NCBI RefSeq assembly: GCF_016907995.1
Contig: NZ_JAFBDA010000001.1
Location: forward strand, 310,001-374,000
Direction of reading: 5' to 3'
Length of the DNA stretch: 64,000 bases
Origin: Clostridium sardiniense
GTDB taxonomy: Bacteria; Bacillota; Clostridia; Clostridiales; Clostridiaceae
The translations under genes were made by a program, and so were the position numbers. The notes under the pieces are model-generated. The model worked only from the letters and a program-made list of their open reading frames with translations. It did no database searches and had not been told where the DNA came from. Shown here piece by piece: positions 1-64,000 of this stretch. How positions within the stretch are numbered: the stretch's first letter is position 1; each line of letters begins with the position of its first letter.

Positions 1-24
1 AAAATTAATAGAGGTAGATAAAAC

Positions 25-1785
25 ATGAAAAAGATAATAAATACACCAGAAAATGTAGTAAGAGAATTATGTAATGGAATGGTTATGGCTCATCCTGAGT
101 TAGAATTCATAAGCAAATATAAAATAGTTAAAAAGAGAGAAATTAATAAAGATAAAGTAACGCTTATAAGTGGTGGTGGAAGTGGACACGAACCAGCACA
201 TGCAGGATTTGTTGGAGAAGGTATGTTAGATGTTGCTGTTTGTGGAGATGTATTTGCATCACCATCACAAATTCAAATCTATCAAGGAATAAAAGAATCT
301 GCTAGTAATAAAGGAACTTTACTTATAATCAAAAACTATAGTGGAGATATGATGAATTTTAAGAATGCAGCATATCTAGCAAGTGAAGATGGAATAAATG
401 TAGATTATATAAAAGTAGAAGATGATATTGCAGTTGAAGACAGTCTTTATACGGTAGGTCGTAGAGGTGTTGCAGGAACTGTATTAGTACATAAAATAGT
501 TGGTGCAGCAGCAGAACTTGGAGAGAGTCTGCAAAATGTAAAAGAGATTGGACAAAAGGCAGCTGATAATGTACGTAGCATAGGTTTTGCATTTACTTCA
601 TGCACAGTTCCAGCTAAGGGAACACCAACATTTGAAATTGGTGATGACGAAATGGAATATGGTGTAGGAATCCATGGTGAGCCAGGAATTCGTCGCGAAA
701 AAGTTATATCAGCAGATCAATTAGCTGAAAGAATGGTAAATCAAGTTTTAAATGATTTAGGAATAAGTGAAGGTAGTAATGATGAGATTGCTCTTTTAGT
801 AAATGGATTTGGAGCAACACCAACACAAGAATTATATTTACTTAATAACTCAGTTACTAGAGAACTTGCAAAGAAAAATATTAAGATATATAAGACTTTT
901 GTAGGTAACTATATGACAAGTATAGATATGGCTGGAGCGTCTATATCTATAATGAAATTAGATAATCAATTAAAGGAATTACTAACTAAGCCTTGTGATA
1001 CTCCAGCATTTAAAGTATCTAAGCATATAGAATCAAGAGAATATACAGATGTAGAGATTGAAGATTTAAATGATGAAGAAGTATCATTTAAAGTAGAAAC
1101 AGATGAAGCACACTCTGTTATAAGAGACAATAAGATTACATTAAATAACATGATATATATTGTAGATAAAATGAGTGAATGTATTATATCTAATGAAGTT
1201 CCATTCTGTGAATTAGATGCCCATGCTGGAGATGGAGATTTTGGTATGAGTGTTGCTAAAGGATTTAGACAATTGAAGAGAGAGTGGAAAGATATTATAA
1301 GTAATGAAGACATGAGTATAGGATCATTCTTAGATGCATGCTCTATGATCATAATGGAGAACTGTGGAGGAGCATCAGGCCCAATTTGGGGATCTGCTTT
1401 TAGAGCTGCTGGTAAAAACGTTGGAGATTTATCAGAGTTATCAGTTAAGGATTTTGCTAGTATGCTACAAAGTACGGTAAAAGGTATCCAAGACACAGGA
1501 AAGAGATCTTTCGGAAGAGGAGCAGTAGTAGGAGATAAGACTTTAATAGATGCACTTGCACCTTGCGCAGATTCTTGGTCAGAAAGTGCTGATAAAGAAC
1601 AAAGCGTTCTAGAAGCCTTTGAAAATGCTGCTAAAGCTGCAGTTGAAGGGGCTAAAAATACAGAAGAAATAGTAGCTCGTATGGGAAGAGCAGGAACTGT
1701 AGGAGAAAGAAGTATTGGATATCCAGATGCTGGTGCCTATGCTTTAGGTGTTATATTTACTGAGATTTCAAAAGAATTAAAATAA
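25..1785 (+). CDS. dhaK: ATP-dependent dihydroxyacetone kinase, fused DhaK-DhaL
   Basis: Single-chain dihydroxyacetone/glycerone kinase of 586 residues that phosphorylates dihydroxyacetone to DHAP in the cytoplasm. The N-terminal DhaK domain (about 1-330) has GHEPAHAG and the substrate-linking histidine H217 in GIHGEPG. The C-terminal DhaL nucleotide domain (about 375-586) has the Mg-binding motif HAGDGDFG. The length and DhaK-DhaL order match the ATP-using Citrobacter type rather than the split PTS-dependent DhaK/L/M type. GAGG lies about 10 bases before the ATG. The gene stands alone between the window edge and a terminator, so any glycerol-metabolism partners upstream are outside the view. 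Confidence 0.93.
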   Translation: MKKIINTPENVVRELCNGMVMAHPELEFISKYKIVKKREINKDKVTLISGGGSGHEPAHAGFVGEGMLDVAVCGDVFASPSQIQIYQGIKESASNKGTLLIIKNYSGDMMNFKNAAYLASEDGINVDYIKVEDDIAVEDSLYTVGRRGVAGTVLVHKIVGAAAELGESLQNVKEIGQKAADNVRSIGFAFTSCTVPAKGTPTFEIGDDEMEYGVGIHGEPGIRREKVISADQLAERMVNQVLNDLGISEGSNDEIALLVNGFGATPTQELYLLNNSVTRELAKKNIKIYKTFVGNYMTSIDMAGASISIMKLDNQLKELLTKPCDTPAFKVSKHIESREYTDVEIEDLNDEEVSFKVETDEAHSVIRDNKITLNNMIYIVDKMSECIISNEVPFCELDAHAGDGDFGMSVAKGFRQLKREWKDIISNEDMSIGSFLDACSMIIMENCGGASGPIWGSAFRAAGKNVGDLSELSVKDFASMLQSTVKGIQDTGKRSFGRGAVVGDKTLIDALAPCADSWSESADKEQSVLEAFENAAKAAVEGAKNTEEIVARMGRAGTVGERSIGYPDAGAYALGVIFTEISKELK

Positions 1786-1825
1786 AAATAGAAATTCACT
1801 TCAATATTAATATAATAGGTTTTAA

Positions 1826-1860
1826 AAAGGTCAGCAAATTTATTGCTGACCTTTCTTTAT
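1826..1860 (+). terminator. Rho-independent terminator of dhaKL
   Basis: A 12-bp perfect stem (AAAGGTCAGCAA, 5-nt loop, complement) followed by a T-rich run. It closes the kinase gene and may also serve the convergent gene on the minus strand. Confidence 0.85.
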
Positions 1861-1909
1861 ATAATATTAAATAGTGATTTAATCACTTTTGTCTTCTAAA
1901 TTAATTATT

Positions 1910-2767
1910 TTATAGCTTTTTTTTATTACCTTCCACAAAACAATTCATATCGTAAATTTCATCTTCCTTAGGGTCTCTGTTAAATTTCTTTTTAAATTCA
2001 TTTATACAATCTTCAATAGAAGTTTTATCAGAAACAAACTTACTTATAGATTTCATATGCTTTACATATTCATCAAAGCTTTCTTTAGTATATATTCCAT
2101 GGTGAGAAGGAACATAATAATCAGCCTCATAACATTGAAGCTCTATTAAAAGTGGTATAAATTTATCTTTTGAATAGCTCCATTCACCGTTGTACATATC
2201 TAGGTAAAGGGAATCTCCAATAAAGGCAGTAGTTTTATCATTTTCTTCAATTAAAACTATTGAATTATCATTTGAATGATCGCTTGATATATGCTCAATA
2301 AATACTTTAACTCCACCTAAGTCTATTTTTAAGAGTTCATCATAAATAATATCTCCTGTAGGAATTGAAATTTCTCTATTATTATCTGGATGCTCTATCT
2401 TTATATGCTCTAGGCAGAATTCTATTTCTTCTCCACTTTTTACTCTTTCTTCAATAGCACTGTTTGTCCACTCTAAATCTCTAATCTTATCCAGTTTTTC
2501 ATTAGTAATACCATTTACTATATTTATTAAATTCATATAATTTGCACCAACTATATGGTCCCAGTGCCAATGAGTTATAACTAGGTACTTAAGAGGTGAG
2601 TGATTTAATTTATTAACCTCATTTAAAAATTCCTCAGCATGACTTTTAGAATTTCCTCCATCAATAATTAAACTATATTTATCACCAATTACAACCCCAA
2701 GTGCTGGTCTATCTCCAGACTCTCTATTTTCCATATAATATACTCTATCAGTAAGTTTCTTTAACAT
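1910..2767 (-). CDS. Metallo-beta-lactamase-fold hydrolase
   Basis: MBL-superfamily protein of 285 residues. The metal-binding signature HWHWDH sits after the usual N-terminal beta strands, an acidic ligand strand IIDGGNS precedes it, and downstream ligand candidates are SSDHS, FIGDS and PSHHG. The substrate cannot be told from sequence. The start is taken at base 2767 (MLKKL) because AAGGGATGAG lies 7 bases before it, whereas the ATG at 2788 has no ribosome-binding site. Monocistronic and divergent from the MarR gene at 2965. Confidence 0.85.
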   Translation of the reverse strand: MLKKLTDRVYYMENRESGDRPALGVVIGDKYSLIIDGGNSKSHAEEFLNEVNKLNHSPLKYLVITHWHWDHIVGANYMNLINIVNGITNEKLDKIRDLEWTNSAIEERVKSGEEIEFCLEHIKIEHPDNNREISIPTGDIIYDELLKIDLGGVKVFIEHISSDHSNDNSIVLIEENDKTTAFIGDSLYLDMYNGEWSYSKDKFIPLLIELQCYEADYYVPSHHGIYTKESFDEYVKHMKSISKFVSDKTSIEDCINEFKKKFNRDPKEDEIYDMNCFVEGNKKKL

Positions 2768-2889
2768 AATCTCATCCCTTCTTTTCATTTGATTTAACTA
2801 ATTATAACATCTATATATATGCATTCTCAATTTATGAATTTCTTAAAAATTAGTATTTGTTTGTTAAATGTTATTTAATAGTATGTTCA

Positions 2890-2943
2890 TTGTAATTACT
2901 CGGAAAAAGTATTATCATGAAAAAGTAGTTAGGATGCTAACTA
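2890..2943 (+). promoter_or_regulatory. Promoter and MarR-type operator of hsmRA-like operon
   Basis: TTGTAA (2890-2895), a 17-bp spacer and TATCAT (2913-2918) form a plausible promoter. Just downstream lies a perfect inverted repeat TAGTTAG-GATG-CTAACTA (2926-2943), ahead of the Shine-Dalgarno and ATG at 2965. A palindrome over the transcription start fits autorepression by the MarR protein it precedes. Confidence 0.6.
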
Positions 2944-2964
2944 ATTTAATCCTAGGAGGCTACG

Positions 2965-3396
2965 ATGAAAGGCGCACATGAATTTAGGATATGTCTTTAT
3001 TTAAAAGAAATCAATTCCACAATAAATAATAAGATAAATAATAGAGTTAAAGAAAGAGGGCTTACTCAAAGTCAAATTACAGTAATAAAGTTTATTGCGC
3101 ATTTTAAAAAATTAACAATCACAGAACTTAGTGATTATATGTCAATTAAAAAATCTACTTGTTCAGGAATTGTTGATAGATTAGAAAAGATGGAAGTTTT
3201 AGAGAGAGTTAAAGATGAAACTGATAAGAGAATAACTTACATAATGTTTTCTAAAAAAGGACAGGTCTTATCAAATGAAATAAAAGAAGATATAAATGGA
3301 TGTTTTAAAGAGATATTCAATAGTATTTCTGAAGAAGATCTAATACTTATAGAAAATAATTTAGGAAAGCTAAGTAATTTAATACAAAAAAATTAA
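2965..3396 (+). CDS. hsmR: MarR-family regulator, HsmR-like
   Basis: MarR winged-helix repressor of 143 residues. The central HTH (about 40-100) includes KSTCSGIVDRLEKMEVLER followed by the basic wing DETDKRITY. AGGAGG sits 5 bases before the ATG. The next gene starts 21 bases downstream and encodes a small four-helix membrane protein of the HsmA/TIGR03987 type. This pairing matches the heme-responsive hsmRA operon known from Clostridioides difficile, where the regulator is relieved by heme. The symbol rests on that context and not on any visible heme-binding residue. Confidence 0.72.
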   Translation: MKGAHEFRICLYLKEINSTINNKINNRVKERGLTQSQITVIKFIAHFKKLTITELSDYMSIKKSTCSGIVDRLEKMEVLERVKDETDKRITYIMFSKKGQVLSNEIKEDINGCFKEIFNSISEEDLILIENNLGKLSNLIQKN

Positions 3397-3417
3397 AATA
3401 AAAAAGGAGAGATTTAT

Positions 3418-3816
3418 ATGCCAAAATTATTAATTCCAGCAATTATATTTATAACATGTGCTTTAATTTTCTACACAGTAGGTGTATGGGGAGAGCATAG
3501 AGCAAAGGTACTAAAAAAGAAACACGTTATTATTTTCTGGTGTGGTTTAGTTTGTGACACATTAGGAACATATACAATGAGTAGAATTGCAGAAGCAGGT
3601 ACTGATAAAACAATAACAGCTACACAACTTTTAATTCACCAATCAACAGGTATGCTTGCAATATTATTAATGTTATGTCATGCTGTATGGGCAACTTGGG
3701 TATTAAATAGAGGAAGCGAAAAAGCTAAAGAAGCATTCCATAAATTCAGTATGGTAGTATGGTTTATATGGTTAATACCATACTTCGTAGGAATGTATAT
3801 AGGAATGGCAGGCTAA
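3418..3816 (+). CDS. hsmA: HsmA-family small membrane protein
   Basis: Integral membrane protein of 132 residues with about four hydrophobic segments (near 1-22, 38-55, 70-92, 105-130). Conserved-looking polar residues lie in the membrane: H27 region, a WCG-x-VCDT stretch, LLIHQSTG, and LMLCHAVWATW. The pattern fits the HsmA family (formerly TIGR03987); the C. difficile member binds heme and protects against oxidative stress. Several histidines in or near helices could ligate heme, which is inference. Co-transcribed with the MarR gene and closed by a strong terminator. Confidence 0.75.
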   Translation: MPKLLIPAIIFITCALIFYTVGVWGEHRAKVLKKKHVIIFWCGLVCDTLGTYTMSRIAEAGTDKTITATQLLIHQSTGMLAILLMLCHAVWATWVLNRGSEKAKEAFHKFSMVVWFIWLIPYFVGMYIGMAG

Positions 3817-3832
3817 AATATTATATGAAAAT

Positions 3833-3863
3833 AAAGGTGCTATGAATTTAGCACCTTTTTTAA
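3833..3863 (+). terminator. Terminator of hsmRA-like operon
   Basis: Ten-bp perfect stem AAAGGTGCTA / TAGCACCTTT with a short loop and T6 tract. Confidence 0.88.
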
Positions 3864-3992
3864 TATCAGGAGTATCAAAAGTTTTAAATATAATATATAT
3901 TAATGTAGACTTATATTTAAGATTAATATTTTGATTTTAAGGCAATTTTAATAGTAAAATATAATTTAATTAATATAGAGGGAGTGGTATTT

Positions 3993-4202
3993 ATGGAAAA
4001 GAAACAATATATTTGTTCAAAGTGTGGAAATGATCATTATGAATCAGATCAATTTCAAGCAACTGGAGGAAATTTCGCAAAAATATTTGATGTCCAAAAT
4101 AAGAAATTTATTACAATAAGCTGTACAAGATGTGGATATACGGAATTATATAAAGCAAAAACTAGTGATGGATGGAATGTACTAGATTTCTTAATAGGTT
4201 AA
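3993..4202 (+). CDS. Zinc-ribbon protein
   Basis: Protein of 69 residues with two CxxC knuckles, CSKCG near the start and CTRCGY near residue 50, forming one zinc ribbon. It resembles the COG3478 group of predicted nucleic-acid-binding Zn-ribbon proteins; function is unknown. The start is set at the ATG at 3993, 8 bases after GGGAG; the in-frame GTG at 3984 overlaps that ribosome-binding site. Single gene followed by a long hairpin. Confidence 0.8.
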   Translation: MEKKQYICSKCGNDHYESDQFQATGGNFAKIFDVQNKKFITISCTRCGYTELYKAKTSDGWNVLDFLIG

Positions 4203-4219
4203 TAATAAAAAAGTTAAGT

Positions 4220-4265
4220 AATAAGACTATGTTTAAGTATGATGCTTATACATAGTCTTATTTAT
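4220..4265 (+). terminator. Terminator-like hairpin after zinc-ribbon gene
   Basis: Thirteen-bp perfect stem AATAAGACTATGT / ACATAGTCTTATT with a 17-nt loop. The loop and inner stem resemble bases 12319-12357. The T-tract is short, so it may be a weak terminator. Confidence 0.65.
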
Positions 4266-4446
4266 AGCTGTTATGAGAGTAGTTTAAATATAGTATTTAA
4301 TTTTTGTATTATAAAAGTGATAATATTTTTATATCATTGGAGAGAAGGGTTCTTAAAATAGTATTTTATAATATTGTTAGACTACTAATTAATTATTTAG
4401 AATTAATATTAGGAAGCCGCATGACAAGCAAAGGAGGAAAGAAAAA

Positions 4447-4815
4447 ATGCTTGATAATTTTATAAAATTGATAATAGGAGACTTAGATGAGAAAGGTGAA
4501 TATAAGCAAATGATGAAGAGGGTTGATGAACTGCCAAAAGATTATAGATTTGCATTTAAAAAAATTCAAAAGTATATGTATACTGTTGGAGCACCTGGCG
4601 GTAATATGACAATATTTACGGATATCACTATGTTTACGGATTTATTAGATTTATTTGAAGTTAGTGCGGCTGCGGGAAGAAAGATTACTGATGTTATTGG
4701 AAGTGACGTGAGTAAGTTTAGTGATGAATTTATGCGTGCTCATATTCTAGATACAGAAACATTAAAAGAAAAACTAAATAAAGAGATTATGGAAAAGTTT
4801 AATAAGGAGGGATAA
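4447..4815 (+). CDS. DUF1048 family protein
   Basis: Soluble 122-residue helical protein of the DUF1048 type, with the family core ELPKDYRFAFKKIQKYMY followed by a helix ending DLLDLFEVSAAAGRKITDVIG and FSDEFM. In Firmicutes these genes usually follow a PadR repressor and come in pairs; here the pair is present but no PadR gene adjoins it. GGAGG lies upstream of the ATG. The following gene, 5 bases downstream, is a frameshifted paralogue. Molecular function is unknown. Confidence 0.82.
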   Translation: MLDNFIKLIIGDLDEKGEYKQMMKRVDELPKDYRFAFKKIQKYMYTVGAPGGNMTIFTDITMFTDLLDLFEVSAAAGRKITDVIGSDVSKFSDEFMRAHILDTETLKEKLNKEIMEKFNKEG

Positions 4816-4820
4816 TAATA

Positions 4821-5173
4821 ATGATAAATCTTATTAAAAAAAGATTGATGATAAAAAAGAGTATAAAGAGCAAATGGTAAGGGTAGAAGCGTTGCCAGAG
4901 GACTATAGATTTGTATTTGAAAAAATTCATGGATATATGTGGAGTTTAGCTGGAGGTGACGGATCAGATATGTTGAAAGCTCAGCAAGAATTGATAGAGT
5001 TGTTTGAAAATAGTGCAGCAGATGGCAAGCATGTTCTCGAAGTGACAGGCAAAGATGTTGTTGGCTTTTGCGACGAATTTTTACGTGATACGAAAAAGTG
5101 GACCGACAAATTTAGTAAAAAATTAAACCGAGATATATTGAATAAAACCGGGAGAGAAAATGATTTTAAATAG
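4821..5173 (+). pseudogene. DUF1048 paralogue with a one-base frameshift
   Basis: AGGAGG at 4805-4810 precedes an ATG at 4821, but the frame from that ATG stops after 19 codons. The family core VEALPEDYRFVFEKIHGYM and the remaining 99 codons lie in another frame, opening only at an internal ATG at 4874. Adding one A to the seven-A tract after ATAAATCTTATT would join them into a protein starting MINLIKKKIDDKKEYKEQM, which aligns with the first residues of the neighbour at 4447. It is either a broken gene or an assembly error in a homopolymer; initiation at 4874 could still make a short product. Confidence 0.75.
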
Positions 5174-5245
5174 AGATATTTTTTAGATTTGCATAAGACT
5201 ACTATATTGTAGATGAAGAAAAGGCAATGAAAAAATATAATACTA

Positions 5246-5290
5246 CTCAGTGAGCGAATGCTAGAAGAATTTCATATAAATGAGGTTTTT
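5246..5290. repeat. Partial copy of a dispersed repeat
   Basis: Bases here (CTCAGTGAGCGAATGCTAG and on) match 8980-9025, with weaker similarity to 49427-49470. In one frame both clear copies read RANARRxSYK then stop, so the element may be the tail of a decayed coding family. Confidence 0.55.
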
Positions 5291-5407
5291 ATAAATTTAA
5301 TAATGTGAATTTTCATTGAGATAACATAATATCTTCACAACAGCTTACCTTAAATGTTAAAATAGTAGCCATAGAAGAAGTTTAAGTAAGGATGTGTTGA
5401 AAGAGTT

Positions 5408-6223
5408 ATGCAAAAATATAATCAGGATAATCCAAAGCTTATTAATTCTATGGTATGTACTATAGATATATTAGGATTTTCACAAATGATAGTAGACTCT
5501 TGTAGTGAGGGGAATGGAAACAGGCTACTTAATGAGATTAACGTTCTTATAAATAAGAACAAACAATGTATAATCCCCAATAAGTATAGTCAAGGAAAGA
5601 TAAAGATATATACTGATAATATGATTGTTGGATACCCTATAAAAGATGATGGTGAGGAAGAATTAGACGAAATATTGGATAATGTATCAGAATATCAATT
5701 TAACTTAGCATTAGAAGGGCTTTTTGTTAGAGGGGGTGTAAGTGTAGGTGAATTTTACATAAATGAAGAGATTGTTTTTGGGCCAGCTCTTTTAGATGCT
5801 CACAATACTGAAAGTAATCTAGCTTGCTACCCAAGAATTATATTAGACGATAAGACAGTGAGTAGATTACAAAAGTATATAGACAATTATGATGTTGCGC
5901 CACAACACAAGAAAATACTTATCGATAGTGATGGGCAGTGGTTTTTAAATTATTTAAATACTGTATTTAAATATTACACAGAATGTAACAATGAATATGA
6001 GTTTGAAAGAGTACAAATAGAGTTGCTTCTTAGACATAAAGCTAAAGTTGAAGAAATGTTAGAGTTAAATAAAAAAAATATAAGAGTATGGGACAAGTAT
6101 GTGTGGATAGCTAATTATCATAATTATTTCTGTGATTTAAATTTTCCAAATGAAAAACAGTTAAAAATATCAAGAAAGAGTTTACTTTCATGGCCTAGAG
6201 AATTTTCAAAAAATGATTTTTAA
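5408..6223 (+). CDS. Class III nucleotide cyclase-like protein (PycC-like fold)
   Basis: Protein of 271 residues, no membrane segment. The N-terminal half carries the landmarks of a class III nucleotidyl cyclase: TIDILGF with the first candidate metal aspartate D20, KIYTDNMIVGYP with the second D70, and RGGVSVGEF followed by IVFGPALLDAHNTES, matching the family's R-x-G-h-x-G and G-x-x-h-x-x-A-x-x-h-E region. The C-terminal 100 residues are helical and unassigned. Similar stand-alone domains include the uridylate/cytidylate cyclases of Pycsar phage defence. No Pycsar effector (TIR or membrane module) adjoins it here, so a defence role is only a hypothesis. The ribosome-binding site is weak (AAAGAG). 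Confidence 0.55.
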   Translation: MQKYNQDNPKLINSMVCTIDILGFSQMIVDSCSEGNGNRLLNEINVLINKNKQCIIPNKYSQGKIKIYTDNMIVGYPIKDDGEEELDEILDNVSEYQFNLALEGLFVRGGVSVGEFYINEEIVFGPALLDAHNTESNLACYPRIILDDKTVSRLQKYIDNYDVAPQHKKILIDSDGQWFLNYLNTVFKYYTECNNEYEFERVQIELLLRHKAKVEEMLELNKKNIRVWDKYVWIANYHNYFCDLNFPNEKQLKISRKSLLSWPREFSKNDF

Positions 6224-6427
6224 TATCATAGATTATACATTATGAATTGCAATAAAACCTATTTATAGTAAATATTTTAATTAAAGTATTGCAATGAAAT
6301 GAATAATATGTTAATATAAATAAGTAGCAAAGTTGCTAACAAAAAAAGTTTCATTTAGGTAAATAGTTTCTCGTAAATTAGAGATTATTATATCAATTTA
6401 GGATCTTTAATTTCAGGAGGAATATTT

Positions 6428-6580
6428 ATGACAGATAAGACAATAACATGCAGAGATTGCGGAAGCGAATTCATATTTTCAGTAGGAGAACAAGAATTCT
6501 ATAAAGAAAAAGGATTCGAAAATGAGCCAACAAGATGTGTATCTTGTAGAAGAGCTAAGAAAGAACAAAATAGAAGATAA
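6428..6580 (+). CDS. Small zinc-ribbon protein
   Basis: ORF of 50 residues with AGGAGGA 8 bases before the ATG. It has CRDCG at residues 8-12 and CVSCR at 37-41, a four-cysteine zinc ribbon with a basic tail (RRAKKEQNRR), typical of the short zinc-ribbon family PF13451 found as single genes in clostridia. Role unknown; nucleic-acid or ribosome association is inferred from charge only. A perfect terminator follows. Confidence 0.82.
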   Translation: MTDKTITCRDCGSEFIFSVGEQEFYKEKGFENEPTRCVSCRRAKKEQNRR

Positions 6581-6593
6581 TTTTAGATTGTTA

Positions 6594-6624
6594 TAGGTTG
6601 TAGTGTAAACTACAACCTTTTTTA
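6594..6624 (+). terminator. Terminator of small zinc-ribbon gene
   Basis: Stem AGGTTGTAGT / ACTACAACCT with a 4-nt loop and T6. Confidence 0.88.
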
Positions 6625-6842
6625 ATGTTTTATTATAATGAAATGAATGATATGTTAAATAAAAAAACTCCTTTATGACTGATACGGAGAAGTATATCTG
6701 TGAAGAACCAAAATTAAAAGAAATTTGTAAAATATTAAATTAAAGTCAATTATATAATAGGACAAAAGAAAGCTTAAAAAGTCGGGATGTCAATCTTTTA
6801 CGATGATAAGATTAGATTAACGAATTGTAAGGGGGTAAAGTT

Positions 6843-7700
6843 ATGGAATGGATTGAAAGTATTAGAGAAGCTATTTCATATATTGAAGAGAATATTACCA
6901 AGGATTTATCCATGAAAGAAATTGCAGATAGAGTAAATATTTCTCCTTTTTATTTTCAAAAAGGATTTGGAATGTTATGTGGCTATTCTCTAAGCGAGTA
7001 CATTAAGAGAAGAAGACTTGCACTTGCCGGCAGTGAAGTTTTATCTACTAATGGGAAAATAATAGATATTGCAATGAAGTATGGGTATGATTCTCCAGAC
7101 AGCTTTACTAAAGCTTTTACAAGATTCCATGGAGTTACACCATCTGCGGTTCGTAAAGAGGGTGCAATGATAAAGTCTTTTGTTGCCCTTAAAATCAAAT
7201 TTTCATTGGAAGGTGGATATATTATGGATTATAAAATACTTGAGAAGGATGCATTTAAGGTTATAGGAGCATCTAAAAATTTTAAATATGATTCAGCGTT
7301 TATGGAGGTACCTTCATTCTGGAATGAGCATATTTCACAAGGAAAGTTAAAGGATATATGCGGAATGTATGGTATTAATATTGATGAGGAAATGGGTGGT
7401 AATGAATTTGAGTACCTTATTGCAGAGGATTATTCTAAAGAGAAAGAAGGTATGGCAGGATATATAGTTAAAACAATTCCTAAGTTTACTTGGGCTGTTT
7501 TCCCTTGCTATGGACCAAGCCCAGCATCAATTCAAGAAACTAATAAGAAAATATTCTCAGAGTGGTTACCAAACTGTAGAGATTATGAGATTGCTGCAGG
7601 TTATAATATAGAAATGTATAATGATCCAAGTGAGTATGAAAAGGGAATTTTAGATAAAAATTACTATAGCGAAGTTTGGATTCCGGTAAAGAAAAAATAG
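6843..7700 (+). CDS. AraC-family regulator with GyrI-like effector domain
   Basis: Transcription factor of 285 residues. Residues 1-105 hold the double HTH of the AraC/XylS family (MKEIADRVNISPFYFQKGF and IIDIAMKYGYDSPDSFTKAF, then FHGVTPSAVRK). Residues 125-285 form a GyrI-like SOUL-type small-molecule domain, as in Rob and multidrug-sensing activators. This suggests a sensor of amphipathic compounds, but no efflux gene adjoins it. GGGGG precedes the ATG. It is monocistronic with its own terminator; the 220-base upstream region holds no recognisable gene. Confidence 0.88.
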   Translation: MEWIESIREAISYIEENITKDLSMKEIADRVNISPFYFQKGFGMLCGYSLSEYIKRRRLALAGSEVLSTNGKIIDIAMKYGYDSPDSFTKAFTRFHGVTPSAVRKEGAMIKSFVALKIKFSLEGGYIMDYKILEKDAFKVIGASKNFKYDSAFMEVPSFWNEHISQGKLKDICGMYGINIDEEMGGNEFEYLIAEDYSKEKEGMAGYIVKTIPKFTWAVFPCYGPSPASIQETNKKIFSEWLPNCRDYEIAAGYNIEMYNDPSEYEKGILDKNYYSEVWIPVKKK

Positions 7701-7830
7701 GTTTTAATTAAGATATTAGGATATGGAAGCTCCTTTTAGATAGGACGAAAAAGATGGAGGCAATATTTCAATATTATTTAGTTAACAAAATGATATTTGG
7801 CTAGTCTAAAAAGTAATATATATAAATATG

Positions 7831-7870
7831 AGGGTACTGAAAAAATTTAAGTTTTTAGTGCCCTTGTTTT
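7831..7870 (+). terminator. Terminator downstream of AraC-type gene
   Basis: Imperfect stem AGGGTACTGAAAAA / TTTTTAGTGCCCT followed by TGTTTTT, about 130 bases after the gene. Confidence 0.7.
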
Positions 7871-8097
7871 TAAGTAGGTTTTTTAAACAAACTGCTATTT
7901 TTATAAAAATATATAATTAAAGTTTGATATTGAAATATCATTAATATAGAATTCGCTACTATTTGAGTGGAGGTTTTTTATATAAAAAGAGTTCATTTTA
8001 TACGCTTATATCTTAGTCTAATAAAAAGTATTAATGAATAAAATTATTCCACTTGCTTAAAATATAACTATATTTTAGATAAGGAGAGTAAATTTGA

Positions 8098-8823
8098 ATG
8101 TATACTAGTATATTACTTAGTACGATAATTAAAAGTATTTTAATATATATTTTAGCATTAATTCTCAGCAAATTAATTGGTATTAAAATAATTTCTCAAA
8201 TAAATTTTTTTGATTTTATAGTGGGTATATCCATAGGCTCAATGATTGCTAAAATTATAATTGATAAGGATCATGTAGTATTTTCAGGACTTGTAGCATT
8301 AATAATGTTTACATTATTAACTATAGCAACTAGTTATTTAAATTTAAAAAGTTATACAGCTAGAAGCATAATAAATGCTAAGACATTAATATTAGTAGAA
8401 AATGGACGCATTATTGATAAAAATATTAAGAAACTTAGAATCACAATAAATGAGCTTATGATGAAGCTTCGAGAAAAGGATATTTTTAGTTTAGAAGATG
8501 TACAATTTGCAATAATGGAGAGCAATGGTAAATTATCAGTTTTAATAAAAGCTGATAAAAAGCCAGTAACTCCATATGATATGAATTTAAAGGTGAAGGG
8601 ACTTTCTTTGCTAAGTGATATTATAATTGATGGGAAAATAAGAGATAAAAATCTTAAAATAGCCGGTATAGATAAAAAGTGGTTACAATCTGAACTTAAA
8701 AAGAAAAAGATAAATAATATTAAAGATGTTTTTTATGCAGGTGTAGATAAAAATAAAAAACTTATTATTTCAGAGAAGTATCCGGATGATTTTAATCCAG
8801 AAGATAAGTTTGGTATAGAATAA
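8098..8823 (+). CDS. DUF421 (YetF-like) membrane protein
   Basis: Protein of 241 residues. Three N-terminal transmembrane helices (about 7-30, 38-58, 65-85) precede a cytoplasmic alpha/beta region containing ILVENGRIIDKNIKKLRIT and LREKDIFSLEDVQFAIMESNG, the hallmark of the DUF421/YetF family. B. subtilis relatives are sporulation- or stress-linked, but the biochemical role is unknown. GGAGA precedes the ATG. Single gene in a gene-poor stretch. Confidence 0.85.
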   Translation: MYTSILLSTIIKSILIYILALILSKLIGIKIISQINFFDFIVGISIGSMIAKIIIDKDHVVFSGLVALIMFTLLTIATSYLNLKSYTARSIINAKTLILVENGRIIDKNIKKLRITINELMMKLREKDIFSLEDVQFAIMESNGKLSVLIKADKKPVTPYDMNLKVKGLSLLSDIIIDGKIRDKNLKIAGIDKKWLQSELKKKKINNIKDVFYAGVDKNKKLIISEKYPDDFNPEDKFGIE

Positions 8824-8927
8824 ACGTTAAATAATAAAAGAAATAAACTTATGTGAAATGAAAAATAAATTGTTTTGCTGTCCATATGGTTACTCCAGTA
8901 ATCTTATTCACTTGGGATAGTTACGGA

Positions 8928-9025
8928 GAACTTTACCATAAGTAAGCCTCTAAATATTTGATTTGGATAAGGCGAATTTATTCAGCGAGCAAATGCTAGA
9001 AGAGTCTCATATAAGTAAATTTGGT
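8928..9025. repeat. Dispersed degenerate repeat, copy 2
   Basis: About 98 bases align with 49373-49470 and, over the last 45 bases, with 5246-5290. A shared landmark is TAAGCCTCTAAATATTTGATT here against TAAGCCTCCAAATATTCGATT at 49389. No inverted ends, target duplications or transposase are visible. The rest of 8824-9078 holds no gene that I recognise. Confidence 0.6.
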
Positions 9026-9078
9026 CTTTTATTAAGGTTGAATGAAGGTATAGTGGTAAAGGTAAATAGTATATAAAT

Positions 9079-9114
9079 AATTAAGCCCTCGACTAGTTAG
9101 TTGAGGGCTTAATT
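9079..9114 (+). terminator. Orphan terminator
   Basis: Stem AATTAAGCCCTCGAC / GTTGAGGGCTTAATT with one G-U pair. No intact gene lies directly upstream, consistent with a lost gene between it and 8823. Confidence 0.75.
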
Positions 9115-9183
9115 GTTATTAATATTGAAATGATAATATTTATATCAATATAACAAAAATATAGCACAGTTAAATGGGAGCGT

Positions 9184-9225
9184 TAGTCTTAGAAATTAAT
9201 TTTAATTGGCTAAGGCTATTTTTAT
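9184..9225 (+). terminator. Terminator-like hairpin
   Basis: TAGTCTTAG / CTAAGGCTA stem with inner AT pairing and a following ATTTTTA. Sits between the orphan terminator and the nucleotidyltransferase pseudogene. Confidence 0.5.
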
Positions 9226-9376
9226 GAGTGCAAATAACGTATTATAAGTAATAATGTGAAATGATTATAATATACAATATTTACAATAAATGCTATAGTG
9301 AATAATAGATAGTTGGACGTTAATATATATTATAAATATAAAATAAATAGGAATTCGATAGAGAGGATATATTTTT

Positions 9377-9774
9377 ATGATAGAAAAATTTATTAAAGAT
9401 ATTGAAGAATGGGCAAAAAAGATTTACATATCGAAAGTGTAATTGTTGTAGGTTCTTACGCACGAGGGTTAAATAAGGAAACTTCTGATATAGACATTTG
9501 TATAATTACATCCAATAAAGAAACTATGATTGAAAATCAAGATTTTACGAAAGTATTTGGAAGTATTGAGAAAAAACAAACTGAATATTACGGAGAATGT
9601 ACTTCAATCAGAGTATGGTATAAAGATGGACGAGAAATTGAATTTGGTATTGTAGAGCCATCATGGATGGAAACTCCCTTAGATGCAGGGACATATAGAG
9701 TATTAAGTGATGGATATAAAGTTATAATTGATAAAAAATATTACTTCAGAGATTTGAATATTCTTAAAAGCTAA
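9377..9774 (+). pseudogene. Nucleotidyltransferase-domain protein with a frameshift
   Basis: Minimal nucleotidyltransferase fold: VGSYARGLNKETSDIDICI carries the GSxARG and DxD metal site, with EFGIVEP as the third strand. GAGAGGAT precedes the ATG at 9377, but that frame stops after 21 codons; the catalytic part continues in another frame from 9409. One extra A in the six-A tract near 9416 would join MIEKFIKDIEEWAKK to DLHIESVIVV and give a protein of about 132 residues. Possible functions are AMP or nucleotide transfer to a protein or small molecule; no HEPN partner adjoins it. Confidence 0.75.
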
Positions 9775-9982
9775 AATCAAATTTATAAAATAAAAAATAG
9801 TATGTTTTAAAACTAATATAATTATATAAATAACAACAAGGCTCTTTATAATTAATTTATATGAAAAAGCCTGTAAAATGGGCATGTAAAAGTATTTTGA
9901 CATAGAAAAAATCCAATGTAAAAGAGTTTTGATAGACGAATATTCTCAACTATGACAAGATGTTAGTGAAAGGAAGGGTGTT

Positions 9983-10390
9983 ATGGAGGTTGGAAGCAAA
10001 TTAAAAAATGCACGTATAGGTTCTGGATTTACTCAAGAAAAAGTAGCTGAGAAAATACAAGTTTCCAGACAGACAATATCAAATTGGGAGAATGAAAAAT
10101 CTTATCCGGATATTATAAGTGTAATCAAATTGAGTGATCTCTATAGTATCAGTCTGGACGAATTACTGAAAGGAGATTCCAACATGATAAAACATTTGGA
10201 GGAAAGCACGAATGTTGTGAGTAGTAACAAAAAGCTGATAATTGCTATTGGATTGAATGTGTTATTTATGATTTTGTTTATCTTTTTCAATAGTATTATA
10301 GTAAAGAATAATTATCTGATGATAGGCAGTGCATCTGTTGGTGTATTAAGTACAACGGTATTATTCTATCAAATAATCAAGAAATTTTAG
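9983..10390 (+). CDS. XRE-family regulator with C-terminal membrane anchor
   Basis: Protein of 135 residues. An N-terminal Cro/CI HTH (about 5-60: FTQEKVAEKIQVSRQTISNW) is followed after a linker by two hydrophobic helices (about 84-103 and 110-130). Membrane-anchored XRE proteins of this layout usually accompany small membrane proteins, and the next gene, 11 bases downstream, is one. GAAAGGAAGG precedes the ATG. Target genes are unknown; autoregulation of the pair is likely but not shown. Confidence 0.83.
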   Translation: MEVGSKLKNARIGSGFTQEKVAEKIQVSRQTISNWENEKSYPDIISVIKLSDLYSISLDELLKGDSNMIKHLEESTNVVSSNKKLIIAIGLNVLFMILFIFFNSIIVKNNYLMIGSASVGVLSTTVLFYQIIKKF

Positions 10391-10401
10391 GGGGGATTTA
10401 T

Positions 10402-10722
10402 ATGAGCTGGTATTTAATTGTAGTAGTATTTGTTGTAATGTTAGGAGCTTTAACTCTTGCTTATCAAGTTTATAAAATGACAGAACTTGATGCTGTAAGT
10501 AGAGGATTGAAGCATCCGAAGTTTTGGGGAATTTTCTCGTTGAGTGGAGATGGATGCGGTGGATTATTACTATATTTGATTGGGAGAAGAAAATATACAT
10601 CTTCTATGAGTGAAGCTGATAAACTTGCAATGGAATCACGAAAAAAGAAAGCAGGTGTTTCTTTGGCTTTTCTGGCATTATCAACAATTACTCTATTCAC
10701 AATTTGTATTTTAACATTTTAA
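10402..10722 (+). CDS. Small membrane protein paired with XRE regulator
   Basis: Protein of 106 residues with hydrophobic segments at about 3-24, 45-64 and 86-106. The middle holds a Gly-rich SGDGCGGLLLY stretch and a charged loop. I do not recognise a family. GGGGGG precedes the ATG and it is clearly co-transcribed with the HTH gene at 9983, so it is probably the controlled partner. A terminator follows after 118 bases. Confidence 0.65.
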   Translation: MSWYLIVVVFVVMLGALTLAYQVYKMTELDAVSRGLKHPKFWGIFSLSGDGCGGLLLYLIGRRKYTSSMSEADKLAMESRKKKAGVSLAFLALSTITLFTICILTF

Positions 10723-10839
10723 ATAGATTAAAAATCAACAACTTATAAAAGTAGGAATTAACAGAGAAGAGATCTAATCTTGTGAGGGGAAATCAGTATA
10801 AGAATAGAATAATAGATTTTAATTAAGTAATATGATTTG

Positions 10840-10870
10840 AAAGGCAATAGAATTATTTCTATTGCCTTTT
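10840..10870 (+). terminator. Terminator of XRE/membrane pair
   Basis: Thirteen-bp perfect stem AAAGGCAATAGAA / TTCTATTGCCTTT, 4-nt loop, then a T-rich run. Confidence 0.88.
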
Positions 10871-11007
10871 ATTTATTTTAATAACTTATAACTACTAACT
10901 TTTAAATATATATGTAATTATATTACTAAAATGTTACTAATTATATATGAAGGTTCTATATAATTACTTATATAGAAGTGTAATTAATATTTATATAAGG
11001 GGGGCGT

Positions 11008-12300
11008 ATGAGATTTAAAGATACCAAAATAACACTATGTTTATTTGAACCTTACGAATGCAATGCTGTTAAAGAATATTTAGAGAGCATGGCAGAAAAA
11101 GGGTGGATCCTACAATCAATATCAATGAACTTTTTCAAGTTCAAAAAAATAAAGCCTAGGAAGATAAGCTACTCAGTAGATACTCTTCATAAAATTTCTA
11201 TTTTTGATACTAAAGATAATGATGAAGTATTAGAATATAGAAGGGGCCGTGAAGCTGATGGGTGGAGATTCATATGTCAGGCTAATAAGGTGCAAATATT
11301 TGCTTCAGAATATGAATGTGAGACTATCTCTATTTATAAAGAGCCAGAAGAGCTTTTTAAATCAATCTATAAATCCTCATCTTATTATGTATTTAATCAA
11401 TTGGCTATAGTTATATTATTTATGGTCAATATTTATTCACAGTTTTTTTCTGGAACACCAGACCATTGGCTTTCTTCAAATTTAAGTATAGTATTAAGTA
11501 TACTTATGGTGACTATAATACTTATTAATCTTATAGAGGTTGTAAGCTTTTTCTGTTGGTATTTAAAAACTAAAAGAAGGCTTAAAGAAAATAAGCTTAA
11601 ACACTATGGTAGTTATAAACAACTAAGAATAAAAAATTCTATTATGCTATTAAATGCTGTATTAGCTGTAATTACATTAATAGTTTCTATGATTATTGGA
11701 GATGGGATTACCTTTGTAGATTTATTATTAATACTTATACCAGTTATAGTCATGGTAATTTCTTATAAATCAATTGATAAACTTAAGGTTTCTACTGGGA
11801 TTAATATCTTTATTACTATAGGAATAACTATTATCAGTCTTATTATGGTTATTGAGGTTTTAGCATCTCCAATGGTTAATTGGTTTGATTTAAAAGATAA
11901 TAATATAGCCTATGAATTAAATTTAACAGTAGCGGATTTTGAAATTGATAAAGCGGATGAGAATCCATATAAAAATATTCAATCAAGTGTTTTGGCCAAG
12001 CGAATACAATATAGTTATGACTATGATAATAATGGTTTAGATTACACAATTATTGAAAGTAAATATCCTTGGGTAATTAAACTTTATAAAAATAGATTAT
12101 TAAATGAACTTGATGAATATGAACTTAACATGAGTGAAAGAAATATTAATTTAACTAAGAATATAAAAATATATTCTGATGATAATTTTAAAAAATATGT
12201 GATTATTTCAGAAGATAGAGTAGTTGATATTAGAAATGGTTTAGATAATATTAGAGAAGATGAGTTTATAAATAAGGTATATAAAAAGTTATTTGAATAA
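11008..12300 (+). CDS. DUF2812 membrane protein
   Basis: Protein of 430 residues. The N-terminal DUF2812 domain (about 1-115) has YLESMAEKGWIL and EYRRGREADGWRFICQ repeats around two Trp-rich motifs. Four to five transmembrane helices follow (about 127-145, 155-180, 210-230, 235-250, 262-285), then an extracytoplasmic tail of about 140 residues. DUF2812 genes commonly follow PadR regulators in Firmicutes; none is adjacent here. GGGGGG lies 3-4 bases before the ATG. Function unknown. Confidence 0.85.
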   Translation: MRFKDTKITLCLFEPYECNAVKEYLESMAEKGWILQSISMNFFKFKKIKPRKISYSVDTLHKISIFDTKDNDEVLEYRRGREADGWRFICQANKVQIFASEYECETISIYKEPEELFKSIYKSSSYYVFNQLAIVILFMVNIYSQFFSGTPDHWLSSNLSIVLSILMVTIILINLIEVVSFFCWYLKTKRRLKENKLKHYGSYKQLRIKNSIMLLNAVLAVITLIVSMIIGDGITFVDLLLILIPVIVMVISYKSIDKLKVSTGINIFITIGITIISLIMVIEVLASPMVNWFDLKDNNIAYELNLTVADFEIDKADENPYKNIQSSVLAKRIQYSYDYDNNGLDYTIIESKYPWVIKLYKNRLLNELDEYELNMSERNINLTKNIKIYSDDNFKKYVIISEDRVVDIRNGLDNIREDEFINKVYKKLFE

Positions 12301-12318
12301 CATTATGTTCAATAATTA

Positions 12319-12357
12319 GGTTATGTTTAAGTATAATGCTGAAACATAGATTCTTAG
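12319..12357. repeat. Short hairpin element similar to 4225-4260
   Basis: TATGTTTAAGTATAATGCTG here matches TATGTTTAAGTATGATGCTT at 4229. Both fold as a small hairpin downstream of a gene. A looser third match lies near 12388-12416. Confidence 0.4.
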
Positions 12358-12440
12358 AATTCATCTCATATGAATTAACTTTATTTATTACGTTTTAATA
12401 TAATGCTAAAGAATAATTTTAGTAATGTATAGCTATTAAG

Positions 12441-12470
12441 AGAAAATCCTAGAGATAGGGTTTTCTTTTA
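12441..12470 (+). terminator. Terminator before brnQ region
   Basis: AGAAAATCCT / AGGGTTTTCT stem with a 6-nt loop, followed by a T-rich run. Confidence 0.75.
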
Positions 12471-12620
12471 TATTATAAAAAGTAAAAAATTAAATATTAA
12501 TTCATATAATAAAAGTGTAGAAAAAATTTTTATAATATTATAAAAAATAAGTTCTATTATTTGATTAAGAATACAAAATTTATACTAAAAGTTAATAAAA
12601 TATCAAATGAAAATAGAAAA

Positions 12621-12747
12621 TTGTGTTTACAAAATATTAATTTCTATGATAAAATAGGACAAAATATGTAGCGTAGTAGCATAGGTAAAAAGAGAAGATA
12701 GTTACGTAGGATTTAAGTATTTAAAAGTAATATTGTAGATACTTAAA
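12621..12747 (+). promoter_or_regulatory. brnQ promoter and leader hairpin
   Basis: TTGTGT (12621-12626), an 18-bp spacer and TATGAT (12645-12650) form a promoter. The 5' leader of about 120 bases holds an inverted repeat TTTAAGTAT (12712-12720) / ATACTTAAA (12739-12747). No T-box sequence is present. Whether the hairpin regulates is unknown. Confidence 0.45.
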
Positions 12748-12783
12748 AGAAGAAAAATTTATAGTAGTATAGGAGGTATGAAC

Positions 12784-14082
12784 ATGAATAAAAAACATGA
12801 TTTCATAGCAGTAGGATTCACAATATTCGCCATATTCTTTGGCGCAGGAAACTTAATATTCCCACCAGAGATTGGGATAAATTCAGGTGGAAATTGGTTT
12901 ATGGCTTTATTAGGATTCTTTATTTCAGGAATAGGACTACCCCTTCTTGGAATATTGGCAATTAATAAAGCAGGATCACTTGAAAAGTTTGGAGAAAAGA
13001 TAGGATCTAAATTTACAAATATTTATACAGCACTAATACTTATATGCTTAGGACCTATCGTTGCAATTCCTAGAACAGGAGCTAGTACATATGAAATGGG
13101 GATATTACCTAATATAGGTAATGTAATAAGCCCATGGGTATTTGCAGTAATATTCTTTGGAATAGCTTTAGTATTGACTTTAAGACCAACAAAGATAGTA
13201 GGATATATTGGAAAGGTATTAACACCAATTATTTTGGTTATTCTTGCAATTATCATAATTAAAGGTGTCTTCTTTACAGAGCACATGTTTACACAAGGAA
13301 CAGGAAATTCATTTAGTTATGGATTTATAAATGGATACCAACCAATGGATGCTTTAGGTGCGCCACTTACAGCAGTAATTGCTATAAATGCTATTGTAGC
13401 ATTAGGATACACTAAAAGTTCAGATAAGAAATCTATACTTAAAAAAGCAAGTATAGTATCAAGTATTGGATTTGTATTTGTTTATGGAGGATTATTATTC
13501 TTAGGTGCAGCCCTTGGAGGATATTTTCCACAAGGAATAAGCCAAACAGAATTAACTATAGGTATTGCACATATGGTATTAGGAGACTTTGGTAAGATAG
13601 CACTTGGAATAGCAGTTGCAGCAGCATGTCTTACAACAGCAATTGGATTAACTGCAATGGTAGGAGAGTTCTTCTCAAAACTTTTAAAGGTTAAATACGA
13701 AATTATAGTTACAATAATTTGTGTTGCATCAGCAGTAGTTTCAATTGCAGGTATAGGTAGCATAATAAAACTTGCATTACCAATACTTATGATTTTCTAC
13801 CCAATACAAATAATTCTTATATTATTTAATGTAATTGGAGTAGAGAGTAAGTTAACTTATAAGATTACAGTATACACAACTCTTGTAGTATCTATTTTAG
13901 ATGTGCTTCACACTCAATTTGGAGTAACAGCACTTAATGGGCTATTTAACTTTGTACCATTAGCTAGTGCGGGATTTGCATGGGTAGTACCAGCTGTAAT
14001 TGCAGTGGGAGTTTCTTTATTGATTAACATTCTTAATAGGAAATCAATAGATGCAGCTGTTGATATAGTAGATGCAGAATAG
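12784..14082 (+). CDS. brnQ: Branched-chain amino acid transporter BrnQ
   Basis: Sodium-coupled Leu/Ile/Val importer of the LIVCS family, 432 residues and about 12 transmembrane helices. The family N-terminus AIFFGAGNLIFPPEIG is intact, followed by RTGASTYEMGI and LTLRPTKIVG. The ATG at 12784 is chosen because AGGAGG is 7 bases before it but only 1 base before the ATG at 12778. Single gene with its own promoter, leader and terminator. Confidence 0.94.
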   Translation: MNKKHDFIAVGFTIFAIFFGAGNLIFPPEIGINSGGNWFMALLGFFISGIGLPLLGILAINKAGSLEKFGEKIGSKFTNIYTALILICLGPIVAIPRTGASTYEMGILPNIGNVISPWVFAVIFFGIALVLTLRPTKIVGYIGKVLTPIILVILAIIIIKGVFFTEHMFTQGTGNSFSYGFINGYQPMDALGAPLTAVIAINAIVALGYTKSSDKKSILKKASIVSSIGFVFVYGGLLFLGAALGGYFPQGISQTELTIGIAHMVLGDFGKIALGIAVAAACLTTAIGLTAMVGEFFSKLLKVKYEIIVTIICVASAVVSIAGIGSIIKLALPILMIFYPIQIILILFNVIGVESKLTYKITVYTTLVVSILDVLHTQFGVTALNGLFNFVPLASAGFAWVVPAVIAVGVSLLINILNRKSIDAAVDIVDAE

Positions 14083-14124
14083 GAAATTCACAAAATAAAA
14101 GAATCATAAAACAATGGAATTTAT

Positions 14125-14168
14125 AAGACATTAGCTTAGATAACATAGTCTAGCTAATGTCTTTTTTA
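14125..14168 (+). terminator. Terminator of brnQ
   Basis: AAGACATTAGCT / AGCTAATGTCTT perfect 12-bp stem with T6. Confidence 0.88.
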
Positions 14169-14301
14169 TTTCATTAAAATACAAATTATTGAATTTATGT
14201 TATAATTATGATAACGTTTTGAAATTAATTGTTGATTATTGTATAAATAGGGTTATTAATTTGATAAATACAATTTCTATAATATTATTGGAGGGGTTTA
14301 T

Positions 14302-14490
14302 ATGTATAAATATATGTATGTGGAGGCAACTACTAGTGGAATGTTTAGGGAAGCAGATCACAGGGAATTAATAGATAATTATAGCAAAGAGGGTTGGAGA
14401 TATGTAAGTGCTATACCAACTGAGTTTTATGGAAATAATGGTCAAATTCAAACCTTTGATTTAGTTTTTGAAAAGAAATGTGACGAATAA
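14302..14490 (+). CDS. DUF4177 small protein
   Basis: Protein of 62 residues with the DUF4177 pattern: an N-terminal beta strand YKYMYVEA, a helix HRELIDNYSKEGWRYVSAIP, and a final strand FDLVFEKK. GGAGGGG sits 7 bases before the ATG. Short stand-alone DUF4177 proteins are common in clostridia; function unknown. The overlapping frame from 14189 lacks a ribosome-binding site and family features. Confidence 0.82.
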   Translation: MYKYMYVEATTSGMFREADHRELIDNYSKEGWRYVSAIPTEFYGNNGQIQTFDLVFEKKCDE

Positions 14491-14614
14491 AATTATATAA
14501 AAAGATAATATAGTGAATAAAAGATATAGGTTTTGACATAGAATTAATATTGTAACGATTTATTACAAATTCCTTTAAAATGTACGAAATTTAAATTTCA
14601 AGGAGGAGTATTCT

Positions 14615-15124
14615 ATGGAAAAATTTATAGTAGCTTGTCTTTTATTAGCGCTCTTAATAGGTGGAGCTTATTATGTAAATAATAACTCTAGTGAAAATGC
14701 TATAGAGTCTAGTGGAGATGTAGAGTCTGACGGAGAGGTAGAGTCGGGTGGAAAAGAGATAACAACAAAAGAAATAGAGAACTTAACAAAATACATAGAG
14801 AGTAAAACTGATGATATTTGTGAAAAGACAAATAACAGATCTTATAATGCATTTGAAATTCTAGGGGTTAATAATGATGAAGTTTATATTTGGCTCCTAA
14901 AAGCAAATGATAAAAGTGTAGTATCTACGCCAGTTCAATTAAAGGTAAATGATGATTTTGAAGTTATAGGTCATAAGTATCCAAATGGTGGTGACGATTA
15001 TAAAGAGGAATTACAAGACTTATTCCCTAAAAGAGTAATAAAAAAGATGGATGATGGTCAAAATGTTTATATAAAAAAATTAGAAAAGAAAATAGATGAA
15101 GAGAGAGCGCTTAATAATTCTTAA
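14615..15124 (+). CDS. Membrane-anchored extracytoplasmic protein
   Basis: Protein of 169 residues starting with a hydrophobic helix (about 4-21) that acts as signal anchor, then an acidic Ser/Glu/Gly linker (about 24-50: VESDGEVESGG) and an outer domain of about 120 residues. No lipobox or known domain is visible. AGGAGG precedes the ATG. It stands alone and ends in a terminator. Function unknown. Confidence 0.75.
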   Translation: MEKFIVACLLLALLIGGAYYVNNNSSENAIESSGDVESDGEVESGGKEITTKEIENLTKYIESKTDDICEKTNNRSYNAFEILGVNNDEVYIWLLKANDKSVVSTPVQLKVNDDFEVIGHKYPNGGDDYKEELQDLFPKRVIKKMDDGQNVYIKKLEKKIDEERALNNS

Positions 15125-15146
15125 AAGTAATATATCTATATTATCT

Positions 15147-15195
15147 AAATAGAGTATTAATTAGAAAATAATTCTGATTAATGCTCTATTTTTAT
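15147..15195 (+). terminator. Terminator after anchored protein
   Basis: AAATAGAGTATTAAT / ATTAATGCTCTATTT stem with one wobble pair and T-tract. Confidence 0.85.
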
Positions 15196-15315
15196 TGAAT
15201 AAATTTAATTAAAAAAGATAATAAGGTATTTATAGGAAAAAGTACAATTATAAAGGAAATGAGAGATAAATTCTTTTAATTAAATTCAAATAAATAATAG
15301 AAGAAGTTAATAAAT

Positions 15316-15373
15316 TTGACAATTTTTAAACAAACTATTAATATGAAATTACGGGTAATGATATTCAATATCA
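15316..15373 (+). promoter_or_regulatory. feo promoter with Fur-type box
   Basis: TTGACA (15316-15321), a 17-bp spacer and TAATAT (15339-15344) make a near-consensus sigma-A promoter. TGATATT-C-AATATCA (15359-15373) is a perfect 7-1-7 inverted repeat of the Fur-box type, lying just after the predicted start and before the ribosome-binding site. Iron repression of the operon is inferred. Confidence 0.82.
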
Positions 15374-15389
15374 GTTAAGGGGTGATTAA

Positions 15390-15647
15390 GTGTTAAAAGA
15401 TATATTGAATTATATGTATTCTAATAAAGACTTCTCTTCAAAAAATATAGCAAAAAATTTAGAGATGAGTGAAGAAGTAGTAGATGAGTATAAAAATAAA
15501 CTTGAGCTTACAGGGTATATAAAAAAAGGTGATTGCAGTAGTGCAGCTTGTGAGAAGTGTAGCTGTGGATGCAATGAAAAGTCATTAAATCCAATTATTC
15601 AATGGGAATTCACTGATAAAGCTTTAAATCTAATTAAGAGAAAATAA
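15390..15647 (+). CDS. feoC: FeoC-like winged-helix protein with Cys cluster
   Basis: Protein of 85 residues starting at a GTG preceded by AAGGGGTGA. The N-terminal half is a winged helix (about 4-46, NIAKNLEMSEEVVDEYKNKL); residues about 49-62 carry C-x4-C-x2-C-x-C-x-C, a possible Fe-S or metal site. It begins the feo operon, 15 bases before feoA. The layout matches FeoC-type proteins that tune FeoB, and a regulator of iron or redox state is the likely role. Confidence 0.78.
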   Translation: MLKDILNYMYSNKDFSSKNIAKNLEMSEEVVDEYKNKLELTGYIKKGDCSSAACEKCSCGCNEKSLNPIIQWEFTDKALNLIKRK

Positions 15648-15662
15648 AAGGAGCGTAGAGTT

Positions 15663-15881
15663 ATGGAAAAGATATCTAAGTATAATGTTGGAGATAAGAT
15701 TAAAGTAAAAGGACTTGATAAAGATAGCAAGGTAAAAAGAAAACTAATGGATATGGGAATAACACCTGGAGTTTTAATCGAAATAACAGGAAAAGCACCT
15801 CTTGGAGATCCAATTGAGGTTTATGTAAGAGGGTACAAGCTAACATTAAGAAAAGAAGAGGCAAATGCAATATTAGTTTAA
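15663..15881 (+). CDS. feoA: Ferrous iron transport protein FeoA, first copy
   Basis: Cytoplasmic SH3-like FeoA domain of 72 residues: KVKRKLMDMGITPGVLIEI and DPIEVYVRGYKLTLRKEEA are diagnostic. FeoA binds or regulates FeoB. AAAGGAG precedes the ATG. It lies in a tight operon, with a second FeoA 12 bases downstream. Confidence 0.93.
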   Translation: MEKISKYNVGDKIKVKGLDKDSKVKRKLMDMGITPGVLIEITGKAPLGDPIEVYVRGYKLTLRKEEANAILV

Positions 15882-15893
15882 GGAAGTGGTTTT

Positions 15894-16112
15894 ATGGTAC
15901 CAATGGCTTTTATTGATGAGGGGACATCAGTGACAGTTAAAGATATTAGGATAAATGAAAAAATGGGCAAGAGGATTCAAGAAATGGGAGTTAATACTGG
16001 AGCAATAATAGACATAATCAAAAACGATGGTATTTCATTAATTATAGGGATAAGTGGAATGAGAGTAGCAATTAATAGAGGTATGGCACAAAAAATATTA
16101 GTAGAAGAATAG
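15894..16112 (+). CDS. feoA: Ferrous iron transport protein FeoA, second copy
   Basis: A second SH3-like FeoA domain of 72 residues (MGKRIQEMGVNTGAIIDII, ISGMRVAINRGMAQKILVE). It is diverged from the first copy: the usual D-P-I-E-V segment is replaced by GISLIIGI. AGGAAG precedes the ATG. Tandem FeoA genes before FeoB are common in clostridia; the division of labour is unknown. Confidence 0.9.
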   Translation: MVPMAFIDEGTSVTVKDIRINEKMGKRIQEMGVNTGAIIDIIKNDGISLIIGISGMRVAINRGMAQKILVEE

Positions 16113-16183
16113 GAAAAAAAGAATCTGTTAAGTTGTTACGAAAAAATAGCTTAACTATTCGTAAAATTTTAGGGGGTACAAAA

Positions 16184-18187
16184 ATGAATATAGCCTTAGC
16201 AGGTAATCCAAACTGTGGAAAAAGCAGTTTATTCAACGTATTAACAAAATCTAGACAACATATAGGTAACTGGCCAGGTGTTACTGTTGAAAAGAAGGAA
16301 GGAACTTTAAAGTATAAGGGAAATGATTATAATGTAATTGATTTACCAGGGACTTATAGTTTAGGTGCTTACTCTGAAGATGAAATAGTAGCTAGAGATT
16401 ATATAATAAAAGATAAGCCTGATGCAGTTATAAATGTTGTAGATGCTGCAAATATTGAGAGAAACTTATATCTAACAGTTCAATTACTTGAACTTGGAGT
16501 AAATGTTATTGTTGCATTAAACATGATGGATAATGCAAAAGCAAAGGGAATTAATATAGATTCTGATGAGTTATCTAAAAGACTTGGAGTTCCAGTTGTT
16601 GAAACTATTGCAACAAAGAAAGAAGGAATAGACAAGCTTATAGAGAAAACTATAAACCTTAAAAAAGAAAGTACTAGAAGATTCAATATAAATAAAAAGC
16701 TAATGGAAAAAGTTGGTTTCTTAGAGAGAGAGATTGAAGGTACTGCAAAAGGATTAGATTATTCATCAGAATGGATAGCGTTAAAGCTGTTAGAAAATGA
16801 TAGCTATATAAAAGATTATATGAGTAAAAAAGGATATGAAAATATAGTAAAAACATCAGATAGGCTTATAAATGAGTACATAGAAGAAGAGGGTCTAGAC
16901 CCAGAAATGGCAATCGTAGACGATAGATACAGCTATATTAGCAGTATAACTAAAGGAATACTTAAAAAACCAAAGACATCAGTTAAAACAATGTCAGATA
17001 AAATAGATAGTATTGTAACTAATAAATTCCTTGGAATACCTATATTTGCAGCAATTATGTATGTTTTATATAGTATAACATTTAATGTAGGTGGATTTTT
17101 ACAAGAGTGGGCAGGAGAATTGATTGCAGATTTAGGAACTTTTATAGTTGGTAAATTAGAAGGATTTGGAGCATCAGAATTCTTAACAGGATTTGTTAAT
17201 GATGGTATATTTGCAGGGGTTGGAGCTGTTCTTACTTTCGTACCATTAATTATGGTTATGTATTTCTTAATGGGACTTTTAGAAGACAGTGGATATATGG
17301 CAAGGGCTGCTTATATAATGGATAGAATTATGAAAGCACTTGGTCTTCATGGTAAAACTTTTGTATCAATGATAATTGGATCAGGCTGCAATGTTCCAGG
17401 TATAATGGCAACTAGAACACTTGAAAGTAAAAAAGATAGAATGATAGCCATACTTATAAATCCATTTGTATCTTGTGGTGCAAGACTTCCAATATATCTT
17501 GTATTTATAGATGCATTCTTCCAAACACATGCAGCACTTATTTTATTATGTCTTTATTTATTAGGTATTATAATAGCATTACTTTGCGGAAATTTACTAA
17601 GTAAAACTCTATTTAAAGGTGAAACTTCATATTTTGTAATGGAACTTCCAAGTTATAGAATGCCATCTATTAAAAATGTTGCAACATTAACTTGGGAAAA
17701 AGGTGGAGCATTTATTAAAAAAGCAGGAATTGTTATATTCCCAGCAGTTGTGGTTATTTGGATTTTATCAGTATTACCATTTGGTGTAGAACAATATAGT
17801 GAGCAATCAATAATTGGTATGATTGGTGGATTTATAGCACCTATATATGCTTTAGCTGGATTTGCTACATGGCAAGCTTCAGTTGCATTATTTTCAGGAA
17901 TAATTGCTAAAGAAACAGTTGTTGCAACTTTAGGTATGTTATATGCTGGAGTATCTGAAGGAGATGCGTTAACTACAGCAATTGCAGCACACTTTACACC
18001 ACTTTCAGCTATGTCATATATGGTTATGACTTTATTATTTACTCCATGTCTTGCAGCACTTGGTGCTATAAAGAGGGAAACAAATTCAACTAAATGGACA
18101 ATCTTTGCAGCAGTAGGAACTTTTGTTGTAGCACTTATAGTATCAACAATTGTATATCAAGTAGGATTACTTTTAGGATTTAAATAG
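16184..18187 (+). CDS. feoB: Ferrous iron transporter FeoB
   Basis: Fe(II) uptake permease of 667 residues. The N-terminal G domain has G1 GNPNCGKS (residues 7-14), G3 DLPG and G4 NMMD, then a helical GDI region (about 170-270) and a membrane domain with two Gate motifs including IGSGCNVPG and SCGARLPI. The start is placed at 16184, which has GGGGG 7-11 bases upstream; a longer in-frame start at 16133 adds 17 residues absent from the family. Last gene of the Fur-boxed operon, followed by a terminator. Confidence 0.96.
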   Translation: MNIALAGNPNCGKSSLFNVLTKSRQHIGNWPGVTVEKKEGTLKYKGNDYNVIDLPGTYSLGAYSEDEIVARDYIIKDKPDAVINVVDAANIERNLYLTVQLLELGVNVIVALNMMDNAKAKGINIDSDELSKRLGVPVVETIATKKEGIDKLIEKTINLKKESTRRFNINKKLMEKVGFLEREIEGTAKGLDYSSEWIALKLLENDSYIKDYMSKKGYENIVKTSDRLINEYIEEEGLDPEMAIVDDRYSYISSITKGILKKPKTSVKTMSDKIDSIVTNKFLGIPIFAAIMYVLYSITFNVGGFLQEWAGELIADLGTFIVGKLEGFGASEFLTGFVNDGIFAGVGAVLTFVPLIMVMYFLMGLLEDSGYMARAAYIMDRIMKALGLHGKTFVSMIIGSGCNVPGIMATRTLESKKDRMIAILINPFVSCGARLPIYLVFIDAFFQTHAALILLCLYLLGIIIALLCGNLLSKTLFKGETSYFVMELPSYRMPSIKNVATLTWEKGGAFIKKAGIVIFPAVVVIWILSVLPFGVEQYSEQSIIGMIGGFIAPIYALAGFATWQASVALFSGIIAKETVVATLGMLYAGVSEGDALTTAIAAHFTPLSAMSYMVMTLLFTPCLAALGAIKRETNSTKWTIFAAVGTFVVALIVSTIVYQVGLLLGFK

Positions 18188-18234
18188 AGAATTTATAGGG
18201 AATTACTTTGGAAATTTTAATATAAGTTTTTGAT

Positions 18235-18272
18235 AAGATATGAGAGGTTTAGTCTTCTCATATCTTTTTATT
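18235..18272 (+). terminator. Terminator of feo operon
   Basis: AAGATATGAGA / TCTCATATCTT 11-bp stem with T-tract. Bases 18273-18542 beyond it hold no gene I can recognise. Confidence 0.87.
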
Positions 18273-18542
18273 TTATAAAATTACTATAGTTAATCTTATT
18301 GATTATTTAGTTATCTGAAATGATTGAAATAGGCTTATATATTTTAATGAAAAAGGTGATGTAGATACTAAATTTTTATAGTATAAAGAAATATTCCTTA
18401 CAGCTATGATAATATATTATTTTAAGAAAAGTAATTTAAATATTTAAATATAATAATTTATAAATATTACTGGATTAATTATCTATAAGATATATATAAT
18501 GGAATATATAAAGAATTTGATTAAATTATGGGGGAAATTAAA

Positions 18543-18938
18543 ATGGGATTTTGGATTTTTATGATGGTTTCAGATTTATTAATTCCACTTACAATGGTTG
18601 GGTTTGGTAAATTGTTTATGAAAAATGCACCAAAAGAAATCAATGGAGTTTATGGGTACAGAACATCTATGTCTATGAAAAATAAAGATACTTGGGAGTT
18701 TGCACATCACTATTGTGGAAAACTGTGGCTAACTATAGGAGGAATTATGCTTGTTATTTCTGCCATAGCCATGTTATTTGTAATTGGAAAAGATGAAAAT
18801 GTTGTAGGAAATTTTGGGGGAATACTTTGTGGTATACAGCTTGTTTTTTTTATTGGTTCTATTTTTCCTACGGAGAGAGCCTTAAAGAAAAATTTTGATG
18901 AACGTGGTAATAGAAAAAGTGAAATAACTAAAAAATGA
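18543..18938 (+). CDS. SdpI/YhfL-family membrane protein
   Basis: Protein of 131 residues with about four membrane helices. The family motif NGVYGYRTSMSMKNKDTWEF and the following HHYCGKLW match the SdpI/YhfL family, whose B. subtilis member gives immunity to the SdpC toxin. No toxin or sdpR-like gene is adjacent, so this may be an orphan. GGGGGAA lies 6-8 bases before the ATG at 18543, favoured over 18528. Confidence 0.85.
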   Translation: MGFWIFMMVSDLLIPLTMVGFGKLFMKNAPKEINGVYGYRTSMSMKNKDTWEFAHHYCGKLWLTIGGIMLVISAIAMLFVIGKDENVVGNFGGILCGIQLVFFIGSIFPTERALKKNFDERGNRKSEITKK

Positions 18939-18980
18939 TCAACTACTCAAATATCTTTGAAAGTGGTGTATAGAAAATTT

Positions 18981-19253
18981 ATGAAAATTATATGGGAGTA
19001 TAAAATCGTTAGAAATTTTGCGTGGTTAGTAATTCCAGTTACATTAGGTTTGTATGAGTCCAAGCCTAACAGTATACAGAATGCACTTGAATATATAGAG
19101 TGTAATACAATTAATAAATCAATTGCTACAATAATATTACCGAATATAATTACATTAAAAGTCATAGGTTATGTAATTTTCTTTATTGCTATAGTATTGT
19201 ATTTTAAATTTGTACTGAGTAGTTTTCATACTGAAGTTAAAGAGAATAGATAG
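18981..19253 (+). CDS. Small putative membrane protein
   Basis: About 90 residues with a clear hydrophobic helix near the C-terminus (IGYVIFFIAIVLYFKFVL) and a weaker one near LVIPVTLGL. No family recognised. The start is uncertain: the frame is open from a TTG at 18957, and only a weak GTGGTG precedes the ATG at 18981. It could be a truncated gene. Confidence 0.4.
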   Translation: MKIIWEYKIVRNFAWLVIPVTLGLYESKPNSIQNALEYIECNTINKSIATIILPNIITLKVIGYVIFFIAIVLYFKFVLSSFHTEVKENR

Positions 19254-19366
19254 TCATGAAATAAGGGGATAGTATATTTTGTTAAGTATCCATAAGCTGT
19301 TTATAATGGAGTGTATAAAGTAAAGGAATATTTGTACATTATTATTCATAAGAAGAGGGCGATAAA

Positions 19367-19822
19367 ATGAATAAAATAGATTTGTTTTGGAATAGATTTT
19401 TACAAGAAAGTGGTTATGATAAGAGCACAAAATATTTAGAAGTTTTTCATTTTGAACTTACAGAATACTTAGCAAATGAATTGTTAGAGCTTGTACTTGA
19501 AGGAAAGAAAAAAGCAACTTCAAGTAGTTTGATTTCATATCAAAAAGAAGAGATAAGATCTCCACAGGTAGGTAATTTAAGTATTGTAACAGATTGGAAG
19601 GGAAATCCTAAATGTGTAATAGAAACTAAAGACATTTCGATTATTCCATTTAAAGATATTACTTATGATATCTGTAAAAGAGAAGGGGAAGACGAATGTT
19701 TGGAAACTTGGAGAGATGGTCATATAAGATTTTTTAAAGAAGAGGGTAAAGAAATAGGCTACGAATTTACTGAAGAATTATTAGTAGTTTTTGAAGATTT
19801 TGAAGTTCTTTATAAAGAATAA
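19367..19822 (+). CDS. ASCH domain protein
   Basis: Protein of 151 residues with the ASCH fold: GKKKATSSSLISYQ, VGNLSIVTDWKGNPKCVIET, an ICKREGEDECLETWRDGHI segment and a final LVVFEDFEVLY strand. ASCH proteins are PUA-like and bind or process RNA or modified nucleosides; relatives with this GKKxATSS pattern include YqfB-type amidohydrolases acting on N4-acetylcytidine, so that is one possible role. GAGGGCGA precedes the ATG. Single gene with a strong terminator. Confidence 0.86.
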   Translation: MNKIDLFWNRFLQESGYDKSTKYLEVFHFELTEYLANELLELVLEGKKKATSSSLISYQKEEIRSPQVGNLSIVTDWKGNPKCVIETKDISIIPFKDITYDICKREGEDECLETWRDGHIRFFKEEGKEIGYEFTEELLVVFEDFEVLYKE

Positions 19823-19890
19823 ACTGATTAAAATTAATGGGAAATTTTGATTAGATACATTGAGTAGTAAAAATGAAGTGTATGTTGATG

Positions 19891-19942
19891 AAAGTGCATA
19901 AAAGTTCCAACATAAAATTGTAGGAATTTATGCACTTTTTTT
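19891..19942 (+). terminator. Terminator of ASCH gene
   Basis: AAAGTGCATAAA / TTTATGCACTTT stem, with a second inner GTTCC/GGAA pairing, and T7. Confidence 0.88.
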
Positions 19943-20057
19943 ATTGCTTATTTTTAAGGGAAAGTAGTTCGCATAAAGAAAAGTAAGACTTAACTTATCT
20001 AATAGATTTTGATTATATGAGAGAAGAGATCCATATTAGAAAATAAATAACTATAAA

Positions 20058-20110
20058 TTGAAAAATATTTTCAAAAAAGTATTGAAATATCTTTAGAAAA
20101 TGATTACAAT
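20058..20110 (+). promoter_or_regulatory. nan operon promoter and putative NanR operator
   Basis: TTGAAAA-ATA-TTTTCAA (20058-20074) is a perfect 7-3-7 inverted repeat, as expected for an RpiR-type NanR site. TTGAAA (20082-20087), a 17-bp spacer and TACAAT (20105-20110) follow as the promoter. No nanR gene is in the window. Confidence 0.62.
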
Positions 20111-20154
20111 AAGAATATAGAGAAAATAATTTTCAGGAAAAGGTGATATATAAA

Positions 20155-20820
20155 ATGTTAGATGGATTAAAAGGGAATTTGATAGTTTCTTGCCAAGCCT
20201 TAGCAGATGAGCCTTTGCATAGCTCTTTTATTATGGGAAGAATGGCAATCGCAGCTAAGGAAGGTGGCGCAGTAGCAATAAGAGCACAAGGTGTTAGTGA
20301 TATTAATGAAATAAAGAAGGTTGCAAAACTTCCTATCATTGGAATAATAAAAAGAGTTTACAATGATTCAGAAATTTATATAACGCCAACTATTAAAGAA
20401 GTGGACGAGCTTCTAGAAACAGAATGTGAAATGATAGCATTAGATGCTACAAAAAGAAAAAGACCTAATAATGAAAATATACAAGACTTAGTTGATGCTA
20501 TTCATGAAAAGGGAAAATTGGCAATGGCGGATGTGTCAACTTTAGAAGAAGGTATTGAAGCAGAAAAAATAGGATTTGATTGTATATCAACAACACTTTC
20601 AGGATACACAGCATATTCTAAACAAAGTAACAAGGTTGATTTTGAACTTTTAGAAGAGTTAATAAAAACGGTAAAAATCCCAGTTATTTGCGAAGGAAAG
20701 ATAAATACTCCAGAGGAACTAAAGAAGGCATTTGAATTAGGTGCATATTCAGCAGTGGTTGGAGGCGCAATCACAAGACCACAACAAATAACAAAGAGAT
20801 TTACTGATGTTTTAAAATAA
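20155..20820 (+). CDS. nanE: N-acetylmannosamine-6-phosphate 2-epimerase NanE
   Basis: TIM-barrel epimerase of 221 residues converting ManNAc-6-P to GlcNAc-6-P. Family motifs are [45 protein letters not shown] (catalytic Lys), [10 protein letters not shown] and [14 protein letters not shown]. The start at 20155 has AGGTGA 8 bases upstream; 20143 overlaps that site. First gene of the sialic-acid operon, 35 bases before nanA. Confidence 0.95.
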
Positions 20821-20855
20821 ATTAAAAATTAAATGATTTTGGGAGGAGAAAGACA

Positions 20856-21722
20856 ATGAAAGGTATTTATTCAGCACTATTAGTTTCATTTGATAAGGAT
20901 GGAAACATCAATGAGAAGGGGTTAAGAGAAATAATAAGACATAATATTGATGTATGTAAGGTAGATGGTCTTTATGTAGGAGGAAGTACTGGAGAAAACT
21001 TTATGCTTTCAACTGGTGAAAAGAAAAGAATATTTGAAATTGCAATGGATGAAGCAAAAGGACAAGTTAAATTAATAGCTCAAGTAGGGTCAGTAAACTT
21101 AAAAGAAGCAGTAGAACTTGCAAAGTTTGCAACAGAGCTTGGATATGATTCATTATCAGCAGTTACACCATTCTACTATAAATTTGATTTTAATGAGATA
21201 AAACATTACTATGAAACAATAATAAATTCAGTAGATAATAAAATGATTATTTATTCAATTCCATTCCTAACAGGAGTAAATATGTCAATAGATCAATTTG
21301 CTGAACTTTTTGAAAACGATAAGATTATAGGCGTTAAGTTTACAGCAGCAGATTTCTATTTATTAGAAAGAATGAGAAAAGCATTCCCAGATAAATTAAT
21401 ATTTGCTGGATTTGATGAAATGCTGTTACCTGCTACAGTACTTGGTGTTGATGGAGCAATCGGTTCAACATTCAATGTAAACGGTATTAGAGCAAGACAA
21501 ATCTTTGAAGCTGCTCAAAAGGGTGATGTACAAACATCATTAGAAGTTCAACATGTAACTAATGATTTAATAACTGATATTTTAAACAATGGTCTTTACC
21601 AAACAATTAAATTAATTCTTCAAGAGCAAGGTGTGGATGCTGGATACTGCAGACAACCTATGAAAGAGGCTACTGAAGAAATGGTTGAAAAAGCTAAGGA
21701 AATTAACAAAAAGTATTTTTAG
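20856..21722 (+). CDS. nanA: N-acetylneuraminate lyase NanA
   Basis: DHDPS-family aldolase of 288 residues that cleaves sialic acid to pyruvate and ManNAc. GGSTGE binds the pyruvate carboxylate, IYSIPFLTGVN holds the catalytic tyrosine, and the Schiff-base lysine lies in GVKFTAADFY. GGGAGGAG precedes the ATG. Second gene of the nan operon; a perfect hairpin separates it from the transporter. Confidence 0.95.
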   Translation: MKGIYSALLVSFDKDGNINEKGLREIIRHNIDVCKVDGLYVGGSTGENFMLSTGEKKRIFEIAMDEAKGQVKLIAQVGSVNLKEAVELAKFATELGYDSLSAVTPFYYKFDFNEIKHYYETIINSVDNKMIIYSIPFLTGVNMSIDQFAELFENDKIIGVKFTAADFYLLERMRKAFPDKLIFAGFDEMLLPATVLGVDGAIGSTFNVNGIRARQIFEAAQKGDVQTSLEVQHVTNDLITDILNNGLYQTIKLILQEQGVDAGYCRQPMKEATEEMVEKAKEINKKYF

Positions 21723-21741
21723 GGATATTTATTGAAAAATA

Positions 21742-21769
21742 GTAGTCTAACTTTAAAAAGTTAGACTAC
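21742..21769 (+). other. Perfect intra-operonic hairpin between nanA and symporter
   Basis: GTAGTCTAACTTT / AAAGTTAGACTAC, 13 bp with a 2-nt spacer, not followed by a T-tract. More likely an mRNA stabilising or processing element than a terminator. Confidence 0.65.
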
Positions 21770-21796
21770 ATAAAAGAATAGGGGAGGAAAATTGGT

Positions 21797-23299
21797 ATGC
21801 AAGGGTTTACGAAAATTGATTTAGTTGTACTAGTTGTTTACTTAGGGGCTGTGCTTTATGCAGGTTTAAAGTTCTCTAAGAAAGAAATGAAAGGAAAAGA
21901 GTTCTTCAGAGGTGATGGAACTATTCCTTGGTGGGTTACTTCAGTTTCTATATTTGCAACTTTATTAAGTCCAATTTCATTTTTATCATTAGCTGGTAAC
22001 TCTTATAAAGGAACTTGGATAATGTGGTTTGCTCAACTTGGTATGTTTGTAGCAGTACCTCTTACAATAAGATATATCTTACCAATTTATAGTAGACTAG
22101 ATATAGATACTGCTTATGAATATTTAGAAATAAGATATAAGGATAAAGGGCTTAGAGTTCTTGGAGCTATAATGTTCATAATTTATCAAATTGGACGTAT
22201 GGCAATTATAATGTATTTACCATCAATGGTATTAGCAAAGCTTACTGGTATAAATGTTTACTTACTTATCATAGCAATGGGCGTAATAGCAATAATTTAT
22301 TCATATACAGGTGGATTAAAGTCAGTATTATGGACAGACTTTATTCAAGGATGTGTACTTATAGCAGGTATTATTTTCGCATTAGTATTCTTAATTTCAA
22401 CAATAGATGGCGGATTCGGATCTATTATGAGTGAATTAACTGAAGGAGGAAAATTTTTATCTTCAACAGAACCGATATTTAATGCTAATATATTTAAAAC
22501 AAGTGTATTCTTATTAATAGTTGGAGGAGGATTAAATACTTTCTCATCATATATTTCAAGTCAGGATGTAGTGCAAAGGTTTACTACAACTACAGATATA
22601 AAACAATTAAAGAAAATGACTTATGGTAACCTAGTATTATCATTATTTGTAGCAACTATATTCTATTTAATAGGAACAGCTTTATATGTTTTCTATAGTC
22701 AAAATCCTCAGTTATTACAAACTGCTCAACAAGATCAAATTTTTGCATCATACATAGCATTCCAATTACCAGTTGGGATAACAGGTATAGTTCTTGCAGC
22801 TATATATGCAGCAGCACAATCAACACTTTCAACTGGATTAAACTCAGTTGCAACAAGTTGGACTTTAGATATTCAAAACTTTATAACAAAAGATATGTCA
22901 ATGGAAAAACAAACAAAAATTGCACAATATATATCTTTAGGAGTTGGTATAGCTTCAATAATAATGGCAGTAATCCTTGCAAATGGTGGAGTAAACTCAG
23001 CTTATGAATGGTTTAATGGATTTATGGGACTTGTTCTTGGAGTTTTAGCAGGAATATTTGTATTAGGAGTATTCTTCAAAAAGGCTACAAAAACAGGAGC
23101 ATATGCTGGATTTATAGCATCAGCAATAGCTGTTGTTGTATGTAAATATGGCGGATTTGATGTAAGTATATGGTCATACTCAATCATATCAATCGGAGTT
23201 TCAGTTATAGTTGGAATGATAGTTTCATTAATGACTCAATCTCAATTGGTTGATGAGAAAACTTTAAATAAGGCAACAATGTACTACAATAAAAATTAA
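21797..23299 (+). CDS. nanT: Sodium:solute symporter, sialic acid uptake (NanT-like)
   Basis: SSS-family transporter of 500 residues with about 13 transmembrane helices, including the family segments WWVTSVSIFATLLSPISFL, YSYTGGLKSVLWTDFIQG and AAQSTLSTGLNSVATSW. Position between nanA and nanK makes sialic acid the expected substrate, as with the SSS sialic-acid carriers of C. perfringens. GGGAGGAAAA precedes the ATG. Confidence 0.92.
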   Translation: MQGFTKIDLVVLVVYLGAVLYAGLKFSKKEMKGKEFFRGDGTIPWWVTSVSIFATLLSPISFLSLAGNSYKGTWIMWFAQLGMFVAVPLTIRYILPIYSRLDIDTAYEYLEIRYKDKGLRVLGAIMFIIYQIGRMAIIMYLPSMVLAKLTGINVYLLIIAMGVIAIIYSYTGGLKSVLWTDFIQGCVLIAGIIFALVFLISTIDGGFGSIMSELTEGGKFLSSTEPIFNANIFKTSVFLLIVGGGLNTFSSYISSQDVVQRFTTTTDIKQLKKMTYGNLVLSLFVATIFYLIGTALYVFYSQNPQLLQTAQQDQIFASYIAFQLPVGITGIVLAAIYAAAQSTLSTGLNSVATSWTLDIQNFITKDMSMEKQTKIAQYISLGVGIASIIMAVILANGGVNSAYEWFNGFMGLVLGVLAGIFVLGVFFKKATKTGAYAGFIASAIAVVVCKYGGFDVSIWSYSIISIGVSVIVGMIVSLMTQSQLVDEKTLNKATMYYNKN

Positions 23300-23335
23300 T
23301 AATATAAATAAAAGTATAATATTTAATTAGATTAA

Positions 23336-23384
23336 GTGTTGATTTTTAAATGATCCTTACTATTCATTTGAAGATCAGCACTAC
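23336..23384 (+). other. Imperfect hairpin between symporter and yhcH
   Basis: AGTGTTGATTTTTAAATGA pairs with TCATTTGAAGATCAGCACT through several G-U pairs. Could be an attenuator or processing site; no long T-tract follows. Confidence 0.5.
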
Positions 23385-23416
23385 TTTAAAATTAAATGTT
23401 TTTAGAGGTGAATGAA

Positions 23417-23869
23417 ATGATATTTGGCAATTTAAGAAATTTAGAAAGTTATGATTATTTACCAAAGCTTATTAAGGAAGCTTTGCTACATGCAAAAAAT
23501 AATAATGTAATAGAGTTTACTCCAGGTACTCATGAAATAAAAGGCGAAGAGCTGTTCTTTAATAGGGTTAATTATACTACAAAAAATAAGGAAGATCGTT
23601 TTTGGGAAGGACATAAAAAATATATAGATGTTCATGTTGTTTTCAGTGGAAAAGAAAGAATAAATCTTAATTTTAAAGAAAACTTAGAATTTAAAGAATT
23701 TATTGAAAAGGATGATTTCTTAGCTTTTGAAGGAGATGAAAACTCTTCAGTTGTTTTAGAAGAGGGGGACTTCTTAATTTGTTATCCAGAGGATATACAC
23801 ATGACTTGTCTAAAGGCTAGTGCGGAGTCTTCTGATATAAAAAAGGCTATTTATAAAGTGATTTTATAA
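23417..23869 (+). CDS. nanQ: YhcH/NanQ-family cupin
   Basis: YhcH/YjgK/YiaL (DUF386) beta-barrel protein of 150 residues. RFWEGHKKYIDVHVVFSGKE, FLICYPEDIHMT and the final KKAIYKVIL are typical, with metal-binding His and Glu in EGHKKYIDVH. Family members act as sugar anomerases in sialic-acid operons. The ATG at 23417 is chosen because AGAGGTGA lies just before it. Confidence 0.88.
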   Translation: MIFGNLRNLESYDYLPKLIKEALLHAKNNNVIEFTPGTHEIKGEELFFNRVNYTTKNKEDRFWEGHKKYIDVHVVFSGKERINLNFKENLEFKEFIEKDDFLAFEGDENSSVVLEEGDFLICYPEDIHMTCLKASAESSDIKKAIYKVIL

Positions 23870-23882
23870 TGTTTTATTTTAT

Positions 23883-23973
23883 GAGGTTGTATTAAAACTT
23901 ACAATAATAAACTATGAAACTAAAGTGATTGATTAGGTTTAGAATTTTATTTTAAGTTATTTTAATACAGCCT
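23883..23973 (+). other. Long fold-back between yhcH and nanK
   Basis: AGGTTGTATTAAAACTTA pairs with TAAGTTATTTTAATACAGCCT across about 50 bases, followed by TTTATTG. Possible partial terminator within the operon. Confidence 0.5.
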
Positions 23974-24025
23974 TTATTGCTTATAATAAATTTTATAAGG
24001 TATTAATTTTTTAGAGGTGATAAAT

Positions 24026-24922
24026 ATGGATTTATTTGCAGTTATAGATATAGGTGGAACTAGCATAAAGTATGGAATTATAAACGAAGAAGAAACGTTA
24101 ATAAATGTTAATGATAGAGATACTCAAGCTTATAAAGGTGGATTAAGTATACTTGATAAAGTTAAAGATATAATTAAAGAGATTAAGGCTAATTATGATA
24201 TAAAAGGAATATGTATATCAACAGCAGGAATGGTATGTCCTAAAGAAGGCAAAATTGTTTATGCTGGACCAACAATACCTAATTATACCGGGGTTGAAGT
24301 GAAAAAAATATTAGAGGAAGAATTTAATTTGCCATGCGCTGTGGAGAATGATGTTAATTGTGCTGCGCTGGGAGAATTTTTCGGGGGAGCTGGTAAAGGT
24401 AAATCTTCAATGGCATGTTTAACAATAGGTACAGGAATTGGTGGAGCATTAATTATAGATGGCAAAATACTTCGTGGATTTAGTAATTCAGCTGGAGAAA
24501 TTGGATATATGTTAGTTAACGGAGAACAAATTCAAGAAATTGCATCAGCAAGTACCTTGGTAAAAAATGTAGCTAAAAGAAAGAATGTTGACTCTAGTGA
24601 AATAGATGGTAGATACATATTAGATAATTATGAAAAAGGGGACATGATATGCAGAGATGAAGTTGAGAAATTGGCTGATAATTTAGCATTAGGAATTTCA
24701 AACATTGTTTATTTAATAAACCCCGAAGTTATTGTTTTAGGTGGAGGAATAATGGCTAGAGAGGAAGTTTTTAAACCTCTAATTGAAAAAAGTTTGAAAA
24801 AGTATTTAATAGAGTCAGTTTATATCAATACTAATATAGCTTTTGCAGAACTTAGAAATACCGCTGGACTTAAGGGAGCTTTTTATAATTTTAAGGAAAT
24901 ATTTAAGGAGTCTTCTTTGTAA
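24026..24922 (+). CDS. nanK: ROK-family N-acetylmannosamine kinase NanK
   Basis: ROK sugar kinase of 298 residues: N-terminal ATP motif AVIDIGGTSIKYGI, sugar-binding VENDVNCAALGE, TIGTGIGGALI, and EIGYMLVNG. The usual ROK zinc site (CxCGxxGCxE) is absent: residues after GYMLVNG read EQIQEIASAST, so this is a zinc-less ROK kinase. AGAGGTGA precedes the ATG at 24026. Its role in the operon is ManNAc to ManNAc-6-P. Confidence 0.9.
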   Translation: MDLFAVIDIGGTSIKYGIINEEETLINVNDRDTQAYKGGLSILDKVKDIIKEIKANYDIKGICISTAGMVCPKEGKIVYAGPTIPNYTGVEVKKILEEEFNLPCAVENDVNCAALGEFFGGAGKGKSSMACLTIGTGIGGALIIDGKILRGFSNSAGEIGYMLVNGEQIQEIASASTLVKNVAKRKNVDSSEIDGRYILDNYEKGDMICRDEVEKLADNLALGISNIVYLINPEVIVLGGGIMAREEVFKPLIEKSLKKYLIESVYINTNIAFAELRNTAGLKGAFYNFKEIFKESSL

Positions 24923-25106
24923 TTTGATTATTAAGAATGAGATACTTAAAAGATAGATTATTAGCATTGATTTGGGTATATATTGTTTTATTACTTATAT
25001 ACTAGCCTTCAGGATTTATACAAAATTGCACAAAAATTTATTTAATTTTAAAATGTGCAAATTTCTATAAAATATTTTAAATACTAATTTAAATGGAGGG
25101 ATAGAA

Positions 25107-26306
25107 ATGAAAAAAAATTTTGTTAAAAACCTAAGATTCTTATCTATAATGACTATTATCGTATTGTGTATTAGTAATCCTGTATTTGCAAGTGAACTAA
25201 ATACTAATACTGAGGAGTCAGCAATAACAGTATTTGATAAAACTAATAATGTATGGAATTCAAAGTATTTTAGAATTCCAAGTATGCAATCATTGAAGGA
25301 TGGCACTATGTTAACGTTTTCTGATATTCGTCATAATGGTCCTCAAGACCATGGAAATATTGATATTGGATGTGCACGTAGCATTGATGGCGGAAAAACA
25401 TGGGATTATCAAGTGGCAATGAAAAATGATGGTGTCAATTCAAAATTTTCTCGTGTAATGGATTCAACAACAGTAGTTACCAATACAGGTAGAGTTATAT
25501 TAATTGCAGGCTCTTGGAATAAGGACGGTAATTGGGCAAATAGTACAACTTCATTAAGAAATGATTGGTCTGTTCAGATGGTTTACTCTGATGATAATGG
25601 CGTAACATGGTCTGATAAAATAGATTTAACTACAAATCAATCAAGAATAAAAAATCAGCCAAGTAATACAATTGGATGGTTAGGTGGAGTTGGATCAGGT
25701 ATTACAATGTCTGATGGAACAATAGTAATGCCAATACAAATTGCATTAAGAGAAAACAATACTAATAATTATTATTCATCAATTATATATTCAAAAGATA
25801 ATGGTGAAACATGGACAATGGGAAATAAAGTACCTAAATCAAAAACTTCTGAAAATATGGTAATAGAGTTAGATGGAGCCTTAATTATGAGTGCTAGGGA
25901 TGATTCAGCGGGTTATAGAGCATCATATATATCTCATGATTTAGGATCTACATGGAGTGTATATGAACCTTTAAATGGTAAAATTTCAACTGGTTATGGT
26001 TCAGGCTGTCAAGGTTCATTTATTAAAATTACCAATTCTAATGGGCATAGAATTGGATTAATTTCAGCACCTAAGAACACTAAAGGCTGGTATACTAGAG
26101 ATAATATTACTGTCTATATGATTGATTTTGATGACTTATCTAAAGGAATTAAAGAACTATGTGTTCCTTATCCTAAAGATGGAAACAAAGCTGGAGGTGG
26201 GTATTCCTGCTTATCTTTTAATAATGAAAAATTAAGTATTCTTTATGAAGCAGATGGAAATATAGAATATAAAGATTTAACATCCTATTATAAATCAATA
26301 CTATAA
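25107..26306 (+). CDS. nanH: Secreted exo-alpha-sialidase
   Basis: GH33 sialidase of 399 residues. A signal peptide (about 1-28, cleavage near VFA-SE) is followed by the FRIP arginine motif (YFRIPSM), catalytic-loop DIRHNGPQDHG and four Asp boxes: SIDGGKTW, SDDNGVTW, SKDNGETW and SHDLGSTW. The catalytic tyrosine is probably in LYEADGN near the end. The catalytic core resembles the small clostridial NanH, but this protein is exported. GGAGGG precedes the ATG. It releases sialic acid for the operon just upstream and has its own 185-base leader region. Confidence 0.93.
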   Translation: MKKNFVKNLRFLSIMTIIVLCISNPVFASELNTNTEESAITVFDKTNNVWNSKYFRIPSMQSLKDGTMLTFSDIRHNGPQDHGNIDIGCARSIDGGKTWDYQVAMKNDGVNSKFSRVMDSTTVVTNTGRVILIAGSWNKDGNWANSTTSLRNDWSVQMVYSDDNGVTWSDKIDLTTNQSRIKNQPSNTIGWLGGVGSGITMSDGTIVMPIQIALRENNTNNYYSSIIYSKDNGETWTMGNKVPKSKTSENMVIELDGALIMSARDDSAGYRASYISHDLGSTWSVYEPLNGKISTGYGSGCQGSFIKITNSNGHRIGLISAPKNTKGWYTRDNITVYMIDFDDLSKGIKELCVPYPKDGNKAGGGYSCLSFNNEKLSILYEADGNIEYKDLTSYYKSIL

Positions 26307-26320
26307 AAGAAAATATTATT

Positions 26321-26357
26321 AAAAAAATCTTCAGTAATTATGCTGAAGATTTTTTTA
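26321..26357 (+). terminator. Terminator of sialidase
   Basis: Fourteen-bp perfect stem AAAAAAATCTTCAG / CTGAAGATTTTTTT with 8-nt loop. Confidence 0.9.
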
Positions 26358-26423
26358 GTAAGAGAAAACCAAGTTGATTGATTTTAATAGTAATTAGTTT
26401 TAAAGATAGAAATTAATATAATT

Positions 26424-26470
26424 GGTTGTCTTAAAACAGTTAAAAATAATTTTGAGGCAACTATTTTTTT
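26424..26470 (+). terminator. Second terminator-like hairpin
   Basis: GGTTGTCTTAAAA / TTTTGAGGCAACT stem with wobble pairs and T7. No gene lies between it and the sialidase terminator; bases 26471-26670 show nothing recognisable. Confidence 0.6.
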
Positions 26471-26670
26471 GTAATCTTTCTTATTTATTGTATATAAAGC
26501 TTTAATATATAGCATAAAAAATATGAATAGATTAAATTATTGAGTTTTAGTTTTAGATTATGTAATATTAAGTAACGCCTATTTATAGGCTACTAACAAC
26601 CTTTAGTTAAACAAATATTTTTTATAATTTTAAGCTAACACTTCTTTTTATATAATAACTTACATATTAG

Positions 26671-26712
26671 AAGTCCACATATGCTAAATAGGTATATGTG
26701 GACTTTTAGTTT
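26671..26712 (+). terminator. Orphan terminator upstream of MarR operon
   Basis: Perfect 12-bp stem AAGTCCACATAT / ATATGTGGACTT with short T-run. No gene directly upstream. Confidence 0.75.
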
Positions 26713-26723
26713 ATTTAGAAAAT

Positions 26724-26780
26724 TTGATAATCAATAGTTTTAGTGATATACTTACCTAGGTAACTATTACCTAGGTAAGT
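26724..26780 (+). promoter_or_regulatory. Promoter with long palindromic MarR operator
   Basis: TTGATA (26724-26729), 17-bp spacer and TATACT (26747-26752) form the promoter. ACTTACCTAGGTAA-CTA-TTACCTAGGTAAGT (26750-26780) is a perfect 14-3-14 inverted repeat whose arms each contain the self-complementary TTACCTAGGTAA. It overlaps the -10 element, ideal for autorepression by the MarR protein encoded at 26801. Confidence 0.85.
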
Positions 26781-26800
26781 AATTTAAGGAGAAGAAATAT

Positions 26801-27214
26801 ATGAAATTGTATGGGCATAACATAAACAAACTAGCTAGATATTTTAATAAAGATTTAAACGAGAAGATTTCATCTTTGGGATTATATACTTCACAATGGA
26901 GGATTATGTTGTACTTACATGAAAAAAAGCAATGTACACAAGTTGAGTTAAGTCACAAGCTCTGTGTTGAGGCACCAACAGTTACAAGGACATTAACTAG
27001 AATGAAAACCATGGGACTTATAAGTCGTAAAGAGGGAAAGGACAAGAGGGAGAAGCTTATAGAGTTAACAGAAAAAGCTTATGCGATGTATCCAAGATTA
27101 TATGAAGAATCAAATAGTGTTGAATTAAAGGCTTTAAAAGATATAGATAAAGAGGAGTTAGAAATATTTGATAAAGTTTTAGAAAAGATGATGAAAAACT
27201 TAGAAGGAGAATAA
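26801..27214 (+). CDS. MarR-family transcriptional regulator
   Basis: MarR repressor of 137 residues with winged HTH (CTQVELSHKLCVEAPTVTRTLTRMKTMGLISR) and basic wing REGKDKREKLIELT. AAGGAG precedes the ATG. It is followed 5 bases later by a YczE-type membrane protein, the likely regulated partner, and sits behind a 31-bp palindromic operator. The ligand is unknown; export-linked stress sensing is plausible. Confidence 0.9.
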   Translation: MKLYGHNINKLARYFNKDLNEKISSLGLYTSQWRIMLYLHEKKQCTQVELSHKLCVEAPTVTRTLTRMKTMGLISRKEGKDKREKLIELTEKAYAMYPRLYEESNSVELKALKDIDKEELEIFDKVLEKMMKNLEGE

Positions 27215-27219
27215 AGTTA

Positions 27220-27879
27220 ATGGAGAAAAGTGAGCATGAAGTAATAGACAGTAGAAAAATAATAAGCTTTAACTATAGTATTAGAGTTGTATTATTTGTA
27301 GTAGGGATATTTATTTTAGCATTAGGTGCTGGAACTTTAATTACAGCAAATTTGGGAGTAGCTACATGGGATGTTTTGCATATAGGGCTATCTAATTTAA
27401 CCAGCCTATCTGTAGGGAGATGGGTTCAAATAGTAGGAGTGATCATGGTTTTAATGACATGCATTTTTGAAAGAAAAAGACCTGTTATTGGAAGTATATT
27501 TAACATAGTATTAGTTGGATTTTTCCTTAATATTATTTTAGGAGCAAATATAATACCACATTTTCAAGGACTAGTATCAAGATTTGTACTATTAATATTA
27601 GGAATTGTACTCATGGGAATTGGATCAGGGATGTATGTTGCATCTAAGGTAGGGGCAGGACCTAGAGATGGAATGACTTTATTTTTGTCAAAAAGATTTT
27701 CTATTTCTGTGAGACTTGCTAGAACTTTACTTGAAGTAACAGCACTAACAACTGGATGGTTAATTGGTGGACCAGTTTCCTTTGGTACATTTATTTCAGT
27801 GCCTTTAATTGGACCAGTTATGCAGGCATCATTAAAGTTTTGGACAAAGAAATTAGATAAACTAGAGAGTATGGACTAA
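27220..27879 (+). CDS. YczE/YyaS/YitT-family membrane protein
   Basis: Membrane protein of 219 residues with about five helices. LGAGTLITANLGVATWDVLHIGLS, KVGAGPRDGMTLFLS and LARTLLEVTALTTGWLIGGPVSFGT are family signatures (COG2364). Function is not established; the B. subtilis YczE member affects bacillomycin/surfactin-type synthesis. Co-transcribed with the MarR gene. Confidence 0.88.
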   Translation: MEKSEHEVIDSRKIISFNYSIRVVLFVVGIFILALGAGTLITANLGVATWDVLHIGLSNLTSLSVGRWVQIVGVIMVLMTCIFERKRPVIGSIFNIVLVGFFLNIILGANIIPHFQGLVSRFVLLILGIVLMGIGSGMYVASKVGAGPRDGMTLFLSKRFSISVRLARTLLEVTALTTGWLIGGPVSFGTFISVPLIGPVMQASLKFWTKKLDKLESMD

Positions 27880-27957
27880 TTTGAAGAAGACAGTTATAGA
27901 AGTTAAGTTAGGTAATAGAGAAAATAAAAATAGATTTTAAAGTTACGATTATAATTG

Positions 27958-27998
27958 AAAGTTCTCATATAGAGTTTTATATGGGAGCTTTTTTATTA
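27958..27998 (+). terminator. Terminator of MarR/YczE operon
   Basis: AAAGTTCTCATAT / ATATGGGAGCTTT stem with two wobble pairs and T6. Confidence 0.85.
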
Positions 27999-28098
27999 TA
28001 TAAAAATAATTTGTCGAAATTTTCAAAAAATAAATAGAAAATATATTGAATTTTATGTAAAATAATAGTAAAATTTTACTAAGAAATAAAATTAAATA

Positions 28099-28169
28099 GG
28101 CAAACTTAGAGAAATCTAGGGACGCAAAGCTATAGGGACTAAGGTTTAAAACTATGTCAGCCAGTTGCC
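28099..28169 (+). ncRNA. Cyclic-di-GMP-I (GEMM-I) riboswitch aptamer
   Basis: The aptamer shows P1 strands GGCAA (28099) and TTGCC (28165), a hairpin CTTAGA-GAAA-TCTAGG with GNRA tetraloop, the conserved GACGCAAAGC linker, and a second helix whose receptor side includes ACTAAGG and TCAGCC. This matches the GEMM-I consensus closely. It lies about 150 bases before the M60 peptidase gene, with a terminator hairpin between, so c-di-GMP is expected to control transcription of that gene. The sign of the response cannot be read by eye. Confidence 0.93.
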
Positions 28170-28252
28170 AAAGGGTACATTATACTTTTTGTTTTTAAGA
28201 TTAGTTAATTATAATTATTGATTATAATTTATTAATTTCATTATGTGTATAC

Positions 28253-28280
28253 AGCTACTCTTTTTGAGTAGCTTTTTTAA
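28253..28280 (+). terminator. Riboswitch expression-platform terminator
   Basis: AGCTACTC-TTTTT-GAGTAGCT followed by T6, about 85 bases after the aptamer and 40 before the ATG. Premature termination here would switch off the peptidase gene. Confidence 0.85.
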
Positions 28281-28320
28281 TGTACTTCTGAGGTATTAAA
28301 TTAATCAGGGGGGAAGAAAT

Positions 28321-31300
28321 ATGAATAAGAAAAAAGTAGCAGCTATAATTATGGCTGCAATAATCACAAATTTTTCAGTTACAGCAGTAGAAGTTTTTGC
28401 AGATGAATTAAATAGCAATAAAGTGATTCAAAACATATCAAATGAAAATAATCAAAATAAACAACAAACAAAAGCTACTGTAAATAAATTTAATTTAATT
28501 AGTAGTGAAAACTTAGAAGCGTACAATAAAGCTTTTAAAGTTGATAATTCTAAAATAATTTCAATAACTAATAATGGTGGAAGATATGGAAGTAGTGCAT
28601 TAAATAGAGTAATAGATGGTGATTTAAATACTCACTGGGAAACAGGGAAACCAAATAACTCAAATTTTAAAAATGAAATAGTATTTGAACTTAGTGAAAA
28701 AACAACATTAAATAGAATAATGTATAAATCAAGACCCGGCAACAAAGGTTTTGCAAAAGAGTTTAAGATATATGCATCAAGTACTAGTAAAGGTGATGAC
28801 TTCCAATTAGTCTCGTATGGCTCAGCTGAAGTAACTTCTGATTTATTAGAGATTAAATTTAATTCTACAGAATTTAAAAGAGTAAAATTTGTATTTGAAA
28901 AAGCTAATGCTGATTGGGCAGCAGCCTCAGAAATAATGCTTTATAAAGAAGATAAAGCAACTGATGAAGTAAATGATTTATTTACAGATGAAACTAAATA
29001 TAAATTAAAAGATAAATACAAAGATATAAATGTAATAAAGAACTTAGAAGAACAAGTAGCAAACCATCCATTAAGAAAAACTCTTTTAAATGATATAAAT
29101 ATAGCTAAAGATCTTTTACATAGTAGCGATGAAGAGCAGTCAACATATTCTTTAATTAAAATATCAGATATAGCAAAATCTAAAGATTTAGCTAAGTATA
29201 ATGAAAAATACAAGATAAGTACAGATAATTTCAAAAGTGTAACTAATAATGGTGGTAATTATGGAAGTAGTGTACTTACAAAACTTTATGATGATAATAA
29301 AGACACTCATTGGGAAACCGGGAGAGGAAATGATGATAACTTTAAAAATGAAGTAGTATTTACATTTAAAGAAATACAAGAAATAGAAAGAATTATTATG
29401 TCATCTAGAAAAGGTCAAGAACATAAAGGATTCCCACTAGAGTATGAAATATATGGTTCTCTAAATGAAAATTCTAATACATATAAATTAATTTCTAAAG
29501 GAAAAGCAAATGGTGTTATGTCAGAAGACACTGAAATAGTATTTCCTAAGACTAAATTTAAGAAGTTAAAATTCAGATTTGTAACTGCTTATAATTATAG
29601 AGCGGGACTTGCTGATATGTCATTTTATAAAGAAGATACAACGACAAGAAAGGTAAACTCTGTATTTAAAGATAAGTTATATACTAAAATATCTGAAGAC
29701 TATAATACGATAGATAAACTAAATAAGCTAGAAGAAGAAGTAAATAATCATCCTCTAAAAAATGATCACATGGAAATAATTAATGCGGCAAAAAAAATAG
29801 TAAGTAAAAATGAAGTAGAAACAATAAGCCAAATAATAACATTATCTCAAAGAGGCAATGAAAACAATCAAAGAGATAAAAGAAGACAAGTATTTGCAGG
29901 TGGAAATTTAGATTTAACAGGATATTATGTGATGCCAGATAAAGCATTTGAAGTATATGTAGATGCAGATGAAAATGGTATATTACCACAATTAGTTATG
30001 GCACAAGTTGGTGAAGTTGATAGTTCGGGAAGGCATATAAGAAGCTTAAACGCAGGTAGAAATATAATAAAAGCTCCAAGTGGAACAACGGGATTTGCAA
30101 TATACTTTACTAATAAAGCTTTACCTGAAGAACAAACATATGCACCAAAAGTTAGAGTGGCAGGGGAGAATTTAAAAAAGTACCCTGTATACATAGATGG
30201 TAAAACAAATATAGATGATTACATAGGGCAAGTGAAGAATCACAAAGGCGCCAACATGACAGATGTAATAGGAGAGCGATTCTTAATATCAGGAAAAAAT
30301 AGTGAAGCTAAGATAGCATATGTAGATAGAGGTAAAAGCCCATTAGATGCAGTTAACGCTTTTAAAAAGCTTATATCTTCATTTGACAAATTAGCAGGAT
30401 ATGATAAAAACGATCCAAATCCAATACATAGACCATCAAAAGCTCTATATCACTATAAAGGTAGTAATGCAAAGGGATTATTTGCATCTAATGAATATAT
30501 TCATTATGAAGGAAGTATAGCAAGAGATATATTTGCAGGAAACTTCTCTGATTGGGGAATAGGTCATGAGTTTGGACATCAAATAGAAAATGGTGATATG
30601 AGACTTCTAGAAGTTACTAACAACGTATTCTCAATAGCAGCACATAAATCAAACATAGGTTATATAGGAAGAGACTTTACTTGGAATCAAGCTAATATTG
30701 ATAAATACTTTACTTTTAAAGGAACTAAAGGATTTGGTGGATTCCCAGGTGATAATTTTAAATATAAACTTGGATTATTCGAAAGATTGTTAGTTATAAC
30801 TCAAATAACAAATTATTTCGGAGACGAAGCCTATTCTAATGCAAGTAGACTAATTAGAGAAAATCCTTCTAGATATGGAGCAACTGGGGATTATCAAGCT
30901 ATAATTACTGCAATGTCAGAAGCAACAGGCTATGATTTATCTGGCCACTTCGAGTATTATAACTACCCTGTAACTGATAAGACAAAAGAGTTCACTTCTC
31001 AGTTTAAACCATTCAATAAAAAGATAAGATATACTACAATAGATACTTATAAGAAAATAAATGATAATGTTGAAGCGTTTAATGAAGAAACTAAGGCAGT
31101 TATAACTTCTGTAAAGAAAGATAAAGATGGATTTACAATAAATATAGGAACAAGTGATAACAATAAAGGAACTATAGCTTATGAAATATATAGAGATGGA
31201 GAATTTGTTGGATTCACAAGAACAGGTAGTTATAAAGACTTAACTGATAGTTCTAAAGAATACGATTACCAAGTTGTAGCTTTTGACTATAGAGTAAATG

Positions 31301-32943
31301 AACGTAAAAGTGAAGTATTCAAAACTGCATCTATAATATATAAGCCAGTTTTAAGAGTAGATTCTGAAAATATATTAGTAGAGAAAAATAGTGAATTCGA
31401 CCCTTTAAAATATGTAAGTGCACTCACATTTGATGAAAAATCTATACCAAATTCTAGAATAAAGGTAACGAGTAATGCTGACACTAAAACTAAAGGAAAG
31501 TATAAAGTTACTTATGAAGCAGAGGATAAGGGGTATACTACATCAAAAACTGTATATGTTACTGTTTTTGAAAAATTAGATGTTAAGAAGTCTAAGTATG
31601 GACAGGTTAATAACTTAGCTAATTACAATAAAGAATATAAGATACCAGTGGTTTCTGTAAGTAACAACGGCGGAAACTATGGTAATAGTGTTATAGGAAA
31701 CACTATAGATGGTAAACAAAATACGCATTGGGAAACTAAAACTCCAAATAGTAGTTCATTCAAAAATGAAATAATATTTGATCTAGGTGAATCTAAAGAA
31801 ATTTCAAAAATAGCGTACGGTGCTAGAAGAGATGCAGGCAATAAAGGATTTGCTACTAAGTTTGAAATATATGTTTCTAACAAAGTAGAAGGTAATGACT
31901 TTATATTAACAGGAAAAGGTGAATACAAAGGAAGTGCATCAGATATTGTTGAATTTGATATGGATAAAACTAATGCAAGAAGAGTTAAGTTTAAGTTTAT
32001 AGATGCTAATGCTAATTGGGCAAGTATGAATGAAATAGGATTCTATAAAGAAGACACTATAGCTAAGAAGATATCAACTGAATTATTCACTGATAAATCT
32101 AAATCTGAAGTTGAAAAAGCATACAATACGTTAGATAAATTAAATGCATTTAAAGAAGAAGTTAAAGATTATCCAGCTTACAAATTCTTTAAAGGAGATT
32201 TTGATAAAGCAGAGAAATTAATAAGAGCAACATTCCCAACATTAAAGATAGCGAAGTCTGAGTCTACAAAAGTAGGAGAGCCTATAGATTTAACTATTGG
32301 ATATAGTGCACACGATACTAAAGATGGTGACTTAACATCTAAAGTTAAAGTAACTGGATACGTTAACTTTAATAAACCAGGAAAATACAATCTAACTTAT
32401 AAAGTAGCAGATAGTGATGGAAATGAAGTAGTTAAAACTAGAACAGTTGCAGTAGTTAATATGAAAGATTATAAATATCTAACTGAGTATGACTGGAAGA
32501 GTGCTAAAACAGGATGGAGTACTGTTAAAAAGGATAAAGCAGTAAGTGGTAATGCTTTAAGACTTACTGGAGATAATAATAAAGAAGTTACTTATGCTAA
32601 AGGTATAGGAACTCATGCACCATCAACTATAATCTATGATTTAACTGATAAAAATTATGCTTACTTCACTTCTTATGTAGGTGTGGATAGGGCCATGTAT
32701 GGAAGTGTAGGTTCAGTAAAGTTTGAAGTCTATGTAGATGGAGAAAAGAAATTTGATAGTGGGTTAATGAACTCAAGAGATCATCAAAAATATGTTGAAG
32801 TTAATATAAATGATGCTAAAGAATTAAAGCTTGTAGTAACTGATGGTGGAAATGGAAATGGTTCAGATCATGCTACATGGGGAGATGCTAAACTTCATTT
32901 TGCTAATAATAATGAAAGTAAAGAAAAAAACTTAGAGAATTAG
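28321..32943 (+). CDS. Secreted M60 metallopeptidase with CBM32-like and CBM51 domains
   Basis: Secreted protein of 1540 residues, similar in layout to the Zmp mucin O-glycopeptidases of C. perfringens. A signal peptide (1-27, VFA-DE) leads to F5/8C (CBM32-like) domains at about 62-214 and 282-441, an M60 region at about 525-900 with zinc site HEFGH (749-753) and E764 completing HExxHx10E, an Fn3-like domain (about 923-1000), an Ig-like domain (1003-1085), a third F5/8C domain (1091-1244), a second Ig-like domain (1305-1380) and an NPCBM/CBM51 domain (1381-1527). No LPxTG anchor is visible. GGGGGGAA precedes the ATG. Downstream of the stop another frame stays open to 33032 and would follow if one A were added near 32929, so the true C-terminus may be longer. 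Confidence 0.93.
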   Translation: MNKKKVAAIIMAAIITNFSVTAVEVFADELNSNKVIQNISNENNQNKQQTKATVNKFNLISSENLEAYNKAFKVDNSKIISITNNGGRYGSSALNRVIDGDLNTHWETGKPNNSNFKNEIVFELSEKTTLNRIMYKSRPGNKGFAKEFKIYASSTSKGDDFQLVSYGSAEVTSDLLEIKFNSTEFKRVKFVFEKANADWAAASEIMLYKEDKATDEVNDLFTDETKYKLKDKYKDINVIKNLEEQVANHPLRKTLLNDINIAKDLLHSSDEEQSTYSLIKISDIAKSKDLAKYNEKYKISTDNFKSVTNNGGNYGSSVLTKLYDDNKDTHWETGRGNDDNFKNEVVFTFKEIQEIERIIMSSRKGQEHKGFPLEYEIYGSLNENSNTYKLISKGKANGVMSEDTEIVFPKTKFKKLKFRFVTAYNYRAGLADMSFYKEDTTTRKVNSVFKDKLYTKISEDYNTIDKLNKLEEEVNNHPLKNDHMEIINAAKKIVSKNEVETISQIITLSQRGNENNQRDKRRQVFAGGNLDLTGYYVMPDKAFEVYVDADENGILPQLVMAQVGEVDSSGRHIRSLNAGRNIIKAPSGTTGFAIYFTNKALPEEQTYAPKVRVAGENLKKYPVYIDGKTNIDDYIGQVKNHKGANMTDVIGERFLISGKNSEAKIAYVDRGKSPLDAVNAFKKLISSFDKLAGYDKNDPNPIHRPSKALYHYKGSNAKGLFASNEYIHYEGSIARDIFAGNFSDWGIGHEFGHQIENGDMRLLEVTNNVFSIAAHKSNIGYIGRDFTWNQANIDKYFTFKGTKGFGGFPGDNFKYKLGLFERLLVITQITNYFGDEAYSNASRLIRENPSRYGATGDYQAIITAMSEATGYDLSGHFEYYNYPVTDKTKEFTSQFKPFNKKIRYTTIDTYKKINDNVEAFNEETKAVITSVKKDKDGFTINIGTSDNNKGTIAYEIYRDGEFVGFTRTGSYKDLTDSSKEYDYQVVAFDYRVNERKSEVFKTASIIYKPVLRVDSENILVEKNSEFDPLKYVSALTFDEKSIPNSRIKVTSNADTKTKGKYKVTYEAEDKGYTTSKTVYVTVFEKLDVKKSKYGQVNNLANYNKEYKIPVVSVSNNGGNYGNSVIGNTIDGKQNTHWETKTPNSSSFKNEIIFDLGESKEISKIAYGARRDAGNKGFATKFEIYVSNKVEGNDFILTGKGEYKGSASDIVEFDMDKTNARRVKFKFIDANANWASMNEIGFYKEDTIAKKISTELFTDKSKSEVEKAYNTLDKLNAFKEEVKDYPAYKFFKGDFDKAEKLIRATFPTLKIAKSESTKVGEPIDLTIGYSAHDTKDGDLTSKVKVTGYVNFNKPGKYNLTYKVADSDGNEVVKTRTVAVVNMKDYKYLTEYDWKSAKTGWSTVKKDKAVSGNALRLTGDNNKEVTYAKGIGTHAPSTIIYDLTDKNYAYFTSYVGVDRAMYGSVGSVKFEVYVDGEKKFDSGLMNSRDHQKYVEVNINDAKELKLVVTDGGNGNGSDHATWGDAKLHFANNNESKEKNLEN

Positions 32944-33021
32944 TAGAATATGTAGATACCAATACTAAAGACATGATAGGAACAAAAAATCATATTAATT
33001 TAAAATGGGACAACTTTGAAG

Positions 33022-33052
33022 AAAGAAGGTAGCTTAAGCTACCTTCTTTTAC
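33022..33052 (+). terminator. Terminator of M60 peptidase gene
   Basis: Perfect 14-bp arms AAAGAAGGTAGCTT / AAGCTACCTTCTTT with T-tract. Confidence 0.9.
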
Positions 33053-33232
33053 TTATGTTTTAAAATATTTATCTTACTAATAAAATATAGTTTATAAAAG
33101 AAATATAATAACATATGATAATAAGTGTATTATTAGTTTTAAGAAAAAATAATCTAAATTTATATATTATAAAATGATATAATTGTATAAATAAAACTAA
33201 TAATGATTGTAAAACTTAAGGAGTTGGATATA

Positions 33233-33538
33233 TTGAAGGAACAGATAATAAGAAAGATATTTAATGGCTTAATATACATCCATATATTACATCATGCAAA
33301 TCAAGAGAGTTTTTATGGAAGTTGGATGATAGAAGAACTAAAAGAACACGGCTACAATATGAGTCCTGGAACATTATATCCTGTTCTTAAAACTATGGTA
33401 GAGGAAGGGCTTTTAGAAAAGGAAGAAAAGAATGTTAACGGCAAGATAAGAAAATATTATAAAAGTACAAAAAAAGGAGATGAACTTTTACTAGAATTAA
33501 AGGAAAGCTTAAAGGTTTTAGTAGGTGAGGTTATGTAG
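33233..33538 (+). CDS. PadR-family transcriptional regulator
   Basis: PadR winged-helix regulator of 101 residues from a TTG start preceded by AAGGAG; an in-frame ATG at 33203 has no ribosome-binding site. YGSWMIEELKEHGYNMSPGTLYPVLKTM is the PadR recognition helix region, followed by the wing RKYYKSTKKG. The short C-terminal helix classes it with PadR-s2 types. It precedes the ABC genes by about 140 bases with a terminator between, so control of them is possible but unproven. Confidence 0.87.
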   Translation: MKEQIIRKIFNGLIYIHILHHANQESFYGSWMIEELKEHGYNMSPGTLYPVLKTMVEEGLLEKEEKNVNGKIRKYYKSTKKGDELLLELKESLKVLVGEVM

Positions 33539-33541
33539 AAG

Positions 33542-33595
33542 ATAGGTTGGTAGATTTAAAAAAATTAAATTTACTAACCTATTTTTATGTTGAAA
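33542..33595 (+). terminator. Terminator of PadR gene
   Basis: ATAGGTTGGTAGATTTA / TAAATTTACTAACCTAT, 17-bp stem with G-U pairs, followed by T5. Confidence 0.85.
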
Positions 33596-33613
33596 AGGAA
33601 AAATTTTTATGTT

Positions 33614-33632
33614 AATATCGAAATGCGATATT
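33614..33632 (+). promoter_or_regulatory. Inverted repeat upstream of fetAB-like operon
   Basis: AATATCG-AAATG-CGATATT is a perfect 7-5-7 repeat 45 bases before the ABC gene, followed by further GATATT repeats. Candidate operator, possibly for the PadR protein. Confidence 0.5.
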
Positions 33633-33676
33633 GAAAATTGATATTGATATATTATTGAGAATTGGGGAGAGTAAAT

Positions 33677-34336
33677 ATGAAAATACTTGAGTTAAATAAG
33701 GTCTACTATGATGTAGATCATGAGAAAAATATAATAAATGGAGTATCCCTTCAAGTGAATGAGGGTGATTGTATATCTATTATAGGGGAATCAGGAAGTG
33801 GCAAAAGCACATTAATGAAAATATGTGCAGATTTAATAGAAATTAAAAGTGGGAGCATAAAATATAGAGATAAAGAATATGAAGCATATGAACCTACTGA
33901 ATTACGAAGAAAAGTTAGTTATTGTACACAATCAGCACGTCTATTCGGAGACACTGTGTATGATAATTTAAAGTTTCCTTTTAAGATAAGAAATAACGAT
34001 GTAGATAAAGATAAAATGATATATTTTCTAAACCTATTTAATTTAGATGAAAGCTATTTAGACAAGCAAATATCAGCTTTATCAGGAGGAGAAAGGCAAA
34101 GGGTTGGACTTATAAGAAATGTTATATTTAAGCCAGATATTCTATTACTTGATGAAGTAACATCTGCTTTAGATATTAGCAACACAAAAACCGTTCAGGA
34201 TTATGTTAAAAAAATAAATAATGAAGGTGTTACTGTATTATGGATTACTCATAGTGAGGAGCAAAGCACTAGCATATTTAATAAAAGAATAGTCTTTTCA
34301 AAGAGAAATATAGAGAAGATGGAGGAATTAAATTAA
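33677..34336 (+). CDS. fetA: ABC transporter ATP-binding protein, FetA/YbbL-like
   Basis: ATPase of 219 residues: Walker A GESGSGKS, Q-loop YCTQSARLF, signature LSGGERQR, Walker B ILLLDEVTSALD and switch H in WITHSEEQ. The permease that overlaps it by one base is of the UPF0014/FetB type, which fixes this as a FetA homologue. The E. coli pair exports iron and protects from peroxide; a similar role here is inference. The ATG at 33677 has GGGGAGA upstream. Confidence 0.85.
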   Translation: MKILELNKVYYDVDHEKNIINGVSLQVNEGDCISIIGESGSGKSTLMKICADLIEIKSGSIKYRDKEYEAYEPTELRRKVSYCTQSARLFGDTVYDNLKFPFKIRNNDVDKDKMIYFLNLFNLDESYLDKQISALSGGERQRVGLIRNVIFKPDILLLDEVTSALDISNTKTVQDYVKKINNEGVTVLWITHSEEQSTSIFNKRIVFSKRNIEKMEELN

Positions 34337-35100
34337 TGAGTACAGAGGCTTTAATTTTTTCATCAATTTTAGTAGTAATTCCAATATTTATTTCATATAA
34401 AGATAAATTAAATATTGGAAAAGATATAATAGTAAGTGTAGTTCGTGCAATTATCCAATTAGTTATAGTAGGATATCTTTTAAATTTTATCTTTGGATTA
34501 GAAAACCCAATATATACAATAATTTTAATCTTGGTTATGATATTTATTGCAGCATTAAATACTAAGAAAAAAGGAGATTCTATAAAAAATCAAATTGTTA
34601 TATCCTTTGTTTCTATTCTTATAGGGACAAGTATTACTATGACAATATTAATACTATCAAATGCAATAAAGTTTAAAGCAAGTGATGTAATACCAGTTGC
34701 AGGTATGATTATAAGTAATTCTATGGTAGCAATTATATTAAGTTATAGAAATTTAAATACTAGCTTTAAAGAGAGAAAGGAAGCTGTTGAAGTTAAATTG
34801 TCATTAGGGGCAGATATAAAAGAAGCCTCAAGTGACATAATAAGAGAAAGTATAAAGCTTTCTATAATGCCAACCATCGACTCAGCAAAAACTTTAGGAA
34901 TAGTATCCTTACCTGGAATGATGACTGGATTAATACTAGGTGGAACATCACCAATAGTTGCAGTAAAGTTTCAAATAATGGTTACCTTTATGATTCTATC
35001 ATCAGCATCTATATCAACTATGATATCTACATATTTAACTTATAAAACATTCTTTAATAAAAGAAAGCAATTAAAAGATTCAAGTAAATATATTCTTTAA
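34336..35100 (+). CDS. fetB: ABC transporter permease, FetB/UPF0014
   Basis: Permease of 254 residues with about seven transmembrane helices. RAIIQLVIVGYLLNFIF, PVAGMIISNSMVAIILSYRNL, LSLGADIKEASSDIIRESI and SLPGMMTGLILGGTSPIVAVKFQ are UPF0014 signatures. The start codon overlaps the fetA stop (TAATG), so translation is coupled. A terminator follows. Confidence 0.88.
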   Translation: MSTEALIFSSILVVIPIFISYKDKLNIGKDIIVSVVRAIIQLVIVGYLLNFIFGLENPIYTIILILVMIFIAALNTKKKGDSIKNQIVISFVSILIGTSITMTILILSNAIKFKASDVIPVAGMIISNSMVAIILSYRNLNTSFKERKEAVEVKLSLGADIKEASSDIIRESIKLSIMPTIDSAKTLGIVSLPGMMTGLILGGTSPIVAVKFQIMVTFMILSSASISTMISTYLTYKTFFNKRKQLKDSSKYIL

Positions 35101-35124
35101 TAATATATTATTAGTGATAAATTT

Positions 35125-35158
35125 AGACTGAGTTCTCTATAGAACTTAGTCTTTTTTA
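35125..35158 (+). terminator. Terminator of fetAB-like operon
   Basis: AGACTGAGTTCT / AGAACTTAGTCT stem with one wobble and T6. Confidence 0.87.
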
Positions 35159-35232
35159 TATATAAACTTCATTCTAAAAGATAATTTCTACACATAAAAT
35201 TTAGTATATGTATTTTATAAAGAGGTGAGCTT

Positions 35233-35400
35233 TTGCTTAAAAGAAAAAGGCATTTTAAGTTTATTATAAAAGCTATATTACTTATTATTTTATTTATTTT
35301 TATGAATATATTTTTTGATTCTTACTCTAGTTTATTTGTACTAGGATTATGCATTTTAGTTGTATATATATTAGTGAAGTGCGACAAAATGGAGATATAA
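35233..35400 (+). CDS. Small two-helix membrane protein
   Basis: ORF of 55 residues from a TTG preceded by AGAGGTGA. A basic N-terminus (LKRKRHFKF) is followed by two hydrophobic helices (about 11-28 and 36-48) and a short charged tail CDKMEI. No family recognised; the basic start and twin helices are a believable membrane topology. Confidence 0.5.
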   Translation: MLKRKRHFKFIIKAILLIILFIFMNIFFDSYSSLFVLGLCILVVYILVKCDKMEI

Positions 35401-35660
35401 GGGGGTAAGGTACTAATAATATTTTAGAGTATATTTATAGAAACCTTATTAGGACAAACGAGATAATGAATGATGGATTATTAGAAAATAAAAAATTTAT
35501 ATCTATATTTAATGATGGGTATTCTAATAGTTATATCCTTCTTTAGAAAAGTACAAGGAGTATGAAACTTGGAATTTTATAGATAATATTAATAAGAAAT
35601 TGAAATTAAAACAGTTAGACTTGATAATTATAATAATACAGTTTAAGACTTAGAAAATAT
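35401..35660 (+). pseudogene. Decayed coding remnants
   Basis: Short open stretches in shifted frames look like remains of a gene: around 35470-35545 (NDGLLENKKFISIFNDGYS) and 35550-35640 (KYKEYETWNFIDNINKK). No intact start or frame joins them. Family not recognised. Confidence 0.35.
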
Positions 35661-35730
35661 AATTAATTAGCTTATATAAGGTTAAAAATTAAAAGGTCTA
35701 CTTAAGGCAAGTATAAAAGGTTGAGAATTA

Positions 35731-35775
35731 AAATCTTCTAAATGTTACATTTGTGAAACATCTAGGAGATTTTTT
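35731..35775 (+). terminator. Terminator upstream of antiporter gene
   Basis: AAAATCTTCTAAATGT pairs with AACATCTAGGAGATTTT through G-U pairs, then T5. Confidence 0.7.
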
Positions 35776-35814
35776 CGTGTATAAATTATTTTATTATTAT
35801 ATTGCAAACATTTT

Positions 35815-35856
35815 CAGAAAACGTTTTTTGAAAGTTAAAATATATTCTAGAATACT
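35815..35856 (+). promoter_or_regulatory. cre-like site and promoter of organophosphate antiporter
   Basis: CAGAAAACGTTTTTT (35815-35829) is close to the CcpA cre consensus with two mismatches. It overlaps TTGAAA (35828-35833), with AATACT 17 bases on as a weak -10. A 12-bp palindrome TATTCTAGAATA (35843-35854) lies over the -10 region. Catabolite control is inferred. Confidence 0.45.
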
Positions 35857-35886
35857 TCAGAATATATGAGTAAATGGAGGAATTAA

Positions 35887-37344
35887 ATGGACGCAATAGT
35901 TAATTTTTTTAATATCGATAAAAAATCAGTTTCTGTACCAATAGAACAACAAAGAAAACAATGGATTAAACAATTTTTAAAAGCCTTTTTAGTTGTATTT
36001 GTTGTTTATGCTTGTATGTATCTAATTAGAAATAACTTTAAAGCGGCACAACCACTTTTAAAAGAACAATTAGGTTACACTACATCAGAACTTGGATACA
36101 TAGGATTTGGATTTTCAATTACATATGCAATAGGTAAAACATTATTAGGTTACATAATTGATGGTAGAAATGCAAAACGTATAGTTTCATTTTTATTAGC
36201 AATGTCAGCAACAATAGTATTAATAATAGGTATTTTACTACTTAGTGGTAAACAACCATCAGGAATTATATTATTACTTTGGGGATTAAGTGGATTTTTA
36301 CAAGCACCAGGAGGACCAGCTGCTTACTCTACAATATCAAGATGGACTCCAACAATTAAAAGAGGTAGATATTTAGGATTTTGGAACATGTCTCATAATA
36401 TAGGTGGGGCAATAGCTGGAATACTTGCACTATGGGGTGCTAATACTTTCTTCCATGGAAATGTTGCAGGAATGTTTATATTCCCAGCAATAATAGCACT
36501 TATCGTTGGTGTAGGATTAATGTTTGTTGGTAAAGATGAACCTGAAGAATTAGGTTGGAATAGAGTTGAAGACATCTTTGGTGAACCTGTAGATGAAGAT
36601 AATATCGAAAGTGAATCAATGACTAAGTTTGAAATCTTTAAAAAATATGTTTTAAAGAATCCTTGGATTTGGACACTTTGTGTAGCGAACGTTTTCGTAT
36701 ATATTGTTCGTATAGGAATAGACAACTGGGCTCCACTTTATGTTACAGAACATTTAGGATTTGGAATGACAGATGCTGTTGATACAATATTCTACTTTGA
36801 AATGGGAGCTCTTTTAGGAAGTATGACTTGGGGATATGTATCTGACCTTCTAAAAGGAAGAAGAGCAATACTTGCAGCTTTCTGTTTAGGAATAACTGCT
36901 TTTGCGGTACTTGGATATAGATATGCAACTAGTGTTGCAATGATAGATGTTTCATTATTCTGCTTAGGTGCATTAATATTTGGACCTCAACTTTTAATAG
37001 GTGTCTCAATAGTAGGTTTTACTCCTAAAAAGGCAACCACAGTAACTAATGGGTTAAGTGGAACATTTGGTTATCTTTTTGGTGATTCAACTGCTAAGGT
37101 TGCACTTGCAAAAATTGCAGATCCAAAATCATCAGGTATAACTATATTTGGGACAAATCTTCATGGATGGAATGATGTTTTTGTTGTATTCTATGCAGCA
37201 CTTATCGTAGGTGTAATTTTACTTCTTGTAGTAGCTTATGGAGAAGAAAAGAAAATCAGAAGATTAAGAAGAGAGAAAGCTTCAGCTAAGTTAGAAGAAG
37301 CAGTTTTAACTAGTTTAGAAAAAGAAGCAGCTGTAACTAACTAA
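35887..37344 (+). CDS. Organophosphate:phosphate antiporter (GlpT/UhpT type MFS)
   Basis: MFS protein of 485 residues and 12 helices. The N-terminal RKQWIKQFLKAFLVVFVVYACMYLIRNNFKAAQP and the motif YAIGKTLLGYIIDGRNAKRI are typical of the OPA family, which exchanges glycerol-3-phosphate or hexose-6-phosphate for phosphate. The FLQAPGGPAAYSTISRWTPTIKRGRYLGFWN segment is family-specific. GlpT and UhpT cannot be separated by eye. GGAGG precedes the ATG. Confidence 0.87.
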   Translation: MDAIVNFFNIDKKSVSVPIEQQRKQWIKQFLKAFLVVFVVYACMYLIRNNFKAAQPLLKEQLGYTTSELGYIGFGFSITYAIGKTLLGYIIDGRNAKRIVSFLLAMSATIVLIIGILLLSGKQPSGIILLLWGLSGFLQAPGGPAAYSTISRWTPTIKRGRYLGFWNMSHNIGGAIAGILALWGANTFFHGNVAGMFIFPAIIALIVGVGLMFVGKDEPEELGWNRVEDIFGEPVDEDNIESESMTKFEIFKKYVLKNPWIWTLCVANVFVYIVRIGIDNWAPLYVTEHLGFGMTDAVDTIFYFEMGALLGSMTWGYVSDLLKGRRAILAAFCLGITAFAVLGYRYATSVAMIDVSLFCLGALIFGPQLLIGVSIVGFTPKKATTVTNGLSGTFGYLFGDSTAKVALAKIADPKSSGITIFGTNLHGWNDVFVVFYAALIVGVILLLVVAYGEEKKIRRLRREKASAKLEEAVLTSLEKEAAVTN

Positions 37345-37388
37345 AAATTTTAGCTCATAAATAAACATTTATTTTATAAATCTAAAAA

Positions 37389-37450
37389 TAAAAAAGAACC
37401 TATATAATAGACAATCAAAAAGAGAGTTTATATATAAGTTCTTTTTTATT
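37389..37450 (+). terminator. Terminator of antiporter
   Basis: AAAAAGAACCTATATA / TATATAAGTTCTTTTTT stem with one mismatch and T6. Confidence 0.82.
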
Positions 37451-37514
37451 ATACAAGCTTAATCTTAATCTAAAAATTTAAAATTATATAATTAATTAGA
37501 TTAATTATATTTAT

Positions 37515-37600
37515 ATTAAAAAGTACACCTCTATGGCACTCTCTATCGAATTCTAGATGACAGTCTCAATCACAATTTCTGTGGCAAAGTCTTTCATATT
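37515..37600 (-). pseudogene. Out-of-frame C-terminal remnant of the Cys-rich gene
   Basis: Reading on beyond the stop of the Cys-rich gene in a shifted frame gives ENFSIEYERLCHRNCD, a stop, then DCHLEFDRECHRGVLFN. The Cys/Arg/His style matches the gene body, and the end resembles the end of the decayed copy at 40018. The gene has probably been cut short by a small indel near 37605. Confidence 0.55.
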
Positions 37601-38038
37601 CTATGCTAAAATTCTCTCACAAATTCTTTGGCAACGTCTTTCACATTCTCTGCAACGTCTCTCACATTCTCTATCACATTCTCTACGCAAACGTGCACAA
37701 ATTCTTTGACATTCTCTACGACGTCTTTCACATTCCCTACGACAACGTCTATTACATTCTCTTTCGCATTCTCTACGCAAACGCTCACAAATTCTTTCGC
37801 ATTCCCTACGGCAACGTCGTTCACAATCTCTTTCACATTCTCTACGTAAACATGCACAAATTCTTGCACATTCCCTACGACAGCGTCTATTACATTCTCT
37901 CTCGCATTCTCTACGGCAACGTCGTTCGCATTCTCTAGGGCAACGATCTCTATCAGAACCTATCCCAAAATCTCCATTGCAACTGCTACAACCGAAATCT
38001 TCATCAAAGCAATCTCTATCAAAATCTCTATCACACAT
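37601..38038 (-). CDS. Cys/Arg/Glu-rich repeat protein
   Basis: Protein of 145 residues. After an acidic N-terminus (CDRDFDRDCFDEDFGCSSC) the body is built of C-x3-C units such as CRRECEREC and CNRRCRREC, giving about 30 cysteines with arginine and glutamate filling the gaps. Cysteines four residues apart would line one face of a long helix, with Arg-Glu pairs beside them. Such proteins could be disulfide-crosslinked spore-coat or exosporium material, or bind metal; this is inference, and I know no named family. AGAGGTG lies 6 bases before the ATG at 38038; the GTG at 38047 overlaps it. Confidence 0.72.
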   Translation of the reverse strand: MCDRDFDRDCFDEDFGCSSCNGDFGIGSDRDRCPRECERRCRRECERECNRRCRRECARICACLRRECERDCERRCRRECERICERLRRECERECNRRCRRECERRRRECQRICARLRRECDRECERRCRECERRCQRICERILA

Positions 38039-38047
38039 ACAAAACAC

Positions 38048-38406
38048 CTCTTATAAAAATTAGTTTATATGTTATAATATGTCAAATTGTTAATAATGGT
38101 ACATAAAAAAGTCGAAATAAATAATGAATTTAGATTTAAATATTAAAATGTTAGAATAAAGGCCATTTTAATATAAATATCAATTCTAAAATAATAAATT
38201 AATATTGCAAAAACAATATTTTAGTAATATAAATTTATTAAATAGTTAGAAGATAAATAAAATATAGCTAGAATAATAAATTATGAGAAGTGTAAACTAA
38301 AAATAGCTTAGTTATTATATAGGTTTATATCTGAAAAATAATAGAATCTATGCTTTTTGTTTCATATAAAAAACTATACAAAAATAAAAGGAGAAAGGGA
38401 GATACG
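38048..38406. other. Gene-free AT-rich interval
   Basis: Divergent intergenic region between the Cys-rich gene and selO. Very AT-rich; I see no gene, hairpin or clear operator beyond the expected promoters on either strand. Confidence 0.5.
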
Positions 38407-39882
38407 ATGAGAGAAGAAGAGGGAACAATAGAGAGAGGGTTTAATTTAGAAAATACTTATGCTAGCCTTCCAGAAAAGTTTTTTACTAAACAGAATCCAA
38501 GTCATGTACCATCACCAAAATTAATTAAATTAAATTATTCGTTGATAGAGTCATTAGGGCTAAATGCAAATATTTTAGAAAGCGCTGAAGGAGTAGATAT
38601 ATTTGCAGGAAACAATATTCCAGAAGGAGCTAAACCTATTGCACAAGCATACGCAGGACATCAATTTGGACATTTTACTATGTTAGGTGATGGAAGAGCT
38701 GTATTACTAGGAGAACATATAACTCCAGAAGGCGAGAGAGTTGATATTCAGCTTAAGGGTTCAGGTAGAACTCCATATTCTAGAGGTGGAGATGGAAAAG
38801 CATCACTTGGTCCAATGCTAAGAGAATATATTGTAAGTGAAGCAATGAATGCACTAGGTATTCCTACAACTCGTAGTTTAGCTGTAGTTACAACAGGTGA
38901 GTCAATAATTCGTGAAACTAGGCTGCCTGGTGCAATATTAACTCGTGTAGCTTCTAGTCACATACGTGTTGGTACATTTCAATACGCTTCAGAATGGGGA
39001 ACAGTTGAAGAACTTAGAGAATTAGCAGATTATACATTAAAAAGACACTTTAAAGAAGGAGGAAATAAAGAGAATCCATATCTTTTCTTGCTTCAAGAAG
39101 TTATTAAGAGGCAAGCAGAGCTTATTGCAAAATGGCAATTAGTTGGATTTATTCATGGAGTAATGAATACTGATAACATGACAATTAGTGGAGAAACAAT
39201 TGATTATGGGCCTTGTGCTTTTATGGATACCTATGATCCTGCAACTGTATTTAGTTCTATAGATATTCAAGGTAGATATGCCTATGGTAATCAACCTGGT
39301 ATTGGAGGATGGAATCTTGCAAGATTTGCAGAAACTTTATTGCCACTTTTGCATATCAATCAAGATGAAGCTGTAAAGATGGCGCAAGATGCAGTTTCAA
39401 ATTTTGCAAAGCTTTATAAGGATAAATGGATTTCAGGAATGAGAGCAAAGCTAGGTATATTTAATGAAGAGGCAGAGGACGAAGAGCTAATAGAAAATCT
39501 TTTAAATATTATGAAAGAGTATGGTGCAGATTACACTAATACATTCCGTGATCTAACTTTTGATAAAATAGAGAGTACAGAACTTTCAGGTAATGATGAA
39601 TTTAATAAATGGTATGAGTTATGGCAGGCGAGATTAGAAAGGCAAGAAGAATCAAAGGATGATTCAAAGGAGCTTATGAAAAATAATAATCCAGCAGTAA
39701 TTCCACGTAATCATAGAGTAGAGGAAGCGATAGATGCAGCAGTAAAAGATGAAGATTATAGCGTTATGGATAGACTCTTAGATGCTCTTTCAAAACCATA
39801 TGCTCATTCTAAGGAACAGGAATATTATTCTATATTACCTGAGCCATCAAATTGTAAATATAAGACTTATTGTGGAACATAA
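38407..39882 (+). CDS. selO: SelO/YdiU family protein adenylyltransferase
   Basis: Pseudokinase-fold AMPylase of 491 residues. [65 protein letters not shown] and [25 protein letters not shown] cover the nucleotide-binding and metal sites (the D in GVMNTDN and DYGP). SelO transfers AMP to Ser/Thr/Tyr of redox proteins. AAGGAGAAAGGGAG precedes the ATG at 38407; the longer frame from 38350 adds a non-family lead. Confidence 0.94.
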
Positions 39883-39904
39883 AAATATAAAATTTTTAAA
39901 ATTA

Positions 39905-39945
39905 GAAGCTAGTAAAATAGATTAAGTTTTACTAGCTATTTTATT
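39905..39945 (+). terminator. Terminator of selO
   Basis: AGCTAGTAAAA / TTTTACTAGCT 11-bp stem followed by ATTTTATT. Confidence 0.85.
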
Positions 39946-40017
39946 GAATTATAAATATGTTTTTAAAGACCTTATATATTTGCACTCGATACTGAATTAC
40001 AATAATTATAGTTGAAT

Positions 40018-40168
40018 TAAAAAGTACATATCTATGAAATTCTAAGTAGAATATTACATTACATTAGTAATCAAATCTGCTATCCCAATCGCTATTTCAT
40101 TGTCTACTACAATATCTCTCACACTACTCTCTACGGAAGAAGTATCTATCACAATCTATATTACACAT
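40018..40168 (-). pseudogene. Decayed second copy of the Cys-rich gene
   Basis: From an ATG at 40168 with AGAGGTATT upstream the reading is MCNIDCDRYFFRRE, stop, CERYCSRQ, further stops, and finally EFHRYVLFN. The start resembles MCDRDFDRDC and the end CHRGVLFN of the gene region at 37515-38038. Together they show a tandem pair split by selO, one copy dead. Confidence 0.6.
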
Positions 40169-40289
40169 ATTAATACCTCTAAATAAGATTTTAATCTAAT
40201 TTTAATCTTTCTTATATTTTAGATTAATTTTCTAGAAGTACTATATAACCATAATAAATCAAGTAATGAATTTGTGGAGGTAATATAAT

Positions 40290-40832
40290 ATGGAAAGAAA
40301 TGAAATGATTGAAATTTTAACTAAGAAGGCTAATGTAAGTAATGAAGAGGCACAAGAAGTATTAGAAAAATGCAACTTTGATCTCTTAGACTCTATTATT
40401 TATTTAGAGAGAAGCGGAAAAGTAGAAAATAATGAAACTACTACTATAATTGAAATGAAGAAAGAAGATCAAGAGAAAGAGGAGTCGAAGGAGAATAAAG
40501 AGCATGATGAGAAATTTGGTGGTATTGGAGAAGTTGTAGGAAGAGTATTTAAGTTCTTAGGAAAGATTTTAAAAAAAGGAAATAATCATTTCTTTGAAGT
40601 CAGAAAGGAAAATGAAAAACCAATAAGAATATCATTAACAATATCAGTAATTGCATTAGTATTCTTATCAGTGCCAAGTATAATTTTGTTAATAGTAGGA
40701 TTATTCTGTGGATATAAATATTCAATTTCAGGTCCTAATGTTAATTATGATGGAGTAAATAATATTTTTGAAGAGGTATCAAAATCAGCAGAAAACATTA
40801 AAAGTGATTTTAAAGAAGGGTACGAAAAATAA
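40290..40832 (+). CDS. DUF4342 membrane protein, first paralogue
   Basis: Protein of 180 residues. Residues 1-45 form a UBA/TS-N-like three-helix domain (MIEILTKKANVSNEEAQEVLEKCNFDLLDSIIYLERSGKV), then an acidic linker, an amphipathic stretch and a hydrophobic hairpin (about 112-145). The DUF4342 family shares this layout; function unknown. It precedes a paralogue and a two-component system, suggesting a membrane-stress or envelope-sensing operon. GGAGG precedes the ATG. Confidence 0.83.
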   Translation: MERNEMIEILTKKANVSNEEAQEVLEKCNFDLLDSIIYLERSGKVENNETTTIIEMKKEDQEKEESKENKEHDEKFGGIGEVVGRVFKFLGKILKKGNNHFFEVRKENEKPIRISLTISVIALVFLSVPSIILLIVGLFCGYKYSISGPNVNYDGVNNIFEEVSKSAENIKSDFKEGYEK

Positions 40833-40846
40833 TATATAAGTTTAAC

Positions 40847-40886
40847 AAAGAGGTTTTGGAAAATATTCAAGGTCTCTTTATTTTTA
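40847..40886 (+). terminator. Hairpin between DUF4342 genes
   Basis: AAAGAGGTTTTG / CAAGGTCTCTTT stem with wobble pairs and a following ATTTTTAT. A partial terminator inside the cluster. Confidence 0.6.
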
Positions 40887-40983
40887 TGCTGTGGAAATAC
40901 TAAAGGGAATGATATAATTTAATAGATAAGGATAGAATTAAGATAATTGATTTTAATTATGCCATAGGTATGGAGGATTATTT

Positions 40984-41541
40984 ATGGAGAAGCTTAAGCT
41001 TGTAGATAAATTACGAGATAAAACTAATATAAGTTATGAAGAAGCTAAGAGTGCTTTAGAAAATAATAATTGGGATATACTAGATGCCATGTTGTATTTA
41101 GAAGAAAATGGAAGAGTAGAAAAGCCTTCTGTTAGCATATTTTATACCAATGAATATAAAGAAAGTTACACTAGTCAGGGAGAAATAGGTAATATTAGTG
41201 AAAATAGAGATAATAACTATTCTAAAAGTAAAAATAACTTTGAGGGAATTTTTGAAGCTATATGTAAAGCTATAGATACTTGCAATAATATCTTTGTTGA
41301 GATTAGGAAAAGAGGTATAGTACTTTTAAAGATTCCACTTACTGTATTAATACTACTTTTATTTTTTACCTTCTGGATAATAATACCTCTAATGATTGTT
41401 GGATTATTCTTTGAGATAGAATTTTTAGTATCGTCTAAAAGTATTAATACGGATAAGGTAGATAAAGTAAATGAGGTATTTAGTGAAATATCAAAAAATG
41501 TCCAAATTATAAAAGATAAGTTTAAAAAGGGGTTTAATTAA
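40984..41541 (+). CDS. DUF4342 membrane protein, second paralogue
   Basis: Protein of 185 residues with the same order as its neighbour: UBA-like N-terminus (LRDKTNISYEEAKSALENNNWDILDAMLYLEENGRV), polar linker, and a C-terminal hydrophobic hairpin (about 118-150). Its stop codon overlaps the start of the response regulator by one base, so the two are translationally coupled. That overlap ties this protein to the two-component system. Confidence 0.84.
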   Translation: MEKLKLVDKLRDKTNISYEEAKSALENNNWDILDAMLYLEENGRVEKPSVSIFYTNEYKESYTSQGEIGNISENRDNNYSKSKNNFEGIFEAICKAIDTCNNIFVEIRKRGIVLLKIPLTVLILLLFFTFWIIIPLMIVGLFFEIEFLVSSKSINTDKVDKVNEVFSEISKNVQIIKDKFKKGFN

Positions 41542-42221
41542 TGATTAAGATTTTAATTGTTGAAGATGAAGAAAAAATAGCAAGATTTATAGAGCTAGAG
41601 CTAATGCATGAGGGGTATAAAGTAATAAAGACGAATAATGGTAGAACAGGCCTTGAAATTGCAGAAAAGGGTGAGGCTGATTTGGTTATTCTTGATGTCA
41701 TGCTTCCTGAACTTAATGGACTTGAAGTATTAAGAAGGCTAAGAAGAAGTTCAGAAATTCCTGTTATAATGCTTACTGCAAGAGATGCTGTTATGGATAA
41801 GGTATCAGGACTTGATGCAGGAGCAGATGATTATATAACAAAGCCATTTGCAATAGAAGAATTACTTGCAAGAATAAGGACAGCTCTTAAAAAGAGAGTA
41901 GTTACAGTAAAAAAAGATGAAGATGTACTAAGCTGTGGTCTGTTAACTTTAAATAAAATGAGACATAAAGTAATTTATGATAATACAGAAATTGAATTGA
42001 CTAATAGAGAATTTAATTTGCTGCAAATATTAATGGAAAATAAAAATATAGTACTAACAAGAGATGTACTTATAGAAAAAGTATGTGGTTACGATTATTT
42101 TGGAGAAACAAATGTAATAGATGTTTATGTAAGGTATTTAAGAACAAAAATTGATGATGTTTTTAAGGTGAAAATAATAACTACAGTACGTGGTGTAGGA
42201 TATGTAATAAAAGATGAGTAA
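41541..42221 (+). CDS. OmpR-family response regulator
   Basis: Regulator of 226 residues. The receiver domain (1-118) has acidic pocket EDEE, phosphoacceptor in VILDVMLPELNG, and MLTARDA / ITKPFAIEELLAR switch residues. The C-terminal OmpR/PhoB winged helix (about 130-226) has ELTNREFNLLQILMENKN and VRYLRTKIDD. It overlaps both neighbours: the DUF4342 gene by 1 base and the kinase by 8. Cognate kinase is the next gene. Confidence 0.94.
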   Translation: MIKILIVEDEEKIARFIELELMHEGYKVIKTNNGRTGLEIAEKGEADLVILDVMLPELNGLEVLRRLRRSSEIPVIMLTARDAVMDKVSGLDAGADDYITKPFAIEELLARIRTALKKRVVTVKKDEDVLSCGLLTLNKMRHKVIYDNTEIELTNREFNLLQILMENKNIVLTRDVLIEKVCGYDYFGETNVIDVYVRYLRTKIDDVFKVKIITTVRGVGYVIKDE

Positions 42222-43482
42222 GAGTAAGAGTAAAAAGAATAAGAACAAGAACGTTACATCTATTGCAATAAAGATGAATGCTATCTCTGTAAGAGATTTA
42301 TTTTTTAAGTTTCTTTTAATTGATATATGTTTAATCATTATCTTAGTTGGTCTTTGGTGCATGGAATCTGAAAAGAGCTTCTATGGGGAATTAGTACAAA
42401 ATGCGCAAAGGTCATTTAATTTTTATCCTATAGAAACAGCAAACTATACAGTTACTTGGGATAATGGAAAGACTATGGTTAAAGAAGCTAGTACTTTTTT
42501 ATATAGTATTATAAAAATAATTATAGTTTTAGGAATAGTGGAAGGAATATTTTTATTAGAAGAAATAATATTTGGTACAGCAAAAATTAGAAAGGTTTTA
42601 AAACCACTTAATGAAATAGCAGAAACAGCAAGTAGACTTAGTAATATGGATTTTGATGAGGAAAAATTTCAGAGCCTTGAGGAGGCTATAGCTAAAATTA
42701 GTCCTGTAACATCTGATGAAAGAATACACATTGGTGATAGTGAGCTTCAAGGATTAGAAGATGCAATAAATAAACTTTTAGATAGAATGAGGAATTCTTA
42801 TAGGCAGCAGGCAAGATTTGTTTCAGATGCATCACATGAACTTAGAACTCCTATTTCTGTAATTCAAGGTTATGCAAATATGCTAGATCGTTGGGGTAAA
42901 AATGATGAGAGTGTATTAGAAGAATCTATTACAGCAATAAAATCTGAATCAGAAAATATGAAAAATTTAGTTGAGCAGTTATTATTCTTAGCTAGAGGTG
43001 TTAATGGAAAAACCCAGCTTACTATGACTGAATTTTCACTTAATGATATGATGAATGAAGTTTTAGAAGAGTCTAAGATGATAGATAAAAACCATATATA
43101 TAGTTATATTAATTCAGAAAATATAATCGTTTATGGTGATATAGGACTGCTTAAACAGACAGCTAGAATATTAGTTGAAAATGCAGCTAAATATACAGAG
43201 TATGGTGAAGTTATAACACTTAGAGCAGGAAAAAGTGATAAAGGAGAAGCTTATTTTTCTATTCAAGATAATGGAATAGGAATGGATGGATGTGATATAC
43301 CGCATATATTCGAACGTTTCTTTAGAGCTGATACTGCAAGAGTTAGAAAAGATGGGGGAACTGGTCTTGGGCTATCTATAGCAAAATGGATTATTGATAA
43401 CCATAAGGGATACTTTAGTGTTTTAAGTAGAAAGGAAATAGGTACAAGAGTAACAGTATTTTTACCACAAAATAATAAATAG
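42214..43482 (+). CDS. Sensor histidine kinase
   Basis: Membrane kinase of 422 residues. Two helices (about 30-48 and 90-112) flank a short outer loop of about 40 residues; a HAMP-like region (to about 195) leads to the H-box SHELRTPISV, N-box ENAAKYTEYGE, G1 DNGIGM, F-box FERFFR and G2 GGTGLGLSIA. The small extracytoplasmic loop suggests intramembrane sensing. The start overlaps the regulator gene by 8 bases. Confidence 0.94.
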   Translation: MSKSKSKKNKNKNVTSIAIKMNAISVRDLFFKFLLIDICLIIILVGLWCMESEKSFYGELVQNAQRSFNFYPIETANYTVTWDNGKTMVKEASTFLYSIIKIIIVLGIVEGIFLLEEIIFGTAKIRKVLKPLNEIAETASRLSNMDFDEEKFQSLEEAIAKISPVTSDERIHIGDSELQGLEDAINKLLDRMRNSYRQQARFVSDASHELRTPISVIQGYANMLDRWGKNDESVLEESITAIKSESENMKNLVEQLLFLARGVNGKTQLTMTEFSLNDMMNEVLEESKMIDKNHIYSYINSENIIVYGDIGLLKQTARILVENAAKYTEYGEVITLRAGKSDKGEAYFSIQDNGIGMDGCDIPHIFERFFRADTARVRKDGGTGLGLSIAKWIIDNHKGYFSVLSRKEIGTRVTVFLPQNNK

Positions 43483-43578
43483 AAAAAATAATCAAAATCT
43501 ACGTTATACCTGTTAAGAAGAAATTATTCAAATAATTATATGTAAGAAATAAGTAAATTAAAAATAATTAATGGAATT

Positions 43579-43608
43579 AAAGCATCTTTAATATAGATGC
43601 TTTTTTAT
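43579..43608 (+). terminator. Terminator of DUF4342/two-component operon
   Basis: AAAGCATCT / AGATGCTTT stem with T6. Confidence 0.87.
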
Positions 43609-43754
43609 ATTTTATAAGGATAATTAGATAACTGGAAGGAGAGTGAAATTTATATTTTAATTAAATCAAATAAAATTGTTAACAAAATAGAAACTTACAT
43701 CCATTTAAAAAAAGCTGATATAATTCTTAATGTTAATTAAGGAGGAATAAAATT

Positions 43755-44210
43755 ATGCCAACAACGAAAAAGGAAAGTTTAGTTTTTACAATTATTATGT
43801 GTGCATTCATGGTGCTTTGCATGAGCATTTATAATGTATCAATATATTCAGGAGGTTTTTCAAAAGATGTTATTATAGAATCATTAATTGGATTTCCACT
43901 TACATTTATAGTTGCAATGATATGTGATTGGTTCATTGTATCAAAACCTGCAAAATCATTAGCATTTAAATTTATAAAGGAAGGGGACAAGCAAATAAAA
44001 ATAGCTATTTTAATATCAGTATTTATGGTATGTGGTATGGTATTATGTATGTCAATGTTTGGAGCTTTACATAATATAGAATTAATATCAGATTTACCAT
44101 CAGCTTATATAAGAGCACTAGGTATGAATTTTATTGTAGCATTACCATTACAATTACTAATAGCAGGGCCTATTATAAGATTTGTATTTAATAAAATATT
44201 CAATAAATAA
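43755..44210 (+). CDS. DUF2798 membrane protein
   Basis: Protein of 151 residues with four helices arranged as two related halves (KESLVFTIIMCAFMVLCMS and IKIAILISVFMVCGMVLCMS), each with the MCMS-like motif of DUF2798. Function unknown. GGAGGAA precedes the ATG. Followed closely by a broken kinase gene. Confidence 0.84.
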   Translation: MPTTKKESLVFTIIMCAFMVLCMSIYNVSIYSGGFSKDVIIESLIGFPLTFIVAMICDWFIVSKPAKSLAFKFIKEGDKQIKIAILISVFMVCGMVLCMSMFGALHNIELISDLPSAYIRALGMNFIVALPLQLLIAGPIIRFVFNKIFNK

Positions 44211-44264
44211 AAATGTATTATAGAATATATACTAGTTTATATCCTTTTATGAAAAATAGGAAAA

Positions 44265-44960
44265 GTGTACATAGTAAAAAATGCTTCAATTGATGGATCA
44301 AGTACCATCAATATATTTAAGAAAACACTTGTCATGAATAGTTTGATAGTTAGTGCTATAGTTATTTTCCTTGCCATAATAATAAGTTTGTATATTAGTA
44401 AAAAAACTGTAGATGATTTAAAGAAGACTGAGGAATTAGCTCAAAATATAAATTTAGGTAATGATACTAATATTAAATTATCCAGTATAAAAGAAATAAG
44501 ATTTATTCAAGTAAGCCTGCAAGAGCTTAGTAGTAAATTAAAGTTAAAACAAAAGGGAAGAAAGAAACTTCTAGATGAAATGATTCACCAAACAAGAACT
44601 CCTTTAACTATATTAAAATCCCATGTAGAAGCATATGAAGATGGTATATTAGAATTAAATAGTAGTGAATGTAACATCTTAGAAGATCAAATAGATAATG
44701 TAACATCCATAATATCTAATATGAGTGAAATGATAGAAGGAGAAAAGGATCTAGAAGATACAGGGATTGGAATAAAGAAAGAAGATTTAAAAAGAATATT
44801 CGAAGCATATTATAGAGGAGTAAATACAAATAAAATAAAAGGTGAAGGTATAGGGCTTTATGTAGCATATGAAAATATAGAAGCTATAAAAGGAAAAATA
44901 GAAGTAGAATCTAAATATGGGATAGGAACTAAGTTTATTATAATGCTTCCATATACTTAA
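44265..44960 (+). pseudogene. Truncated sensor histidine kinase
   Basis: A kinase remnant of 231 codons from a GTG without a good ribosome-binding site. It keeps one membrane helix (about 24-46), a linker and the phosphoacceptor DEMIHQTRTPLTIL, but after SEMIEGEKD it jumps to DTGIGIKKEDLKRIFEAYYRG: the N-box and the first part of the ATPase domain are missing, as are the sensor N-terminus and a partner regulator. It cannot bind ATP normally. Likely a pseudogene with an in-frame internal deletion. Confidence 0.78.
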
Positions 44961-44985
44961 AAAGTATATGGAAGCATTTTTATAT
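44942..44985. terminator. Bidirectional terminator
   Basis: Perfect 17-bp stem AATGCTTCCATATACTT / AAGTATATGGAAGCATT with flanking T/A runs. It overlaps the end of the kinase remnant and faces the minus-strand gene at 44993. Confidence 0.88.
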
Positions 44986-44992
44986 TATTAAT

Positions 44993-45202
44993 TTAAGCTT
45001 TTGCATGTTTTTTATATAAAGAGTATATTCCTTTAATTGATAATGAAATTATGCCGATAAAAAGGAAAATATATGCTATAGGAATTAAAAAGAATGGTTC
45101 TACAAGTGTTCCATCAGAAGCCACTTCTGAACCTATAATATTAAAAGCTATTAAGCAACAAAAACTTAAACCAAATGGTAAAAGATAAATAAATTTTTTC
45201 AT
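44993..45202 (-). CDS. DUF3955 small membrane protein
   Basis: Protein of 69 residues with two hydrophobic helices (about 4-22 and 35-56) around the conserved IGSEVASDGTLVEPFFLIP, a DUF3955 signature. The start at 45202 has TAAGGAGTG 8 bases upstream; the longer frame from 45250 lacks one. Function unknown. Confidence 0.85.
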   Translation of the reverse strand: MKKFIYLLPFGLSFCCLIAFNIIGSEVASDGTLVEPFFLIPIAYIFLFIGIISLSIKGIYSLYKKHAKA

Positions 45203-45374
45203 ATATAAATCACTCCTTAATATTCTGTATTTATGATCATATATTAGCATATGGAAGAATAAATAGCAATAAAAATATATCGTAAAACAATAAAAAAGTA
45301 TTATTTAGGAATAAAATTAGCACTGAAACGAAGTTGTGGAATGAGTGATTTAAAGTAAGTTTATAAAGTCTTAG

Positions 45375-45656
45375 AATGTAACAAAGGAATATGCTTTTAT
45401 AAACTATGCAGCTTTTATTCCATATTTAAAAGAAGAGAATGAAGAACTTGAATTTATCAATAATGACATATGGGGAATATGGGACATGAATCGCTATTTA
45501 TCTTTGATAATGGGCGAGATACCAAGATTACTTGATAATAAAGAGGGATATGGTCCAAAGGGAAGAGGGTTTATAGTACATGTTGAAATATTTAAGAATG
45601 TACTAAAGGCATATGATAAATTAAAAATAAATTATAAGGATTTTATTCGTAAGTAA
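45375..45656 (+). pseudogene. 5'-truncated gene fragment
   Basis: A continuous frame of 93 codons with no start codon or ribosome-binding site, reading FINYAAFIPYLKEENEEL, DIWGIWDMNRYLSLIMGEIP and GPKGRGFIVHVEIFKNVL. Codon use is coding-like. I do not recognise the family; it is the C-terminal part of a lost gene. The rest of 45203-45767 is non-coding. Confidence 0.55.
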
Positions 45657-45767
45657 AAATGAAGCTGTGCTTTATTAAGAAATTAGCTGAAAAAGGAGTA
45701 TTAGTATATTACACTCATGTTCTTTTTTTATAAAAGTATTTAAAAGAATATATTAGAATATAAAATA

Positions 45768-45941
45768 TATACAAATAATGGTAATAATTATATAATCTAT
45801 ATATAGATACTATAAATAGTATCTTTGAAAGTAGGTGAATATCTTTAATGAGAATAAAGCGAATTAACTACTCGGTGCAGTTTAGATAATCTGATAGTAG
45901 ATTGTATTGAGATAAATTAATTTACTATCAGCTAACTGCAC
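45768..45941 (+). promoter_or_regulatory. Leader region with attenuator-like hairpin before methyltransferase
   Basis: TATACA (45768) - 17 - TATAAT (45791) gives a promoter; AGATACT / AGTATCT (45805-45824) is an early hairpin. After a 13-codon leader ORF, GTGCAGTT (45875) plus CTGATAGTA (45891-45899) pair with TACTATCAG (45923-45931) plus AACTGCAC (45934-45941). The left arm overlaps the last codons of the leader, so ribosome position would decide folding. The downstream T-tract is weak. Confidence 0.62.
45848..45889 (+). CDS. Putative leader peptide
   Basis: Short ORF encoding MRIKRINYSVQFR, with AGGTGA 9 bases before the ATG. The start M-R-I-K has basic-X-basic spacing like the +X+ motif at which macrolides stall ribosomes on some resistance leaders. 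Its 3' codons form one arm of the downstream hairpin. Role as a regulatory leader is inferred from layout only. Confidence 0.5.
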   Translation: MRIKRINYSVQFR

Positions 45942-45986
45942 TGCCCTTATTATAAGAAAAATAGCAATATAAAGGAGTAAACAGTT

Positions 45987-46748
45987 ATGGATTATAATAA
46001 ATTAAAAGAATTATGGAAAATGGATGAAGATATGAGTTTTAAGGGATGGGATTTTTCTTATTTAGATAATAGATGGGAAGAGGAACTTATACCTTGGGAC
46101 TATAAAAATATAGTAGAAAACTATTTAAAAAATACTTATACATTACTTGACATGGGTACTGGTGGAGGAGAATTTCTATTATCATTAAAGCATCCCTATA
46201 AAAAGACTTCAGTAACAGAAAAATGGGAACCTAATGTGAAAGTATGTAATGAAAGATTGGTTCCGTTAGGGATAGATGTAAATCAAGTATATGATGATAG
46301 CAAGTTACCTTTTAAAGAGAACTCCTTTGATATAGTTATAAATAGGCATGAATCCTATGAGGAAAAGGAAGTAAAAAGAATATTAAAGCCAAATGGAATA
46401 TTTATTACTCAGCAAGTTGGTGGAAAGAATAATGAAAGCATGTCTAAGAGATTAATAAAAGACTTTAAGCCACAATTTTCAAATATTAATTTAGATAATG
46501 TAGTAATAGAACTTGAAGAAAATTCTTTTGATATTATATACCAAAATGAATATTTTCCATATTTAAGATTTTATGATGTTGGAGCAATAGTGTATTTTGC
46601 TAAAATCATAGAATGGGAATTCCCTAATTTTTCTGTAGATAATTGCTTTGATGAACTTTGCAAATTAAATGATGAATTAAAGACTAAAGGTTATATTGAA
46701 AGTTTTGAGCATAGATTCATTGTTGTATGCAAAAATATAAAGAAATAG
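45987..46748 (+). CDS. SAM-dependent methyltransferase with leader control
   Basis: Class I methyltransferase of 253 residues. Motif I is LLDMGTGGGEFLLSL (about 52-66), an acidic loop VTEKWEP follows, then DDSKLPFKENSFDIVINRHE and VKRILKPNGIFITQQVGG (motifs III-IV). The substrate is unknown; no rRNA-Erm signature (N-L/I-P-Y/F) is present. AAGGAG precedes the ATG. The leader peptide and hairpin upstream suggest induction by translation stress. A second methyltransferase follows 53 bases downstream. Confidence 0.85.
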   Translation: MDYNKLKELWKMDEDMSFKGWDFSYLDNRWEEELIPWDYKNIVENYLKNTYTLLDMGTGGGEFLLSLKHPYKKTSVTEKWEPNVKVCNERLVPLGIDVNQVYDDSKLPFKENSFDIVINRHESYEEKEVKRILKPNGIFITQQVGGKNNESMSKRLIKDFKPQFSNINLDNVVIELEENSFDIIYQNEYFPYLRFYDVGAIVYFAKIIEWEFPNFSVDNCFDELCKLNDELKTKGYIESFEHRFIVVCKNIKK

Positions 46749-46801
46749 ATATAAAGATTATATATAAATGGTTATTTAAAAGAATATAAGGTGGAGCTAA
46801 A

Positions 46802-47374
46802 ATGGAATACATGGGAAATAAGAATTATTGGGATGAGAAGTTTTCTAATAGAAGTGATAAACTATTAAATCCAGAAAAATCATTAGTTCAAAGTATAAAG
46901 TATTTTAAGAAAGGTACAGTTCTTGATATTGCATGTGGAGATGGAAGAAATACAATATTTCTAATTGAAAATGGATTTAGAGTAACAGGAATTGATTTTA
47001 GTAGCAAAGCTCTTAATCGCTTAGAAAGATTTGCTAAAAGAAAGAACTATTTAGTAAATACAAAACAAATTGATTTAAGCATAGATGGGTCACTAGATCA
47101 CATTGGTATATTTGATAATATTGTAATTAATCACTATAGATTAAATAAGAAGCAACTTAAAAATCTAAAAAATCATTTAACCGATAATGGAATTTTATTT
47201 ATCTGTGGTTTTGGAGATAATAATAAGGTAGATTCTAAATTTAGAAAAGAGGACTTAATCAAACTAACTGATTTTGAAGATATAAATAAGTCATTTCAGT
47301 TAATTAATTATATTGAAAATCAAGATGAGAGAGGAATTGTCCTTACTTATATTTTTAGAAAGATAAAAGCTTAA
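46802..47374 (+). CDS. Class I methyltransferase, TehB-like
   Basis: Protein of 190 residues. YWDEKFSNR at the N-terminus and VLDIACGDGRNTIFLIENGFRVTGIDFSSKALNRL (motif I and the ribose-binding D) match small TehB/UbiE-type methyltransferases; LKNLKNHLTDNGILFICGFG is motif III-like. Substrate unknown. GGTGGAG precedes the ATG. Probably co-transcribed with the methyltransferase gene before it and the membrane gene after. Confidence 0.87.
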   Translation: MEYMGNKNYWDEKFSNRSDKLLNPEKSLVQSIKYFKKGTVLDIACGDGRNTIFLIENGFRVTGIDFSSKALNRLERFAKRKNYLVNTKQIDLSIDGSLDHIGIFDNIVINHYRLNKKQLKNLKNHLTDNGILFICGFGDNNKVDSKFRKEDLIKLTDFEDINKSFQLINYIENQDERGIVLTYIFRKIKA

Positions 47375-47426
47375 AACAGAGATATAAAATTATAAACATT
47401 GGAGGAGGATTATCATTGTAGTATTA

Positions 47427-47825
47427 GTGTTGCTAATTTGTTTAGCTATAATAAGAATTTATATATGTGACAAGGTAAAACTAGACTATTTCTTGGCAGG
47501 ACTGTATCCAGTAAATATTATAACCTTTATCATTACATCACTTGCTATTGCATTAAATAGTAAAAGTAAAAATATGAGCTTTTTAATTAATTCAATAATG
47601 ATTATAGGAATAATTATATTTATTTTGGCAGCAATATCTAGTTTGAAGAATATAAAAAATCAAAATATAAAAATCAACAAACCAATATTATGTTTAACTA
47701 GTATAATATGCGTTATAACTATAATACCAGCCTTTTTAATATCAATTATAATGCTTTTAATAGACTTAGGAATGTTTATAAAACATATAAGTTCCTTAGA
47801 TTCATATAGGAAATTTGTGAAGTAA
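47427..47825 (+). CDS. Small four-helix membrane protein
   Basis: About 132 residues with four hydrophobic segments (near 1-10, 21-42, 50-70, 88-115). No family recognised. The start is uncertain: GGAGGAGG at 47401-47408 is ideally placed for an in-frame ATT at 47415 (6-base gap), a rare start, while the GTG at 47427 is too far away. An ATG may have mutated to ATT. Third gene in the methyltransferase cluster. Confidence 0.6.
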   Translation: MLLICLAIIRIYICDKVKLDYFLAGLYPVNIITFIITSLAIALNSKSKNMSFLINSIMIIGIIIFILAAISSLKNIKNQNIKINKPILCLTSIICVITIIPAFLISIIMLLIDLGMFIKHISSLDSYRKFVK

Positions 47826-47851
47826 ATAATTTATATTAAATAAGAAAATAT

Positions 47852-47903
47852 AAATGAGTAACTATATAAGTCTTTAGACTTATATAGTTACTCATTTTTT
47901 AAT
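47852..47903. terminator. Bidirectional terminator
   Basis: A 22-bp perfect stem starting AAATGAGTAACTATATAAG with a 2-nt loop, T6 on the plus side. It separates the methyltransferase cluster from the convergent FliB-like gene. Confidence 0.9.
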
Positions 47904-49102
47904 TAACTATTCTCTAAAATAAATTTAAATACTTTATTATGTTCAGTATCCTTACTTAAGGCTTGAATAATTTTTATTATTTGATTTTCTGTAATCATCT
48001 CATGGGAATATTCATAAGAGCATAGAAGATACCCCTTAATAATTCTATAGCTATTAATAAGAATCTTTATACTATCACTTAAATTTTCTCCTCTATTAAA
48101 AGGTATAATATTTTTAAAGATTTGGTTTACTAAGTAGTTTTCAAAGATGTAAGAATAATTACTAAGCTCAAAATCTCTAGAGCTAACTTTATTAGAGCTA
48201 TTTAGATTTAATTCAGCAATGGTATTACAACTTATATTACTAAAATCATCTTCTACATTTAAAATATCTTTTCTTAAATTACCTAAATAATCTTTTAGCC
48301 TAGCTCCAATAACCTTATCAAAGATATTATCATTTAAGATTGAATTATAAAAGCTAGTATTTTCTACAAATGATTCTCCTTTTAAAGGATCAAAATCCAT
48401 AGAATCATCAGCAAAGTTTTCTAAAAGCATCTCAATATCATAATAATCTTTAGTATCACTTAAAGCTTCCTCTCTTAAAATTTCAAGTTCTGTATAAAAG
48501 CTTTTAAGTATATTAAGTCTTTCCTCAATGCTAAAATTTCTATTCTGCATTATGTTTATTGAGTTAATTCTTATATCCCAGAAATATTGAAGAAGGCTAT
48601 CAGTGCCACTAAAGGCTTCACTATCTATCATTCTTCTTATCTCAACTGCATCTTCATCTAAATCTTCTTCCCATTCTATAAATTCCATTTTTTCTTTATT
48701 TAAAAATGCTTTATTACATACTTCAGAACAGGAAGGAAGACCACTTTTCTCATATATATCATCAACAATATTAAAAACTCTAGGATATCTTTTGCAAGTT
48801 ATAGAAAGATTATCCTCACCACAAGAACCATGGATATCACAAAGCATATTTTTATTTAAGAAAGGACATTTATTTTCTTCACCAATAATCATAAATCCAT
48901 AATTAAATGAATCATCAAGTATATTACTTCTAATATATTTATCCTTAACTAGAGCTTTAAGATTGTCACTACTATTTTCGTATTTATTAAATGTAGCTTC
49001 ATCTATGTTTACATCCCAACCGGCACAACAAGTATCAGTACAATTTGGGCCAACGCAACTAAATCCTTTCATATATTCAGGCATAAAAAAACTAACTCTC
49101 AA
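47903..49102 (-). CDS. fliB: FliB-like lysine-N-methylase
   Basis: Protein of 399 residues with the FliB/YkgJ Cys cluster: CVGPNCTDTCCAGWDV, CPFLNKNMLCDIHGSCGEDNLSITCKRYPRV and SCSEVC supply metal ligands, probably Fe-S or zinc. FliB methylates lysines of flagellin in Salmonella; clostridia often carry copies away from flagellar genes, as here, so the target is uncertain. The start is a TTG at 49102 (MRVSFFMPEYMKGF), supported by the family N-terminus more than by its weak ribosome-binding site. Confidence 0.87.
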   Translation of the reverse strand: MRVSFFMPEYMKGFSCVGPNCTDTCCAGWDVNIDEATFNKYENSSDNLKALVKDKYIRSNILDDSFNYGFMIIGEENKCPFLNKNMLCDIHGSCGEDNLSITCKRYPRVFNIVDDIYEKSGLPSCSEVCNKAFLNKEKMEFIEWEEDLDEDAVEIRRMIDSEAFSGTDSLLQYFWDIRINSINIMQNRNFSIEERLNILKSFYTELEILREEALSDTKDYYDIEMLLENFADDSMDFDPLKGESFVENTSFYNSILNDNIFDKVIGARLKDYLGNLRKDILNVEDDFSNISCNTIAELNLNSSNKVSSRDFELSNYSYIFENYLVNQIFKNIIPFNRGENLSDSIKILINSYRIIKGYLLCSYEYSHEMITENQIIKIIQALSKDTEHNKVFKFILENS

Positions 49103-49372
49103 AATGTAACACCATCTTTCTTGGATAATAATACAATTATATTTATCCCTTATAGTTGTTAAATTATATGAGTTTAAGCAAGCTTAATTAAGGTTTATCC
49201 TAAATTCAATATAAGATTACAGCTGTAATTTAAAATATTTTTTATATTGTTATCATTAATTTGCATTTTGTTTACATGCTTTAATATTTTAACACTTATA
49301 TGAAAGTTTGGGGATAAAATGTTTATTTAGAATTTAAAAAGTTAATAAAAAATAAATTTAGAATAGTGAAAT

Positions 49373-49470
49373 GAACCTTATCATAAATAAGCCTCCAAAT
49401 ATTCGATTTGGCTAAAGTGAACTTGCTTAGTAAGAGAAAGTAAGAATAGTTTCCTTAAAGAGGTGAGATT
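49373..49470. repeat. Dispersed degenerate repeat, copy 3
   Basis: About 98 bases similar to 8928-9025, sharing CATAA(A/G)TAAGCCT and AAATATT(C/T)GATTTGG. It runs into the coding remnant at 49421. Confidence 0.58.
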
Positions 49471-49597
49471 TTTACTGAATTTGGATTGTCAAATAAGAGA
49501 GAGTCCTAAGTATAAGAATGTTTATATGAGTGAGATTGATGATATTCAATTAGGTGAGGAAGATAAAATTTATGTAATAAGGAGTTATAGTTATTAA
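49421..49597 (+). pseudogene. C-terminal coding remnant
   Basis: Frame open for 58 codons with no start, ending KYKNVYMSEIDDIQLGEEDK-IYVIRSYSY and a stop at 49597, just before a terminator. It looks like the tail of a lost gene whose 5' part overlaps the dispersed repeat. Family not recognised. Bases 49103-49372 show nothing else. Confidence 0.5.
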
Positions 49598-49640
49598 TTC
49601 AAAAAAAAGGTTGTTCACTTTGATCAACCTTTTTTTGAAT
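49597..49640. terminator. Bidirectional terminator
   Basis: ATTCAAAAAAAAGGTTG / CAACCTTTTTTTGAAT with a one-base bulge. Serves the minus-strand operon ending at 49651. Confidence 0.87.
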
Positions 49641-49650
49641 ATTCCTTATG

Positions 49651-49878
49651 CTATATTTTAACGGTAATATGCTCACCACTTTGAGACACAACTTCTACCA
49701 CTTTTAATCCTTTATATCTCTTTAAGCTACCTTTTACTGCTTTAAAAAGTTGTAAAGCTATCTTTTTTTCCTCTTTATTAAGCTGTTTTTTGGGAATGCA
49801 TCTTATTATTAAACCTCCCATAGATAACGGCACTGGTAAAGTTAAATTAAATTCTTTACTTTTTATTGAAACTATCAT
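49651..49878 (-). CDS. Small protein of DUF2089 operon
   Basis: Protein of 75 residues, last gene of the minus-strand operon, 10 bases after the SHOCT-like gene. LPVPLSMGGLIIRCIPKK and a basic helix KKIALQLFKAVKGSLKRYKG are followed by a strand VVEVVSQSGEHITVKI that resembles repeated strands in its neighbour (VLSHEGDKVNIKL). Family not named; shared ancestry with the neighbour's C-terminal domain is possible. Confidence 0.72.
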   Translation of the reverse strand: MIVSIKSKEFNLTLPVPLSMGGLIIRCIPKKQLNKEEKKIALQLFKAVKGSLKRYKGLKVVEVVSQSGEHITVKI

Positions 49879-49888
49879 TTAGAAACCT

Positions 49889-50278
49889 CTAATCTATAAC
49901 TATTTTAACTGTATCTCCTTCGCTGGAGCAGATATCTACTATTTCTCCCATAACTTCATTATCTAAGCAAGATACTATAGTATTCATTAGTTCATCTATA
50001 TCAATTTCATCCATACCTTCAACATATTTAGATATCGGTAATTTACCAGTAACCTTTAGAACTTCTTTGACTACCTTAATTGGTAACTTTATATTGACCT
50101 TATCTCCTTCATGACTTAAAACTTCAACTTTTAAAAATTTATCCTCATATTTTTTAGGGGTGATAGCTTCAGTATTTTTTGATGTATTTCCTAAAGCATC
50201 AATGATTTCCTTTGCTTTATCAGCAGAAATCTTACCTTCCTCAACCATTTTTAACACTGTCATAACTTCTTCGTTCAC
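49889..50278 (-). CDS. SHOCT-like/YvlB-type protein
   Basis: Protein of 129 residues. An N-terminal SHOCT-like helix pair (VLKMVEEGKISADKAKEIIDALG) is followed by two repeats of a V-x-S-x-E-G-D-x-V-x-I strand (VEVLSHEGDKVNIKLP and VDICSSEGDTVKIVID). Similar N-terminal domains occur in YvlB and DUF2089 proteins. It lies 17 bases after the DUF2089 gene with GGAGG. Role unknown, likely part of a membrane-stress regulatory set. Confidence 0.8.
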   Translation of the reverse strand: MNEEVMTVLKMVEEGKISADKAKEIIDALGNTSKNTEAITPKKYEDKFLKVEVLSHEGDKVNIKLPIKVVKEVLKVTGKLPISKYVEGMDEIDIDELMNTIVSCLDNEVMGEIVDICSSEGDTVKIVID

Positions 50279-50295
50279 AATAATCCCTCCTAAAT

Positions 50296-50658
50296 TTAAT
50301 CTTTTAATTTACTAATTGCTTCATCAACTGAGATATCTCCATTTTCTAGAGCTGCTAAAATATCCTTATTTTCTTGTTTAACTTTAGTTTCTTTTGATGA
50401 ATAACCTAAACTTTCAATAACCTCATCTAATTTTGCCCTAACTGTTGGATATGAAATGCCTAGATCTCTTTCAACTTCTTTTATATTTCCCCTACATTTT
50501 ATAAAGGTTTCTATAAAATATAATTGTTCATTATTTAAATAATCAAATTTAGATAATTCAAATTCATTATCTATAACAGTATTACAACTATTACATCTTA
50601 ATCGTATTGCCTTTAATTTATTAGAGCATACTGGACAACGACTTAATAACTTATACAT
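50296..50658 (-). CDS. DUF2089 regulator
   Basis: Protein of 120 residues: zinc ribbon CPVCSNKL / CNSCN at the N-terminus, HTH-like YLNNEQLYFIETFIKCRGNIKEVERDLGISYPTVRAKLDEV in the middle, and a C-terminal SHOCT-like helix LAALENGDISVDEAISKLKD. This is the standard DUF2089 layout, thought to be DNA-binding. GGAGG precedes the ATG. First gene of a three-gene operon behind a long AT palindrome. Confidence 0.88.
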   Translation of the reverse strand: MYKLLSRCPVCSNKLKAIRLRCNSCNTVIDNEFELSKFDYLNNEQLYFIETFIKCRGNIKEVERDLGISYPTVRAKLDEVIESLGYSSKETKVKQENKDILAALENGDISVDEAISKLKD

Positions 50659-50766
50659 AAATTACCTCCAATCTCTAATAATAAATTACTCCTTTTTTTA
50701 TGAAATGTAAAGAGTTTTATTAAATATTTTAATTATTAAATTAATTATATTAATATATTGATATAT

Positions 50767-50800
50767 AATATTAATATAATCAATGTATTATATTAATATT
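50767..50800. promoter_or_regulatory. AT-rich 14-bp inverted repeat upstream of DUF2089 operon
   Basis: AATATTAATATAAT-CAATGT-ATTATATTAATATT is a perfect 14-6-14 repeat about 110 bases upstream of the operon. Candidate operator for the DUF2089 protein, or a hairpin in a leader. Confidence 0.5.
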
Positions 50801-50957
50801 TTTAATATATATGGATTTTATATATTGCTTGCAAAAAATGAGTAATGTAAATAGTACTACTTAAAGAGAATATCATTATTTATAAAATCTTCAGTACTAA
50901 CTATGCCATTCTATAATTCTTATGATTCATTTATGGTTATAAACTAGTATAATAAAT

Positions 50958-50995
50958 GAGAACCAACTCTATATAGAGCTGGTTCTTTTTTGTTT
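50958..50995 (+). terminator. Orphan terminator
   Basis: AGAACCAACTCTA / TAGAGCTGGTTCT stem with one wobble and T6. No plus-strand gene precedes it; 50801-50957 holds nothing recognisable. Confidence 0.75.
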
Positions 50996-51177
50996 TGTAT
51001 GGAAATGAGTATATATCAAGGAGAAATTAAAAAAAGTTAGAAGACCTTAAAAGCTTTAGAAGTATATGAAACTTCAAGTATTAATAAGCAATGAATTAAG
51101 GGAAGAACATATAATAATATTGGTACATTAAAGGGAATAAATGGAGCTTATTTTATTTAGATCTTTAAGGAGGTTAT

Positions 51178-51648
51178 ATGAATATATATATTAAAAGAGA
51201 CGTAGTTAAATTTGACAAAGAGTTAGAGGAACTAAAAAACCCGAGTCTTATAATAATTCATCATACTGAAGAAATAGGGTGGAATATTCATAAAGTCCAT
51301 AATCATCATAAAACTTTGGGATGGGAAGGAATTGGATATAATTATTTTATAGAGGAAAATGGAACTATAATTGAGGGTAGAGGTATGCATATAGGTGCTC
51401 ACACTAAAGGTTTTAATAATAAGTCAATAGGAATTTGTTTAAACGGAAACTTTGATTTAAGTTATCCATCAAAAGAACAAATAAAATCATTATGTAATAT
51501 GTGTAATATGCTGATGCAGAAATATAATATACCGATAGAGAGTGTTATAGGACATAGAGAGGTTGAAGGAGTAACTAAAAGTTGCCCAGGATATTATTTT
51601 AATATGAATGAATTTAGAAGATATTTATTTAATGGATTACTACTCTAA
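51178..51648 (+). CDS. N-acetylmuramoyl-L-alanine amidase (PGRP/Amidase_2)
   Basis: Zinc amidase of 156 residues. The ligands are the first H of IIIHHTEE, H in GHREVEGVTKSCPG and C in SCPG; the catalytic-site YNYFIEENGTIIEGRG and IGAHTKGFNNKSIGICLNGNFD match the Amidase_2 fold. There is no signal peptide or wall-binding domain, which suggests a phage-type endolysin or a cytoplasmic recycling or stress-lysis enzyme. AAGGAGG precedes the ATG. No phage genes surround it. Confidence 0.9.
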   Translation: MNIYIKRDVVKFDKELEELKNPSLIIIHHTEEIGWNIHKVHNHHKTLGWEGIGYNYFIEENGTIIEGRGMHIGAHTKGFNNKSIGICLNGNFDLSYPSKEQIKSLCNMCNMLMQKYNIPIESVIGHREVEGVTKSCPGYYFNMNEFRRYLFNGLLL

Positions 51649-51652
51649 AGTG

Positions 51653-51685
51653 CAGGTCGGAATGAAATATTTATGACCTCTTTTT
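51653..51685 (+). terminator. Weak terminator of amidase
   Basis: AGGTC / GACCT with additional inner pairs, followed by CTTTTTAC. Confidence 0.5.
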
Positions 51686-51783
51686 ACACCCCAAAATAGG
51701 TATATTAGGTATTAAAAAGGGCAGAATTATAAAATGATGTTTAAGTATTATACATTAATAATTTATGTTGGGATGAGAAGATT

Positions 51784-54700
51784 ATGAAAGAAGTATTACA
51801 TTTAGGTATTGATATAGGATCAACTACGGTTAAGATTGTATTATTAGATACCAATAGCAATATTATTTATAGTAAGTATGAAAGGCACTATTCAAATATA
51901 AAAGAAACTACAGCTTTTTTTATAAAAGAAGTTTTTAATAAATATAAAGATTATGATATTACAGCAATGATAACAGGGTCTAGTGGATTATCACTGTCAA
52001 AGCTTTTAGGAGTATCTTTTATTCAAGAGGTTATTGCTTGCACAGAAGCTGTTGAAGTTTTTATAAATAATGCTGATGTAGTAATAGAGTTAGGTGGAGA
52101 AGATGCAAAAATAACATATTTTGAAGGTAGTTTAGAACAACGTATGAATGGGGTTTGTGCTGGTGGTACAGGTGCTTTTATAGATCAGATGGCTACGTTA
52201 CTTGAAACAGACGCTAAAGGATTAAATGAATTAGCTAAAAATTATAAGATAATTTATCCAATTGCTGCAAGGTGTGGGGTTTTTGCAAAAACTGATATAC
52301 AATCTCTTATAAATGAAGGAGCTACCAAGGAAGATATGGCTGCATCTATATTTCAAGCTGTTGTAAATCAGACTATAAGTGGGCTTGCTTGTGGAAAGCC
52401 AATAAAGGGAAATGTTGCATTTTTAGGAGGCCCTCTATACTTTTTATCAGAGCTTAGAAAAAGGTTTATTGACACCTTAAAATTAAAGGAGGAGGAAATA
52501 TTATTTCCGCAAAATCCTCAACTATTTGTGGCTATTGGTGCAGCTATTGAATCCAAAAAAGAAAAAGTTATAACTTTTGAGCAACTGTTAAAAACTGTTG
52601 AGAGTTTAGATAATAATGATATAGCTAATTCAGATACATTAGAGCCATTATTTAAAAATGAACAGGAATTACAAGACTTTAGACAAAGGCATTACAAATA
52701 CAAAGCAAAGATAAGAGATATAAATACATATGAAGGAGAAGCTTTTTTAGGTATAGATGCTGGGTCTACTACTACTAAAGCTATATTAATAGATAATGAA
52801 GGGACTATATTATATTCTTTTTATGGTAGCAATAAGGGCAATCCTATGCAAATCATCATAAACATATTAAAAGATATATATAGTAAAATTAATGAAAAAA
52901 TAAAAATTGCTAAAGCCACTGTTACGGGGTACGGAGAGGCACTTATAAAGTCAGCTTTAAATATTGATATTGGAGAAGTTGAAACCATAGCACATTATAG
53001 AGCAGCAAAACATTTTTTAAAAGATGTGGACTTTATTCTTGATATAGGAGGTCAAGATATGAAGTGCATCAGGATAAAAGATGGAGTAATAAATTCTATT
53101 CAATTAAATGAAGCCTGTTCATCAGGTTGTGGTTCTTTTCTTGATATGTTTGCACAATCTTTAAACATGGATATTAAAGAGTTTTCAAAAGAAGGGTTAT
53201 TATCAAAAAGTCCAGTAGATTTAGGGTCAAGATGTACTGTATTTATGAATTCTAAAGTTAAGCAAGTTCAAAAAGAAGGAGCTGATATTGGAGCTATATC
53301 TTCTGGATTATCTTATTCTGTAATTAAAAATGCTCTCTACAAAGTTATAAAAATAAGAAAGCTTGAAGACCTTGGAGAAAAAATTATAGTTCAAGGAGGG
53401 ACTTTTTATAATGAAGCTGTTTTAAGAGCATTTGAAAAAGTTACTGGTAAAGAGGCAGTAAGACCAGATATTGCTGGCCTCATGGGAGCATTCGGAGCTG
53501 CTCTTATTGCAAAAGATAACCATAATGAAAATGAGGTTTCTAATATTTTAGGAAAATCTGATATTGAAAAATTTAAAGTATCAAATGAATTTAGGCATTG
53601 TGGATTATGTAGTAATAATTGTCTACTTACTGTAAATAAATTTTCTGATGGTAGAAAATTTATTTCCGGTAATAGATGTGAAAAAGGTATAGGAGATACT
53701 AAAAATACAAAAAAAGCAGCAAATTTATTTGATTATAAATATAAAAGAATTTTTGGATATAAACCTCTTTCAATAGAAGAAGCAACAAGAGGAGAAGTAG
53801 GTATACCAAGAGTTTTAAATATGTATGAGAACTATCCTTTTTGGTACACACTTTTTACAAAGCTAGGTTTTAGAGTAGTATTATCTCCAAATTCTACAAA
53901 GAAAGTTTACAATGAAGGTATTGATACTATACCTTCAGAGTCTATTTGTTATCCTGCTAAACTTGCTCATGGACATATATCAAGTCTTATAAAGAAAGGC
54001 TTAAATTTTATATTTTATCCATGTATCTCTTATGAGAGACTAGAAGATAAAAATGCAGATAATCACTATAATTGTGCTATAGTAATCTCTTATCCAGAGG
54101 TTGTTAAAAACAATATTGGATTTTTGAGAAGTAAAGACATAATATATAAAAATCCATTTTTAAATTTTAATGATATAAAGTCAATGAAAAAGAACTTATA
54201 TGATGATCTAAAGGAATTTGATATAAGTCGAAAGGAAATAAGCATTGCAGTTGATAAGGCTTATGAAGAAGTTAGCAAGGTTAAAGAAGATTTAAAAAAT
54301 AAAGCATTGGAAATTCTAGAATACTTAGATAAAAGTGGTAAAAAAGGTATTGTATTAAGTGGAAGGCCATATCATTTAGATTTAGAAATAAATCATGGTA
54401 TAGCAGATATGATATCACAAGAGGGATTGGCAGTGTTTACAGAGGATTCTGTAGCTGATTTAGTTGAAATTCCAAGACCATTAAGAGTACTGGATCAATG
54501 GACTTATCATTCAAGAACATATAGGGCAGCACATTTTGTAGGTACTAGGAAAAACTTAGAGTTAATTCAATTAAACTCTTTTGGATGTGGATTAGATGCA
54601 ATTGCTACAGATCAAGTACAAGAAATATTGGAGAGCTTTGGTAAAATATATACACTGTTAAAAATAGATGAGGTTAATAATTTAGGGGCAGCTAGAATTA

Positions 54701-56064
54701 GAGTACGTTCTCTTAAAGCTGCTATGGATGATATAAATAAGTCCCAAAGTTCCAACTCAAAAAATATTAAACCAATTAAGTCATATTCTAAAACTATATT
54801 TACAAAAGAAATGAGAGAAAAACATACAATACTTTGTCCGCAGTTTTCTCCAATACATTTTGAATTATTAGAAGTTGCTTTTAAAAGCTCAGGATATAAT
54901 TTGAAAGTATTACCTACAGTTAGTCGATATACCATAGAAGAGGGATTAAAATATGTAAATAATGATACTTGTTATCCTGCCATTATAATAATAGGTCAAA
55001 TTATAAGTGCACTTAGGTCTGGAGAGTATGATTTAAACAATATCTCTGTGGTGATTTCTCAAACAGGAGGTACTTGTAGAGCATCTAATTATATTTCTCT
55101 TATAAGAAAAGCGTTAAAAGATGCAGGGTATGAAAAAATACCAGTTATATCTTTAAGTGCTCAAGGAATAGAGAATAATCCGGGGTTCAAAATAACATTG
55201 CCAATAATTAATAGAGCATTAATGGCAGTAGCTTATGGAGATATGCTACTAAAAATGATAAATAGAGTAAGGCCCTATGAAAAAATTAAAGATTCAACAA
55301 AATTAACTTATTTGAAGTGGCTTGATATATGTAAAGACAGTATAGCTAGTGGAAGCTTTAAGGAATTTAAAAATATTACAAAAGAAATGGTCAATGAATT
55401 TGATAGATTGGAAATTAAAAATGTAGCTAAACCAAAGGTAGCAGTGGTTGGAGAAATTTTCTTAAAGTATAACACTTTAGCAAATAACAATATTATAGGA
55501 GTATTAGAGAAGGAGGGCGCAGAAGTAATAATACCAGATTTAATGTATTTTATATTATATTGTGCCTATAATCAGAAATTTAAATATGAGAAGTTAGGTG
55601 GAAACTTAAAAAGCTTCTTAGGTGGTAGATTGGCTATTAAATATATAGAATTTTATATAGCAGAAATGAAGAAGTCACTAAGTGATAGTAAAAGATTTAT
55701 AGCGCCAGAAAAAATTGATAAATTAGCTAAAGAAACTGGTGATATCTTATCTCTTGGCAATCAAGCTGGAGAGGGATGGTTAGTCACCGCAGAAATGGTT
55801 AAATTATTGAAGTCTGGAGTTAGTAATATGATTTGCATACAACCTTTTGCATGTTTACCTAATCACGTAATGGGAAAGGGAATGATTAGAGAAATTAAAA
55901 GAAGATATCCTTATTTAAATATTACACCAATAGATTATGATCCTGGTGCTAGTGAAGTAAACCAATTAAACAGAATAAAGCTTATGCTTTCTACTGCAAT
56001 TAAAAACATGGAAAAAGTAGAAAAGGATAAAATAGATATAAAGAATCAAGGATTTAGCCAATAG
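51784..56064 (+). CDS. Giant acyl-CoA dehydratase activase-family protein
   Basis: Protein of 1426 residues. Two ASKHA ATPase modules of the BcrAD/BadFG type start [15 protein letters not shown] (about 5) and [16 protein letters not shown] (about 323), each with GGEDAK or GGQDMK and a Cys-containing NGVCAGGTG or ACSSGCGS loop that can hold a 4Fe-4S cluster. A DUF2229/HgdB-like region follows from about 630 to the end, with [19 protein letters not shown] and TGGTCRAS. These proteins are relatives of 2-hydroxyacyl-CoA dehydratase activators, reductively driving low-potential electron transfer. Its own substrate is unknown, and no dehydratase subunit genes adjoin it. Confidence 0.9.
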
Positions 56065-56127
56065 AATTAATAATGTCATAATTTATATATAATCTTTTCT
56101 TTTTTCAATTTTTAAATAATAGAATCG

Positions 56128-56166
56128 ATCCCATAGTTTACAAATTATAAACTATGGGATTTTTAT
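56128..56166 (+). terminator. Terminator of activase gene
   Basis: ATCCCATAGTTTA / TAAACTATGGGAT 13-bp perfect stem with T5. Bases 56167-56405 beyond hold two small hairpins (near 56234 and 56260) but no gene I recognise. Confidence 0.88.
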
Positions 56167-56405
56167 TATAATATATAAGGTTAAAATTATAAAACTTACT
56201 AATTTTATTTTTAACTAGAGAAAAAAATTTCTAAGCTTATGAAGATAAGCTAATAACTAAGGCTGAGCCTTTAGCTAGAACAGAAAAGAATCCTTCCTAA
56301 ATTTAATCTATTATATCTATAAATCTTATATATATTTATTAATTACAGTGGTACAAATCTTTATATAAATGAATATCATAGGAATGGAAAGGAGGTTGTT
56401 AAAAA

Positions 56406-56750
56406 ATGGCCTTAGAAGAAAATAATTATTACAGAGATACACAGTCAATATATAATGATTGCAAAAAATGCTTAAACTACCATGTTATGATAACCCTGAA
56501 GGATGGAAGTAAATTAGATGGAATTGTTGTGGAGGTACAGACAGACCGTGTTATGGTGTTAGTTGGTGAAGATGTAATGGAGCAAGACCGCGAAAGCGAA
56601 TCAGAGTTACAGCGTCAACCTGTTGGGTTTGGTCGTCCAAGGAGGAGATTTAGAGCATTTAGACCTAGATTTTTCCCATTTGGTGCTCTAGCAACAGTAG
56701 CACTATTACAGTATCCTTTTATTATGCCACCATACCCTTACTTCTTTTAA
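56406..56750 (+). CDS. Small Sm-like/coat-like protein with aromatic-Pro tail
   Basis: Protein of 114 residues. Residues 22-57 (YHVMITLKDGSKLDGIVVE and VQTDRVMVLVGEDVME) look like strands of an Sm-type or DUF2642-like barrel. An Arg-rich stretch (GRPRRRFRAFRPRF) and a hydrophobic tail rich in Phe, Tyr and Pro (FPFGALATVALLQY, then PPYPYFF) follow. Similar tails occur in spore-coat and envelope-associated small proteins of Bacillales, which is only a hint. AAAGGAGG precedes the ATG. Confidence 0.65.
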   Translation: MALEENNYYRDTQSIYNDCKKCLNYHVMITLKDGSKLDGIVVEVQTDRVMVLVGEDVMEQDRESESELQRQPVGFGRPRRRFRAFRPRFFPFGALATVALLQYPFIMPPYPYFF

Positions 56751-56803
56751 TTATAATACTTAAACAAAAGAATAAATATTTAATTAATCTTATGATTAAA
56801 AAT

Positions 56804-56850
56804 CTAAGAGGTTTGAGATTATATTACTCAGACCTCTTATTTTTTTATTC
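56804..56850 (+). terminator. Terminator of Sm-like gene
   Basis: TAAGAGGTTTGAG / CTCAGACCTCTTA stem with one wobble and T7. Confidence 0.87.
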
Positions 56851-56912
56851 TTAATTTTTTAAATAGCCATAAGTTTATCTGGGAATTAATCTACAAACTT
56901 TTATAATAAGAA

Positions 56913-56941
56913 TTGAATATTAAATAATTTGAGCGTATAAT
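56913..56941 (+). promoter_or_regulatory. Promoter of hisS leader
   Basis: TTGAAT (56913-56918), 17-bp spacer, TATAAT (56936-56941). Transcription would start near 56948, giving a leader of about 230 bases before hisS. Confidence 0.78.
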
Positions 56942-56971
56942 ATTTAGTAATATTATTTTAGGAGGAAAGTT

Positions 56972-57022
56972 ATGATAACACTTAATATTATTAAACAAAG
57001 CAAAATACATCATCATTACTAG
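56972..57022 (+). CDS. His-rich leader peptide of hisS
   Basis: ORF of 16 codons with AGGAGGA 8 bases upstream, encoding MITLNIIKQSKIHHHY. The three consecutive CAT codons near the end match the logic of his-operon leader peptides, in which scarcity of charged tRNA-His stalls the ribosome. The His codons overlap an RNA segment that can pair with 57074-57088. The downstream gene is a histidyl-tRNA synthetase, which supports the reading strongly. Confidence 0.78.
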   Translation: MITLNIIKQSKIHHHY

Positions 57023-57151
57023 AGACTTGGTCTGTAAAAAATCAGATACAAGTCTATTAGCATTAGGCTTGTATCTCTAGGTAATGATAAATTAAGTGAA
57101 ATCATAATTTATTTAGAGCCATGTGGGATATATGCCTACATGGCTTTTGTT
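57010..57151 (+). promoter_or_regulatory. Histidine attenuator of hisS
   Basis: ATCATTACTAGAG (from 57012) can pair with CTCTAGGTAATGAT (57075-57088), enclosing the hairpin AGATACAAGTCTA / TAGGCTTGTATCT. The 3' strand can instead pair as ATAAATTA / TAATTTAT (57087-57112). The terminator AGCCATGT (57117) / ACATGGCT (57138-57145) with TTTTGTT follows. Mutually exclusive foldings plus terminator are the layout of a transcription attenuator. Confidence 0.72.
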
Positions 57152-57179
57152 ATATAAAAAATATATAGGAGTGATTAAA

Positions 57180-58475
57180 ATGAAAAGAAATATTATAAAA
57201 CCAAGCATACTACCAGGATTTATGGAGCTACTACCAAAGGATCAACAAATATTTAATAATATAGTATCTAAAATAACAAAGGTATACGAAGATAATGGAT
57301 GTTTAGCAATAGATACACCAATAATAGAAAAAGCAGAAGTATTACTTGCAAAGACTGGTGGAGAAACAGAAAAGCAAGTATATAATTTTCAAAAGGGAAA
57401 GAACAACTTAGCTTTAAGATTTGACTTAACAGTACCATTTGCTAGATATGTAGCACAATATTATAACGACTTAGTATTTCCATTTAAAAGATATCAAATA
57501 GGAAAGGTATATAGAGGCGAAAGAAATCAAAAAGGTAGATATAGAGAATTTTATCAATGTGATATTGATGTTATAGGCAAAGAAAAGTTAAGCATAGATA
57601 ATGATGCATGGGTTATAAGTTTAGCTTCTAAAGCTTTTAAAGCGATAGGATTAACTAATTATAGATTTCAAATAAGTAATAGAAAGATATTAAAAGGTAT
57701 ATTAGATGAATTAGAAATAGAAAAAGTTAATGAAGTTATGATATTAATAGATAAGTATGAAAAGATAGGTAAAGAGTTGTTTTCTAAGGAGTTAAAAAAT
57801 CTTATAGGAGCTTATAAAAGTGAGTATATTAATAAAATATTAGATATAAGTGGCACTAATAAAGATAGAATAGAAGAACTTTTAAAACTTAATATTAAAA
57901 ATAAAGATTTTATTGAAGGAATAGAAGAGTTAGATAAGGTGTGTTTTATATTATCAATATTAGGTGTAAGTGATGAAGAATTTGAAATAAATTTAAAGAT
58001 AATAAGAGGTTTAGATTATTATACAGGAACAGTTTTTGAAACGATATTAATAGGAAATGAAGGCTATGGCTCTATTTGTTCAGGGGGAAGATATGATAAT
58101 TTAGCTGGAAATTATACTAATAATATATTACCTGGAGTTGGTATATCAATAGGTATAACTAGATTATTCTTTGTTTTAAAGGAAATAGGATTTATAGATA
58201 AATATGAAATGAAAAAAGGTTTAGATTATTTAATAATTCCAATAGGAGATACAATTGAATATTCATTAGAAGTTATGAAATGTATTCAGCAAAATGGAAA
58301 GAAGGTTACAATTTATTTTGAAGAGGATTCATTAAAGAAAAAAATGAATTATGCTAATAAAATAGGTGTTAAGAATGTAATATTAATTGGTGAAGATGAG
58401 GTTAAAAGGAATGAAGTAAATATAAAAAATATGATTTCTGGTGAGAGTAAAAGTATTGATTATAAGTTGCTGTAG
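57180..58475 (+). CDS. hisS: Histidine-tRNA ligase
   Basis: Class II synthetase of 431 residues charging tRNA-His. Motif 2 region FPFKRYQIGKVYRGERNQKG and YREFYQCDIDVIG, His-specific LDYYTGTVFE and GSICSGGRYDNL, motif 3 GVGISIGITRLF, and a C-terminal anticodon domain (about 345-431) are all present. The N-terminus (IKPSILPGFMELLP) differs from the usual PRGTxD start, so it belongs to the second clostridial HisS type, possibly an accessory copy. The ATG at 57180 has AGGAGTG upstream; the frame from 57123 overlaps the terminator and is rejected. Confidence 0.92.
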   Translation: MKRNIIKPSILPGFMELLPKDQQIFNNIVSKITKVYEDNGCLAIDTPIIEKAEVLLAKTGGETEKQVYNFQKGKNNLALRFDLTVPFARYVAQYYNDLVFPFKRYQIGKVYRGERNQKGRYREFYQCDIDVIGKEKLSIDNDAWVISLASKAFKAIGLTNYRFQISNRKILKGILDELEIEKVNEVMILIDKYEKIGKELFSKELKNLIGAYKSEYINKILDISGTNKDRIEELLKLNIKNKDFIEGIEELDKVCFILSILGVSDEEFEINLKIIRGLDYYTGTVFETILIGNEGYGSICSGGRYDNLAGNYTNNILPGVGISIGITRLFFVLKEIGFIDKYEMKKGLDYLIIPIGDTIEYSLEVMKCIQQNGKKVTIYFEEDSLKKKMNYANKIGVKNVILIGEDEVKRNEVNIKNMISGESKSIDYKLL

Positions 58476-58702
58476 GATTTTATAGTGTATAATTGGATAA
58501 AATAATGCTGCAATATTCTAGTATTCTAATATTTATTTAGATAAAGTTACTTTATAATAAGTATGAAACAAAAAATATATTAATTATGTAATGTGAGATG
58601 AGCGTTGTGCTTTTGTGATGATTGAATGATAATTAATGTAGAAAAAGTGTTAGAAGCAATATTAAGAGTTTAAAATTAAGATATCATTTTGTAGTTGATT
58701 AT

Positions 58703-58849
58703 ATGGAATCAGCTAAAAATGGATGCTCTATAGAATTTAATCTAAGAGATAATGTTAATAAACTGAAAGATTTGGTGGTAAATAATATGAAGAAATATTT
58801 AAAAATGCATCCAAAGAATAGGATTTGCTCTGTACAAATCAATAGGTGA
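58703..58849 (+). pseudogene. Small coding remnant
   Basis: A frame open upstream of 58703 reads VVDYMESAKNGCSIEFN and VNNMKKYLKMHPKNRICSV, ending at 58849. No ribosome-binding site fits. Probably the tail of a lost gene; family unknown. A GCTCTGTACA / TGTACAGAGC hairpin (58827-58864) spans its end. The rest of 58476-58980 is non-coding. Confidence 0.4.
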
Positions 58850-58980
58850 AACGTTGTACAGAGCGTAGAAAAAAGTTTCATCAAAAATTTATTGTATTTA
58901 GTAACTTTTATGAAACGTTTAATATGAAATTTTGTACATCGTTTTTGATTAATTAAAAATGATTATTAAAGGAGTAAAAA

Positions 58981-59799
58981 ATGTTTAGATTAGAAAAACC
59001 AATTATTACATTAGAAACAATAAAAGCAATGGAGGATATGTCTTATTTCACACATGCGCTTATATTTGATGATTTGCTTATTATTGCACAAAAAGAAACA
59101 AATTGCTTTGTATTAAAATCAAGTGAAGGATTAATTGTAATAGATGCAATTTGGCCATGCAAAGAAGCTTTTGAGGCCATTATATATGCAATTAAAGATA
59201 TAGGATGGAATCCAAAGTCTATAAAAAAGTTAGTAATAACTCATGGACATGCAGATCATACAGGGTGTGGAAAGTGGATTGTAAATAAATATAATGCTAA
59301 AACATATTTATCTAAAAGAGATGATATTTTTTGGAGAGATGAACCCATTAAAAAAAATAGACCTGAGACATATAAAGATTATGATATTGATGTTTATGTT
59401 CAAGATGGTGATAAGATAACTCTTGGCGATAAAGTGATTTTTATATATGATACACCAGGACATACACCTGGAGGACTTAGTTTTATATTTAATGTAACAG
59501 AAGATAATAAAACATATTGGGCCGCTTTATGGGGAGGTTCTAATCCACCATCTAATTTAAATGATATTATTATTTATATGAAGTCATTAGACTATTTTAT
59601 GGAACAGGCCGAAAATAAAAATGTTCAAATAGCACTTAGCAACCATACAGCCTTAGATAATGGAATTGAGCGTATTGAATATTCAAAAAAGAGAATGAGT
59701 TATATGCCAAACATATATCTAATTGGACGTAGTGGATTTAATAAATATTGTCAGCTATTTCGTAATTTATGTTATGAAAAATTAGAAATGTTAAAGTAG
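58981..59799 (+). CDS. Metallo-beta-lactamase-fold protein, B3-like
   Basis: Protein of 272 residues with HGHADHTG, an acidic LIVIDAIWP strand before it, YDTPGHTPGGLSF as the second His site and SNHTALDNG as the last ligand. The order matches the subclass B3-like clade of MBL-fold hydrolases, whose members often have non-lactam substrates. No signal peptide, so antibiotic resistance is unlikely. AAAGGAG precedes the ATG. Single gene with a terminator. Confidence 0.87.
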   Translation: MFRLEKPIITLETIKAMEDMSYFTHALIFDDLLIIAQKETNCFVLKSSEGLIVIDAIWPCKEAFEAIIYAIKDIGWNPKSIKKLVITHGHADHTGCGKWIVNKYNAKTYLSKRDDIFWRDEPIKKNRPETYKDYDIDVYVQDGDKITLGDKVIFIYDTPGHTPGGLSFIFNVTEDNKTYWAALWGGSNPPSNLNDIIIYMKSLDYFMEQAENKNVQIALSNHTALDNGIERIEYSKKRMSYMPNIYLIGRSGFNKYCQLFRNLCYEKLEMLK

Positions 59800-59812
59800 A
59801 GATTTAATTAAG

Positions 59813-59856
59813 AGAAAAGCACTATTATTTTAATTATAAGTGCTTTTCTTTTTTTA
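59813..59856 (+). terminator. Terminator of B3-like gene
   Basis: AGAAAAGCACT / AGTGCTTTTCT stem with T8. Confidence 0.88.
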
Positions 59857-60068
59857 TTAAATATTTAAAGTAATGATTTAATAATATTAAAATTACAAAT
59901 AACTAAAATATATATTAATAAAAGTGAAGCCTTTTTAAATAAAATAAATTTTTGTAAATAGGCATTTTAAAAAATTTAAATAGGACTATAAATGTCTTAA
60001 TTAAGTATTATAATAATTACAAAATCATCAAGTAATAATTAAATTATAGTTATTTTAAGGAGAGTAAT

Positions 60069-60734
60069 ATGAGATTATTGGAAATATTATTTTATTTATT
60101 AAAAATTAATTCTAAAACTACAATTAAACAATTAGCAAAGACATTTAATGTATCAGAAAAAACTATACAGAGAGATTTAGATAAATTATCAATTTTAGGA
60201 ATTCCTATAATTTCGTATAGAGGCAAGAATGGTGGTATAGAAATAGATCCAAATTATATAATAGCCAAATATATATTAACGAAAAATGATTATAAAGATT
60301 TAATCCTATCATTATATATTTCAGAAAATATAATGAGTGATTTAAAAAAATCAAACCTTATCGATAAGTTTAGATTTATTAACTCTAAAAAATGTGAAGA
60401 AATATTATCCGAGTTAGAAGAAAAATTCATAATAGATTTGGATGAAGAGAAAGGTAATAATGAAAATAACATACATGAAGTAATTAATAAGTGTATGGAT
60501 AACAAAACTTTTATGAAGGTAGAAGTAGAAGGAAAAGTTATAGAAGTATTTCCTATTTCTTATGTTTTAAGAAAAGATGGATTATATTTATATTGTTACG
60601 ATGATGATTATAAATTAATTTTAGAGAGCACGGTATCTAATGCTTTAGAATGTGAAAGACATTATGAAGGAAAAATAATTAAATACGAAGATAATAAAGA
60701 AAATATAAAATACTATTCTAATTATAGTAAATAA
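60069..60734 (+). CDS. HTH_11/WYL-like transcriptional regulator
   Basis: Regulator of 221 residues. The N-terminal DeoR/HTH_11 domain (about 1-58: TTIKQLAKTFNVSEKTIQRDLDKLSILGIPI) is followed by YRGKNGGIEIDPNYI, typical of YafY-like WYL regulators. The C-terminal part (about 125-205) resembles a shortened WYL domain with FPISYVLRKDGLYLYCYDD, the W-Y-L triad only partly kept. It precedes the bile salt hydrolase gene by 20 bases, so it may sense a bile- or sterol-related signal. Confidence 0.8.
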   Translation: MRLLEILFYLLKINSKTTIKQLAKTFNVSEKTIQRDLDKLSILGIPIISYRGKNGGIEIDPNYIIAKYILTKNDYKDLILSLYISENIMSDLKKSNLIDKFRFINSKKCEEILSELEEKFIIDLDEEKGNNENNIHEVINKCMDNKTFMKVEVEGKVIEVFPISYVLRKDGLYLYCYDDDYKLILESTVSNALECERHYEGKIIKYEDNKENIKYYSNYSK

Positions 60735-60754
60735 TAAAATAATGAGGTGATAAT

Positions 60755-61744
60755 ATGTGTACAGCATTAAGTATTAAATCAAACGAAGGACATAATTTCT
60801 TTGGGAGAAACATGGATTTGGCATATAACTTTAATCAATCAGTTTTAATTGTACCAAGAAATTATAAGAACGAAAATAAAGCCACAGGAAATATTATGAC
60901 ATGTAATTATGCAATTATTGGGATGGGAACTGTTATTGATAATCATCTTGCTATGGCTGATGGCATGAATGAAAAAGGATTAGGATGTGCAGGATTGAAT
61001 TTTGCAGATTATGCTTACTTTGAAGAAAAGCTAGTAGAAGGAAAAAATAATATTGCACCATATGATTTTATATATTGGGTATTAGCTAATTATGAAACAG
61101 TAGATGAAGTTAAAAATAATATTAAAGATATAGAACTAGTAAATGTTCCTATAAATGAAAGTACACCAGTAGCAATGCTTCATTGGATGATCTGTGATAA
61201 AGCAGGAAAATCAATAGTAGTTGAAAAGACTAAAGAAGGGATTGCAGTTTATGATAATCCAGTAGGAGCTATGACTAATAACCCAAAATTTGATTGGCAT
61301 TTAACAAATTTAAATGAGTATTTATATATTACTCCTAATCACCCAAAAGAAGCTAAATGGAGCAATAAGAATTTAAGAGCATTAGGTATTGGAGCTGGAA
61401 CATTAGGAATTCCAGGAGATTTTGCCTCTGTTTCAAGATTTATAAGAATTGCATATATTAGAGCTAATATGCCTAATATAAAAGATGATGAAGCTGCTAT
61501 TACTCAGTTTTTCAATATGCTTGATTATGTAAAAATGGTGAAGGGTGGAGTTATAACAGAAGATGGACTAGAAGACTTAACTACATATACAGCTTGTATG
61601 AGTCAAGAAAAAGGAATTTACTATTATAAAAATTATTATAATAATAGAATAAATGCTGTTGATATGAATAAGGAAGATTTAGATGGAGATGAAATTAAAA
61701 AATTTCCATACTTAATAAAACAAGATTTTAATTATCAAAATTAA
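60755..61744 (+). CDS. bsh: Bile salt hydrolase (choloylglycine hydrolase)
   Basis: Ntn-hydrolase of 329 residues, the same length as the C. perfringens enzyme, that deconjugates glycine- or taurine-linked bile acids. The nucleophile C2 is exposed after Met removal; R18 and D21 lie in FFGRNMDLAY, with MTNNPKFDWHL and FASVSRFIRI supplying the Asn and Arg of the active site, and GMNEKGLGCAGLNF the substrate loop. No signal peptide. GAGGTGA precedes the ATG. Co-transcribed with the HTH regulator. Confidence 0.95.
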   Translation: MCTALSIKSNEGHNFFGRNMDLAYNFNQSVLIVPRNYKNENKATGNIMTCNYAIIGMGTVIDNHLAMADGMNEKGLGCAGLNFADYAYFEEKLVEGKNNIAPYDFIYWVLANYETVDEVKNNIKDIELVNVPINESTPVAMLHWMICDKAGKSIVVEKTKEGIAVYDNPVGAMTNNPKFDWHLTNLNEYLYITPNHPKEAKWSNKNLRALGIGAGTLGIPGDFASVSRFIRIAYIRANMPNIKDDEAAITQFFNMLDYVKMVKGGVITEDGLEDLTTYTACMSQEKGIYYYKNYYNNRINAVDMNKEDLDGDEIKKFPYLIKQDFNYQN

Positions 61745-61917
61745 TAATAAAAAGATATATGATGAAGTGAATAAGTAAAACAAATAAAATTATACTATAT
61801 GTTAAGTTTAGAATTAACCTTATAATTATGATAAGACAATTCTAAATAAGTAACGAAAAGTTGAAATATATCGTGAAATAGATATATATTTACTTATTAA
61901 TAAAATATAAAATCTGG

Positions 61918-61954
61918 AGAGTGTTTCTGTGCAAATCAGGAATACTCTTTTTTA
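61918..61954 (+). terminator. Terminator of bsh operon
   Basis: AGAGTGTTTCTG / CAGGAATACTCT stem with wobble pairs and T6. Confidence 0.85.
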
Positions 61955-62008
61955 TTAAGAAATATAGAATATGTCGATAAATAAATAATAAATTTTAATA
62001 ACTATTTA

Positions 62009-62047
62009 TTGCAAAACGATAAAAATAAGGTTATTCTATATATAGAA
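62009..62047 (+). promoter_or_regulatory. Promoter with 14-bp palindrome
   Basis: TTGCAA (62009-62014), 17-bp spacer, TATTCT (62032-62037) as promoter; the palindrome TTCTATATATAGAA (62034-62047) overlaps the -10. Candidate operator for the XRE protein at 62548. Confidence 0.5.
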
Positions 62048-62069
62048 ATTTAGAAGTGAGGTGCTTTTT

Positions 62070-62537
62070 ATGAAACGAGAAACGCTCTTTTTAAAGGCAG
62101 TTATTTTTCTTATTGGAATTATAGCTCTTGGGTTATGTATATTTTTGTTGCCTAGAATAGCAAATAGAGCGGCAGAAATAAATAAAGATTTGTATCATTT
62201 TATAATAGTTGTATATGTATCAGCGATACCATTTTTCATTGCACTGTATCAGGCTTTAAGAATTTTAAGCTATATTGATAAAAATGAAGCTTTCTCATAT
62301 TTATCTGTAAAAGCTTTAAAGAATATAAAATACTGTGCTATGACAATCAGCATCTTGTATGTATTAGGACTACCATTATTATATATCATAGCTGATAAAG
62401 AGGATGCTCCTGGTATTATAGTAATAGGAATGGTTATTGTTTTTGCAGCTTTTGTGATTGGGGTATTTGCTGCTGTTCTTCAAAAGCTATTAAAAAATGT
62501 CATAGATATAAAATCAGAAAATGATTTAACGGTCTGA
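62070..62537 (+). CDS. DUF2975 membrane protein
   Basis: Protein of 155 residues with four helices (about 8-28, 44-66, 90-110, 118-140). ALRILSYIDKNEAFSYLSVKALKNIKYCA is the DUF2975 core. Family members are nearly always followed by a YozG-type XRE gene, as here. The ATG at 62070 has GTGAGGTG upstream. Function unknown; membrane-linked control of the HTH partner is a common suggestion. Confidence 0.87.
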   Translation: MKRETLFLKAVIFLIGIIALGLCIFLLPRIANRAAEINKDLYHFIIVVYVSAIPFFIALYQALRILSYIDKNEAFSYLSVKALKNIKYCAMTISILYVLGLPLLYIIADKEDAPGIIVIGMVIVFAAFVIGVFAAVLQKLLKNVIDIKSENDLTV

Positions 62538-62547
62538 GGTGAATAAT

Positions 62548-62766
62548 ATGGCGATTATAATTAATCTTGATGTTATGCTTGCTAAAAGGAAAATGAGTGT
62601 AACAGAACTTTCAGAGAGGGTTGGAATAACAATGGCGAATATTTCTATATTGAAAAATGGAAAGGCAAAAGCAATTAGGTTTTCAACTTTAGATGCAATT
62701 TGCAAAGAATTGAAATGCCAACCTGGAGATATTTTAGAATACAGAAATGATATATTAGAAGAATAA
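62548..62766 (+). CDS. YozG-like XRE regulator
   Basis: Protein of 72 residues with a Cro/CI HTH (VTELSERVGITMANISILKNGKAKAIRFSTLDAICKELKCQPGDIL), the standard YozG pattern. The GAGGTG 7 bases before the ATG at 62548 fixes the start and lies across the end of the DUF2975 gene, so the pair is co-translated. Likely autoregulates the operon through the palindrome at 62034. Confidence 0.9.
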   Translation: MAIIINLDVMLAKRKMSVTELSERVGITMANISILKNGKAKAIRFSTLDAICKELKCQPGDILEYRNDILEE

Positions 62767-62826
62767 ATAGAAGTGATATTAATCTAATATATAATAACCA
62801 TTTCATAATATTAAAATAATAGGAAC

Positions 62827-62862
62827 AAAAAGCTCAGCTAATTTGCTGAGCTTTTTGTTTGT
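62827..62862. terminator. Bidirectional terminator
   Basis: AAAAAGCTCAGC / GCTGAGCTTTTT 12-bp stem with T/A runs on both sides, between convergent genes. Confidence 0.88.
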
Positions 62863-62930
62863 TAGCATTTTTCAGTGGATTGCATTTAAAAATCAAAACT
62901 ATATTTAAATACAGCCTCAATTAATATAAC

Positions 62931-64000
62931 TTAAATCAAGTCATCTAAGCCATTAACTTTAGCTTGTTCATCATCATTGATAGGAATAACTATACATTTT
63001 TGTCCATCAATTACTTGAGATTTTATTTCAGGTATTTTTTCAGGTTTAACTTGAAGTATAACATCATAATCAGAATCAATATTACTATCTTCTACGTTTG
63101 TATCAGGAGCTTCTTCATTATTTTCTAAGATTTCTTCTGAATCTGCATTAGAAGTTTCTTCATTATTTTTTGAATCTTTTTCTAAATTATCCTCTAGATT
63201 AGTTTCTGAAACTTCTTCTGAAACTACAGTATCATCAATTTCTGCAGATGGGGTAGCTTCATTATCTACAGCAACCTCTTGTTTAACTTGTTCAAGTCTA
63301 GTTTGAAGCACTTCTACTTGCTTTTTTAGGTGTTCTTCCTTTTTTCTTTGCTCGTTTGCTTTAAGTATCTTTGAATCAATTAAATTTTCTGCTAGAGGAA
63401 TATCATCACCAAAGCTTTCTACATAGGATTTTTCAATCTTAGTAGTAATTTCTTCTGGAACTCCACTTTCTATTAAAAGATTTTGGATATCTTTATTTTT
63501 TAAACTTATAGGTTCTGAGTCTGTATCATCATACATTTCATTATATTCTTCTACCATAGCATTTAGATTATCTTGTATGTCCATAAAAACTTTATCAGCC
63601 TTCTTTTCATCAGCACCAAAAGAGTCTTTAATAATTGATTGGAATGTTTCTTTTTGTATAGTAGCAGTCTGTTTTGAGTAGCAACCTAAAGCACTTTCCA
63701 TTAATTCAGGATGTGTATCCTTTGCATTTTTTGTGTAATACATAATAGAGTTAACATCTGAACTACGATCAATAAATGCAGGGAATACAAAACCATTAAT
63801 TGGTGGCTTAACTATCCAATCTCTAATACGTGCTTTTATACTATTTTCTTCTTCAAAATATCTAAGTCCAGGTTCTGAAAGTTCTACAGGGCATATTGCA
63901 CATAAAACATATTCGTAAACTTCTTCAGACTCGTCTATTTTTTGATTATCTTTAGTTTTTGTAAGAACATCATAAGAGTCATTAAAAATAAGTATTAAGA
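62931..64000 (-). CDS. DUF4317 family protein, 5' end outside the window
   Basis: The frame runs from the stop at 62931 to the window edge, so the N-terminus is missing; the internal ATG at 63743 is not the start because the frame stays open and coding above it (CAICPVELSEPGLRYFEEE, FVFPAFIDRSSDVNSIMYY). About 355 residues are visible. The DUF4317 core is followed by a coiled-coil stretch (ANEQRKKEEHLKKQVEVLQ), an acidic low-complexity segment rich in Glu, Asn and Asp (about 80 residues), and a compact C-terminal strand set. Function unknown. Confidence 0.82.
   Translation of the reverse strand, partial: LILIFNDSYDVLTKTKDNQKIDESEEVYEYVLCAICPVELSEPGLRYFEEENSIKARIRDWIVKPPINGFVFPAFIDRSSDVNSIMYYTKNAKDTHPELMESALGCYSKQTATIQKETFQSIIKDSFGADEKKADKVFMDIQDNLNAMVEEYNEMYDDTDSEPISLKNKDIQNLLIESGVPEEITTKIEKSYVESFGDDIPLAENLIDSKILKANEQRKKEEHLKKQVEVLQTRLEQVKQEVAVDNEATPSAEIDDTVVSEEVSETNLEDNLEKDSKNNEETSNADSEEILENNEEAPDTNVEDSNIDSDYDVILQVKPEKIPEIKSQVIDGQKCIVIPINDDEQAKVNGLDDLI

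Follow-up and report, generated by a model that had tools for sequence, protein, structure and literature searches.

The window analysed here is a stretch of 64,000 nucleotides from Clostridium sardiniense. It carries on its forward strand a gene for a second histidyl-tRNA synthetase (hisS, 57180–58475), the product of which scores 387.1 bits on the TIGR00442 model (cut-off 286.75). The protein is 31% identical to a paralogous HisRS encoded elsewhere in the genome; on TIGR00442 the paralogue has the higher score, 507.9 bits. On NF009085, the histidine--tRNA ligase equivalog, the window HisS reaches 273.6 bits, under the cut-off of 540. Its best matches among solved chains are the HisRS structures 3net and 6nhi, followed by eukaryotic cytoplasmic HisRS. 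A uup RNA (RF03060, 48.3 bits) is found at 58818–58864, between hisS and a gene for a metallo-beta-lactamase-fold protein and not before a uup gene. Elsewhere in the window there is a c-di-GMP-I riboswitch (28089–28172, 80.9 bits) just before an ORF of 1540 residues (28321–32943) without any NCBIfam match up to 1e-5, and a gene for a choloylglycine (bile salt) hydrolase (60755–61744; NF038245, 429.7 bits, above the cut-off of 350).

The region upstream of hisS contains a series of features, all on the forward strand. A promoter, TTGAAT-17-TATAAT (56913–56941; 10 of 12 matches by direct reading and scan), is followed by the Shine-Dalgarno sequence AGGAGG (56960–56965, by direct reading; comparable sites stand before the other leaders described below) and by a leader ORF of 16 codons, MITLNIIKQSKIHHHY (56972–57022), which ends with the stop codon UAG at 57020–57022. 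Three CAT codons at 57008–57016 form the putative His sensor. A terminator hairpin at 57115–57147, of which the scan found one with 0.1 expected, is separated by about 33 bases from the start codon of hisS, the ATG at 57180. A preliminary description of this DNA had claimed the promoter, a strong ribosome-binding site, the 16-codon leader with its three CAT codons and the terminator, and all were found in place. The scanned region contains five promoter-like sites with 4.0 expected, so that the window site alone is not significant; among 32 orthologous loci, however, 28 have a promoter of at least 10 of 12 matches at a comparable distance from the leader, as against 6.4% of single-base shuffles. 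The loci without such a promoter are L006, L013, L020 and L033.

Several alternative helices can be drawn between the leader and the terminator. Segment 1, AGACUUGGUCUG (57023–57034), begins immediately 3' of the stop codon and can form a helix (1:2) with segment 2, CAGAUACAAGUCUA (57043–57056), the other partner of which is segment 3, UAGGCUUGUAUCU (57064–57076). Segment 3 in turn can pair with segment 2 or with the terminator loop. The terminator has a 5' arm, AGCCAUGUGGG (57117–57127), and a 3' arm, CCUACAUGGCU, that together with the start of the U tract covers 57135–57148; its loop and the start of the 3' arm make up element L (57125–57138), the candidate antiterminator partner of segment 3 (3:L). 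In a further helix, the codon stem, His codons 2–3, codon 4 and the stop (57012–57025) are paired with UCUCUAGGUAAUGAU (57074–57088). The preliminary description had alternative pairings involve the His codons. The codons do pair, in the codon stem, but the core switch of 1:2, 2:3 and segment 3 with the terminator loop sits 3' of the stop codon.

No T-box (RF00230) was found in the window at gathering score or in the window element (L001) up to E = 10, which agrees with the preliminary description. The proteobacterial His leader (RF00514) was likewise absent from the element at gathering score and, up to E = 10, from L001. At gathering score the element had no match to any other Rfam family either, L001 being searched up to E = 1.

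A search of the genus gave some protein match in all 68 genomes, 36 of which have a full-length orthologue at E <= 1.4e-177. These 36 and L038, where the match covers 71 residues and has one in-frame stop, are the 37 hisS loci examined. A leader of the HHH type precedes 32 of them; none was found before L017, L034, L035, L036 and L037. The leaders comprise 14–18 codons, the last of them encoding HHH, HYH or HHCH and at most two more residues, their His codons being CAT in 88 cases and CAC in 11. The absence of conserved leader His codons from homologues had been named beforehand as an observation that would count against the proposal; the codons are conserved in these 32 of 37 loci, and a His-codon leader with a transcription attenuator stands as the best reading. 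The accompanying remark that such control would be unusual in a clostridium has to be withdrawn: the leader is common in the genus, and predicted His-leader attenuators are already in print for Firmicutes (see below).

Among 80 named relatives beyond the genus set, 13 were judged to carry a His leader. They comprise close relatives or genus members met before (L039–L043), four loci with the same layout at about 52% protein identity (L044, L046, L049 and L050) and four with a His leader of different sequence (L053, L068, L077 and L090). HH-type ORFs at L054, L057, L058, L072 and L117 look incidental and were set aside. T-box leaders were seen downstream of hisS at L044:4518–4778, L049:4438–4699, L101:4390–4583 and L064:2330–2526.

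Covariation was analysed in alignment A1, consisting of the 32 hisS elements of the genus, by comparing two-sided changes with 500 shuffles. The terminator is paired in 98.9% of cells and has two-sided changes in 5 pairs and 19 cells (0/500). For the 1:2 helix the values are 98.3%, 3 pairs and 7 cells (cells 0/500). Covariation of the 2:3 helix (97.6% paired) is weak, with two-sided changes in 2 pairs (158/500) and 3 cells (47/500). The antiterminator 3:L is paired in 90.8% of cells, with 5 pairs (2/500), 6 cells (1/500) and a covariation score reached in 0/500. The codon stem, 87.4% paired, has two-sided changes in 5 pairs (13/500) and 25 cells (0/500), 22 of the 25 cells lying in columns 13–15. 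What occupies these columns in most rows is codon 4, which encodes Tyr, His, Cys or another residue; six rows have a gap ahead of the third His codon, and there the columns contain that codon as CAC or CAT. The codon thus varies at these positions without loss of pairing. Hairpin PD (57087–57112) showed no covariation in A1 and does not overlap the terminator arms, and was dropped as a candidate antiterminator. A GGCUU:GAGCC pairing of segment 3 with the terminator base, seen by eye and not counted by a tool, was inconsistent across rows. Segments 1–3 are strongly conserved in sequence.

Alignment A2, of 40 rows, covers the wider group introduced below. Here, the 1:2 helix has two-sided changes in 10 pairs (2/500) and 72 cells (0/500), outside the Rfam model RF04312 discussed below, and the 2:3 helix in 12 pairs and 90 cells (0/500). 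For segment 3 against the 5' arm of the terminator there are 13 cells (0/500) but 4 pairs, a number often reached by shuffles (105/500). Sequence comparison supports 1:2, 2:3, the terminator and the 3:L antiterminator as mutually exclusive helices; for 3:L, covariation lends support that is modest within the genus, and there are misfits in folding.

The behaviour of the switch was modelled by constrained folding, with an assumed ribosome mask of 13 nt. In the window element, with RNA polymerase just past the terminator loop and the first His codon in the A site, the pairing probability is 0.99 for 1:2 and 0.94 for 3:L. With the ribosome at the stop codon of the same transcript, 2:3 reaches 0.97 and 3:L 0.01. 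The ribosome-free transcript forms the codon stem (0.88) and 2:3 (0.73), with 3:L at 0.00; in a slightly longer transcript it is less settled (codon stem 0.67, 3:L 0.24). For the full transcript at equilibrium the terminator wins in every ribosome state, so the outcome of the switch would have to be kinetic. Over the 32 elements, with the polymerase just past L, the median for 3:L is 0.83 at the first His codon, 0.83 at the second and 0.00 at the stop. 3:L is higher at the first His codon than at the stop in 32 of 32 by script count, yet L024 and L030 print 0.00 in both states. It exceeds 0.5 at the first His codon in 23 of 32 elements, and is below 0.2 at the stop in 28 and in the ribosome-free state in 26. 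Misfits are found at the first His codon (below 0.5) in L019, L020, L024, L026, L028, L029, L030, L031 and L032, at the stop (0.2 or more) in L011, L013 (0.74), L022 and L033, and without a ribosome (0.2 or more) in L001 (0.24), L007, L011, L013, L025 and L027. The comparison of ribosome-free and stalled states, proposed as a check on the attenuator, gave the expected logic for the window element, although several relatives fit less well.

These data lead us to propose that the element is very likely a ribosome-mediated transcription attenuator that controls the second hisS in response to uncharged tRNA-His; its leader His codons very probably let ribosomes sense histidine shortage. When charged tRNA-His is ample, the ribosome would get to the stop codon and cover segment 1, so that 2:3 could pair, L would be left free and the terminator could form. 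When it is scarce, the ribosome would wait at the first or second His codon, and segment 1, being free, would pair with segment 2 before segment 3 is made. Segment 3 would then capture the terminator loop as it emerges, and hisS would presumably be transcribed. If no ribosome is on the leader, the codon region would pair just 3' of segment 3 and thereby favour 2:3, which would keep the gene off in the majority of relatives, though not in every one; the codon stem is a probable default-off arm.

Three models were used to search for related elements. Model R1 matched 40 of the 68 genus genomes and 79 of the 206 family genomes at E <= 0.1, weak terminator-like matches included. Some strong matches lie before genes other than hisS, namely a HisZ-like gene (L163) and sodium symporters with Phe-rich leaders (L168, L169 and L176). 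The element at L149:501–644, which closely resembles the hisS elements (143.6 bits on R1), has an HHHT leader before an ABC family-3 solute-binding protein (PF00497), which perhaps serves a histidine transporter. Ten partial matches of 70–129 bases (L164, L167, L171, L172, L173, L175, L178, L179, L182 and L183) have no fitting leader and look terminator-only, while L153 and L155, also without a leader, look like decayed or truncated copies. With model R2, matches at E <= 0.001 were obtained in 89 of 204 family and 20 of 293 class genomes.

Of the sites found in this way 99 were examined, and in 92 the downstream gene could be classified by a match to a reference protein at 1e-20. The leader codon run fits the downstream gene at 91 of these 92 sites, whereas shuffled labels average 43.4 and never exceed 60; the count includes related genomes, which are not independent, and a lenient Phe/Tyr class, and the gene-to-residue expectations were read from the data for transporters and follow from gene function for His and Cys. 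The count leaves out the 32 genus hisS elements of A1, already-read sites without a new locus and opposite-strand shadows. At least 18 of the 92 sites had contributed sequence to R2; with these set aside, the fit is 73 of 74. The sole misfit, L279, shows an HHHHR ORF without the Shine-Dalgarno pattern used. The fits are His before HisZ-like genes or HisS (23), Cys before CysS (1), Leu before one SNF subfamily (9), and Phe/Tyr before another SNF subfamily (41), an ABC permease or TrpX-like gene (11) or a BrnQ-like gene (6). Gene names rest on the reference proteins; among those for HisZ, the hisZ cut-off is passed by L202 and L208 but not by L198 (222.2 of 271.65). Four of the seven unclassed sites have some run leader, three have none. 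CCC and CCCC leaders with the same layout precede cysS at L222 and L285. At L283 and L284 the leader MLNFQFIKLNNGYNI, Asn-rich near its end, stands before a gene read by eye as aspS; it is a speculative thought that this leader senses Asn-tRNA, if the AspRS is non-discriminating.

Model R3 was built from 34 elements before genes other than hisS, 10 of them of HisZ type with His codons inside the model. In the window it finds the entire element (57004–57149, 48.1 bits, E = 9e-7), the next matches being one of 19.5 bits, at this terminator but on the other strand, and one of 18.2 bits elsewhere. Since the HisZ-type training elements hold His codons, part of the match to the window element may come from these codons. 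R3 recovers 30 of the 32 genus elements at E <= 0.001 and L027 at 0.0076; L024 was not found in this search. L044, L046, L049 and L050 are found, L090 weakly (E = 0.01), whereas nothing up to E = 1 was obtained in L053, L068 and L077 (loci with a His leader upstream of hisS), in the five leaderless loci or in the canonical hisS. Within its own genome the window element comes second, behind L184 (G000:C4:152056–152215), an R3 training sequence (96 bits) in which a Tyr leader, AYYFNYYR, and the same switch precede an SNF-family symporter. Weaker matches of 33.5–35 bits at G000:C4:150425–150542, G000:C10:38273–38391 and G000:C1:406362–406469 may be further attenuators or chance. In the window element, segment 1 lies 3' of the leader stop and is complementary to segment 2, and the element looks like a His-specific branch of a modular group, with codon runs that are swapped to suit the downstream gene.

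A probable part of this group has an Rfam entry, the trpB motif (RF04312), described as a strong riboswitch candidate with more than 900 members in Firmicutes and Fusobacteria; in the passages cited here, the authors do not rule out a classic attenuator (PMC11109978). As described in those passages, the motif resembles the window element in having a 2:3 hairpin followed by an intrinsic terminator, with an antiterminator in the right shoulder of P1 (PMC11109978). The Rfam model differs in that it begins at P1, so that both the leader ORF and segment 1 fall outside it. On RF04312 the window element reaches 29.0 bits, below the gathering score of 59, and is the third of 15 weak matches in its own genome (E = 0.09); L163 (57.6 bits), L180 (55.8) and L046 (52.2) are also sub-threshold. 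A scan of the class gave matches at E <= 0.001 in 21 of 393 genomes, none above the cut-off, and one of the phylum in 5 of 348, one of them above it. In a third scan, of a class taken as Bacilli by inference, 14 of 398 genomes matched at E <= 0.0001, 10 of them above the cut-off. One of 14 named control genomes (Lactococcus lactis) matched in each of the three scans, never above the cut-off.

With a codon-run threshold set after the data had been seen, a run leader precedes 22 of the 28 matches of the first two scans (108 of 5600 shuffles, 1.9%) and 13 of the 16 of the third (45 of 3200, 1.4%). No run leader was found at L206, L209, L213 and L221; L194 and L214 are under the threshold, but FYFYW and F..F leaders are present. 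In the third scan 15 of 16 leaders contain Trp, the remaining one being HHHH before a HisZ-like gene. All 11 matches above the cut-off have an upstream leader ORF with a Shine-Dalgarno sequence and at least one Trp codon, 10 of them two. The gene downstream of L220 is a TrpX equivalog (624.7 bits, cut-off 390), and those downstream of L228 and L233 match the same Pfam family of binding proteins; L227 and L230 have no downstream ORF in the stretch read. In a separate observation, RF02863 ('Enterococcus sRNA 2410') scores 68 bits (cut-off 61) on the Phe-leader element L176:638–836, and this sRNA may belong to the modular group as an attenuated leader.

Four other explanations were weighed against the attenuator. 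The element could be a ligand riboswitch or a protein-binding RNA, as first proposed for the trpB motif, with the short ORF incidental. The filing of the motif as a strong riboswitch candidate (PMC11109978, in the passages cited) and the strong sequence conservation of segments 1–3 would fit this, but the run leaders are far more frequent at RF04312 matches than in shuffles, and the leader residue tracks the downstream gene, which a ligand model does not predict; we regard it as very improbable. Only slightly less remote is a switch decided by whether the codon stem (57074–57088 with the His codons and stop) is occupied, with 1:2 secondary. The codon stem has the most two-sided cells of the helices counted within the genus and is the main ribosome-free fold of the window element. 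A ribosome covers the region at the His codons and at the stop alike, however, so that the stem alone cannot tell starvation from plenty, and 1:2 covaries strongly in the wider group.

That the terminator wins at equilibrium would also suit a plain conserved terminator and leader which set a fixed low level without a histidine response. Such an arrangement leaves unexplained both the exchange of codon runs with gene function and the covarying, mutually exclusive helices, and appears extremely unlikely. T-box control is common for synthetases in Firmicutes, and an Rfam run on 20 of the 80 named loci placed a T-box directly upstream of hisS in the relative L048. For the window element, control by uncharged tRNA-His through a T-box is refuted at the sensitivity of the RF00230 searches given above, and its probability is negligible.

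With the ribosome-mediated attenuator as the preferred reading, we consider it likely, with good confidence, that the hisS leader and the trpB motif are branches of one modular attenuator group across Clostridia and probably Bacilli. This group would combine a constant switch (segments 1-2-3-terminator) with an exchangeable codon run. The runs observed are His, Trp, Tyr, Phe, Leu and Cys, with Asn as a possible further one. On this view the trpB motif, rather than being a riboswitch, would form the 3' half of an attenuator with a leader peptide, a ribosome-reading counterpart to the T-box. This would give a concrete answer to what the orphan riboswitch candidate senses, the position of a stalled ribosome on a leader peptide. 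Firmicutes are best known for T-boxes; the group suggests a second modular system for amino acid shortage beside them, the specificity of which changes by codon swap. Leader codons would also allow prediction of transporter specificity, for example Leu versus Phe/Tyr among SNF-family symporters.

His leaders have been predicted before hisS*/hisZ in Bacillus (Naville and Gautheret, 2010; PMC2965389). According to the passages cited, these resemble the window element in combining a predicted His-codon leader and a terminator before a HisRS-family gene of Firmicutes; they are reported for bacilli, and the likeness drawn here is one of description. Candidate His attenuators before his operons are described for the B. 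cereus group, Peptostreptococcaceae with Lutispora, and Erysipelotrichales (Ashniev, 2022; PMC9413887). They share three to five His codons, a terminator and an antiterminator, and occurrence in Firmicutes including Eubacteriales, but stand before biosynthesis operons of other lineages, and the passages cited do not name Clostridium hisS. For the cysS leaders at L222 and L285 a parallel by description is uORFC-8-2 of Rhodobacterales, where, in the passages cited, cysS has cognate leader codons and a predicted ribosome-mediated attenuator; that system is alphaproteobacterial (PMC8632094). In the open-licence literature we found no description of leader peptides at the trpB motif or upstream of hisS of Clostridium sensu stricto, and no link of the hisS element to a modular group including RF04312; this is no proof of absence.

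In the enterobacterial his and trp attenuators, the position of the ribosome on cognate codons chooses between antiterminator and terminator. Ribosome position on cognate codons would decide in the window element as well. The element differs in having no match to the proteobacterial His leader model and in its architecture: segment 1 follows the stop codon and would be freed by stalling, and the antiterminator would take the terminator loop.
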